This document shows positions 1 to 42,792 of a stretch of DNA of 42,792 nt, one piece after another. Under the pieces are notes generated by a model. That model searched no databases, was not told the origin of the DNA, and saw only the letters and a program-made list of their open reading frames with translations. The DNA is from Dehalococcoidia bacterium (GTDB lineage: Bacteria > Chloroflexota > Dehalococcoidia > Lucifugimonadales > Lucifugimonadaceae): contig JAPYUK010000014.1 of the NCBI GenBank assembly GCA_029936155.1, positions 1 to 42,792 of the forward strand, read 5' to 3'. Numbering within the stretch: position 1 is the first letter of the stretch; each line of letters opens with the position of its first letter. Both the position numbers and the translations under genes were made by a program.

Positions 1-442
1 CGGCTGTGATCGTGATAGGGGAGCCAGCAAGTAGCAGCCGTGGACCCGGGACGTGGCCGTTTTGAATCATCTGTCGAACTGCAAATGCGACTTCGTTTCG
101 AGATCCAATATCGCGAATCGTGGTGGTTCCGGCGAGAACCGCTTTACGCATGCTATTTGTGGCACGAATGGTGAGCTGTTGGTCACTCTCGCTCATTGCC
201 AGAGCCTGGGCATCGTGGGTGGCGCTACAGTGCATGTGGCAGTGGGCGTCGACGAGGCCCGGCAAGAGCGAAACGTCGCCCAAATCGTGCACCTCATACG
301 AGTCACCAGAAGCAGAAACATTAGCCGCCGGTTCGACAGCCGTGATGACTCCGCCTTCGACGACCACTGCGTGGTCCTCCAGCCAGCCGGAAACGTCCTC
401 ATTGGCTATACGTTTTGCTTTGAAGATGCTCTTTTTCGTCAT
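1..442 (-). CDS. Amidohydrolase family protein, N-terminal part (runs off the left edge)
   Basis: The minus-strand frame from an ATG at 442 stays open to the window edge, giving about 147 residues. It starts with the short beta-sandwich segment typical of amidohydrolases and reaches the metal-binding strand LLPGLVDAHCHMH (HxH within it), followed by an AGTTTIRDIGSR segment. That order matches the imidazolonepropionase/prolidase-like branch of metal-dependent amidohydrolases, which hydrolyse amide or ring C-N bonds. The substrate cannot be told because the remaining metal ligands lie outside the window. No strong ribosome binding site precedes the ATG. The broken cupin gene ends 51 bases upstream on the same strand and may once have been co-transcribed. 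The family call is firm; any narrower function is unknown. Confidence 0.85.
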   Translation of the reverse strand, partial: MTKKSIFKAKRIANEDVSGWLEDHAVVVEGGVITAVEPAANVSASGDSYEVHDLGDVSLLPGLVDAHCHMHCSATHDAQALAMSESDQQLTIRATNSMRKAVLAGTTTIRDIGSRNEVAFAVRQMIQNGHVPGPRLLLAGSPITITA

Positions 443-493
443 AAGTGTGGTGTACAAACCTTGATTAATGCTTCTGGTCTTCAGTGGCGCTGT

Positions 494-889
494 TCACGCG
501 GTGACAGAGCTACTTTTTATTGTTGTAGTGAATCTCGATGCGCCATCTGTTATGAATATGCATATCGGCTTCATCGGAGCACCGTGCTCCATAGGCTCGC
601 CCTGCGGGAACCATACCCACGTTCCGGGTCCATATGTGCCCTGATGTGTGCGAAGTTTGCCTTCTAATACGAAGATTCCGTGACCGCACGGGTGTGTGTG
701 CTCAGGATTCAGAACGCCTTTCGGCTAGCGGATCATCCTGATCTCAGCGCCGCTATCGGGGTCTTTACGGAGCATCAGGCGACCGAGATCGACTCCCAGC
801 TTAGGATTGTGACTTGTGTCCCATTCGGTCGATTTCGTATCAATAGCGTTGTAAACGTTTTCGCCGGCGTTGTTATCGAGATCTGCAAT
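494..889 (-). pseudogene. Cupin-domain protein interrupted by an in-frame TAG
   Basis: A single minus-strand frame, ending in TGA at 494-496, encodes a small cupin: after KDPDSGAEIRMIR it continues PKGVLNPEHTHPCGHGIF and then VLEGKLRTHQGTYGPGTWVW. The HTH...GHG metal-site strand and the GPGTWVWFPQGE turn are typical of cupin_2 proteins. Between IR and PK lies a TAG codon (plus-strand CTA at 725-727), where from memory I would expect tyrosine in relatives; TAC or TAT to TAG is one base change. No ATG occurs in frame upstream of the conserved part except an internal LM; the left limit given here assumes an ATT at 887-889 behind a GAGGA. Both halves keep good cupin sequence, so the break is recent, a sequencing error, or recoded. 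Substrate unknown. Confidence 0.7.
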
Positions 890-961
890 TTGTGTTCGTT
901 CCTCGAAGTTAGCTTGTGAATTGGCGGGTTGGTACGTTCAGTTCATATATTTCGAGAATTA

Positions 962-1825
962 TCAGAGGGCTTTCCAGTAACGACGCCCTTCCCAGCGGAT
1001 CATCGTGCCCCAGCCGGGATAGCTCAAATGGCTGCCGATAACCACAGCGTTTTCGCGTTCGGCCTGATCGAGAATGTCCTTGCGAGCCTGAATGCCCATA
1101 GGGCCATCCCAATCGGGCGAATAGTGCAGATCGGTTTCGGTCGCCTGCATCGGCGAGCCAAGTATGTCGCCAACGAGCAGCGCTCGCTCGTTCTTCGAGG
1201 CGATCAACAGGCTCATGTGCCCCGGCGTGTGCCCGGGAGTAGGAAATGCCGTTACACCCGGCGCAAGCTCGGTTTCGCCATCGATCAGATCGATAACGCC
1301 CTGTGCATCAAGCGGCATCACGCTTCGGTTCGTTGCCTCGCCTCTGTTTGGGTCGGCAAGCATCTCGGAAGTAGTGAAGTGCTTCCAATCGGTTTCATGC
1401 ACCCGGTATCGGGCGTTCGGGAAGCTTACGGGTCGGTCGGGCTGGTCTTCCCTGAGGTTCCAACCGACGTGATCGCCGTGCAGGTGCGTGAGGAACACAG
1501 TGGTGATCGATTCGAGATCGATGCCGTTTCGTTCGAAATCGGCTATCAGATCGCCCGGTGCAGGGTGACCCAGCATGTCGCCATGAGGACCGAATCCAGT
1601 GTCAGCAACGATTCGTTGATTGCCAGAAGTGAACACGAACGATCCCAGATTGTTCTGGAAAAACTGACCCTTGAAGTACTCAGGGAATCGATCGTAGTAC
1701 GGCTCCCATATCTCAAGGGACTCCTCAGGAAACAATGCCCTCGGGTCGAACGAAATGCTTCCATCGCTTAGTCCGGTGATGTGGACATCGCCAATTTGCA
1801 GTGTGTTATTTGAATTCGTAGGCAA
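962..1825 (-). CDS. Metallo-beta-lactamase-fold hydrolase
   Basis: This 287-residue protein has the dinuclear zinc site of the MBL fold: HLHGDH at residues 114-119, PTPGHTPGH with H199, VGD with D220, and a last histidine near 266 (IGSHLSYPGWG). The middle segment YRVHETDWKHFTT is typical of the lactonase/AttM-like and general hydrolase branch (COG0491) rather than of true beta-lactamases, and there is no signal peptide, so it probably works in the cytoplasm. The likely start is TTG at 1825 with only a weak GGGTTG upstream; no better in-frame ATG exists nearby. The neighbours (cupin, amidohydrolase) on the same strand suggest a small-molecule catabolic group. Substrate unknown; lactone or ester hydrolysis is a family-level guess. 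Confidence 0.88.
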   Translation of the reverse strand: MPTNSNNTLQIGDVHITGLSDGSISFDPRALFPEESLEIWEPYYDRFPEYFKGQFFQNNLGSFVFTSGNQRIVADTGFGPHGDMLGHPAPGDLIADFERNGIDLESITTVFLTHLHGDHVGWNLREDQPDRPVSFPNARYRVHETDWKHFTTSEMLADPNRGEATNRSVMPLDAQGVIDLIDGETELAPGVTAFPTPGHTPGHMSLLIASKNERALLVGDILGSPMQATETDLHYSPDWDGPMGIQARKDILDQAERENAVVIGSHLSYPGWGTMIRWEGRRYWKAL

Positions 1826-1976
1826 TATTCAACCCAGGATTATCCGCTGAAATAACGGCTTTAATTCGTGCTCGATCTGTGATTGATCCCAATATAAACC
1901 GTTAGCCGAGGATTCGAACAGCATGGAAAGCGATCTTGGATCGGATTTCCAATTTCATCTGGGGAAGGCGCAATCA

Positions 1977-2008
1977 AAAGGCCCCGGACATCACCGTCCG
2001 GGGCCTTT
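1977..2008. terminator. Bidirectional intrinsic terminator
   Basis: A perfect 13-bp inverted repeat (AAAGGCCCCGGAC / GTCCGGGGCCTTT) with a six-base loop lies between the 3' end of tRNA-Asp and the region upstream of the MBL gene. It reads into TTTCTTATT on the plus strand and TTTTGATTG on the minus strand. It most likely ends tRNA-Asp transcription. Confidence 0.85.
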
Positions 2009-2021
2009 CTTATTACCAATA

Positions 2022-2098
2022 TGGCGATCCCGATCAGATTTGAACTGACGATCTCCTCCTTGACAGGGAGGCGTGTTAGACCACTACACCACGGGACC
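2022..2098 (-). tRNA. tRNA-Asp (GTC)
   Basis: On the minus strand a full cloverleaf can be folded. The acceptor GGTCCCG pairs with CGGGATC with one G-T wobble. The anticodon stem CCTCC/GGAGG closes the loop CTGTCAA, giving anticodon GTC, and the T arm contains GTTCAAATC. The discriminator base is G and the CCA end is encoded (plus-strand TGG at 2022-2024). The length of 77 nt including CCA is normal for this tRNA. Confidence 0.96.
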
Positions 2099-2126
2099 AC
2101 GTCGCGAAATAAATCCGCGCCTATTG

Positions 2127-2156
2127 AGAGTACGGCTGGTACCTGAGGTCAGTCAA
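2127..2156 (-). promoter_or_regulatory. Probable sigma-70 type promoter of tRNA-Asp
   Basis: Reading the minus strand, TTGACT (2156-2151) is followed by an 18-base spacer and TACTCT (2132-2127). Transcription would begin near 2120, about 20 bases before the mature 5' end of the tRNA. The -35 is five of six to consensus and the -10 keeps the key TA...T positions. The rest of 2157-2319 shows no gene or obvious structure. Confidence 0.5.
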
Positions 2157-2319
2157 CAGTGACATTGCACTCACTTACAAATTTCAACCAGTCGAATCGC
2201 GCCTTGCCGGTGCATAGGCTCTCGTCCCCACCTAGGGTAACCCCGGGAGCACCTCACCGGCGCATCAGCCCTCACCACTGTCTAGGCACCCGACCCACCA
2301 GAAAACATGCCGTTGGGCG

Positions 2320-2577
2320 TTAGTTGTAGTTGCAGCCTATGCCTTTGTAGCCGATCTCGACCTCTCCAGCTGACGTCACCATCACAGGCGTGATCTTGTC
2401 ACCACCAGAAAGCCGTTCTACCTCGACCCATTGGCCGGGCTGCTTCGACACGTCTACCTCTCGAAAGGCGATGTCATCCTTGACCAGATCTTCCTTCAAC
2501 AGATCGCAATAACCGCATGTTGGGTGGGTGTAAACGATGGCGACGCCGTCAGCTGGCGGCTGTTCGGTTTTTGGCAT
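2320..2577 (-). CDS. Glutaredoxin-like thioredoxin-fold protein
   Basis: The 85-residue product carries a CGYC redox motif at residues 21-24 in the usual place after the first beta strand (VAIVYTHPTCGYC), an FREVDVSK strand, and a cis-proline TPVMV loop. The ATG at 2577 is preferred over one 16 codons upstream because AGGA stands seven bases before it. The family reduces disulfides with glutathione or another thiol; this version lacks the usual GG-D glutathione-binding turn near the end, so its electron donor is uncertain. It lies downstream of the YHS, copA and csoR genes on the same strand with a 155-base gap, so it may be read with the copper block, where thiol repair makes sense. That role is inferred from position. 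Confidence 0.8.
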   Translation of the reverse strand: MPKTEQPPADGVAIVYTHPTCGYCDLLKEDLVKDDIAFREVDVSKQPGQWVEVERLSGGDKITPVMVTSAGEVEIGYKGIGCNYN

Positions 2578-2732
2578 TATTGTTCCTGATTTCGCTGCTG
2601 CAAGACCGCTACAGTCTGACTTCAACGAGTGTTCGTTCTAGTTCGTTTTCAAAATATCTGCTGGTTGATTGTGATGCGACTTGTCTGAGGTTCGATGCTG
2701 GCAGCCGTAAGAAAACCACGACCCAGCAGATT

Positions 2733-2933
2733 TTACATCTCCATAGATTTTTCGCCGGAGAGATATCCCTTGGGATCCTTTTCAAACACAACCCGGCAGC
2801 CGGGACCGCAGAAATAGTAGAGCTCACCGTTGTGAGTGGCAACGCCGCCACCGGGATTACCGGTATCGACGTTCATGCCGCACACCGGGTCGATTGCGGT
2901 TTCGGACTTTGAACTCAAAAATGGTATTTTCAT
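2733..2933 (-). CDS. YHS-domain metal-binding protein
   Basis: This 66-residue protein is a single YHS domain: DPVCGM at residues 15-20, then LYYFCGPGC with C42 and C46, then FEKDPKGYL. YHS domains bind soft metals through these cysteines and commonly occur fused to or beside copper P-type ATPases. Here the gene is 72 bases downstream of copA on the same strand, with GGAG about seven bases before its ATG, so it is probably the third gene of a CsoR-controlled copper operon. A role in presenting Cu(I) to CopA or buffering it is inference. Confidence 0.88.
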   Translation of the reverse strand: MKIPFLSSKSETAIDPVCGMNVDTGNPGGGVATHNGELYYFCGPGCRVVFEKDPKGYLSGEKSMEM

Positions 2934-3005
2934 TTCAGGTCTCCAGACTTTTGTTATTTCAGTTGCTACAGTATTTCCGCAGTGCGAATTGCTGCAAAGT
3001 GATTT

Positions 3006-5450
3006 TTAGTTGGTTGCTTCGGTCGGAGTACCAATCTGCGGTGCAGAAGGCGGGTTAGACACGCTGTGTTTCCGGGCACCCCCCCGGCCCAGTCGAAGTG
3101 AGTTTGAAACCACGGTCACCGAGCTGAACGCCATCGCAGCAGCTGCCACTATCGGGTTCAAGAATCCGAACTCGCCAATGATCGGGTGCAGGAAGCCGGG
3201 AGCAGTTCCGTCGCTGAATATCGGGTAGAGCACCCCAGCAGCAATTGGTATCAGTAGCACGTTGTAGAAGAAGGCCCAGAACAGGTTCTGCTTGATAGTG
3301 CGCATCGTGCTTCGGCTGAGATCGATTAACTCGGCCACTGCAGAGGGATCGCCAGAAGTAATAGTTACGTCTGCGGCTTCAATCGCAATATCTGTGCCGG
3401 TACCGATTGCGATTCCGACGTCTGCCGTAGCAAGTGCGGGCGCATCGTTGATGCCGTCTCCGACCATCGCCACCGTTCGACCCTCTTGTTGAAGACTAGT
3501 AATCGCTGCAGTTTTGCCTTCTGGTAGGACATCAGCAATCACGCGGTCGATGCCAATCGACCCGGCAGCCTTCTGGGCTGTGCTCTGGTTGTCTCCGGTG
3601 AGCATGACGGTGTAGATGCCACGCGATACCAGCTCGCTTATCGCAGCTTTGGCTCCCGGTTTCACTGAATCCGACACTCCGATAAGCCCGATCGGCTTAT
3701 CGTCCTTAGCCACTGCTAGAACTGTCTCACCTCGCTCGGCGATAACGAAACTCTGCTCGGAAAAATTGTAGGTCGCCGATGTTTTCTCGACAATGAATGC
3801 TGCACTACCGACTATTACTGTCGACTCACCAACGGCCGCCGATATGCCACGACCCGGCACGGCGTCGACGTTGGTTGCGTCGGGGATCTCGATTTCACGT
3901 GACTTCGCTGCAGCAAGTACAGCAGCAGCAAGTGGGTGCTCGGAATTGGCTTCGGCTGCCGCTGCCAATCGAAGTAACTCTTTCTCAGAAACCCCGAAAG
4001 CAGAGATACTCGATATGGTTGGCTTTCCTTCGGTGAGGGTTCCCGTCTTATCGAAGACAATCGTGTCGACCCTGTGGGCCCGCTCGAGCGCATCTGCGTT
4101 GCGTATTAGTGCTCCGCTCGCCGCACCACGCCCCATGCCGACCATGATGGCTGTTGGAGTAGCGAGTCCGAGTGCGCAGGGGCATGCAATCACCAGTACT
4201 GCGACTGTCATCAACAGTGCATTAATCATCGCCGGCTCGGGCGCAAGGAACGACCAGACGGCGAACACGAGAATTGCAATGATTAGCACCGCAGGAACGA
4301 ACCGTGTAGTGATCTGATCGACAAGATGCTCGATAGGCGCCTTCGATGACTGCGCCTGCTGGACCATTCGAACAATGCCCGCAAGCATTGTGTCACGACC
4401 CACTGCCGACGCCTTGAATTGCACAGCACCGGTGCTGTTTACGGTTCCGGTGAAGAGACCATCGCCCTTCTGCTTTGCGACCGGTGCAGGCTCTCCCGTA
4501 AGCATAGATTCATCGATAGTAGTGGCGCCTTCGGTGATCACTCCATCTACAGGTACTCGTTCGCCGGGTCGCAAAACGATGAAATCGCCCGACCCGACGT
4601 CTGCGATCTCAACCTCGACAGGTATGCCGTCCTTGACGACCATTGCAGTTGATGGCTGCATGCCCATCAGCTTCTTGATGGCATCGGATGTCCGCCCACG
4701 TGCCCGTGCTTCGAGCCACCTCCCGAGCAGAATCAATCCAATAATTGCCGCCGAAACATCGAAATAAGTGCCGGTCGAGTGGCTTCCGACAACTGCTGAA
4801 TCCGAAAACGTAAGTGAATCCTCGAACATGGGGCGTAGAACCGTGACCGTCACGCTGTAGAAATATGCAGTCGACGTTCCGATTGCCACGAGGGTATTCA
4901 TGTTTGATGTGCGGAGCTTCGCTGCCGACCAGGCGGATTGGTAGAACCGCGAACCAGCCCAGAACTGCACCGGGGTCGCCAATATTAGGAAGAAGATATT
5001 CACCGTGGTTGGCGAGAGATTTGAAAGAGACGAAATCGAGGCGTAGTTCATTGCGATCATCACAAACGACGCAACGGTGAGGCTAATGATCATCATGTCT
5101 CGAGTCCGCTTGAGTTCGACTGCGCGAATCGCCTTGTCGCCATCGGCGAAGACCGAATCATCCTCGTCGGCGAAGCTTCGCACGGAGTATCCAGCACCCG
5201 AAAGCGCCTCGTGTACATCTGGTTTCGTGATGGCGTCGTTAGCAAACTCGACAGTTGCAGACTCCGTGCCCAAGCTCACTTGTGCATCGACTATTCCGGG
5301 AAGATCGCGCAGAGCGTTGCCAACATGGTGCACGCAGGCGGCACAGGTCATTCCTCCAACACTAAATGTCAGTGTTGAGAGGGTCTCGACTACCTCTTCA
5401 GCAGTTGGGAGTTCAGATTCTGTTGCTGCAGTTGAGTTACCGGTCTGCAA
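3006..5450 (-). CDS. copA: Copper-translocating P1B-type ATPase
   Basis: An 814-residue pump for Cu(I) export across the inner membrane. It has one N-terminal heavy-metal-associated domain (GGMTCAAC, Cys36 and Cys39), the TGE actuator motif (318-320), the transmembrane metal site CPC (423-425), the phosphorylation site DKTGTLT (D467), SEHP with H505, and the hinge GDGINDAP (664-671). The eight expected membrane segments are visible, with the last pair near 720-785. The CPC and single HMA domain point to Cu(I) rather than Zn or Cd. The start is a TTG at 5450 inside the end of csoR (14-base overlap), which implies translational coupling; no strong Shine-Dalgarno is seen, so the exact start is uncertain. 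Expression should be released by copper through CsoR. Confidence 0.96.
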   Translation of the reverse strand: MQTGNSTAATESELPTAEEVVETLSTLTFSVGGMTCAACVHHVGNALRDLPGIVDAQVSLGTESATVEFANDAITKPDVHEALSGAGYSVRSFADEDDSVFADGDKAIRAVELKRTRDMMIISLTVASFVMIAMNYASISSLSNLSPTTVNIFFLILATPVQFWAGSRFYQSAWSAAKLRTSNMNTLVAIGTSTAYFYSVTVTVLRPMFEDSLTFSDSAVVGSHSTGTYFDVSAAIIGLILLGRWLEARARGRTSDAIKKLMGMQPSTAMVVKDGIPVEVEIADVGSGDFIVLRPGERVPVDGVITEGATTIDESMLTGEPAPVAKQKGDGLFTGTVNSTGAVQFKASAVGRDTMLAGIVRMVQQAQSSKAPIEHLVDQITTRFVPAVLIIAILVFAVWSFLAPEPAMINALLMTVAVLVIACPCALGLATPTAIMVGMGRGAASGALIRNADALERAHRVDTIVFDKTGTLTEGKPTISSISAFGVSEKELLRLAAAAEANSEHPLAAAVLAAAKSREIEIPDATNVDAVPGRGISAAVGESTVIVGSAAFIVEKTSATYNFSEQSFVIAERGETVLAVAKDDKPIGLIGVSDSVKPGAKAAISELVSRGIYTVMLTGDNQSTAQKAAGSIGIDRVIADVLPEGKTAAITSLQQEGRTVAMVGDGINDAPALATADVGIAIGTGTDIAIEAADVTITSGDPSAVAELIDLSRSTMRTIKQNLFWAFFYNVLLIPIAAGVLYPIFSDGTAPGFLHPIIGEFGFLNPIVAAAAMAFSSVTVVSNSLRLGRGGARKHSVSNPPSAPQIGTPTEATN

Positions 5451-5763
5451 TTTCGTAAAGCTCCACCAGTTCGCTCAATACCTGCTCTTCGCGCCCCTCA
5501 CGCACACCGTCAACGACACAGGTTCTTAGATGACCATCGATGAGTTGAGATTCGAGTTTCTGTAGTGCCCGCCGTACCGCGAACGTCTGGCGAAGGATGT
5601 CGACACAGTAGCGATCCTCTTCGACCATCTTCTTTACGCCTGCCAGATGGCCCTCGATGTAGTTGAGGCGCTTTACAGCGTCGTCCTGGGTGGCGGCCTT
5701 TGTGGTCTCGTGACCCTCGTGGCTGTGGTGTTCATGAATCATGGATTGCTCACGGTATGGCAT
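5437..5763 (-). CDS. csoR: Copper-sensing repressor, CsoR family
   Basis: A 108-residue all-helical DUF156-family regulator. The Cu(I) ligands of the family are present as C53 (DRYCVDIL), H78 and C82 (LIDGHLRTCV), and the RLNYIEGHLAGVKKM helix is the DNA-facing signature. The N-terminus is histidine-rich (HEHHSHEGH), an extra that could bind metal. Start choice is open between ATG 5763 and ATG 5742; neither has a well-placed ribosome binding site. CsoR represses in the apo form and leaves DNA when it binds Cu(I). The gene heads the operon csoR-copA-YHS and lies directly downstream of a matching GC-rich palindrome, so autoregulation is expected. Confidence 0.93.
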   Translation of the reverse strand: MPYREQSMIHEHHSHEGHETTKAATQDDAVKRLNYIEGHLAGVKKMVEEDRYCVDILRQTFAVRRALQKLESQLIDGHLRTCVVDGVREGREEQVLSELVELYEIADR

Positions 5764-5786
5764 GGTTAGTCGCTCGGATTCTTCCT

Positions 5787-5810
5787 ATTATACCCCCACC
5801 AGGGGGGTAT
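5787..5810. promoter_or_regulatory. CsoR-type operator overlapping a TATAAT box
   Basis: Positions 5790-5810 hold the near-perfect palindrome ATACCCCC-ACCAG-GGGGGTAT, the form known for CsoR operators in actinobacteria. On the minus strand a consensus TATAAT (5792-5787) overlaps one arm, so a bound repressor would block the csoR promoter. No clear -35 is seen. The site is only 24 bases upstream of the divergent cytochrome gene, which could be under the same control. Confidence 0.8.
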
Positions 5811-5833
5811 GGGTTGTAGGCTATGTGTCGCGC

Positions 5834-6295
5834 ATGCGAGCAAGAAAGAACGGTTGCAAATTAAACAAGATCGTTATTGGCGGGGCAGCGCTGATTTTCG
5901 CGGTGACGGTCAGTGCGTGCAGCGAAGATGGCGACGCCGGTATGTTCCCAATTGAGCTAGCCGATTCCCGTGTCGAAGCCGGAGAGATTATCTACGCCGA
6001 TAACCGCGCATCATGCCACGGACCCGTAAACGGGCCATCAGTTCTCGAGTCGGCGCCCGTACACGGCGACGCCGGGCACACATGGCATCATCCAGACAGG
6101 TTGCTGTTTCAGTGGGTCCTCGATCGTCCGCCGTTACAAGTCACCATGCCTGCGTTCCGCGACAAGTTATTGGAAGCGGAAGTGATCGACATTCTCGCCT
6201 ATATTAAGAGCCACTGGCTTCCAGAAATTCAGGATCGTCATGCTGTGGGATCAGCGCAATACGAGAATCAGATCATCGAGTTCGGGATGGAATGA
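5834..6295 (+). CDS. Cytochrome c-like lipoprotein with an altered haem motif
   Basis: The protein of about 153 residues starts with a positively charged end and a hydrophobic stretch ending VTVSACSEDG, a plausible lipobox, so it is probably exported and anchored. The body resembles class I cytochrome c: GEIIYADNRASCHGP, then TWHHPDRLLFQW, the axial-methionine loop TMPAFRDK, and the last helix VIDILAYIKSHW. Where CxxCH is expected the sequence reads RASCH: the first cysteine codon is CGC, one base from TGC. Either haem is held by a single thioether, or the gene has lost function. It is divergent from csoR across the shared operator, suggesting a copper-linked role. GTG 5825 is an alternative start. 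The 3' end overlaps the opposing PAP2 gene by 28 bases. Confidence 0.72.
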   Translation: MRARKNGCKLNKIVIGGAALIFAVTVSACSEDGDAGMFPIELADSRVEAGEIIYADNRASCHGPVNGPSVLESAPVHGDAGHTWHHPDRLLFQWVLDRPPLQVTMPAFRDKLLEAEVIDILAYIKSHWLPEIQDRHAVGSAQYENQIIEFGME

Positions 6296-7188
6296 TTCCT
6301 TAGCCCTCGGTCGAACTGGGCGGGCGGCGTTAGCTTCGACCCATTGGGCTGGATGGCATGTCCGCCACGAAGGATAAATCCAGATAGAAACTGCTCTCGT
6401 AGATTTGGTACAACTGTCTGCTCGAACTGGGTACGCCACCGTAGATTCAGGCTCATCAGTTGAGCAGTTCTGATCCGTGCCCAGTGATTCAACTGCGGTT
6501 CATAGTGGTTCCACCAACGTAGTAGGTACATCGAAAGCATCAGCAAAATGGCCCCTGCCACCGCGTCGAGCACGTAATGATTGGCAGTTGCAATGATCGC
6601 TACGAACATCAGGGCTTGGTACATAAATCCGGCTGTTTTCAGCCAGAATCCACCAAGTCGGAACATACCAGTCATGACAAGAAGCGCCCAAGCATAGTGA
6701 AGGCTGGGCATCGCAGCAAACCGGTTGTAGCTAATGGTAGAGTCCGAGGTAGGTGCGGGGTCGAGGCCCAGCAGCGACACTGTGTCGGCCATGCCCAATC
6801 CAGGCATGAACCGGGGCGGCGCAAGTGGGTAAAGTGCGAATACGATCGCTCCGAGGATCATCGTAAGAATGAAGGTGCGCCTCAGGTCGATGTAGGCAGC
6901 ACGGTTCTTGACGAAAAGAATGATCGCCGTTCCGGAGAGTCCGAGCCACATGCCAACAGCGTAGAAGTAGGTAAGGGCGACCAGCGCCCCCACAGAAATA
7001 CGGCCGATGATTTGCTGGATGAACGATTCATGGTTGAGAGCAAGAGCAGATTCGATCCGAATCACGCCCCAACCGTTCACAACAGCCTGGAATACGGGCG
7101 AGGGGTCGGTCAGATTTTTAGCGAGTGCGAACGCGAGGTAACAAGCCCCAATTAGTGCGATCTCTTTTGTGACCGTCCTCAGCACCAC
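6268..7188 (-). CDS. PAP2-superfamily membrane phosphatase
   Basis: A 306-residue integral membrane protein with about six hydrophobic segments. The PAP2 catalytic motifs are visible: an arginine-containing stretch near PLAPPRFMPG (119-130), MPSLHYAWAL with H164, and ANHYVLDAVAG with H204 and D208. The spacing fits the branch related to inositol-phosphoceramide synthase and actinobacterial PAP2 proteins, which act on lipid phosphates at the outer face of the membrane. The start is GTG 7188, preceded by a G-rich run AGGGGGGGGCAG that can serve as ribosome binding site. About 80 C-terminal residues after the last helix are unusual and carry no recognised motif. The exact lipid substrate is unknown. 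Confidence 0.85.
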   Translation of the reverse strand: MVLRTVTKEIALIGACYLAFALAKNLTDPSPVFQAVVNGWGVIRIESALALNHESFIQQIIGRISVGALVALTYFYAVGMWLGLSGTAIILFVKNRAAYIDLRRTFILTMILGAIVFALYPLAPPRFMPGLGMADTVSLLGLDPAPTSDSTISYNRFAAMPSLHYAWALLVMTGMFRLGGFWLKTAGFMYQALMFVAIIATANHYVLDAVAGAILLMLSMYLLRWWNHYEPQLNHWARIRTAQLMSLNLRWRTQFEQTVVPNLREQFLSGFILRGGHAIQPNGSKLTPPAQFDRGLRNHSIPNSMI

Positions 7189-7670
7189 CTGCCCCCCCCT
7201 GAACCGGGCAATCCAAAAAATCTCTCAGATAGAAGCTTTCTTGGCCAATTGCGTACATTTTTTGCAATTTGGCGGTTTTAGTCAAGTTTGTGATAAACGT
7301 TTCAAAGTGATTCTGTGATTGGCGTAGGGATTCTGAACTGAATCTCTACCGAGCCGGCTTGGCACAGACCTTGTTGCCCGCCCCAGAACAACAGACATTT
7401 TCTTTACGTGCCAGATCCATTTTCGCATAGGTACCACATTTCAAGTGCGCTCTCGTTGACATTGTGCTAGGGAGAGGGCTAAACTTCGAGGCTGTTTAGA
7501 GAAATGTCCATCTCTTTGCGTCTCGCCCTGGTTCATATTTTTTAATTCTCCAACAACATCGAAAGCATGTGCGGCAAGCCCGCGCGTACTTCGGTATCTT
7601 CGCGTTTGAGTTCTGCAGTCTCGCACGCGTGTAATACATCCTTGTCTTGTCACTCTAGGAGTGTGTGTGA
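7189..7670. other. Gene-free region between PAP2 and rpoB
   Basis: This 482-base stretch separates divergent genes. It holds a promoter for rpoB (listed separately), a leader of roughly 180 bases, and in that leader a hairpin at 7601-7629 (CGCGT/ACGCG outer stem with TGAG/CTCG inside). No ribosomal protein gene stands before rpoB, unlike the common rplJ-rplL-rpoB order. No convincing coding frame was seen; a 24-codon cysteine-rich frame at 7346-7420 on the minus strand is noted among the rejected items. Confidence 0.6.
7456..7485 (+). promoter_or_regulatory. Probable rpoB promoter
   Basis: A perfect TTGACA (7456-7461) is followed after 18 bases by TAAACT (7480-7485). Transcription would start near 7492 and give an untranslated leader of about 180 bases before rpoB. 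Confidence 0.6.
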
Positions 7671-10600
7671 ATGGTCATCGCTGATCGCCGGTTAACCCCT
7701 TCAGAACAGCCCGATTACAAAGGGTTCAATACCATTGCAAACAATGTTGATGTCCCTAGCCTGGTCCAAGTTCAGGTCAATTCATTCGATTGGCTCAAAA
7801 CTGACGGACTCAAAGACTTACTTGAAGAAATGTCCCCAATTGAGGATTTCTCGGGTGGTCGATTTGATCTTCGTTTCCTCAATCACGAGATACGAGATCC
7901 CAAGCACACTGAGCGAGAATGCCGTAAGCGTGAAATCACTTACTCCGCCCCGCTCTACATCACAGTTCAGCTTGTCATCAAGGAAACCGGTGAAGTAAAA
8001 GAACAGAGACTGTTCTTCGGTGATGTGCCAATGATGACCAAAAACGGCACTTTCGTAATCAATGGTGCCGAACGTGTTGTCGTATCGCAGCTTGTTCGAT
8101 CTCCGGGTGCGTATTTCACAACCAAGACCGACCCCGCATCGGGTCGTGATCTTTGCAGCGCCAAGTTGATTCCTTACCGTGGAGCATGGGTCGAGCTGGA
8201 AACCAGCAACAAAGACCTGCTCTCAGTGAAGGTCGACCGAAAGCGCAAAGCGCCGATCTCAACATTGCTTCGGGCACTCGGATTTACGACAGACGAGGAA
8301 ATTCTCGGTCTCGTAGCCGACGTTGACGACAACCCGCTGCACAGCTTCATGCAGGCCACCCTGCTAAAAGACACTGCAGCTACGACAGAAGAAGAGGCTC
8401 TTCTAGAGTTCTACCGTCGCTTGCGCCCCGGCGAGCCGCCGAGTGTCGACAACGCACGTGAGTTGATCCAGAACCTATTCTTCAACGAGCGAAAATACGA
8501 CCTCGGTCGAGTTGGTCGCTACAAATTGAACCGCCGTCTTGGTGTTGATGAAAAAACTCGAACACTCACGAAGAACGACTTTGTCGAGCTGATTCGCCGA
8601 ATGATCACGATCAACAACGGTCGGGCCTCGATCGACGATATCGACCATTTGGGTAACCGCCGAGTGCGAGCCGTTGGTGAACTGATTCAGAACCAGTTAC
8701 GTGTTGGCTTCCTGCGAATGGAGCGCGTTGTAAAAGAACGTATGACCACTCAGATGGACCCAACCACGACGACGCCCGCCGCCCTGATCAACATCAGGCC
8801 GGTAGTCGCTGCTGTTCGAGAGTTCTTCGGTGGATCGCAGCTTTCGCAGTTCATGGACCAGACCAACCCGCTGGCAGAACTAACCCACAAGCGCCGACTT
8901 TCAGCACTTGGACCTGGCGGACTCTCCCGAGAGCGCGCCGGATTCGACGTGCGTGACGTGCATGCATCTCATTATGGTCGTATCTGCCCGATCGAAACAC
9001 CCGAAGGGCCTAACATTGGTCTGCTGGGTTCCCTTTCGACTTATGCACGTTTGAACGACTACGGCTTTATCGAGACTCCATACCGAAGGATTCTTCGGTC
9101 AATGTCGAGTGCCAACCCGGACATTCAGGGTCGTACTCCGCTCGAAGATATTGCTGACGACAGTGGCAAGGTTGTAGCTAAGGCCAACAAGCCGATCACA
9201 ATCCCTGTTGCTGAACTGGTAAATGCCCTCAAGGTTCGTGACGTGAAGGTTCAGGCCTACGTCACGACTAACGAAGAGGACCGTGACTATCTCTCGGCCG
9301 ACGATGAAGAGCAGAACACCATTGGTCAGGCAACGACGCCGATGGACGCCAAGGGCCAGATCATAACCGATTTGGTTGAAGTACGAGTTGGTGGTAGCGA
9401 AGCCTATACATACGCTCATCCCGACGACGTTAGCTACATGGATGTTTCGCCGATGCAGATCGTAAGTATTTCGACTGCGCTGATTCCGTTCCTTGAGCAC
9501 GATGACGCTAACCGAGCACTTATGGGCTCGAACATGCAACGACAGGCAGTTCCGCTGATTCGACCTCAGGCTCCACTGGTGGGAACCGGTATGGAGTGGA
9601 GGGTCGCAACCGACTCCGGTCAGGTATTGATGTCTGAGACCCAAGGGATCGTTTCGGAATCGACCAGCGATTACGTCAAGATCCTCAGTGAAGACGGCGA
9701 ACAGACTGAGTACCCACTGACCAAGTTTGTACGGTCGAACCAGGGCACCTCAATCAACCAGCACCCGATCGTCTACAAGGGCGACAAGGTGAACTCTGGC
9801 ACGCCTCTTGCCGATAGCTCGTCGACCGAAAACGGTGAACTTGCTCTCGGCCAGAACCTGCTCGTTGGTTTCATGACCTTCGACGGCTACAACTACGAAG
9901 ACGCCATCATCCTCAATGAAGACCTCGTGAAGGACGACCGGTACACGTCGATTCACATCGACAAGCATGAAGTTGAAGCCCGAGAGACGAAGCTTGGACC
10001 AGAAGAAATTACACGTGACATTCCAAACGTTGGTGAAGAGAGTCTTCGTGACCTCGACGACGAGGGAATCGTTCGAATTGGCGCATGGGTAACTCCCGGC
10101 GACATTCTGGTCGGAAAGATCACCCCCAAGGGCGAAACCGAGCTAACCGCTGAAGAGAAGCTTTTGCGAGCCATCTTTGGTGAGAAGGCGCGTGATGTAA
10201 AAGACACCAGCCTTCGTATTCCGCACGGACAGCACGGCAAGGTGATCGACGTACGTATCCTGACGAAGGAAAATGGCGACGATCTTCAGCCTGGCGTGAC
10301 CAAGGCCGTTCGTGTCTGGGTTGCTCACACTCGAAAGATCAACCAGGGCGACAAGATGGCCGGTCGACACGGCAACAAAGGTGTCGTGGCAAAAATTCTT
10401 CCACGTGAAGATATGCCATTCCTTCCCGACGGTACACCGCTCGACATCATGTTGAACCCAATCGGTGTACCTTCTCGAATGAACCTCGGTCAGCTGCTCG
10501 AAACCCATCTGGGTTGGGCTGCCAAGACGCTTGGCTTCCATGCCCGGACACCTGTGTTTGACGGAGCCCAGGACAGTGTTATTGAAGACCAGCTTGCACG

Positions 10601-11600
10601 AGCATGGTTCGTTAGTGAATCTCACGCCAAAGACTCCCGCGTTCTCGATTCCGGCGATATCGACTGGACAAAGGTCGATGGGTATCTGGAAGAGCGCGGC
10701 TTCGATCGCGACCGACTCTGGAGTGACGCCCAGTCAAATAGGGGCGTGGCTCGCGAGGCATGCCTACGTATCTGGCTTAAAGAAACTATAGGAGTTGAAA
10801 CCGAGGACATGAAGCCATCTGAACTCATGCAGGAATCTCTTTCGGTTTCTCGAGAGAGGAACATATCTGCACCGATCTTCGGTAAGCAGATGATCCACGA
10901 TGGCCGAACTGGTCTCCAGTACGACGCACCGATTACTGTCGGTAACGTCTACATGTTGAAGCTCATTCACCTTGTTCAAGACAAGATTCACGCCCGATCA
11001 ACCGGTCCTTACTCTCTCATCACCCAGCAGCCGCTTGGGGGTAAAGCACAGTTTGGTGGCCAGCGATTCGGTGAGATGGAAGTGTGGGCACTTGAGGCCT
11101 ACTCAGCTGCCTACACGCTGCAGGAGATGCTCACGATCAAGTCTGACGATGTGATCGGTCGAGTAAAAACCTACGAGGCGATTGTGAAGGGAGAAGAGGT
11201 CATCCAGCCGGGTGTACCAGAATCCTTTCACGTTCTACTCAAAGAATTGCAAGGACTGGGACTTTCGGTCGAGCTTCTGAACGAAGACATCGAACGATTC
11301 AACCAGGCCCAGACTCAGGCCCAGGAAATGTCGGCAACGCTTGGTGCACCGCTCGATTGGAACGACCTGAGCGACGAACCGCTTGATGCTCTCGATATTG
11401 AGGAGCTGCCAGGTGGCGAGTTGGCGACCGCGACTGTTGAGACCGAGTCCGAAGAGGCTGAAACCTCGGATGATGACGACTTAGAGTCAGATGATGGCAA
11501 GGACGAAGAATCATCTGAGGATTCACTGCAGTCACTCGCTTCTGAAGAGTCCGAAAACACCGAGGATTCAATCGCCGGTGTCGAAGACGAAGAGAACTAA
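7671..11600 (+). CDS. rpoB: DNA-directed RNA polymerase subunit beta
   Basis: The 1309-residue beta subunit of RNA polymerase. All the usual regions are present: [16 protein letters not shown] start, the rifampicin-site segment [20 protein letters not shown] followed by [17 protein letters not shown], the [13 protein letters not shown] block, and [11 protein letters not shown] near the active site. The rifampicin-site residues look wild type. ATG 7671 is supported by TAGGAG nine bases upstream. The last 80 or so residues, after the conserved end, form an acidic Glu/Asp/Ser-rich tail (for example [20 protein letters not shown]) not found in most beta subunits. It is followed by rpoC after 131 bases that contain hairpins. 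Confidence 0.99.
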
Positions 11601-11619
11601 CTAACTAATTCAATTACGT

Positions 11620-11648
11620 CCCGACCGAAATCCGGTCGGGGCACTTTT
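11620..11648 (+). terminator. Terminator-like hairpin between rpoB and rpoC
   Basis: CCCGACCG / CGGTCGGG form an 8-bp GC-rich stem around AAATC, followed by GCACTTTT. It lies 20 bases after the rpoB stop. Because rpoC has no obvious promoter of its own after it, it is likely a partial terminator or processing site. Confidence 0.6.
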
Positions 11649-11652
11649 ACTC

Positions 11653-11707
11653 GCTGGCACTGCCAGCTTTACACCACGGGCTCACGCCCAGTAGGGGATT
11701 TATCCCC
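11653..11707 (+). other. Three consecutive hairpins in the rpoC leader
   Basis: Directly after the terminator-like hairpin come GCTGGCA-C-TGCCAGC (11653-11667), GGGC-TCAC-GCCC (11678-11689) and GGGGA-TTTA-TCCCC (11694-11707). The rpoC ATG follows 24 bases later behind GAAGGAA. The series may tune rpoC translation or transcript stability; no known RNA family was recognised. Confidence 0.45.
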
Positions 11708-11731
11708 GGAAGGCGAAGGAAACGGCCACAT

Positions 11732-14700
11732 ATGACACAGTCTGGCGCCGATTTCAACGCAATCAGAATCTCACTGGCATCGCCAGAGCAGATTCGAGCA
11801 TGGTCATACGGAGAAGTGACCAAACCTGAGACGATCAACTACCGCACACTGCGTCCGGAAAAAGACGGCCTGTTCTGTGAGCGTATTTTCGGGCCTACCA
11901 AGGACTGGGAGTGCTACTGCGGTAAGTACAAGAAAATCCGCTACAAAGGCGTAATTTGCGATCGTTGTGGTGTTGAGGTAGCGCGGTCTAAGGTTCGACG
12001 TGAACGTATGGGTCACGTCAAGCTTGCGGCTCCCGTTGCTCACATCTGGTTTTCCAAAGGCACACCTTCCCGCCTCGGACTGATGCTCGACCTTTCCCCT
12101 CGAAACCTCGAGCGGGTACTGTATTTCGCCCAGTACGTGGTCACATCAGTCGACAACATGGCACGACAGAGTGCTATCGAGCAGCTTGAATCCTACCGAG
12201 ACGCCGAGACTAATCGTCTTGGCGAGGATCTAAAAGAGTCCCTCACCGGCAGCGACGTTGAGCCAATTCTTGCGACAACTATGCAGGCTGTGTTCGATGC
12301 CCGTTTTGAGGCAGAGCGACTGGCAACCGAGCTTGCAGAGATCGACAAGCCTAAGAAGAAGCCGACCAAAGCTCAGCTTGCAAAAGCCGAGAAAGAAGCG
12401 AACCTACGGGCCGAGACCGAATCCGCCGAAATTGCCAGCTTCAAGGGCGAAGAAGCGATCGCCAAGCTGGCCGAGCTGACTGATGAGCAGAAGGCCGGTG
12501 TCGAGGCTGACGTGCAGGATAAGATCGATGACTTGAAAGCAATTCAGGTAATGGATCTGCTGACCGAAGCCCGCTTCCGCGAACTCCGCGACAAGTTCGG
12601 CCAAGTATTCAAGGCTTCTATGGGAGCAGAGGCTGTTCTCGAGATTCTTCAGAGCAGCGATATGGACGCCGTTCGAGCTGATCTTCAGGATCAGGTTCGG
12701 AACACATCTGGTCAACGCCGCAAGAAGGCGATCAAGCGGCTCCGTGTGATCGAGGCCTTCCGCAAGAGCGGCAACAAGCCCGAGTGGATGGTTCTCACCG
12801 TTCTACCGGTACTGCCGCCAGAGCTTCACCCGATGGTTCAGCTTGATGGTGGTCGATTCGCCACCAGTGACCTGAACGACCTGTATCGAAGAGTTATCAA
12901 CCGAAATAACAGGTTGAGGCACCTAATCGACCTGCAGGCCCCAGACATCATCATCCGTAACGAAAAGCGAATGCTCCAAGAGGCCGTTGATGCGCTTATC
13001 GATAATGGTCGACGCGGACGCGCTATCCAGGGCAGCCACAACCACAAGCTCAAGTCGCTTACCGACCTGCTCCGAGGTAAACAGGGTCGATTCCGCCAGA
13101 ACCTTCTCGGAAAACGAGTTGACTACAGCGGTCGATCAGTGATTATCTCCGGTCCCGAACTCAAAATGTACGAGTGTGGCCTGCCGAAGAAAATGGCATT
13201 GGAACTGTTCAAGCCGTTCGTTATGAACGCACTTGTCGTTAAGGGCTACGCCCACAACATCAAGAGCGCAAAGCGAATGACCGAACGAGCACGTCCGGAA
13301 ATCTGGGATCTTCTTGAAGAAGTTATCCAGAACCACCCGGTAATGCTTAACCGAGCGCCAACCCTTCACCGACTTGGTATCCAGGCGTTCCAGCCGGTAC
13401 TGGTCGATGGGTCGGCCATTCAGATTCACCCACTTGTTTGCACTGCATTTAATGCTGACTTCGATGGTGACCAGATGGCTGTGCACGTTCCGCTTTCACG
13501 AGAAGCAGTTCTCGAAGCACAGCGTCTGATGCTTTCGACCAACAACATGCTTGCGCCGAGCTCGGGTTTCCCGATTGTTTCGCCAACGCTGGACATGGTT
13601 CTCGGTATGTACTACCTCACCGGTATCGACGGTGAGAAGGTCACAGCGATCGAGCGAGACGAAGAAGGCAACGCCAAATACAAAAAATTCGCCAACTTTG
13701 AAGATGCAGGTCTTGCGTTCGACATTGAGCGTGTAAAGCTTCGCGAAATAATTAGTGTTCGTGACGAGGCTGGTGAGTGGATCGAGACGACCGTGGGTCG
13801 AATCATCTTTAACCAGGCCCTTCCCGAAGCAATGGACTTCCGTAACCAGCGGTTTGACCGCAGTGCTATTGAAGCAATCGTTGGTGAAGCGGTGAACGAG
13901 CACGGTAACGAAGTCACGTCGATAATGCTCGACAAGATCAAGACGCTTGGCTTCAGGTACTCGACGCAGTCGGGTACGACCATCGCAATGAAGGACATCG
14001 TTGTGCCGCCGCAGAAGCAGTCGTTGCTTTCGGCTGCTGACACGAGAATTTCCCGTCTTGACGAGCAGTACCAGGAAGGTCTGATCACCGAGGCGGAACG
14101 ATACAAGGCTTCGGTCGAAATCTGGACCGACGTATCGGACAAGATGACGAAAGCTGTTGAGGATACCCTCCCGAACTACGGTGGCATATTCGCGATGGCT
14201 GATTCTGGAGCGAAAGGTAACATCGCTCAGATCAAGCAGATGGCTGGTATGCGTGGACTGATGTCAGACCCGAAGGGAAGAATTATTGAGATGCCGATCC
14301 GCTCCAGCTTTGCTGAGGGTTTGTCGGTTCTTGAGTACTTCATTTCGACTCACGGAGCTCGAAAGGGTCTTGCTGACACGGCGTTGAGAACAGCTGACTC
14401 GGGTTACTTGACCCGACGACTTGCTGACGTTGCTCAAGACGTGATTATCACTACTGACAACGACCCGAGTGCTCAGGGAATTCTGATCACGGGTACTGCT
14501 CAGGGTGGTATTCAGGCTCCTCTTGCCGAGCGAATCGTGACTCGTTACGTTGCAGAACCGATTGTTCACCCCGAGACGGGCGAAATTATCGTGAACCGCG
14601 ACAAACTGATCACTCGTGAAATAGCAGAACAAATCACAGAAGCAAACGTGACGGAAGCGTGGGTATTCTCACCCCTTTCGAGCACCACTCAACGTGGTAT

Positions 14701-16177
14701 TTCGCAGAAATGCTACGGAGCGTCGCTTGCAACAGGCACACCGGCTCTGATGGGAGAGGCAGTTGGAATTATAGCTGCCCAATCGATTGGTGAGCCTGGC
14801 ACGCAGCTCACTATGAGAACGTTCCACACTGGTGGTGTCGCCGGAAAGGACATCACGTCCGGTCTGCCTCGTGTAGTGGAACTGTTCGAGGCCCGACAGC
14901 CAAGAGGCATGGCGATACTTTCTGAAATCGGTGGAAAGATCGAAATTGCAGAGTTGCCGGAAGGCCGTGTTGTTCGAGTTATCTCTACCGAAGAATTCTC
15001 AGAAGAACTCGATATCCCATCTACTCACCGCCAGACCATTAAAACTGGCGATTGGATCGATGCCGGTGAAGCAGTTCTTTCGGTGAAGAAAACAGCGATG
15101 GCAGCTGCTAAGAAAGCTGGCACCGTTGACGAACTGGATGAGGAAATTTTCGCTCCTGTTGCGGGTACTGTACAGGTTACAAAGACCTACGTTCGCATCA
15201 TCTGGAACGAAACAGACGAACGCGAGTACGTCATTCCGGCAGCATCGGAAATTCTGGTGACCGACGGCGAACAGATCGACCCGGGTACCGCTCTTACGGA
15301 CGGCCCCAAGAACCCGCAGGACATTCTGAGGATCGAAGGTCAGGGCGCTGTTCAGCGTTACCTGGTCGACGAAGTTCAGACCGTGTACCGATCGCAGGGT
15401 GTTCAATTGCACGACAAGCACGTCGAGGTAATTGTTCGCCAGATGATGCGCAAGGTTCGAGTTGACGCCCCTGGCGGCAGTGATCTGCTGCCGGGCGAGT
15501 TGGTCGACAGGCACGAATACGAGTTCATCAACAACAGCATACTTGCTGGAGGCGGCGAGCCCGCAACAGCAAGCCCGGTACTTCTGGGAGTGACGAGGGC
15601 ATCCCTCAACACCCAGAGCTTCCTGGCAGCTGCGTCTTTCCAGGAAACCGCTCGAGTGTTGACAGAGGCCGCTGTAAACGGCGCTGTCGACCGGCTGAAC
15701 GGTTTGAAGGAAAACGTGATCATCGGACGATTGATTCCAGCTCGACTGGATCAGACTCCAGAAGGTCGCGAGCGACTGGGTGTCAAGGAAGGCGAGCGAG
15801 AGGCTGGTCGACTTACCGGCTTCACGCAGGCTCCTGCGACATTCGAAGAGGCACTGGCAGCAATCGGTGGTGGCGATCTGGTCGGCGTTGGCGCCGAACC
15901 TGCTTCACCAATTGGTGGCGCTGCCGCAGCCGCCGCTGCGGCAGCAGTGACTTCAACAGAAACACCGAAAGACGATGGCGGTCTTCTTGCAGCAGTATCG
16001 GCTCTGGCCGATGTGGCTACAGGAGGCGATGATTCGTCTAGCTCTGGTGATGACGATGCGGCGAAGGCAGCAGAGGCACTTCGTGCTTCGACGTCGACCG
16101 CTGAAGAGAATGTCGAGCCTGCACCACAGTTCGTAGATGAAGGCGAAGACGGCAAGAAGGACGACTCTAAGGAGTAG
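11732..16177 (+). CDS. rpoC: DNA-directed RNA polymerase subunit beta'
   Basis: The 1481-residue beta' subunit, in one piece. Seen are the N-terminal zinc finger [20 protein letters not shown], the magnesium-binding NADFDGD in the active site, the bridge-helix/trigger-loop region ([15 protein letters not shown]; then [12 protein letters not shown]), and the C-terminal [16 protein letters not shown] segment. A Lys/Ala/Glu-rich, coiled-coil-like stretch interrupts the N-terminal part near residues 200-270. After the conserved end, about 110 residues of low complexity follow, with a run of alanines (AAAAAAAAA) and then acidic and serine-rich sequence, parallel to the tail of beta. The ATG at 11732 has GAAGGAA upstream. 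Cotranscription with rpoB is likely despite the hairpins. Confidence 0.99.
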
Positions 16178-16205
16178 TCTTTTCTGCTCGTGAAAATGAC
16201 AAATT

Positions 16206-16244
16206 CGTTGGCCTCGACTTTTTAGTCGGGTCCAACGTGTTTAA
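16206..16244 (+). terminator. Probable rpoC terminator
   Basis: CGTTGG/CCAACG outer stem and CTCGACT/AGTCGGG inner stem with one mismatch close a TTTT loop, followed by TGTTTAAG. The T tract is poor, so termination may be imprecise. A second weak hairpin (GCGCCT...AGGCGC then ACTTTT) lies near 16333-16366. The remainder up to tRNA-Val shows no gene. Confidence 0.5.
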
Positions 16245-16417
16245 GAGTAAGTTTTGAGCCATATCACTTGGTCAGGCTTCTCAAGCCATGGCAATTGCCG
16301 GTGTGCCTAAACTCCAAAGCTCACTGAAAATGAGCGCCTTCGGCTATAGCGGCACAGGCGCACTTTTCATATAAAATCAAAGTTCCGCCTTTTTGGGCGA
16401 ATCCCGTGAAGTAACGG

Positions 16418-16494
16418 GGGCGGTTAGCTCAGTTGGCTAGAGCGCGTCGTTGACATCGACGAGGTCACAGGTTCAAGTCCTGTACCGCCCACCA
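16418..16494 (+). tRNA. tRNA-Val (GAC)
   Basis: Acceptor GGGCGGT pairs with ACCGCCC. The D arm contains AGCTCAGTTGGCTAGAG, and the anticodon stem CGTCG/CGACG closes loop TTGACAT, giving anticodon GAC. The T arm holds the GGTTCAAGTCC signature. The discriminator is A and CCA is encoded. Length is 77 nt including CCA. Confidence 0.97.
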
Positions 16495-16653
16495 GATCTG
16501 TTTTTTACTGTCTGTGATGTTCCTGCTTCTCCAGCGGATACAATTTGTAATCATGTGCAACTTGCCGCAAATACAGTTTCTTGTCAGCATCGCTGCTGGC
16601 ACGTCGAACCGCGGTACAACGGAGTGCAGCCCGTCTTTCGGGCGCAGTACCGC

Positions 16654-16706
16654 CACTACGTAGGCACGACGCTCACCATTACAGCGACGTGCCTCCCACT
16701 ACGTAG
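16654..16706 (+). promoter_or_regulatory. Extended hairpin with flanking repeats in the thrS leader
   Basis: AGGCACG-A-CGCT and AGCG-A-CGTGCCT (16662-16694) pair around a nine-base loop with one A-A mismatch. The structure is flanked by two copies of CACTACGTAG (16654-16663 and 16697-16706), whose palindromic CTACGTAG core can pair between copies and lengthen the stem. It lies about 117 bases before the thrS start. It does not match a T-box antiterminator, and I saw no threonine-operator resemblance. The rest of 16495-16822 shows no gene. Confidence 0.45.
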
Positions 16707-16822
16707 ACCATTCACTTAGTCCTGATACGATGTCTTATCTTTTTGACGTGTCAGGATTTGCACAGCGAAGCATCCCGCGTTTATTGCACAAACAGCGCTT
16801 CGCACATTTGGAGCCAGTCGCT

Positions 16823-18583
16823 ATGGCAGACCGAGTTAAATTCAAAGATCTCTCACCTGACGAGCAGCAGGATCACCGCGATCGACTGCGTCACTCCACG
16901 GCACACGTTCTCGCTGAGGTGGTTACCAAGCTATTCCCTGAGGCGCAGCTTACGATCGGCCCTCCGATCGAAGACGGCTTCTACTACGACTTCGCAGTTC
17001 CCGAGCCGTTCACACCTGGCGATCTGAAAAAGATCGAGCTCGAAATGCGTGGCTCAATTCGCGCCAACTCCGAGTTCATTGAACGCGAAACCAGTCGTGA
17101 TGAAGCACTCGAAATCGTTAAGGACAACCCGTACAAAGTCGAAATCCTCGAAGGCATTCCAGCTGATGAGCGTGTGACTTTTTGTAGTCACTCGGACGGC
17201 GGGTTTGAAGACCTCTGTCGTGGTGGTCACATGGCGCGCACTGGCGATATCAAAGCGTACAAATTGCTCTCAACGGCAGGTGCTTACTGGCGCGGTGACG
17301 AAAAGAATGCCATGTTGCAGCGTATTTACGGCACGGCGTGGGAATCACGCGATGCCCAGAAGGCTTACCTTAAGCGCATCGAGGAAGCTGAAAAGCGAGA
17401 TCACCGCAAGCTGGGTCGCCAGCTCGACCTGTTCTTCTTCGATCCCATCGCCCCCGCAAGCCCGTTCTTCCTGCCAAAAGGCGCGCAGGTACTGAACAGC
17501 CTGATCGAATACGTCAAAGAGTTGTACGTGAAGTACGGTTACGACGAAGTGATGACCCCGCAGATCTTCAACACAGATCTTTGGAAGAAGTCGGGTCACC
17601 TTGAGGCGTACTCGGAGAACATGTACTTCGTCGATGTAGACGAGCGCGAGTTCGGTGTTAAGCCGATGAATTGTCCTGCCCATGCGATGCTCTATCAGGC
17701 GAATTCTCGAAGCTATCGAGAGCTACCGATGCGATACGCCGACTTTGGGCGGCTGCACCGCAACGAGCGTTCAGGCGTGACTCAGGGTCTCTTGCGGGTT
17801 CGATCAATGGTGCAGGACGACGCGCACATATTCTGCACTTTTGAGCAAATCGGTCAGGAAATAAAATCGTTTCTGGAAATGCTAGACGAGTCGTACAGTG
17901 CGTTGGGGTTTGACAACTATCGATTTGAACTTTCACTTCGACCCGATAAGCGGGTTGGCGATGAGGGCATGTGGGACAAGGCGGAAACTGCCCTGACAGA
18001 GTTGCTCGACGAACTAGGCCATGAATACACAGCAGAGCCGGGAGAGGGAGCGTTCTACGGCCCTAAGATTGACATTTTCGTGCCGGATGCTTTGGGGCGA
18101 GACTGGCAGTTGGGTACGGTACAGCTTGATTTCTCGTTACCCGAGCGCTTCGACCTTGAATACGCTGCAGAGGACGGAACTCGCCAGCGTCCGGTCGTTA
18201 TTCACCGAGCGATGTACGGCACACTTGAGCGATTCCTGGGCGTGCTGATCGAGCACCTTGCCGGTGCGTTCCCACTGTGGATGGCCCCAGTTCAGGCCGT
18301 TGTTGTGCCAATTGCCGATCGCCACAACGACTTCTGTCACGAAGTTGGAGCAAAGATTAAGGTAGCTGGGATCAGGGTCGAAGTGAACGATTCGAACGAT
18401 CGTATGAACTCGAAAATCAGGCAAGCACAACTGCAAAAGATACCGTACATGCTTGTTGCTGGCGATCGTGAAATCGAGTCCGGGACTCTTGCCGTTCGAA
18501 CGCGAACCGGCGAGAACCTCGATCCGATGTCGGTTGATCAAGCTATCGAAAAATTCTTGACCCAAATCGCGGATAAAAGCTGA
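16823..18583 (+). CDS. thrS: Threonyl-tRNA synthetase, TGS-less form
   Basis: Charges tRNA-Thr with threonine. With the ATG at 16823 (GGAG nine bases upstream) the protein has 586 residues; an ATG at 16730 in the same frame adds 31 residues that do not look conserved. The editing domain is present (RHSTAHVLAEVV and CRGGHMARTGDI), then the class II core: zinc cysteine in MNCPAHAML, motif 2 around GRLHRNERSGVTQGL, and motif 3 HRAMYGTLERFLGVLIEH. The C-terminal anticodon-binding domain ends with RTRTGENLDPMSVD. The N-terminal TGS domain usual in the roughly 640-residue bacterial enzyme is missing, as in some other lineages. Essential housekeeping enzyme. Confidence 0.98.
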   Translation: MADRVKFKDLSPDEQQDHRDRLRHSTAHVLAEVVTKLFPEAQLTIGPPIEDGFYYDFAVPEPFTPGDLKKIELEMRGSIRANSEFIERETSRDEALEIVKDNPYKVEILEGIPADERVTFCSHSDGGFEDLCRGGHMARTGDIKAYKLLSTAGAYWRGDEKNAMLQRIYGTAWESRDAQKAYLKRIEEAEKRDHRKLGRQLDLFFFDPIAPASPFFLPKGAQVLNSLIEYVKELYVKYGYDEVMTPQIFNTDLWKKSGHLEAYSENMYFVDVDEREFGVKPMNCPAHAMLYQANSRSYRELPMRYADFGRLHRNERSGVTQGLLRVRSMVQDDAHIFCTFEQIGQEIKSFLEMLDESYSALGFDNYRFELSLRPDKRVGDEGMWDKAETALTELLDELGHEYTAEPGEGAFYGPKIDIFVPDALGRDWQLGTVQLDFSLPERFDLEYAAEDGTRQRPVVIHRAMYGTLERFLGVLIEHLAGAFPLWMAPVQAVVVPIADRHNDFCHEVGAKIKVAGIRVEVNDSNDRMNSKIRQAQLQKIPYMLVAGDREIESGTLAVRTRTGENLDPMSVDQAIEKFLTQIADKS

Positions 18584-18817
18584 TCTGTGACCCTGGCAAA
18601 GAGTCCAGAAATCGTGCCTATTAAAACCTCACAAAAATCAATAGCCCGTCAATTTGACGACCTATTGCACGCGGTGTAGCCTCGAACGGCTTGGTACAGT
18701 ATGTAGCCGCAGTTGGAAATTGCCCGATGTAATCCACACTGTATGTACTTATTCGGCCACCCTATTTTTCGATAAGCGATGCCATTGTCTGGCGCGCAGA
18801 TGGATCAGTAACTCCAA

Positions 18818-19954
18818 ATGACTTCAGAAGACATCACTATCCATCGCGGGCTGACGGGCGTTTACTTCGACCGAAGCAATACAACCTACATCGATGGCAA
18901 AAATGGTGTTCTGGAGTACCGGGGCTACAACATCAACGAACTGGCAGAGCAGTCGACCTTCGAAGAGACGGCCTACCTTCTCATTCACGGCACGCTACCG
19001 ACCCAGGCAGAACTCGACGAGTACGATGCCGAGCTAAAGTCGGCTCGAGAGCTTCCAGAACAAATATGTGATGTTCTTGAGATGGTCAAAGACTCGCACC
19101 CGATGGACGCACTTCGAACTGGTGTTTCTGCACTCGCATCGTTCGATCCCGACCGCAACGACAACTCCGTTGAAGCTACGATTCGCAAGGGCAACCGACT
19201 CACGTCGCAGGTGCCTTCGATAGTCATGGCGCACCACAATATTCGTCAGAGCAAAGACCCGGTCAAGCCAAGCACGGTGCTGAATCACGCTGGCAACTTC
19301 CTGTACATGATGGACGGCAACGAGCCCAGTGCCGAAGCCATGGCTCTCATGGACAAGGACTTTGTTCTGCACGCCGATCACGGTTCTAACGCTTCGGCCT
19401 TCACGGCTCGAGTAGTTGCGGGAACAGCAGCGGATATTCATGGCGCGGTTACCGCAGGCATTGCGGCACTCTCAGGCCCGTCCCACGGTGGAGCGGCCGA
19501 GAATGTTATGCAGATGGCAAAGGAAATCGGAACAGCCGACAAAGCTGCCGACTATGTACAAAACCTGCTGTCGAACCGTGAGCGTGTGATGGGATTTGGT
19601 CACCGCGTCTACAAGGCCGAGGATCCACGAGCGGGACACCTGCGCGAGGGCGTGAAAAGTCTCAGTGAAGAGATGGGCCAACCCGAGTGGTACCAGATCC
19701 TCGAAGCAGTGGTCGAAGCGATGAAGCCTTACGCCCGCCGAGGCATCCACGCGAATGTCGACTTCTTTGCCGGGGTTATCTACTACCTTAATGGCATGCC
19801 TCAGGACTTGTTCGTGCCGATCTTCGCAGTGGGTCGTATCCCCGGCTGGACGATCCAGGTCGTTGAGCAGTTCGAACACAACATCCTAATTCGCCCGCTT
19901 CTCCAGTACATCGGTGAGCGCGAGCAGAAGTACGTCCCGATCGGCGACCGTTAG
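18818..19954 (+). CDS. gltA: Citrate synthase (or 2-methylcitrate synthase)
   Basis: A 378-residue type I/II short-form citrate synthase that condenses oxaloacetate with acetyl-CoA at entry to the TCA cycle. The catalytic triad is visible as H223 (SGPSHGGAAENV), H262 (GFGHRVYK) and D315 (HANVDFFAG). The HADHGSNAS strand (185-193) is also conserved. The length fits the 370-380 residue bacterial group that includes methylcitrate synthases, so propionyl-CoA use cannot be excluded; no prpB or prpD gene lies nearby. ATG 18818 begins MTSEDITIHRGL. The gene stands alone, with 234 bases before it in which I see no certain promoter. Confidence 0.95.
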   Translation: MTSEDITIHRGLTGVYFDRSNTTYIDGKNGVLEYRGYNINELAEQSTFEETAYLLIHGTLPTQAELDEYDAELKSARELPEQICDVLEMVKDSHPMDALRTGVSALASFDPDRNDNSVEATIRKGNRLTSQVPSIVMAHHNIRQSKDPVKPSTVLNHAGNFLYMMDGNEPSAEAMALMDKDFVLHADHGSNASAFTARVVAGTAADIHGAVTAGIAALSGPSHGGAAENVMQMAKEIGTADKAADYVQNLLSNRERVMGFGHRVYKAEDPRAGHLREGVKSLSEEMGQPEWYQILEAVVEAMKPYARRGIHANVDFFAGVIYYLNGMPQDLFVPIFAVGRIPGWTIQVVEQFEHNILIRPLLQYIGEREQKYVPIGDR

Positions 19955-20104
19955 GTTTAGAGCGCTGCGTTATTGTTCCGGGCGTCGTCGAACGACTTGG
20001 TCGCGCGTTGCGTTTCACCTTCCCTCGATCCCTCCCATAAAGGAAGGAAGGGCATGGCAGTGTGATCGTCTATATCCTGTTGAAACGAACGCTCTGCTTC
20101 CTGT

Positions 20105-21397
20105 ATGCCAACCCCGTCTCCAATCCACACCGAACTCGAACAGCGGCTGATCGATCACATCGCTCAGTACGGACCGATCACGTTCGAGGCCTTCATGGAA
20201 GCGGCGCTTTACGATGAGCAGCACGGCTACTACCCGAGTCGACGTCGCCTATCGAGATCGACGCCGGTGGGCACAGACGGCGACTACTTCACGAGTCCAG
20301 CAAGTCACCCGGCGTTCGGCGCGCTAGTCGCACTTCAGCTTGACGAGATGTGGCGAAATATGGGCTCACCCGGCGAGTTCGCCGTAGTCGAGATGGGCGC
20401 GGGCGGCGGCACTCTAGGTTCGGATATTTCCGAGTATGTTCAGCAGGAACTGCCCCAGTTCGCACCGGCGATTTCGTACATTTCGACCGATCTCGTTCCT
20501 CCAGCCGGATCTGACCGGGTTGGAGATGGCTCGAAGTTGCCTATCGGAGTGACCGGGTGCGTGATTTCGAACGAACTTCTCGATGCTCTCCCTGTGAATC
20601 GGTTCATCGTTCAGGGCGGTGAATTAAAAGAGATTTTTGTCGACTTCAAAAACGAAAAATTCATCGAATCGGTTGGTGACGTTAGTGAGGGTGAGATCGC
20701 CGGGCGTGTCGATCCGTTCCTCGATTCACTGCCGGAGTCGTACCGGGGCGAAGTGAACTTAAAACTCGGCTACTGGGCCGACTCGGTGGCCGCCACACTC
20801 GAACGTGGATATGTGATGACTATCGACTATGGATTCGACCGACCCGAGCTATACAAGCCGGTGCGTATCGACGGTTCGCTCCGCTGCTACTACCAGCACA
20901 CGCTTGGGCAGAACCCGCTGAGTCGGATTGGCAAACAGGACATCACGGCTCACGTAGATTTCACCGCGGTCGATCACACGCTGATGGTCATGGGATTTAG
21001 CCGAATCGGAAAACCCTCCCAGCAGGAGTTTTTGTCGAACATCGGGATTGACGGATTTTTACGTGATATCAGCGACCGGGTCGCGGCCGGAGAAATGCGA
21101 CGCAGCGAGTCCGAAGAGGATCTCGCGGGTATTGGCTCGTTGATCAATCCGGAAGGGCTTGGTCGGTTCAGGGTGGCGGTGCACTCAAAGGGTGTTGAAG
21201 TCGACGGAGAGGGTGGGCGGCAGCTTACTGGTATCTCAGGCGGGGCACTGCTTTCCGAAGGGCACAGCGCACCGACCTTGAACGCTTCGACCGTCGATCA
21301 CGCGAGACTGCTTCGCTCGAGTAACCCGTTTTCGCAGAGCCGTCCGCATCCCGGCGAGATTCCAACCTGGGAAGAACTGTTCAGCGACGAGCCTTAA
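20105..21397 (+). CDS. SAM-dependent methyltransferase, MidA/NDUFAF7 family
   Basis: A 430-residue DUF185/COG1565 protein. It has the family start (YGPITFEAFMEAALYDEQHG at 22-41), the SAM-binding EMGAGGGTL (96-104), and SNELLDALPVNRF (155-167). The mitochondrial relative NDUFAF7 dimethylates an arginine of a complex I subunit; the role in bacteria is mostly undefined. The C-terminal 60 residues after the conserved domain appear poorly conserved. The 3' end overlaps the convergent RidA-type gene by 17 bases. Whether a complex I target applies here is inference only. Confidence 0.88.
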   Translation: MPTPSPIHTELEQRLIDHIAQYGPITFEAFMEAALYDEQHGYYPSRRRLSRSTPVGTDGDYFTSPASHPAFGALVALQLDEMWRNMGSPGEFAVVEMGAGGGTLGSDISEYVQQELPQFAPAISYISTDLVPPAGSDRVGDGSKLPIGVTGCVISNELLDALPVNRFIVQGGELKEIFVDFKNEKFIESVGDVSEGEIAGRVDPFLDSLPESYRGEVNLKLGYWADSVAATLERGYVMTIDYGFDRPELYKPVRIDGSLRCYYQHTLGQNPLSRIGKQDITAHVDFTAVDHTLMVMGFSRIGKPSQQEFLSNIGIDGFLRDISDRVAAGEMRRSESEEDLAGIGSLINPEGLGRFRVAVHSKGVEVDGEGGRQLTGISGGALLSEGHSAPTLNASTVDHARLLRSSNPFSQSRPHPGEIPTWEELFSDEP

Positions 21398-22508
21398 CCG
21401 CCCTCGCCTTTATCTCGACTACAACCTCCGGACGTCCAAGAACCGGCACGCCTACCACAGTGTTCGCTACCTGCTTGTGCGGTAACGAACTTTCCAGCGA
21501 AGTGATCGCCTCGACGATCTCAGCATCGCCTCCCACCACGTAGGTTCGAGTCTGCGCCAGATCGTCCCACTCGAATCCCAATTCCGTGATCGCCCACCTG
21601 ATTATTTTGAGAGTGTCGGCAACTTGGGGGCCGACCTCGAACGGGTGCTGCACGATCTCGTCGACAACTATTGAAGTCGTTCCAGCCACATAAATCACAT
21701 CACCGCCATCAACCAGAACCGCTCGGCAATAGTTGTGATCAACTTCGAAAGCACGGTCAGTGCGTAAATTAGTTCGCCCAACAGCCGAGTCCGTAACACC
21801 CTCCATTTCGAACGCGACCGTGTGCCCCTGCTCGCCCACCCCTGACACGGCAATACCGGCCGATGTGGGAATCGACGGCTTCTTGAATTCGAGCCACTCT
21901 GGCGGGCCGGCCTCGAACTGTACATCGTGACGCATGAAGTGCCGGGTTGAAACAACATCGCCCGGTCCCACCCCCGCATGCTTCATCAACCCCTTCGCGT
22001 CCTCAACGGCCTGCACCATCTGAGCCGCATGATCCCCGCTCCGGTCGCCTCTGAGTGCCGACGTCCACAGTTCGCCGCCTACCAGCACCGCAGAAGAACT
22101 CGACGAATCGATATCAGACTCGAACTTGGTGGACGACTCGCCGCTACCAGCGATCGCTTCTAGTTCGACCGACACCTCAACACCGCCCGGCAGCTGCTCG
22201 ACCTGAACAATGGTCAACGCCGGGCCCGGGTGACTGAATATCACGCCATGAACCACCCGAAGCATCGCTTCCGCCTCAGCGGTGTCCGGTGATGTGTGCC
22301 AGATCCGGGTCCGCACAACATCAGCCGACGAAATCCCGGCATTTCTGAACAGTTCCGCGATTAGCTGAAAGACCCGATGCGACTCCGATTCGAGCCCACC
22401 GGTCCGATCGGAGACAATTCCAGATGTGAAAAATCTGTTGCCGACCTGAACCGCCACCGGTGATCCGGCTGGCAGTGGAGTAGATGATGTGAAGGTTTTA
22501 CGTTGCAT
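21381..22508 (-). CDS. Triple RidA/YjgF-domain protein
   Basis: This 375-residue protein can be split into three RidA-like repeats, roughly residues 17-118, 135-238 and 258-372. Each has the VGxxxxTS/VAG opening strand, a long helix with DVVRTRIW, DVVSTRHFM or DLAQTRTYV, and a closing VEVSVELEAIA-like strand. RidA proteins normally are about 130-residue single domains that form trimers and hydrolyse reactive enamines or imines. Here one chain could form the whole trimer. The active-site arginine is not where expected: the first repeat reads HPGPALTIV, with Leu where RidA has Arg. It may thus belong to the non-hydrolytic Rid subfamilies. It faces and overlaps the methyltransferase gene. Function not known. 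Confidence 0.85.
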   Translation of the reverse strand: MQRKTFTSSTPLPAGSPVAVQVGNRFFTSGIVSDRTGGLESESHRVFQLIAELFRNAGISSADVVRTRIWHTSPDTAEAEAMLRVVHGVIFSHPGPALTIVQVEQLPGGVEVSVELEAIAGSGESSTKFESDIDSSSSSAVLVGGELWTSALRGDRSGDHAAQMVQAVEDAKGLMKHAGVGPGDVVSTRHFMRHDVQFEAGPPEWLEFKKPSIPTSAGIAVSGVGEQGHTVAFEMEGVTDSAVGRTNLRTDRAFEVDHNYCRAVLVDGGDVIYVAGTTSIVVDEIVQHPFEVGPQVADTLKIIRWAITELGFEWDDLAQTRTYVVGGDAEIVEAITSLESSLPHKQVANTVVGVPVLGRPEVVVEIKARAVKARR

Positions 22509-22635
22509 ATGCCGGTAGACGAGCCCAGTTTTTCATGACGTTTTGGGTTAATATTTAGTCTGCCCGTCGGCGTGGGTGAAAGTACGCCGAATTGTGGGTG
22601 AACCGAAAGCCTAACTTACGAAGTCAGTTCTTCCA

Positions 22636-23787
22636 ATGTACGGGCGCCTGGAGTTGATGTTGAGCGAAGGGTCGCAGACCGCAAAATTGAAGAAAACAGT
22701 CCTCCACGCAACACACGTCGAATCGAACGCCAAGATGGTGCCGTTTGGCGGATGGGACATGCCAGTTCAATATGCCGATGGCATCATCGCCGAAGTAAAA
22801 ATGGTTCGAAACTCGGCCGGTATGTTCGACGTTTCGCACATGGGTCGACTCGAGTTCGAAGGCTCTGGCGCTGAGGAGTTTCTTGGCACTATTCTTTCGG
22901 CAAACCTACCTATACTCAAGATCGGTCGCAGCAAGTACAACTTCATCTGCAACGCCAGTGGCGGGATTATCGACGACGCCATGGTCTACCGCATCGGCGA
23001 CGAAAAGTTTCTGTTGGTGATCAACGCTGGCAACACCGATGTCGATATAGACTGGATCAATCCCCGCCTAAGGGGGCGATCGGATTTCACCATGAGCGGG
23101 GTGACCAATGACACAGCGATGGTTGCAGTTCAGGGACCTAAGGCTGTCGAAATCGTTGACGATCTAACTGGCAACACCGCATCGAGAATCCGACGATTCT
23201 GTATCGGAGATGCAGAGGTCAACGGCATACCCTCCACACTTGCTCGCACTGGCTACACAGGTGAGGACGGGTTCGAGATTGTCGTATCCGCTGATCATGG
23301 CGTTGAGCTGTGGACGGTGCTGAAGCAGGCCGGGGTCGTCGAGTGCGGACTTGGCGCTCGTGATGTACTAAGGCTCGAGGCAGGTCTACCACTACATGGC
23401 AACGATCTTTCCACCGACACCAATCCCTTCGAAGCAGGTTTCGGACGATTCGCATATTTCGAGGCACCGGGATGTATATCTGGATTCGCCTTGAAACAGC
23501 TCTCTACCCAGGAGCAGTCCCGTGCGCTTATCGGCTTCAAAATGACCGGTCGCGGCATCCCCAGAGCGGGTCTGAACATACTAAAAATTGGCTTATCTGG
23601 CGCAGATGCATCGAACGTAATCGGAACGGTAACCTCGGGTACACATTCGCCCACTGTTGACGGTGGAATTGGCATGGGCTACGTTGAGCAAAAATTCTCT
23701 GCAACGGGCACCCAGATCGTGATCGATGTTCGTGGGCGCCTGATCGAAGCAAAAGTCGTCGAAATGCCTTTTTACAAACGTGGATAG
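22636..23787 (+). CDS. gcvT: Glycine cleavage system T protein (aminomethyltransferase)
   Basis: T protein takes the aminomethyl group from lipoyl-H protein, releases ammonia and forms methylene-tetrahydrofolate. The 383-residue sequence shows FGGWDMPVQYADGI, FDVSHMGR, the tetrahydrofolate-site region ARTGYTGEDGFEI, and LGARDVLRLEAGLPLHGNDL. The start may be ATG 22636 or ATG 22657; neither has an ideal ribosome binding site. It is the first gene of gcvT-gcvH-gcvPA-gcvPB. The 127 bases upstream do not contain a recognisable glycine riboswitch. Confidence 0.95.
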   Translation: MYGRLELMLSEGSQTAKLKKTVLHATHVESNAKMVPFGGWDMPVQYADGIIAEVKMVRNSAGMFDVSHMGRLEFEGSGAEEFLGTILSANLPILKIGRSKYNFICNASGGIIDDAMVYRIGDEKFLLVINAGNTDVDIDWINPRLRGRSDFTMSGVTNDTAMVAVQGPKAVEIVDDLTGNTASRIRRFCIGDAEVNGIPSTLARTGYTGEDGFEIVVSADHGVELWTVLKQAGVVECGLGARDVLRLEAGLPLHGNDLSTDTNPFEAGFGRFAYFEAPGCISGFALKQLSTQEQSRALIGFKMTGRGIPRAGLNILKIGLSGADASNVIGTVTSGTHSPTVDGGIGMGYVEQKFSATGTQIVIDVRGRLIEAKVVEMPFYKRG

Positions 23788-23868
23788 ACTCGCACAAAAT
23801 TTGATAGTTTGACCCGACAGAATTTCGTCAGCGAAACCAGAGATAAAAGATTAAGAATCGGAACGTAG

Positions 23869-24243
23869 ATGTACCCGGAAGACTTAAAATATTCAAAAGA
23901 ACATGAGTGGGTACGCATGAACGGCAATATTGCCGAAGTGGGCGTGACCGTGTTCGCACGAGAGTCGCTAGGTGACGTCGTTTACGTTGATCTACCCGAA
24001 GCTGGGGCCGACATTGGACAGTTCGCCAAGTTCGGTGAAATCGAGTCGGTAAAAGCCGTTAGCGACCTGTTTTCGCCTGTTGGCGGGAAGATTGTTGAGG
24101 TCAACCCGGAAGCTTCCGACCGACCCGAGGTCGTGAACGAAGAGCCGCACGGTTCAGGCTGGCTTATCAGGGTTGAGCTTTCGGATATGGCTCAGCTGGA
24201 CGAATTGATGGACGCCGCCACCTACGAAGCGACACTGGAGTAG
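23869..24243 (+). CDS. gcvH: Glycine cleavage system H protein
   Basis: A 124-residue lipoyl carrier that shuttles the aminomethyl group between the P, T and L proteins. The lipoylated lysine is K62 in GEIESVKAVSDLFSP, and the hammerhead fold strands (EHEWVRMNGN, YVDLPEAGADI) are intact. The length is typical. It lies 81 bases after gcvT and 11 bases before gcvPA, so operon expression is clear. Confidence 0.97.
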   Translation: MYPEDLKYSKEHEWVRMNGNIAEVGVTVFARESLGDVVYVDLPEAGADIGQFAKFGEIESVKAVSDLFSPVGGKIVEVNPEASDRPEVVNEEPHGSGWLIRVELSDMAQLDELMDAATYEATLE

Positions 24244-24254
24244 CGACTACTTCG

Positions 24255-25598
24255 ATGGCTTCACCAGTTAGCACCTCCGCAAATCACCCATACATACCGT
24301 CGACCGACTCGGAGCGCGCCGAAATGCTTGGCGTTATCGGCGTCGACTCGTTGGACGATCTGATCGGCGACATTCCTATCGAGCACCGGCATCCTAGCTT
24401 GAATCTCGATGCCGGGCTTTCTGAGCAGGAACTGTCAGGTGTTTTCGCTGCGATCGCCGCCGAAAACGCGTCGGCGGTGAACGGTTATATCTCGTTTCTA
24501 GGTGCGGGGGCTTATAGTCACTACATCCCATCTACCGTGAAGTCGATTTTGCAGCGCGGCGAGTTTGTGACTGCCTACACGCCGTATCAACCCGAGGCTG
24601 CGCAGGGCACGCTGCAGGTCGGTTTTGAGTTTCAGACTGTGATCTGTCAGCTGACTGGCATGGAAGTTGCAAACGCTGGTATGTACGACGGTCCTACAGC
24701 GTTTGCCGAGGCCTGTCTTATGGCCGCACGGGTGACAAAACGTACGAGGATCGGAGTGCTTTCGAGTGCGGATGCTCGATTGCCTGAAACGTTACTGGCC
24801 TACTCGAAGCACCAGGGGATCGAGATCGTCTCGATTGATCCAAATGCCACCGAGATACCAGACGATCTGGCGTGTATCGGTGTTCAGAGTCCAAATTTCT
24901 TTGGCGAAATTGAGGATGTCGAGCGGTTTACGAATCTCACACATGAGAACGGCGCTCTATCTATCGTTCATGTGAACCCGACGGCACTAGGTATGTTCAA
25001 GGCGCCAGGCGAGTTCGACGTTGATATCGTTACGGCAGAAGGGCAGCCGCTGGGCGTTCCGATGGCGTTTGGTGGTCCGTACGTTGGGTTGTTCGCCTGC
25101 AAAAAGGCGCACATCAGGCAGATGCCGGGCCGAATTATCGGTCGTACAACCGACACGCAGGGTCGAGTTGGCTATGCGCTCACATTGCAAACCCGTGAGC
25201 AGCACATCAGGCGTGAGCGTGCCACATCCAACATCTGCACAAGCACCCAATTAATTGGGCTCATGGTCACCGTGTACGCCGCCACCCTTGGCAAGCGGGG
25301 CCTGAAAGATCTTGCAAACCTCTGCTATCAGAAGGCGCACTATGCGGCAGCAGAAATCGACCAGCTGGATGGGTTTTCAGTGGAACGGACGGGTCCGTTC
25401 TTTCATGAGTTCGTTATTACGTGTCCTGAATCGCCAGCAAAGATAAACTCAGCGCTACTCGACAGGAAGATCATCGGCGGACTCGACATATCCGATCGTT
25501 CGAATAACGGCATGCTGGTCTGCGTCACCGAGACGAGTTCGAAGGCTGATATCGACAGATTGGTCGATGCTCTTAGAGAGATCGGAGCAGGATCTTGA
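24255..25598 (+). CDS. gcvPA: Glycine dehydrogenase (decarboxylating) subunit 1
   Basis: The 447-residue alpha half of the split P protein found in many bacteria and archaea. With GcvPB it decarboxylates glycine using PLP. Recognisable segments are the YIPSTDSERAEML start, FLGAGAYSHYIP, the YTPYQPEAAQGTLQ loop, and GRIIGRTTDTQGRVGYALTL followed by QTREQHIRREKATSN-like sequence (here RRERATSNICTS). This subunit does not carry the PLP lysine. Its stop codon overlaps the TTG start of gcvPB as TTGA, which points to translational coupling and equal production. Confidence 0.96.
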   Translation: MASPVSTSANHPYIPSTDSERAEMLGVIGVDSLDDLIGDIPIEHRHPSLNLDAGLSEQELSGVFAAIAAENASAVNGYISFLGAGAYSHYIPSTVKSILQRGEFVTAYTPYQPEAAQGTLQVGFEFQTVICQLTGMEVANAGMYDGPTAFAEACLMAARVTKRTRIGVLSSADARLPETLLAYSKHQGIEIVSIDPNATEIPDDLACIGVQSPNFFGEIEDVERFTNLTHENGALSIVHVNPTALGMFKAPGEFDVDIVTAEGQPLGVPMAFGGPYVGLFACKKAHIRQMPGRIIGRTTDTQGRVGYALTLQTREQHIRRERATSNICTSTQLIGLMVTVYAATLGKRGLKDLANLCYQKAHYAAAEIDQLDGFSVERTGPFFHEFVITCPESPAKINSALLDRKIIGGLDISDRSNNGMLVCVTETSSKADIDRLVDALREIGAGS

Positions 25599-27061
25599 CG
25601 ATTACAACCGGCGCAGGTGACATCGATCGACGACTGCTCATGGATCGATCAGTTCCGCGCCGCGTGGCGTTCACGGTGCCCGATTCCGACGTGCCGTTCC
25701 AAAAGTTGCCCGATTCATCATACCTTCGCGACGACGTTGAACTTCCAGAAGTGTCGCAGCTTGAAGTGGTCCGTTACTTCTCGGTTTTGAGCCAGTTGAA
25801 CTTCTCTATTGACACGAATTTTTACCCGCTCGGCTCGTGCACGATGAAGTACAACCCAAAGATCAATGACGAACTGGCTAATCTGCCGGGGTTGGCAGAT
25901 ATTCACCCGCTGCAACCCGAAGAAACGGTTCAGGGTGCAATCCGGCTTCTGAAATCACTTCAAGACGATCTTGGCGAGATAACGGGGCTGCCTGGCGTTT
26001 CTCTTGCCCCGCTTGCTGGCGCCCAGGGTGAGTACGCCGGCCTGTTGATCACCCGCGCTTACCATGCCGCCCGAAACGACGCGGAACGCACGGTCGCGAT
26101 TGTTCCAGACTCTGCGCACGGCACCAACCCTGCTTCGGCTGCGATGGCTGGGCTTGAAGTAGCCACAGTGCGCTCGGACGACCATGGTAACGTCGACGTT
26201 GAGAACCTTCGCGAGCTTGCTGACGGTCGAACCGCTGTGTTCATGCTGACGATTCCGAGCACAATGGGTTTGTTTGAACCAAATATTCTTGAAATCATCA
26301 AGATCATTCACGATGCTGGCGGTTTGGTTTACGCAGATGGTGCGAACCTGAATGCTTTGTTGGGAATTGTGAAGCTTGGCGATCTGGGTGTCGATATCTG
26401 CCATTCGAACCTTCACAAAACCTTCTCGACTCCTCATGGCGGTGGCGGTCCGGGATCTGGTCCGGTGATGGTCACCGACGAACTTGCAAAGTACCTTCCA
26501 AAGCCGGTTGCTGAGAAGACAGAAAACGGCTACGTGCTTGCAATACCAGAAGCATCCATTGGACCGATAAACGGCTTCCACGGGTCGTTCTCTATCGCTG
26601 CTCGTGCCTACGCCTACATAAAGTCGCTCGGGCTTGAAGGGCTGCAGTCTGTTTCCGAAAACGCAATCATCGGCGCCAACTACATTCAGGCGAAGTTAAA
26701 AGACAAGTACGATCTGGCCGCCGATCGCTACTGCATGCATGAGGCCGTGCTCTCGGCGTCACGCCAGAAGAAGCGCGGTGTTGCGGGTCTGGATATCGCA
26801 AAACGGCTTTTGGACTTTGGAATTCACGCTCCGACCATGTACTTCCCGTTGATCATCGAAGAGGCGCTAATGGTCGAGCCGACCGAGTCGGAATCGAGAG
26901 AGACCCTTGATCACTTCATCGCCGTAATGCGCCAGATCGACGACGAAATCGACTCCACCCCAGAGCTAATCCACGAAGCACCACACGACTTACCGGTAAC
27001 CCGCCTCGACGAAGCAAAAGCAGCCCGCAAGCCGGTGTTGCGTTGGACCGCTGAGGGATAA
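25595..27061 (+). CDS. gcvPB: Glycine dehydrogenase (decarboxylating) subunit 2
   Basis: The 488-residue beta half of the P protein. It contains FYPLGSCTMKYNPK, HGTNPASAAMAG, and the PLP site CHSNLHKTFSTPHGGGGPG with K275. The start codon is TTG at 25595, inside the gcvPA stop (TTGA), with GGAGCAGGA upstream. Together the four gcv genes supply everything but the shared lipoamide dehydrogenase. The operon lets the cell use glycine for one-carbon units and nitrogen. Confidence 0.96.
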   Translation: MTITTGAGDIDRRLLMDRSVPRRVAFTVPDSDVPFQKLPDSSYLRDDVELPEVSQLEVVRYFSVLSQLNFSIDTNFYPLGSCTMKYNPKINDELANLPGLADIHPLQPEETVQGAIRLLKSLQDDLGEITGLPGVSLAPLAGAQGEYAGLLITRAYHAARNDAERTVAIVPDSAHGTNPASAAMAGLEVATVRSDDHGNVDVENLRELADGRTAVFMLTIPSTMGLFEPNILEIIKIIHDAGGLVYADGANLNALLGIVKLGDLGVDICHSNLHKTFSTPHGGGGPGSGPVMVTDELAKYLPKPVAEKTENGYVLAIPEASIGPINGFHGSFSIAARAYAYIKSLGLEGLQSVSENAIIGANYIQAKLKDKYDLAADRYCMHEAVLSASRQKKRGVAGLDIAKRLLDFGIHAPTMYFPLIIEEALMVEPTESESRETLDHFIAVMRQIDDEIDSTPELIHEAPHDLPVTRLDEAKAARKPVLRWTAEG

Positions 27062-27265
27062 GGGCTTGATGTGTCAACTGGCCACCTATCGGCCGCCATC
27101 GTGTCATCACCCGGCGCAATCCTGAACTAGATTTAGGATGACAGTTCGATGGATCCGAGGGTTGATGCTGCGTTGGGTTGCGATGCAATACCTAAACTAC
27201 GAATTCCGTAACTATGCGGATCACCCACGAAATCCTGCCTTGACACGACCCGGCACAATACTGGA

Positions 27266-27604
27266 ATGACAAAGCAAGTGATTATGCGGGCTATTCTGAT
27301 CACTATAGTTGTCGTCTCGTTACCCAGCGTGGCCATCACGACGCAGGCATCGACAGGCGATCATTCGCTAGCCCATAACCAAACAAACGTTGAACAACGA
27401 TTCGCAGAGTCTGTTCCGGCTCATCCCGGCGAAAACTCAACCGAGCAAGTTCTTCCCGGTCATACGAACATCACGCACGTAATGACCACTCATTCCTCCG
27501 GTGTAAAAGCTGGATTCGGAATTGGCCTTATGGCTATCGGTAGTGTGGCGCTGCTCATGTTCCTTTCTGGGGTGGTGGTCGAAGCGAGAAAGCCCTCCTG
27601 GTAG
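27266..27604 (+). CDS. Small exported or membrane-anchored protein, unrecognised
   Basis: The 112-residue frame has a signal-like N-terminus (basic MTKQVIMR followed by AILITIVVVSLPSVAI and a possible cleavage after TTQA), a polar histidine- and asparagine-rich middle, and one transmembrane helix near the C-terminus (GFGIGLMAIGSVALLMFLSG) ending in a basic VEARKPSW. That layout suggests an outside domain of about 50 residues tied to the membrane by its C-terminus. No family was recognised. The ribosome binding site is poor, so the start is uncertain. It stands alone, 204 bases after gcvPB. Confidence 0.55.
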   Translation: MTKQVIMRAILITIVVVSLPSVAITTQASTGDHSLAHNQTNVEQRFAESVPAHPGENSTEQVLPGHTNITHVMTTHSSGVKAGFGIGLMAIGSVALLMFLSGVVVEARKPSW

Positions 27605-27704
27605 CACCCGGAATCGGCTGAAAAGTCGGTCGCACCGCTTGTCAACACCGTTACACTCACGGCGGATTTAGCGCGCCACGAACACTCACGAGATAACTAA
27701 CCGA

Positions 27705-28559
27705 ATGATTGTCGATACCCACGTTCATATCTGGGAGATGCCTCCGATCGCGCCGATCGGGCCGAGCGCACTCAACTTCACATCGAAGCCGTCGGCCCAT
27801 GGAAATGCGGAGCTTCAGTTGGCCGATATGGACGCCAATGGCGTCGACAAGACCGTGCTTGTGCAGACGTCGTTTTCGACGTGGAATAACGAGTATGTTG
27901 CCGAAGCCGCGATTCGATACCCGGATCGCTTCGTTTCGATGGGATTAGTAGATCCTATGGACGACGACAACGAGACCGAAGCGGTGCGATGGATGGACGA
28001 ACGCCAGATGCAGGGTTTCCGCTTTCATCCGCAGTACTACGACTATGTCGACATCCTAAAGCGCCCCGAAAACGACGCAATGTTCAGGCAGATCGAAAAG
28101 CGTGAAGGCATTGTCCAGATTCACAATCGACCCGAGCACGCCCACCAGCTTGACTACGTTGCGGCCAGGTACCCGGGAATCATTTGGCTGATCGATCACA
28201 TGATGTATGCCGAGCCGAATATGGGTCCAAGTTGGGATGTCTACAAGCCAGTTCTGGATTTGGCTAACCACCAAAACGTGTTGATGAAGATTTCGGACAT
28301 TCACAACCGATCTGAAAGCGACCAACACCCGTTCGCCGACATGCACGATGTGATCAAGATGGCTATCGATTCGTTCGGTATCGACCGTGTCATGTGGGGC
28401 ACTGGTTACCCCGGTTACCATCGGGTCGAACACGGTTGGCTCTCGCTCGCTGACGAACTGAAATTAGTCAACGAAGGCTTCGACTGGCTGAGGGAAGATG
28501 AACGTGCGAAGTACCTCGGTGAGAACGCAATGCGCATAGGGAACTGGGATAGCGAGTAG
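27705..28559 (+). CDS. TIM-barrel metal-dependent hydrolase, amidohydrolase_2 family
   Basis: A 284-residue COG2159/COG3618-like hydrolase. The N-terminal metal motif is DTHVHIW (residues 4-10), with further family landmarks GFRFHPQYYD, VQIHNRPEHAHQ, LIDHMM and the C-terminal DRVMWGTGYP, where many relatives have GSD(W/Y)P; here the aspartate of that motif is replaced by threonine-glycine. Members hydrolyse lactones or decarboxylate ring acids. The gene is 67 bases before the selenocysteine peroxiredoxin on the same strand, so the two may share a transcript. Substrate unknown. Confidence 0.85.
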   Translation: MIVDTHVHIWEMPPIAPIGPSALNFTSKPSAHGNAELQLADMDANGVDKTVLVQTSFSTWNNEYVAEAAIRYPDRFVSMGLVDPMDDDNETEAVRWMDERQMQGFRFHPQYYDYVDILKRPENDAMFRQIEKREGIVQIHNRPEHAHQLDYVAARYPGIIWLIDHMMYAEPNMGPSWDVYKPVLDLANHQNVLMKISDIHNRSESDQHPFADMHDVIKMAIDSFGIDRVMWGTGYPGYHRVEHGWLSLADELKLVNEGFDWLREDERAKYLGENAMRIGNWDSE

Positions 28560-28626
28560 TATTGCGGCGCACGAATTACGCAGGATTAGAACGCACCCGA
28601 AAATGCACACGGAGCAGTAACGACAT

Positions 28627-29097
28627 ATGGCACTTCAACCTGGCACACAGGCACCTGATTTCACTCTGAACTCATCGCTTGGCACAATCACCCTATCCTC
28701 GCTTCGAGGCAAGACGGTCGTGATCGGGTTTCATCCGGCCAGCTTCACCGGTGGGTGAACTAACCAGGTGCGCGGGTTCCGCGCACATTACGAGAAGTTC
28801 GAGGCACTGAACACCGAGATTATCGAGATCAGCTGTGATCCAACTCCTGTGCAAAGGGCGTGGGTTGCAAGTCTGGACGAGGATGGAGGTGCGGGCGAAG
28901 TTCAGTTCCACGTTGCCAGCGATTTCTGGCCGCATGGCGAGGTGACGAAGGCGTTTGACGTGTTCAATGAAGATCACGGAAATGCCAAACGCTCGGTGTT
29001 CATTATTGATGGTGAAGGCATGATCCGCTGGTCAAATGTCTACACCGACTCGATCCCAGCATCAGGCGAGTTGCTGCACGAAATCGAGAAGTTGTGA
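28627..29097 (+). CDS. Selenocysteine-containing peroxiredoxin (in-frame UGA recoded as Sec)
   Basis: The frame from ATG 28627 runs 156 residues if the TGA at 28756-28758 is read through as residue 44. The part before it (APDFTLNSSLGTITLSSLRG, then VVIGFHPASFTGG) and the part after it (TNQVRGFRAHYEKFEAL...) are the two halves of one AhpE/Bcp-like peroxiredoxin. The TGA stands exactly at the peroxidatic cysteine of the PxxxTxxC motif: P37-A-S-F-T41-G-G-U44. The conserved active-site arginine (R122 in AKRSVFIIDGEG) is present. A SECIS-like hairpin follows. A plain ORF call would begin at GTG 28768 and lose the active site. The enzyme would reduce peroxides; C70 might act as resolving residue. 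A pseudogene or sequencing error is the alternative, judged unlikely because of the hairpin. Confidence 0.87.
28756..28786 (+). promoter_or_regulatory. UGA codon with bacterial SECIS-like hairpin
   Basis: After the UGA (28756-28758), GTGCGCG (28768-28774) pairs perfectly with CGCGCAC (28780-28786) around the loop GGTTC. Sixteen bases separate the UGA from a loop that begins GGU, as in the E. coli fdhF SECIS bound by SelB. The hairpin lies inside the coding sequence, which is normal for bacteria. Confidence 0.8.
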
Positions 29098-29178
29098 GGT
29101 GCCAGAGGCATGTTTTCTGAGAGGTTGTATTCTCCAATGATTTCGCGAATCCCGCCTGAAGAAAATGCCGTACGCGGC

Positions 29179-29991
29179 CTAGTAGAACGTCCCGCCGTCT
29201 TCACCATCGTCGTCAAGTTGGCCCTCTAGACCTGCTTTTACGCTGGCGAGTTGGCCTTCGACACCCATCTTGAGTAGTCCGGCGTCTGAGCTGATCGGGA
29301 ACCACTGCATCCCCTGCTTGATGCGACGGGATGCCTCTTCGCCAGAAGCTGTGTGAGCTCCTGTGAATACACCGTGGCGTTTTCCTGCATCGACAACTTT
29401 TTGAACAGCTGCGATGTGATCTGGGTGCTTATTGTCGAGACCAATCGGCACGCCTAATGTCTGCGCAAGATCGTTCGGTCCAATGAAACATACATCGACA
29501 CCGGGGACCGCCATGATTTCGTCGATCTGATCCACCGCAACCGGATCCTCGATCATGATGACCACCAGAGTCATTTCGTTGGCCTTCTCGTAGAAACCGG
29601 GGCCATACGAAATCTGCCCGCGTGCACTTCCAATGCCACGTAGTCCATCTGGCGCGTACTTGGCAGCCTGAACCGCTATGAGAGCCTGCTCGGCGTTTTT
29701 AACGTCTGGAACCACGATGCCCATGAACCCGATATCGAGAATCCGCTTGATCCAGACTTTGTCACCGTAGGGAACCCGAGCGAACATCGGAATGCCGCTT
29801 CCCTGAGACGCCCTCAGGCAGTTGACGGCGGTGGAAACATCGATGGCGTTGTGCTCGAAGTCGACGGTGATCCAGTCGAGATCGGTCATGTGGGTTAGCA
29901 CTTCGATCACCGATGGATCGCCAGTGGTCGACCAGGTACCGATCGTCGCTTCACCACGTTTCATCTTGTCTAAGACCGGATTTGAGTCCAT
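29179..29991 (-). CDS. HpcH/HpaI family aldolase
   Basis: From the ATG at 29991 (an upstream start would add 32 unconserved residues) the product is 270 residues of the class II, metal-dependent HpaI aldolase/citrate-lyase-like family. Seen are the general base histidine in DFEHN (H47), arginine R72 in MFARVP, metal ligands E148 (MIEDP) and D174 (IGPNDLAQTLG). Members cleave 2-keto-4-hydroxy acids to pyruvate or a related keto acid plus an aldehyde. The C-terminus carries an unusual acidic end (QLDDDGEDGGTFY). It is divergent from the KDPG aldolase gene, and together they suggest keto-acid sugar breakdown. True substrate unknown. Confidence 0.9.
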   Translation of the reverse strand: MDSNPVLDKMKRGEATIGTWSTTGDPSVIEVLTHMTDLDWITVDFEHNAIDVSTAVNCLRASQGSGIPMFARVPYGDKVWIKRILDIGFMGIVVPDVKNAEQALIAVQAAKYAPDGLRGIGSARGQISYGPGFYEKANEMTLVVIMIEDPVAVDQIDEIMAVPGVDVCFIGPNDLAQTLGVPIGLDNKHPDHIAAVQKVVDAGKRHGVFTGAHTASGEEASRRIKQGMQWFPISSDAGLLKMGVEGQLASVKAGLEGQLDDDGEDGGTFY

Positions 29992-30145
29992 TAGAGGTCT
30001 TTCTTTGCTTTTGGGATTGGGTCGAAAACCCCTGTGATCGGATAGTCGACGAATCTTAATACGGCGAAACAGGTTACTACTTCGCACGAGAGCGATAAAC
30101 TAGCCCGCGGACTTATTTATTACAGATCGCTAAGGAGACTCCGAG

Positions 30146-30820
30146 TTGGCCAGACACACCCGGCTGCAGGCGCTGAACGCCGTGCACGAAATAGGCGTTG
30201 TTCCAGTTTTTTATAACGGAGATATTGCTACCGTCCAGAACATTGCAAAAGCCTGTGTGAACGGCGGAATTAGAGTTCTTGAGTTCACGAACCGTGGCGA
30301 TCACGCATGGGAAGTCTTCTCGGTGCTCGACAAGTTCTGTGCAGCCGAGCTTCCCGACGCTATTCTTGGCGCGGGCTCAGTTCTCGACGCCGGAACCGCT
30401 TCGATGTACATCGGTTCAGGTGCCAGCTTCATCGTGGGACCTGTCACCAATCCCGACGTTGCGAAGGTCTGCAATCGCAGGAAAGTCGGATACATCCCTG
30501 GATGTGGCACAGCTTCCGAAATCTCGGACGCAGAAGAACTTGGCTGCGACATCGTGAAAGCATTCCCGGGCAGTGCGGTCGGTGGTCCCGGATTTGTCAA
30601 AGACGTTCTCGCACCCATGCCGTGGACTTCGATCATGCCTACAGGCGGGGTCGACATCACAGAAGAATCACTTCGACCGTGGTTCGAGGCCGGAGTGGTT
30701 GCCGTTGGAATGGGCTCTAAACTCGTTTCAGCCGACATCCTGAAAGACGGCGCGTGGGACAAGCTCGAACAGCGCAGCAAAGACACCGTCGCCCTAATCA
30801 AATCAATCCGTGCTCTGTAG
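30146..30820 (+). CDS. eda: 2-keto-3-deoxy-6-phosphogluconate aldolase family
   Basis: A 224-residue class I aldolase. The Schiff-base lysine is K138 in DIVKAFPGS and the acid/base glutamate is E46 in VLEFTNRG; GAGSVL and PTGGVD phosphate-site loops are present. It should cleave KDPG to pyruvate and glyceraldehyde 3-phosphate, in the Entner-Doudoroff pathway or uronate breakdown; the 4-hydroxy-2-oxoglutarate activity of the family is also possible. The start is TTG at 30146, chosen because a strong AAGGAG is eight bases upstream. The PfkB kinase gene follows after about 100 bases, which fits a KDG-to-KDPG-to-triose route. Confidence 0.93.
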   Translation: MARHTRLQALNAVHEIGVVPVFYNGDIATVQNIAKACVNGGIRVLEFTNRGDHAWEVFSVLDKFCAAELPDAILGAGSVLDAGTASMYIGSGASFIVGPVTNPDVAKVCNRRKVGYIPGCGTASEISDAEELGCDIVKAFPGSAVGGPGFVKDVLAPMPWTSIMPTGGVDITEESLRPWFEAGVVAVGMGSKLVSADILKDGAWDKLEQRSKDTVALIKSIRAL

Positions 30821-30918
30821 GGCTTTTATTCAGCGTGAATCAGTTGAATCGCAATTGATCACGAATTTACATTATTTAGCAAATAACCAGTCCTCAAGAA
30901 AACGTATTGGAGATACAC

Positions 30919-31944
30919 ATGGTTAAGGTTGTGACTTTTGGTGAGGTGATGCTTCGCCTTGCAACGATGCGGCGAGAGCGGTTCACCCAGGCTCGAGAAT
31001 TCGAAGTTACCTACGGCGGTGGTGAGTGCAACGTTGCCGTATCGCTGGCGCAGTTCGGTGTTGACGCAACGTTCGTGTCGGCCATCCCCGATAACGACAT
31101 TGGTCAGGCCTGTGTGAACTACATCAGACAGTTCGGCGTCGACACATCTGAAATCCTTCGACAGGGCAAGCGTCTCGGCACTTACTACCTCGAATCAGGC
31201 GCAGCAATGCGAGCCTCGAAGGTTGTTTACGACCGTGCGGCTTCGTCGATCGCTGAGATCAAGCCCGGCGAGGTCGACTGGGAGAAGGTACTCGCTGGCA
31301 AGGACTGGTTCCACTTCACCGGAATCACCCCTGCTATCTCGAAATCCGCCGCTGCAGCATGCGATGAAGCAGCCGCGGCCGCCAAGCAGCTTGGCCTGAC
31401 CGTAAGCGCTGACATGAACTACCGCGGCAACCTGTGGAGCGCTGAAGAGGCGCAGGCTACGATGATTCCGATGATGAAGCATGTCGATGTTTCGATCGGC
31501 AACGAGGAAGATGCTGAAAAGTGCCTTGGTGTTGCCGCCGAGGGTGTCGATGTGACCACAGGCGAGATTGACGCCAACGCGTATCGACCTGTTGTCCAGG
31601 ATCTCGTCAACAAGTACGGGTTCAAGAAGGTTGCAATCACGCTTCGTGAAAGTCACTCGGCCGACGATAACGGTTGGAGCGCAATCTACTTCGATGGCGA
31701 TGAGATTCTTCTTGGCAACAAGTACGACGTTCGCATTGTCGACCGTGTTGGCGGTGGTGATTCGTTCTGTGCTGGCATGATTTACGGTCTGAACCAGGAG
31801 GGCTGGAGCTCTCGACAGGTTCTCGACTTCGCAGTAGCGTCGTCTGCGATGTCGCACACGTTCCACGGTGACTTTAACCTCGTGAGCGTCAAAGAAGTAA
31901 TGGCAGTAGCCGGCGGCGACGTAACCGGGCGAGTCCAGCGGTGA
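30919..31944 (+). CDS. kdgK: PfkB-family sugar kinase, probably 2-keto-3-deoxygluconate kinase
   Basis: The 341-residue protein has the two PfkB signatures: GGGECNVAVSLAQFG near residues 33-47 and DRVGGGDSFCAG at 275-286 with catalytic base D281. GEVMLRL at the start and the DMNYRGNLW segment (165-173) are typical of KDG kinases, which phosphorylate 2-keto-3-deoxygluconate at O6 with ATP. ATG 30919 is chosen because GGAG lies six bases before it; the longer TTG start at 30907 would swallow that site. The order eda-kdgK makes the substrate assignment likely but not certain. An intrinsic terminator follows. Confidence 0.87.
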   Translation: MVKVVTFGEVMLRLATMRRERFTQAREFEVTYGGGECNVAVSLAQFGVDATFVSAIPDNDIGQACVNYIRQFGVDTSEILRQGKRLGTYYLESGAAMRASKVVYDRAASSIAEIKPGEVDWEKVLAGKDWFHFTGITPAISKSAAAACDEAAAAAKQLGLTVSADMNYRGNLWSAEEAQATMIPMMKHVDVSIGNEEDAEKCLGVAAEGVDVTTGEIDANAYRPVVQDLVNKYGFKKVAITLRESHSADDNGWSAIYFDGDEILLGNKYDVRIVDRVGGGDSFCAGMIYGLNQEGWSSRQVLDFAVASSAMSHTFHGDFNLVSVKEVMAVAGGDVTGRVQR

Positions 31945-32023
31945 CACAGACACATTTTCTGCGACGTCGCAATGAGTTGGCTGGTTCGACCCGCTCAAGC
32001 CGCTGAGGGGTTCGATATGTAGG

Positions 32024-32061
32024 CACCCTGTTGAGGCAATCTCGGCAGGGTGTTTTGGTTT
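32024..32061 (+). terminator. Intrinsic terminator after kdgK
   Basis: CACCCTGTTGAG and CTCGGCAGGGTG form a 12-bp stem (two G-T pairs) around GCAAT, followed by TTTTGGTTT. It closes the eda-kdgK unit. Confidence 0.85.
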
Positions 32062-32120
32062 CGGTGAAGCGTGTGCCAAGTACATCGCTCAATCGCACGA
32101 ACATGTTATAAACATCGGCA

Positions 32121-32186
32121 ATGCGAATTTTGCTGCTCTCCGATATTCACTCGAACCACGCCGCGCTCGAAACGGTTAACGCTTTT
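32121..32186 (+). pseudogene. Remnant of a calcineurin-like metallophosphoesterase gene (5' end only)
   Basis: The first 22 codons from ATG 32121 read MRILLLSDIHSNHAALETVN and so on, the classic N-terminus of YfcE-type metallophosphoesterases with the metal-binding DIH followed by SNxxALE. After that the frame loses all resemblance and runs into the end of the opposing gamma-glutamyltransferase gene. A -10-like TTATAAAC within the inverted repeat ATGTT-ATA-AACAT remains just upstream. It looks like the stump left by a deletion or rearrangement. Confidence 0.65.
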
Positions 32187-32263
32187 GCCTTTACCCAAGA
32201 TCCCTACGTTCCGCTGCGGTCGGGACCAGGGATAATTTCAGTCGGTCACGTACAAAGATCTGA

Positions 32264-33949
32264 TCAGTACCCCATCGCCACGCCGTCACGCCTTGGGTCG
32301 GCGCCTCCGAGCATGGTGCCGTGCTCAGTGAACTGAATTCCTTGACCTCCTCCAACGGCGTTGTGCCAATCGGGAGCCACGTGAACACGATGGCCACGGC
32401 GAGCAAGATCGGCCCGCATTCGTTCGGGGAAGCGATTCTCAAGCAGTAGCATTCCCGTGTCGTAAATCCGGAAGCGAGGAGCCTCGATTGCTTCCTGCAC
32501 GTTCATCCCTGCATCAATGTGATTCGACATCATCTGGGCCGTTGTGTGGAGGATGCCCCAGCTACCTGGAGTCGAGATCGACATTCGAATTTTCTTATCG
32601 CCAGACGCATCGAAAATCTGAGCCGGGGCGATACAGAAATCCTGCTGCTTGCCGGGTCCGATTAAGTTTGGGCTGTCGCTATTGGGGTCAATGTCGAACC
32701 ACTTGCACATATTGTTCATGAACACACCGGTATCGCCAGCTACCACTGCTGAACCAAACGCGCCGCCGAGTGTCTGCGTAATCGTCACCACGTTTCCCTC
32801 AGCATCGGCTGTTGCGAAATGTGTTGTCAGACCGCTCGAGTACTCGACCTTTACACCGACTGGAGGGTGATCGACACGTGCCCGGTTCCAACGCTCTGTG
32901 GGTGGCCCCGAGGTTTCGAGCATGCTGATATCGGAGGCAAGGTCGGCGGCGTATTCGGCTGATAGCAGGCGATCCAACGGAATCTCCACATGCGCCGGAT
33001 CGCCCGCGTACTTCGCACGGTCGTCCGCAGCGAAGTAAACAGCCTCGACCAGCTTGTGGAGCGTGTCACTAGATCCGTACGGCATATCGTCAAAATTGCT
33101 GAGAATGTTAAGCGTCTCAAGAATCTGGAAACCCGATGAATTTGGCGGCGGAGTGCGGACTTCGAATCCGCGATAGTTCGTGCTCAGTGGCTCCTGCCAG
33201 TACGCACGATAAGCGGCCAACTCGTCTCGATCGATGATCCCACCCGCAGCGGCCAAACCAGCCTGAATGCGATCGCCAAGTGCTCCCTCATAGAACTCTT
33301 TTTGTCCACCTTCTGAGATTGCAGAGAGCGTTTCTGCTAGCTGAGGAATGCGCAAAACCGACCCTGCGCTGAGTCCGTCACGCTCGACGATCATCGCTTT
33401 CTGTGAGGTATCGAATCGATCGATTCGTTGCAGATTCTCCTCCACCATGTCGGCGTTGAACGGTGTGAGGGCGATGCCTTCATCGGCGTACTTGATTGCA
33501 TCACGCATCACTCTCGATAAAGGCAGCGATCCGTACGTGTCGTGCATTGTCATCCAGCCCGAGACATTGCCAGGCACAAGCGGTGATATCGGACCCGTTT
33601 CCGCGTTCAAGTGGTCGTACATCTCGGGCTTGGCTGCGTTCGGCGCATGCCCGGAAAAGTTCAAAACACGAGTTCGGCCCTCTTTCGCGATGTAGATCAT
33701 CGCTATACCAATTCCGCCGACTCCTGACATGTAAGGCTCGGCAATATTTAGAGTGGAAGCAACTGCGACCGCGGCGTCGACAGCATTCCCGCCATCTCGC
33801 AGCACGTCTAGCCCGGCCCGTGAAGCGTACGGATGCGCCGAGGCGACCATCCCGCTGGTACCGGTTGCGGGTGCTCGCGTCGAACGTCCGTGAGGGGCTG
33901 AACCCTTCGGGAACAGAGCGTCTGGGTCGATTTCTCCGACGTTGTACAC
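32264..33949 (-). CDS. Gamma-glutamyltransferase family protein (Ntn hydrolase)
   Basis: A 561-residue member of the gamma-glutamyltranspeptidase family. The self-cleavage nucleophile is the first threonine of SGLTTHFATADAEGN (T375), preceded by a typical large-subunit start (ASAHPYASRAGLDVLRDGGNAVDAA), with GPGKQQDF and RMSISTPGSWG further on. The family transfers or hydrolyses gamma-glutamyl groups; several bacterial branches instead act on cephalosporin-like acyl groups or other amides. No signal peptide is seen, so it appears cytoplasmic, unlike periplasmic Ggt. The start is GTG 33949 with CAGG upstream. It is the last gene of a probable three-gene operon with the isomerase and an amidohydrolase. 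Confidence 0.9.
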   Translation of the reverse strand: MYNVGEIDPDALFPKGSAPHGRSTRAPATGTSGMVASAHPYASRAGLDVLRDGGNAVDAAVAVASTLNIAEPYMSGVGGIGIAMIYIAKEGRTRVLNFSGHAPNAAKPEMYDHLNAETGPISPLVPGNVSGWMTMHDTYGSLPLSRVMRDAIKYADEGIALTPFNADMVEENLQRIDRFDTSQKAMIVERDGLSAGSVLRIPQLAETLSAISEGGQKEFYEGALGDRIQAGLAAAGGIIDRDELAAYRAYWQEPLSTNYRGFEVRTPPPNSSGFQILETLNILSNFDDMPYGSSDTLHKLVEAVYFAADDRAKYAGDPAHVEIPLDRLLSAEYAADLASDISMLETSGPPTERWNRARVDHPPVGVKVEYSSGLTTHFATADAEGNVVTITQTLGGAFGSAVVAGDTGVFMNNMCKWFDIDPNSDSPNLIGPGKQQDFCIAPAQIFDASGDKKIRMSISTPGSWGILHTTAQMMSNHIDAGMNVQEAIEAPRFRIYDTGMLLLENRFPERMRADLARRGHRVHVAPDWHNAVGGGQGIQFTEHGTMLGGADPRRDGVAMGY

Positions 33950-33996
33950 GTTGCCTGTCTTTCTATTCTTAAATCCGGTCGTATTTCAGGGTTGGT

Positions 33997-34800
33997 TTAT
34001 GTCAGAGTCGATAGCTGATTTCGTGATTCGATTCGCTGTTTATCCGAGCCATAGGCCATCGAATAGTGGCCCTTGTAGCCAGCAGTTTCAAGGCGAGAAA
34101 AGAGGTTGGCGAAATCGAGCGTGCCCTCGCCGGGTATGAGGTGAACCTCATAGTCGCCATGGTTGTCGGCAAGCCTGACCTCACCGATGCGATCGATCCC
34201 GAATGCGTCTAAAAATCCGTCGAATCCCTCGGGAACCAAGTGTGAGTGATTCGCGGTAAATGCCCAGCCCAGCTGCTCAGGCGGAATTTCATCGAAATAC
34301 TCGCGAACCTCGTCTACTGTGTGGGCCATGTAGTGCACTTCGGCGTGATCCGGTTCGAAGTTCAGGTTTTCAAGCAGGATTTTCTGGCCGGTGTCGGCTC
34401 CGTATTTCGAAATGCGCTTCAGTCGATCAAGCGAAGCCTTTTTGCGCTCAGGAACATCCCCTGTGAAGTGATACCCGGCGTGGACAACCGTCCATGCGCA
34501 CCCGAGCTGATTCGCAAGATCCACACTCGCTCTCATATAGTCCTCGACGGCTCGCGAAACGTGAGGTGAGAACTCGGCGACGTTCACGGCCGAGAGAGTG
34601 TGTAGTCCGATCGAAATGCCGTTTGATTCGCACATACTCCGGACTTCACGCGCCCGGTTGGTCGACCATGTCTCCATGTGGTTTGGTCCTGTATCGGCGT
34701 TGAAATCCAGAAAGAAGAACTCGTTGTCTATGGCCCACTGAACGGCGTCTTCCAGTCGGGTTTTTCCGGCGTCGGCACCTATGCGATCTTTCAGCGACAT
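33997..34800 (-). CDS. Sugar phosphate isomerase/epimerase-like TIM barrel protein
   Basis: The 267-residue sequence fits the AP_endonuc_2/xylose-isomerase-like TIM barrel family: FFFLDFNAD, SIGLHTLSAVN, TVVHAGYH, the metal glutamate in ILLENLNF, then ADNHGDYEVHLIPGEGTLDF near the C-terminus, which carries the usual last metal ligands. Members interconvert ketoses or act on related polyols, usually with Mn or Mg. GGGAG is six bases before ATG 34800. It lies 61 bases after the upstream amidohydrolase and 47 bases before the GGT gene, so it belongs to the same operon. Substrate unknown. Confidence 0.85.
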   Translation of the reverse strand: MSLKDRIGADAGKTRLEDAVQWAIDNEFFFLDFNADTGPNHMETWSTNRAREVRSMCESNGISIGLHTLSAVNVAEFSPHVSRAVEDYMRASVDLANQLGCAWTVVHAGYHFTGDVPERKKASLDRLKRISKYGADTGQKILLENLNFEPDHAEVHYMAHTVDEVREYFDEIPPEQLGWAFTANHSHLVPEGFDGFLDAFGIDRIGEVRLADNHGDYEVHLIPGEGTLDFANLFSRLETAGYKGHYSMAYGSDKQRIESRNQLSTLT

Positions 34801-34861
34801 TCACATCTCCCATGTGGCAACGCCACGTTTATTTTAGGACTTCACAGCGCCCAGAGGCGCT

Positions 34862-36301
34862 TTAGTTCCAGTTTGCGTAGAGTTTGCTATTTTCGAGGTT
34901 CATCACTTCGTACGCTAGGTCACTTGCTTCTGCTGCGGCTACACCTTCGTCGAGCACGAGCCATGTTCCACCTTTACCGATTGCTCGGCCATTCAGCATG
35001 ATCAGGTCGCCAGCCACCAGCGACATCGAAGCCTTGCCGGTCTGCGCGTTCACGATCGTCACATCAGCATCGGCACCCTCTGAGAAGTGTCCCTTGTTCA
35101 GCAGACCCAGCACACGTGACGGCGTGTAGCTGAGTTTCGTAACCGCTTCGCCCATCGTTAGCGCACCGAATGCCACAAGCGCCATCGACCGCTCGATTGC
35201 CACGTTTCGAGGAAGCGACCCACCATCGGTTGAAATTGCATCGACCTTGAACGTGCCGTCATCGTATCGAGCGGTAGCCAGACTGAATGCGCTGGTCGGT
35301 GGGTTTACCGGGAAGCTGAGAGAGGCGTCGGTCGAGGCTGACTCCCAGATATCGACAGCGTTCTGGCCTGTCACCATGACCACACGACCTCCACGCTCGA
35401 TCAGGGCAGAGCCGTAGCCGTCGAGCAGCGCAGCTTTCACGCCCTCATCGGTAGTTGGATAGCCACGTGCCTTCAGGCAATTCTGCATCACATTGTAGAT
35501 GACATCGCCGTTCTCGTCGCACTTGCCGTTCGTGCCGTTGGCCTGGGCCAGATATGCCTCGGTGACCCACTGCGATCGCATCACCTCAATCATCGCAAGC
35601 GCTTCGTTCACTTCTTCGTGCGGCTCGTCGATCATTCCACGGGTATACGAGTTTATGTGGGCGACGTGAAGGCGACCTTTGCCAGTGATTTCGGGGACTT
35701 CTCTGAGACCGGTCATATCGCTACTCGAGTCTTTTGAACCAACGTGGAATGCGACCCATGCCAACTGCTCGTTCGCGGCAGCGACAACGTCGGCAGAAGC
35801 TTCAGGGGTGAAAGGGTGGTAACCGCCCAGCATCTTCACGCCGATACCGCCTCGGGTTTTCACATCGGCGATTACGTCTCGAATGATCGAAGGCCTCGGG
35901 TCGTCTTCGGAGATAGTCATGTGAGGAACGAGTCCCATCAGCGTGGCGACGTTCAAGCCAGCACCACGTCGCCTCATGCCTTCCGCCATCAGAGTGGGGT
36001 CACCTGCGAGGTCGAGAGCTGTGGTAGTACCCGACTCGACAAGCATTGGGTGACCGTACGATCGATCGACGTTGCGGTCCTGAGGGCTAGAGAGATGCGC
36101 ATGGGTGTCGATGTGACCCGGCATCACGATCTGTCCCGACGCATCGATGATGTCGTCGCCCCGCTCATTCGGGATGTCCTCAGAAACAACTGCGATTTTG
36201 CCGTGTCGTATCCCGATGTCGAACTGGCCATCGGTCCCGTTCACCGGATCCACAACCCGTCCGTTCTTCAAAATCGTGTCGAATTGCTGCACAGTAGCCA
36301 A
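34862..36301 (-). CDS. Amidohydrolase (dihydroorotase/D-aminoacylase-like), paralog A
   Basis: A 479-residue cyclic amidohydrolase. Residues 61-69 read PGHIDTHAH (H67 and H69 metal ligands), GVKMLGGYH supplies the probable carboxylated lysine K156, FHVGSK and LHVAHINSYTRG give further histidines (about 186 and 212-215), and AISTDGGSLPRN the catalytic aspartate. The C-terminal beta-sandwich is complete (ADVTIVNAQTG, GRAIGKGG). Such enzymes open cyclic or N-acyl amides. The start is a TTG at 36301. It is the first gene of a minus-strand operon with the isomerase and GGT genes. A paralog (B) stands on the other side of the MFS gene. Six phased GTAAY repeats lie 92 bases upstream. Confidence 0.9.
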   Translation of the reverse strand: MATVQQFDTILKNGRVVDPVNGTDGQFDIGIRHGKIAVVSEDIPNERGDDIIDASGQIVMPGHIDTHAHLSSPQDRNVDRSYGHPMLVESGTTTALDLAGDPTLMAEGMRRRGAGLNVATLMGLVPHMTISEDDPRPSIIRDVIADVKTRGGIGVKMLGGYHPFTPEASADVVAAANEQLAWVAFHVGSKDSSSDMTGLREVPEITGKGRLHVAHINSYTRGMIDEPHEEVNEALAMIEVMRSQWVTEAYLAQANGTNGKCDENGDVIYNVMQNCLKARGYPTTDEGVKAALLDGYGSALIERGGRVVMVTGQNAVDIWESASTDASLSFPVNPPTSAFSLATARYDDGTFKVDAISTDGGSLPRNVAIERSMALVAFGALTMGEAVTKLSYTPSRVLGLLNKGHFSEGADADVTIVNAQTGKASMSLVAGDLIMLNGRAIGKGGTWLVLDEGVAAAEASDLAYEVMNLENSKLYANWN

Positions 36302-36392
36302 GTTGAGCCTAATTTTCTGGATAGCGGTCGGATGGAGGAATGTCCCGAACTAATTGTTCCGGGGCGATTCTACATAGCCGTGCGAGATTGGA

Positions 36393-36454
36393 GTAATGGT
36401 GGCGTAACGGAAGCGGTAACCGAACGGTAACGCCCGCGGTAATCAGGGAGTAAC
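36393..36454. repeat. Six helically phased GTAAY direct repeats
   Basis: GTAAT or GTAAC begins at 36393, 36404, 36416, 36427, 36439 and 36450, with spacings of 11, 12, 11, 12 and 11 bases, so all six face one side of the helix. They can also be read as three 23-base units of the form GTAA(7N)GTAACG(3N)(G/A)CG. They lie between the divergent amidohydrolase A (start 36301) and MFS (start 36619) genes. The layout is like direct-repeat boxes of OmpR/PhoB-type regulators. The rest of 36302-36618 shows no gene. Confidence 0.7.
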
Positions 36455-36618
36455 GAACACGACCCGAATATACCTACATCGAAGGCGTGCCGAGAGATTC
36501 ATAACTAACTGGTTGCCTGCCGCATGTTGCGAATGAATCTTTCGGTACGTTTTTTGTTGTTTTAAGGGGGACGCGTTACACGTGGGACAGGTCTAAACTC
36601 GGCACCTCGTAGTCGACT

Positions 36619-37884
36619 ATGACCTCTCAAGACCTTACATATCAAGACGCACCCCCGCAAAACGGCCGTCCTAGTACGGACAAGCTGATCGTTTATGCCG
36701 GTCGAGGGTTGCGCGATATGGGTCGAGGTCTGATCGCAGTCATTCTTGCGATCTACCTTGCCGAAATCGGGCTTTCCATTCCGCAGATCGGACTCGTGCT
36801 GGGCGCTAGCCTGGTCGGTGGGTTCCTGTTTTCGCTGCTTGTGATGTTCACGGCGAATTCGATTTCGCGTCGCCTATGGTTCGTGATAATTGCAGTTGTT
36901 ACCGGTGTTGCGATCTCTATGCTGTTCTTCACCGAGAACGTGTGGCTGATTGGGCTCGCTTCGTTTTTCGGATCGTACGCGGGAAGTGGAATGCACTGGG
37001 GTCCGAGCCTTCAGCTGGAACAGTCGTCGCTCACCGAAATCACCAACGCGCAGACTCGCACCCGAGCGTTCTCAAACCTTTCGGTCTCATCAGCCGGTGG
37101 CAGGGCGGTCGGAAGCGCACTCGTCGGAATCGCGACTTACTTGATCGGTGTTCGAGGGTGGGAGATCGTCGATGCTTACAATGTTTTATTGGCGATCTAT
37201 CTCGGCATCAACCTGCTGAACGCGGCAATCTACCTTGCACTATCGTCAGCGATCGAATCGAAGGCGAGTACCGGCGATCTACTCGTCAACCCTTTCAAAA
37301 CGCCATCACGAAAACCGATCCTCAAGATATCCAGCTTGTTCGCAATCGATTCGTTCTCGGGTGGCATGATATTCGATGCGTTCTTCGCCTTGTGGATGGT
37401 CGACAAGTACGGCCTAAACGAAGGAACTATCGCCGCGATCATGATCGCCACGCAGGGCTTGAACCTCGTGTCGATCTGGCTAGCCCCATCTGTCGCCAAG
37501 CGAATTGGGCTGCTCAACACGTTCGTTTGGACGCAGGTTCTGTCGAATATCTGTCTAATTTCGTTCGCTTTTGCGCCTAGTGCGATTGTTGCTGCCGGAA
37601 TCTGGATGTTGCGTGGCATATTCGACGAGATGGACGTGCCGACACGTCAGTCGTACATGATGGCCATTGTGCCGCCAGAAGAGCGGACAGTTATGGCGGG
37701 ATCGGCGAATCTGGGCCGAGGACTGGGTCGGATGCCCAGCTCGACCGTCACCGGATTCCTTTGGGCAGGTGCGTATACCGTAGCCCCATGGCTTATCGGC
37801 GGTGGCCTAAAACTGGCCTACGACTTCGCCATCTACTTCTCTTTCAGAAACGTAAAACTGCCTGACGACGAGGAGAGCAACTAA
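36619..37884 (+). CDS. Major facilitator superfamily transporter
   Basis: The 421-residue protein has about twelve hydrophobic segments in two halves, with a central polar loop near residues 215-235 (SAIESKASTGDLLVNPFKTP). The N-terminal half contains GRGLRDMGRGLIAVILAIYL and a short basic loop (NSISRRLW) after the second or third helix, as in MFS carriers. The C-terminal helix set ends YDFAIYFSFRNVKLPDD. No substrate can be read from it. It sits between two paralogous amidohydrolases and overlaps the end of paralog B by four bases, so it may import the compound they open, or export a product. ATG 36619 has no clear ribosome binding site. Confidence 0.9.
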   Translation: MTSQDLTYQDAPPQNGRPSTDKLIVYAGRGLRDMGRGLIAVILAIYLAEIGLSIPQIGLVLGASLVGGFLFSLLVMFTANSISRRLWFVIIAVVTGVAISMLFFTENVWLIGLASFFGSYAGSGMHWGPSLQLEQSSLTEITNAQTRTRAFSNLSVSSAGGRAVGSALVGIATYLIGVRGWEIVDAYNVLLAIYLGINLLNAAIYLALSSAIESKASTGDLLVNPFKTPSRKPILKISSLFAIDSFSGGMIFDAFFALWMVDKYGLNEGTIAAIMIATQGLNLVSIWLAPSVAKRIGLLNTFVWTQVLSNICLISFAFAPSAIVAAGIWMLRGIFDEMDVPTRQSYMMAIVPPEERTVMAGSANLGRGLGRMPSSTVTGFLWAGAYTVAPWLIGGGLKLAYDFAIYFSFRNVKLPDDEESN

Positions 37885-39314
37885 CCGCGCCCGGCGTACA
37901 TCATCGCCTGGGTGAGGTCGAGTAGTTCGTAGTCGATGCCGGTGGCTGCGATGGCCTCTTCGCCACGATCGGTTGTGAGTATCTTTCCACCGGTGCCGAT
38001 CACTCGACCTGCCATCATCACAAGATCGCCGCCGACTATCGCGTGGCTGGCATTTCCAATTTCGGGGTCGATCACAGTTAGGTCTGCGTCATTGCCTTCA
38101 GATAGTCGACCCTTAGATACGAGACCCATCATTTTTGCCGGGTTCAGACTCAGCTTCGCTACCAAGTCGAGTGGCTCGAAGGCACCAAACTTCACTAGAC
38201 GAAACGCTTGCTCCAGATTCATGTTGCGAGGAAGCGCTCCACCGTCGCTTGCAATGGCATCGACCGTGAATTCGTTCCTCGAATTCCGAGCTGATGTCAA
38301 ATGAAAACCTGAGACCGGACTGTTCACCGGGAAGCTCATCGAAATGTCAGTCTGCGCGGCAACGAACAGTTCGACACCACGTTCACCGGTTACTAACACA
38401 AGCCCTGTCCGAGTCTCTTCAACTGCCGACGCATAGCCATCCCGCAGAGCTGCCCGAATGCCTTCGTACGTCGGATCGTAGTTCCTGAGTTTCAGGCAAT
38501 TGCTGACAACATCGGCCAGAACATTGCCATCTTCGTCACACTTCCCTTTGGTGAAATTCATGCTGGCAAGATGCGACTCAGACACCACCTGTTCTCGTAA
38601 ATCTTCAAGGATCTGTAGCGCCTCACGTATCTCGTCCTCGATAGGGAGTATCGATCCGCGACAGTAAGCATTTACGTGGGCTATGTGTAATCGCCCCGTG
38701 CTACCGAGCAACTCGGGAATTTCGCGTACTCCGTCGAGCCGAGAGCCCGTTGCCGTAGTCCCAACGTGATATGCGACATACGCTGACATTCGATTCGCTG
38801 TGGCGATGAGATCAGATGTCTCTTCGGGAGTGAACGGGTAGTAACCGCCCCAGAGCTTGATTCCTATCGAGCCTGCGTCAAGGGCTGTGCCTACTATTTC
38901 GGTGATTACATCGGTGCTCAGTCGTCCCTCTGGAACGGTCTCGCCCGGCTTCAGATAGCCCAGACTCCCAACATTCACGCCAGAGCCTCGTGCGGCGATT
39001 CCAGCGACCAGCACATCCATACTCCCTCCGAGGTCGATAACCGTCGTCGCACCTGCCGCTGCCACCATGGGTAACCCTGCACCCCGTAGCTCTCCGAAAT
39101 CGGAAGTGTTGGCGACGTGAACGTGGGTGTCGATCATTCCTGGCATGACCCACTGATCACTCGCGTCGATCGAGTCATTCGCCTTTGCAGGGTCGATTTC
39201 TGGGGCGACCCGCTCGATCACTCCGTTCGTAATTGCGACATCCGAGATATCGTCGAACTTTGTTTCGGCGTCGAGAACACGCGCATTGCGAATCAGTAAA
39301 TCGTAGTGGGCCAA
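37881..39314 (-). CDS. Amidohydrolase (dihydroorotase/D-aminoacylase-like), paralog B
   Basis: About 477 residues, aligned throughout with paralog A: PGMIDTHVHV for the HxH site, GIKLWGGYYPFTPEE for the carboxylated lysine, YHVGTTATGSRLDG, LHIAHVNAYCRG, KCDEDGNVLADV, SFPVNSPVSGF and AIASDGGALPRN. The start chosen is TTG 39314, because AAAAGGA lies just upstream; a GTG 24 bases further 5' opens the same frame but would overlap that site. Clear differences from paralog A in loop sequence suggest another substrate. The gene converges on the MFS gene with a four-base overlap of stop codons. Confidence 0.9.
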   Translation of the reverse strand: MAHYDLLIRNARVLDAETKFDDISDVAITNGVIERVAPEIDPAKANDSIDASDQWVMPGMIDTHVHVANTSDFGELRGAGLPMVAAAGATTVIDLGGSMDVLVAGIAARGSGVNVGSLGYLKPGETVPEGRLSTDVITEIVGTALDAGSIGIKLWGGYYPFTPEETSDLIATANRMSAYVAYHVGTTATGSRLDGVREIPELLGSTGRLHIAHVNAYCRGSILPIEDEIREALQILEDLREQVVSESHLASMNFTKGKCDEDGNVLADVVSNCLKLRNYDPTYEGIRAALRDGYASAVEETRTGLVLVTGERGVELFVAAQTDISMSFPVNSPVSGFHLTSARNSRNEFTVDAIASDGGALPRNMNLEQAFRLVKFGAFEPLDLVAKLSLNPAKMMGLVSKGRLSEGNDADLTVIDPEIGNASHAIVGGDLVMMAGRVIGTGGKILTTDRGEEAIAATGIDYELLDLTQAMMYAGRG

Positions 39315-39436
39315 GATATTCCTTTTGGAGTTCGGCACCGGTGCACCGATTTCTAGCGCAGAATTGTGTGTAGTTTAAGCACTCAAAACCGTTTCAGTGG
39401 CATCAGCGGCCGTTTTCGCTGAACGATGATCCAGAT

Positions 39437-40057
39437 TTGAATACGAATTCCCTGAACGCAAACGGACCCTTCATTCGATTGTCTGCTCGATATATCGCGA
39501 TCCTGGCTGCCCTGATTGCGCTCGTATTGGCTATCGTATGTTCGGCTAGATCGATACACGCTCAGGATCAGGGCGAAGAAGCGATCGTTGGGTATAGGAT
39601 TATTGGCGAGGAGATCGTAGGTCCGCATCTTATTCAGGTGCAGGTTAGCCCGAAGGCTCCGATCACTGGAATTGCGAGATTTGCTGTCCGAGTTCGCAAT
39701 GCTGAATCTGGCGAAGACATAGACGATGCCATCGTGCGTGTGTTCACGACGCCATCAGAAAAGGGCGAGAAGCAGTACTCACCCGGCCTAAATTCACCGT
39801 TTGAACCCATCTTCTATCTGACACAACTGGATGTCGATTTTCCTGGCGTTTGGGCAGTCGATGTCGAAGTAGATTCGTCACTCGGCAGCAGTCTTTCCGT
39901 GATGTCGATTCAGGTACTTGATCGAGGGCGCGGCGGCGGGAGTGGCCTGTGGACAGAATTTCTGTTTGTTCTAATGGCGCTGTCGTTTGCAGGCGGCATC
40001 GGCTGGCTTGTGTACTCCTCCAAGAGGGCGCTGAAGCGTCGAGACCAGCAGCTTTAG
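39437..40057 (+). CDS. Exported domain protein with N- and C-terminal membrane segments
   Basis: The 206-residue protein starts with a signal or membrane segment (YIAILAALIALVLAIVCSA, possible cleavage after SIHA) and ends with a second helix (EFLFVLMALSFAGGIGWLVY) followed by a basic tail SSKRALKRRDQQL. The outside part of about 130 residues is rich in beta strand (GPHLIQVQVSPKAPITG, RFAVRVRN, GVWAVDVEVDSSLG). The layout and strand pattern recall YtkA-like or FixH-like immunoglobulin-type domains often linked with copper or cytochrome oxidase genes, but I cannot confirm this. The start TTG 39437 lacks a good ribosome binding site. Confidence 0.7.
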   Translation: MNTNSLNANGPFIRLSARYIAILAALIALVLAIVCSARSIHAQDQGEEAIVGYRIIGEEIVGPHLIQVQVSPKAPITGIARFAVRVRNAESGEDIDDAIVRVFTTPSEKGEKQYSPGLNSPFEPIFYLTQLDVDFPGVWAVDVEVDSSLGSSLSVMSIQVLDRGRGGGSGLWTEFLFVLMALSFAGGIGWLVYSSKRALKRRDQQL

Positions 40058-40328
40058 CTGCTCAGTAATCACGACAAAATTGCTGCATTAGTTCGCTTCT
40101 CGGACTATTCGTAAAGAACCTTAAAACATTCAGCCGCGCCGAAATAGGCTAATTTTTAGTTTGTACCGTGTACGATTTCTTGATCTTTCGTGATCTCGGT
40201 GCTAAATTTTTGGCATCTTCCGCGGTGCGCGGCAACCAATGAGGAACCGGCCTTACCGGTGCGTCATCAGCACACCCATCAAGGTGGAATCGAGTTCAGG
40301 GCTCGGTTTTGACTAACAGGAGCAGGAT

Positions 40329-41105
40329 ATGGCAGAACCAGTACGATTTGAGGCCGAGGAAATCGCCCCGCAAGAGGGCGGAAATCGAGGAATGGTGGCC
40401 GAATCAGCCCCGTTCGTCGCTTCGGTTGAACGATTGATTATCAGAGTTCGCAGCGCGAAGCTCAATGATCAGACTCAAATGATCGACAACCTTCAGGCTT
40501 GGATTGACCGAGCGATGTCAGGCGGTATCGACGTTCTACGTGACGGCGAGCAGATTCTCGGCACGCTAAATGCCAATGTTGGCGAGATGATTCATTCACG
40601 CACAATGCTGCGACGAATCGTTTCACCGATGGTTGGGCTAACAATTCTCACTGGCGCGCTCGCAGCGGTAACGGTGACGGTATCGGGTGTAGAGGCACTG
40701 TTCCTCGGCACACCACTAGAAATCGTATTCGCCGCTATAATCTTTGGAATCTCAGGTAGTGCGTTTGCAGTTTTGCTTCGCACGGTGACCATGCAGCTTG
40801 AGTACACCGAAAAAGTTGCCCTGTTCATGGTTGGGCTGTCACGACCGCTAGTCGGTGGAGTTCTGGCCCTAGCAGTGTTCGCACTGTTTGGTGCGGGGAT
40901 CATCTCGCTACCACTGGTTTCCGATCAGGAATCGACCACTCGAGTGGCGTTCTTAGCCGGTAGCGGTGGATCAGGAATCTTCGCGGGTCAGCTCGCTATG
41001 TTTGCTTTCGCATTCGCAGCTGGAATCTCGGAAGGCTTCATTACACCTCGATTCGCACGAGGCGTAGCACGAGTTGCTGATCGAGTTAGCTCAGCAACCT
41101 CGTAG
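40329..41105 (+). CDS. Four-helix membrane protein, unrecognised
   Basis: A 258-residue protein with AGGAG eight bases before ATG 40329. The first 90 residues are soluble and mostly helical, with an acidic start; then four hydrophobic segments follow near residues 97-120, 128-152, 172-197 and 217-237. The soluble part contains FVASVERLIIRVRSAKLNDQ and could form a coiled coil. The loop GSGGSGIFAGQL before the last helix is glycine-rich. No family was recognised. A strong terminator follows 21 bases after the stop. The 271 bases before the gene show no other gene. Confidence 0.7.
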   Translation: MAEPVRFEAEEIAPQEGGNRGMVAESAPFVASVERLIIRVRSAKLNDQTQMIDNLQAWIDRAMSGGIDVLRDGEQILGTLNANVGEMIHSRTMLRRIVSPMVGLTILTGALAAVTVTVSGVEALFLGTPLEIVFAAIIFGISGSAFAVLLRTVTMQLEYTEKVALFMVGLSRPLVGGVLALAVFALFGAGIISLPLVSDQESTTRVAFLAGSGGSGIFAGQLAMFAFAFAAGISEGFITPRFARGVARVADRVSSATS

Positions 41106-41126
41106 TCTCAGACAAGACGAAATAGA

Positions 41127-41160
41127 AAAGGCCGGTTCCAATAGGGACCGGCCTTTTTTT
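41127..41160. terminator. Bidirectional intrinsic terminator
   Basis: AAAGGCCGGT / ACCGGCCTTT forms a 10-bp stem with a ten-base loop, followed by a run of Ts on the plus strand and TTTTCTATTT on the minus strand. It ends the plus-strand membrane protein gene and the minus-strand micro-ORF chain. Confidence 0.9.
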
Positions 41161-41240
41161 GTTTGAGCGAATAGTCGTTGGGGTTGAACAGGCTTAGCAA
41201 TGGAAAGCTGCCGGTCATACCTGCGCCAGCCGAAAAGGAA

Positions 41241-41375
41241 CTAGCCCTTCGCCCACCAGATGATGAGTACGAAGACCACGATGTAGAACAGCGTCCTGAT
41301 CATCAGTTGGCGAACGGAAACGCTCCGTCGGCCATCGGAGTCGCGATCTCCACCGCCACGGTTTCGGAGATTCAT
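41241..41375 (-). CDS. 44-residue single-pass membrane peptide
   Basis: The minus-strand frame from ATG 41375 has GAAGGG seven bases upstream and codes for a basic, Arg/Gly-rich head (MNLRNRGGGDRDSDGRRS) and one hydrophobic helix (LFYIVVFVLIIWWAKG) running to the stop. Such a plan fits a small inner-membrane protein. It is the last of three small frames following the PLP enzyme gene and ends 81 bases before the terminator. Its hydrophobic part is clearly like that of the next small frame upstream. Function unknown. Confidence 0.65.
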   Translation of the reverse strand: MNLRNRGGGDRDSDGRRSVSVRQLMIRTLFYIVVFVLIIWWAKG

Positions 41376-41425
41376 CTGTTTCCCTTCTGGTTTTTATTCG
41401 AACCGTTGCTGAAATCCACTGGGAG

Positions 41426-41503
41426 CTAGGCTGCCACCCACCGAATAATGAGCCCGATAGTCACAACGTAAAATAACCACCCCGGAAGTTGGAAACTCTC
41501 AAT
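41426..41503 (-). CDS. About 25-residue hydrophobic micro-ORF, start uncertain
   Basis: A frame between stops encodes SFQLPGWLFYVVTIGLI followed by IRWVAA and a stop. Its LFYVV...LII.W core matches the LFYIVVFVLIIWW core of the 44-residue peptide downstream, which suggests duplication. No ATG, GTG or TTG opens it; the best candidate is ATT 41503 behind AGAGG, very close. It may be a decayed copy rather than a gene. Confidence 0.35.
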   Translation of the reverse strand: MESFQLPGWLFYVVTIGLIIRWVAA

Positions 41504-41512
41504 TGACCTCTG

Positions 41513-41662
41513 CTAGGATTCGCGTTTCTTTGACGCGGGCTCCACGGTCTCGACTAGCTTGTTATTGTCAGCCTCGTCGTAGCCGGGAGGTGGCCCGTGG
41601 CAAACAATGATTGTTTGATAGTAGCTCTTTACACAGCCACAGATTGTCCTCTTATTATCCAT
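41513..41662 (-). CDS. 49-residue cysteine-containing micro-ORF overlapping the PLP gene
   Basis: ATG 41662 lies inside the last codons of the PLP enzyme gene (eight-base overlap, AATGGATAA), so translation could be coupled. The product begins MDNKRTICGCVKSYYQTIIV and continues CHGPPPGYDE, with a CxC pair and a later CH, and ends in a charged Lys/Glu-rich tail. The cysteines could bind a metal, but no family was recognised. Its separate ribosome binding site is weak. Confidence 0.5.
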   Translation of the reverse strand: MDNKRTICGCVKSYYQTIIVCHGPPPGYDEADNNKLVETVEPASKKRES

Positions 41663-42686
41663 TGAAACTCGCTAGCTGATCGGCAAATGTGAACACGGCA
41701 GGAAGCCCACCGGTGTGCAGGAATATGACCGTCTCGTCCTCGCTGAACCCGCCCTCTTCGATCTGGTCGATAAGAGCAGCCATCGCGGTGCCCGTGTAGT
41801 TCGGGTCGCAGATAATCGCATCGGTCTGGGCGGCAATGTGAATCGCCTCGGCCACCTGAGCGCTCATCACGCCGTAGCCTTCACCGACGTACTGGTTGAG
41901 CACTCGCATATCGCTCTCTGCGAACGTCACAGGCAGATCGAGCACGTCCTGAAGGTCCTTGCTGTGCTGGAAGATATAGTCGTCGAGCGGCACGTCATAG
42001 TTCACCGTTACGCCGGTGAATTTCCAGTCGAGTCCCATCGACTTCGCTGCCACGATAAGTCCGCACATTGACCGACCAGCTACGCCGATTATGTGGACGC
42101 ATTTGAGATTGTTCTCCTCGATCTGTTCGAGAATTTCGACTCCCGCCTGAACGAATCCGACCATACCGACGATGCGTGGGAACAAGTGCTCCTGAATAAC
42201 GTATGGCTTGTGACCCTCGGCTTCGAGCTCTTCTTTTAGCTTGGTGGCATATCCCTCGGCGTTGCCCGACTGGTACTCATCGAGCAAGTGCAGCTCGGCA
42301 CCGAGAATCTTATCGATCAGCAGATTACCCTGGACGTTCCGATTGGCTGCGTTCTTCAGGATGAGGATGTATCGCATGCCGATCTTGTTGGCGGCGGCGG
42401 CGGTCATTCGGGCGTTGTTCGAGTGGTAGTCCATGATGTTGATCATCACGTCGTAGCCCTGGTCGGCAACGTGCGGCATCTCAAACTCATAGTGCCGAGC
42501 CTTGTTTCCGCCGTACGCCAAGCCTGTCATGTCCTCACGCTTGATCCATATTTTCGGACCGCCTAAACGTTCAGTAAGACGCGGCATCTCTTCAAGCGGA
42601 GTCGGCAGATGAGCAATGTTCATCCGAGGTAGCTTGTCGATGTGCGATTGAAGTTCGGCAGGAGTAAGGATTTTTGTGGTGGTCAT
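41655..42686 (-). CDS. PLP-dependent D-cysteine desulfhydrase/ACC deaminase family enzyme
   Basis: A 343-residue fold-type II PLP enzyme. The PLP lysine is K62 in AYGGNKARHYEFE after IWIKREDMTGLA. Family markers are HSNNARMTAAAA, the phosphate-binding GVAGRSMCGL where related enzymes have a glycine- and serine/threonine-rich loop, and the C-terminal GEGYGVMSAQVAEAI, DPNYTGTAMAALID and FLHTGG. Relatives split D-cysteine to pyruvate, H2S and ammonia, deaminate ACC, or use other D-amino acids; the exact substrate is open. The ATG at 42686 starts MTTTKILTPAELQ; no strong ribosome binding site is seen. Three micro-ORFs follow on the same strand. Confidence 0.9.
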   Translation of the reverse strand: MTTTKILTPAELQSHIDKLPRMNIAHLPTPLEEMPRLTERLGGPKIWIKREDMTGLAYGGNKARHYEFEMPHVADQGYDVMINIMDYHSNNARMTAAAANKIGMRYILILKNAANRNVQGNLLIDKILGAELHLLDEYQSGNAEGYATKLKEELEAEGHKPYVIQEHLFPRIVGMVGFVQAGVEILEQIEENNLKCVHIIGVAGRSMCGLIVAAKSMGLDWKFTGVTVNYDVPLDDYIFQHSKDLQDVLDLPVTFAESDMRVLNQYVGEGYGVMSAQVAEAIHIAAQTDAIICDPNYTGTAMAALIDQIEEGGFSEDETVIFLHTGGLPAVFTFADQLASFNG

Positions 42687-42792
42687 GGGAATCGATTGTA
42701 GTTGACGGTGGGATCACCATGTGTGACGGGCGTAGTTGGAGCTGTGGGATACGGCTCAGTAGCATTCTCAGATCAATAAAAGTTGTCATCCT

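Follow-up and report, generated by a model that had tools for sequence, protein, structure and literature searches.

A candidate selenocysteine-containing, AhpE-like peroxiredoxin in SAR202-type Chloroflexota

Known selenocysteine peroxiredoxins and the locus under study

The peroxiredoxin PrxU carries selenocysteine (Sec, U) at its catalytic position. Sec peroxiredoxins as a kind are already known, including as a marine selenoprotein family: the pfam00578 type with a TxxU motif, represented by 253 sequences, is described as one of the major selenoprotein families of the Global Ocean Sampling data (PMC2398784), and a 2026 review (PMC13188914) has a PF00578 peroxiredoxin with TxxU in a list that precedes its heading 'Predicted with high confidence'. 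The term Chloroflexi has a count of 0 in PMC2398784 and PMC9402790, as do Chloroflexi, Chloroflexota and SAR202 in PMC13188914. For one sponge, PMC5649159 reports SelA and SelB from most of the symbiont bins, which belong to various phyla; SAR202 is among the bins but is not named in that connection. Among the open-access titles matching SAR202, Dehalococcoidia or marine Chloroflexi together with selenium, selenocysteine or selenoprotein, none concerned a selenoperoxiredoxin of SAR202.

The window, the whole stretch of 42 792 nucleotides of Dehalococcoidia DNA analysed here, contains a peroxiredoxin frame on the forward strand (28627–29097), which runs for 156 residues from an ATG to a terminal TGA (29095–29097) and is interrupted by one internal TGA at 28756–28758. 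Its translation is MALQPGTQAPDFTL...HPASFTGG*TNQVRG...EIEKL*, in which the asterisk within the chain marks the sole internal stop. With U placed at that stop, residues 5–135 match PF00578 (AhpC-TSA) at 109.3 bits (E 1.6e-31; cut-off 26), and the Redoxin domain is matched as well. Codon 44 lies three residues past T41 in the PxxxTxxU motif (P37-A-S-F-T41-G-G-U44), and in the alignment it shares a column with the peroxidatic Cys of the Cys-type homologues. P37, T41, position 44 and R122 are all in place, and the last three do not vary across an alignment of 22 sequences. The original prediction, that a UGA-split frame represents two halves of one peroxiredoxin with the UGA on the peroxidatic residue and the remaining active site intact, is borne out by this translation, the PF00578 match, the invariant T41 and R122 and the 49 family homologues described below. 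A GGAG at 28611–28614 (forward strand), 12 nt upstream of the ATG, may serve as the ribosome-binding site; the same four bases occupy the equivalent place in 16 of 17 genes of the genus and GGAT in the remaining one. The 3′ part of the gene is also a separate ORF starting at GTG (28768–29097), and a table-11 ORF listing shows just this 109-aa fragment. When the window's intergenic DNA was crudely scanned for further frames joined across a TGA, only short ones came up.

Among solved structures, both sequence and fold are matched best by AhpE of Mycobacterium tuberculosis (Rv2238c; PDB 1xvw and 4x0x), a 1-Cys peroxiredoxin with approximately 33% identity that shares the FTGxC/U motif and SDFWPHG with the window protein. 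An AhpE-like fold is predicted by the AlphaFold model (mean pLDDT 93.9), AhpE being the best Foldseek match (TM 0.90–0.91). With AhpE as the closest solved relative and no conserved resolving Cys, the protein is AhpE-like (1-Cys type); it differs from AhpE by the predicted Sec where AhpE has its peroxidatic Cys, and many homologues from the host's family lack Cys altogether. PrxU, modelled as a thioredoxin-dependent peroxiredoxin by NCBIfam NF040737, has the peroxiredoxin fold in common with the window protein, which however reaches 70.3 bits where the curated cut-off is 270 and is 156 residues long compared to the 233 positions of the model. The marine TxxU family is similar in its PF00578 fold, in Sec at the peroxidatic position, in a bacterial SECIS-like hairpin and in its marine setting, but here the host lineage is identified, as SAR202-type Chloroflexota, and FTGGU is found in nearly all members from the host's family. 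Among 15 homologous loci in named genomes, 12 are from Chloroflexi/Dehalococcoidia/SAR202 and none from Clostridia, so a Clostridia-type host was rejected. The other three loci, from Desulfomonile and two Opitutae/Opitutales MAGs, encode Cys proteins with 34–41% identity.

Conservation of the TGA codon and the downstream hairpin

We surveyed 76 genomes of the host's family, its own included, for TGA-interrupted homologues at E below 1e-20. Such homologues were present in 49 genomes. The host's genus, with 19 genomes, accounts for 17 of these (own genome included); its other two, G044 and G048, had no close TGA-type homologue, their best matches being Cys-type paralogues. A PrxQ-like Sec protein (L143) was left out of all counts of 49. 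Every one of the 49 homologues has exactly one internal stop, which is always TGA and always lies three residues past the motif Thr (T-x-x-U), a regularity that excludes chance. The motif reads FTGGU in 48 and FTGRU in one.

The bacterial SECIS model quoted in PMC13188914 calls for a stem of 4–16 bp, a loop of 3–9 nt with a G within its first two positions, a distance of 16–37 nt from the UGA and a minimum free energy of −7.5 kcal/mol or lower. A SECIS-like hairpin at 28768–28786 (forward strand) satisfies these published constraints, with an 8-bp stem, a GUU loop, 17 nt from UGA to loop and −13.8 kcal/mol; no simple hairpin of the genus has a lower energy, and L037 has the same value. The 60 nt starting from the UGA gave a z-score of −1.85, with 5 of 200 dinucleotide shuffles equally stable. 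When synonymous-codon shuffles were used on 48 sequences (L142, which has Ns, was left out), the lowest mean folding z among the offsets tried was that of the segment starting at the UGA, at −2.28 in the 17 genus genes and −1.14 in the 31 others. The SECIS criteria, as coded, were passed by 29 of the 49 homologues, comprising 17/17 in the genus and 12/32 elsewhere, a count that does not include a chance level. Two of the genus passes are atypical, L043 passing via a larger alternative fold and L045 with a 5-nt loop.

Covariation was analysed at three depths. Within the genus alone (17 sequences), the 7-bp core is paired in 99.1% of cells and four pairs are invariant; one pair is changed on both sides, a level reached by 31 of 500 shuffles. 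Adding L055 and L124, two non-genus sequences chosen by eye for their common hairpin register, a choice that favours the structure, raised this to three pairs changed on both sides, which 0 or 1 of 500 shuffles equalled. Across all 49 sequences in the same register, 70.2% of cells are paired (0/500 shuffles; 27–63% for slid versions) and the covariation score was reached by 1/500 shuffles, while pairs changed on both sides (313/500) and pair types (421/500) were not above shuffles. Covariation support for the hairpin is thus moderate, and weak within the genus alone. Its energy and position give the hairpin good support within the window's genus, and the case is less clear outside.

Selenocysteine machinery and other readings of the codon

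The window comes from a 2.07 Mb assembly of 84 contigs that is 89% complete (G000). Both selA (425 bits) and selB (322 bits) score over their cut-offs. Neither selC, sought with RF01852 and ARAGORN typing of the hit loci, nor selD, sought with a profile, was found in this 89%-complete assembly. Nine RF01852 matches were obtained and all but the one on C61 were typed: the best, on C81, is tRNA-Ser(gct) according to ARAGORN, and the seven further loci, also rejected as selC, are tRNAs for Ser, Leu, Phe, Glu and Arg. The best match to the selD model, on C18, was rejected at 93 bits against a cut-off of 125; the HypE and ThiL models score above the selD model on this ORF, neither of them over cut-off. 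By reading of their ORFs, the matches on C47 and C81 resemble ThiL and PurL, respectively, and were likewise rejected. A further match, on C71, scores 34 bits.

Across the family, selD is over cut-off in 56 of the 76 genomes and tRNA-Sec candidates above 60 bits are present in 46; all 13 such loci tested with ARAGORN, and in addition that of the single-contig genome G041, were typed as tRNA-SeC(tca). In the genus, selD is found in 17 of 19 genomes (absent from G000 and G046) and tRNA-Sec above 60 bits in 15 (the exceptions being G000, G044, G046 and G056). The Sec peroxiredoxin accompanies selD, occurring in 45 of 56 family genomes with selD and 4 of 20 without (Fisher p 2.7e-6, kinship ignored). 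Several side observations were made in the course of this survey. One in-frame TGA is also present in the family's own SelD, in 55 of 57 rows (loci L104–L123 included), and the other two rows are N-terminally truncated. tRNA-Sec lies at the very end of a contig in G037 (C3:2–95) and G052 (C17:5–98) and occurs twice within 1.8 kb in G038 (C329:735–828 and 2393–2486), placements that resemble a repeat or an assembly break point. In 14 genomes of genera g4 and g5 (G009–G022), mostly small and partly incomplete, there was no selD (E 1e-30), no tRNA-Sec (E 1e-9) and no close Sec peroxiredoxin homologue, nor was selB over cut-off in G009 or G021, the two tested; these genera have probably lost the selenocysteine trait.

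The undetected selC and selD could mean that the Sec pathway of the host species is partly lost, leaving the TGA as a relic or read otherwise. In G041, selC lies approximately 0.6 kb behind a nuoG-like gene, and a nuoG match is near selC in nine of ten other selC loci tested. In G000, contig C22 breaks off inside nuoG (86% identical): the gene reaches base 1 of the contig after residue 639, on the side facing selC, and by the spacing in G041 the contig ends approximately 1.4 kb short of the expected gene. For selD the picture is less one-sided: its neighbour in G041, lysA, was likewise not found in G000, which fits either a gap or a regional loss, and G046 similarly lacks detectable selC and selD. 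The same lysA search gave at least 78% identity in five of six genus genomes (the source, G041, counted) and only a 30% match in G046. Against partial loss stand the retention of selA and selB, a window hairpin whose −13.8 kcal/mol equals the lowest value among the simple hairpins of the genus, and the presence of selD in nearly all genomes of the genus. An assembly gap is the simplest reading of the missing genes, and although selD may have been lost regionally, we consider a broken pathway improbable.

The gene could also be a pseudogene, or the TGA a true terminator, leaving two fragments or a short N-terminal product; a plain TGA does interrupt the frame and the 3′ part has its own GTG-start ORF. 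Purifying selection is, however, similar on both sides of the TGA (mean pS/pN 0.650/0.131 before and 0.681/0.144 after, from 136 pairs of the 17 genus genes), a single conserved TGA stands in place of scattered decay, and the 43-residue product of termination would stop before the catalytic residue, which makes this explanation very improbable. A sequencing or assembly error masking TGC or TGT, and with it an ordinary Cys peroxiredoxin, might be suspected in a fragmented assembly, but can be practically discounted given that 48 homologues from other genomes, including the single-contig assemblies G041, G007 and G008, have TGA at the identical codon. Genome-wide reassignment of TGA to a sense codon such as Trp would account for a TGA within a conserved frame, yet it is scarcely credible when TGA ends 7 of 27 tallied ORFs in the window (the peroxiredoxin gene among them) and so acts as a stop elsewhere, Cys-type homologues have their peroxidatic residue at this site, and selA and selB are present.

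Counting against the Sec reading are the unfound selC and selD, the 12/32 pass rate for the SECIS criteria outside the genus, the weak covariation within it, and a Cys version in a genome that has selB (L070, discussed below). In favour of selenocysteine as the peroxidatic residue are conservation of the TGA, similar purifying selection on both sides of it, the SECIS-like hairpin, and selA and selB in the genome. We conclude that this is very probably a real selenoprotein gene.

Distribution, genomic setting and proposed catalysis

Homologues at E 1e-20 or better were found in 42 of 400 genomes drawn from the phylum. Among 28 additional aligned phylum loci, the site is TGA in 20 and Cys in eight. 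Motifs unlike FTGGU (FTNTU, WTPVU and so on) occur in 18 of the 20 TGA-type homologues, and the two with FTGGU are both from another family of the order. Over 40 of the 42 genomes (all but G000 and G059), selB was over cut-off in 20 of 21 TGA-type genomes and 14 of 19 others, so that selB by itself is no predictor of the residue. Cys stands at the U column in these eight phylum loci, and also in L070 (SAR202-II-3), where a Cys version with the motif FTGGC lies directly behind gcvPB. In an 88-row tree, which contained no mycobacterial AhpE, L070 falls on a long branch beside two of the family's Sec proteins (83/87), a placement that makes a Sec-to-Cys change plausible. All family members and L070 group together weakly in the same tree (83/60). 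The suggestion of a lineage-specific FTGGU branch therefore stands in part: 48 of 49 family members carry the motif and 18 of 20 outsiders differ, but the motif is shared with two proteins of another family and the grouping in the tree is weak.

Other peroxiredoxins were noted in these genomes. A second TGA-containing, Prx-like type with the motif (F/Y/W)W-U-x-x-C is present in relatives (L144 in G006, L145 in G008, L146 in G004, and L148–L151), with two copies close together in G006, G008 and G004. A third, PrxQ-like by eye, has the motif DFTRGU and occurs in genus g11 (L143 in G069, L152 in G071 and L153 in G070). G000 itself encodes an ordinary Cys peroxiredoxin with the motif FSGVC (L159; C22:27332–27760), approximately 27 kb away from the end of C22 beyond which selC is expected.

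The window gene is flanked upstream by an Amidohydro_2 (PF04909) hydrolase (27705–28559, forward strand) and downstream by an HpcH/HpaI aldolase (PF03328; 29179–30087, reverse strand), both assigned by domain match and present in 11 and eight, respectively, of the 11 close loci L059–L069. A KDPG aldolase and a pfkB kinase are found in all 11 of these loci, gcvH in 10 and gcvPB in nine, some loci being cut short. This neighbourhood of glycine-cleavage genes, amidohydrolase, peroxiredoxin and sugar-acid aldolases is conserved in the lineage and offers no functional clue to selenium. The position beside a TIM-barrel hydrolase, remarked on in the original prediction, is thus part of this conserved arrangement, for which a link to selenium is not demonstrated.

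Cysteine is entirely missing from 26 of the 47 complete homologues (L128 and L142 are incomplete), or from 28 when all 49 are taken as read. The commonest Cys, which follows the U at a distance of 26 residues and is C70 in the window protein, is present in 18 of the 47. A conserved internal resolving thiol is excluded by these cysteine-free members, and an external reductant would consequently be needed for recycling. A 1-Sec cycle with such a reductant is the best inference from the sequences. In the route we propose, Sec-tRNA made by SelA would be delivered with SelB and the SECIS hairpin immediately after the UGA, placing Sec at codon 44. The selenolate, positioned by Thr41 and Arg122 like the thiolate of other peroxiredoxins, would attack H2O2 or an organic hydroperoxide to give a selenenic acid, and a thioredoxin-like or low-molecular-weight thiol reductant would then recycle the enzyme. 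We hold with high confidence that the gene encodes an AhpE-like peroxiredoxin with Sec inserted at UGA 44 by the standard bacterial route. On a broader reading, towards which we lean by a slight margin, this AhpE-like subfamily may be locked into Sec (49/49) and often be a Cys-free, pure 1-Sec peroxidase served by an external, perhaps dedicated, reductant, with L070 representing a natural in-place Sec/Cys swap.

What is modestly new is an AhpE-like group in which FTGGU is kept as Sec throughout, often in Cys-free proteins, together with one syntenic Cys counterpart. That counterpart is a natural comparison for why Sec is kept or lost, and the cysteine-free homologues should allow the role of Sec to be measured without interfering thiols. 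As a table-11 ORF listing shows only the 3′ fragment of this gene, it is easy to underestimate how far this uncultured marine lineage depends on selenium and how it defends itself against peroxide.
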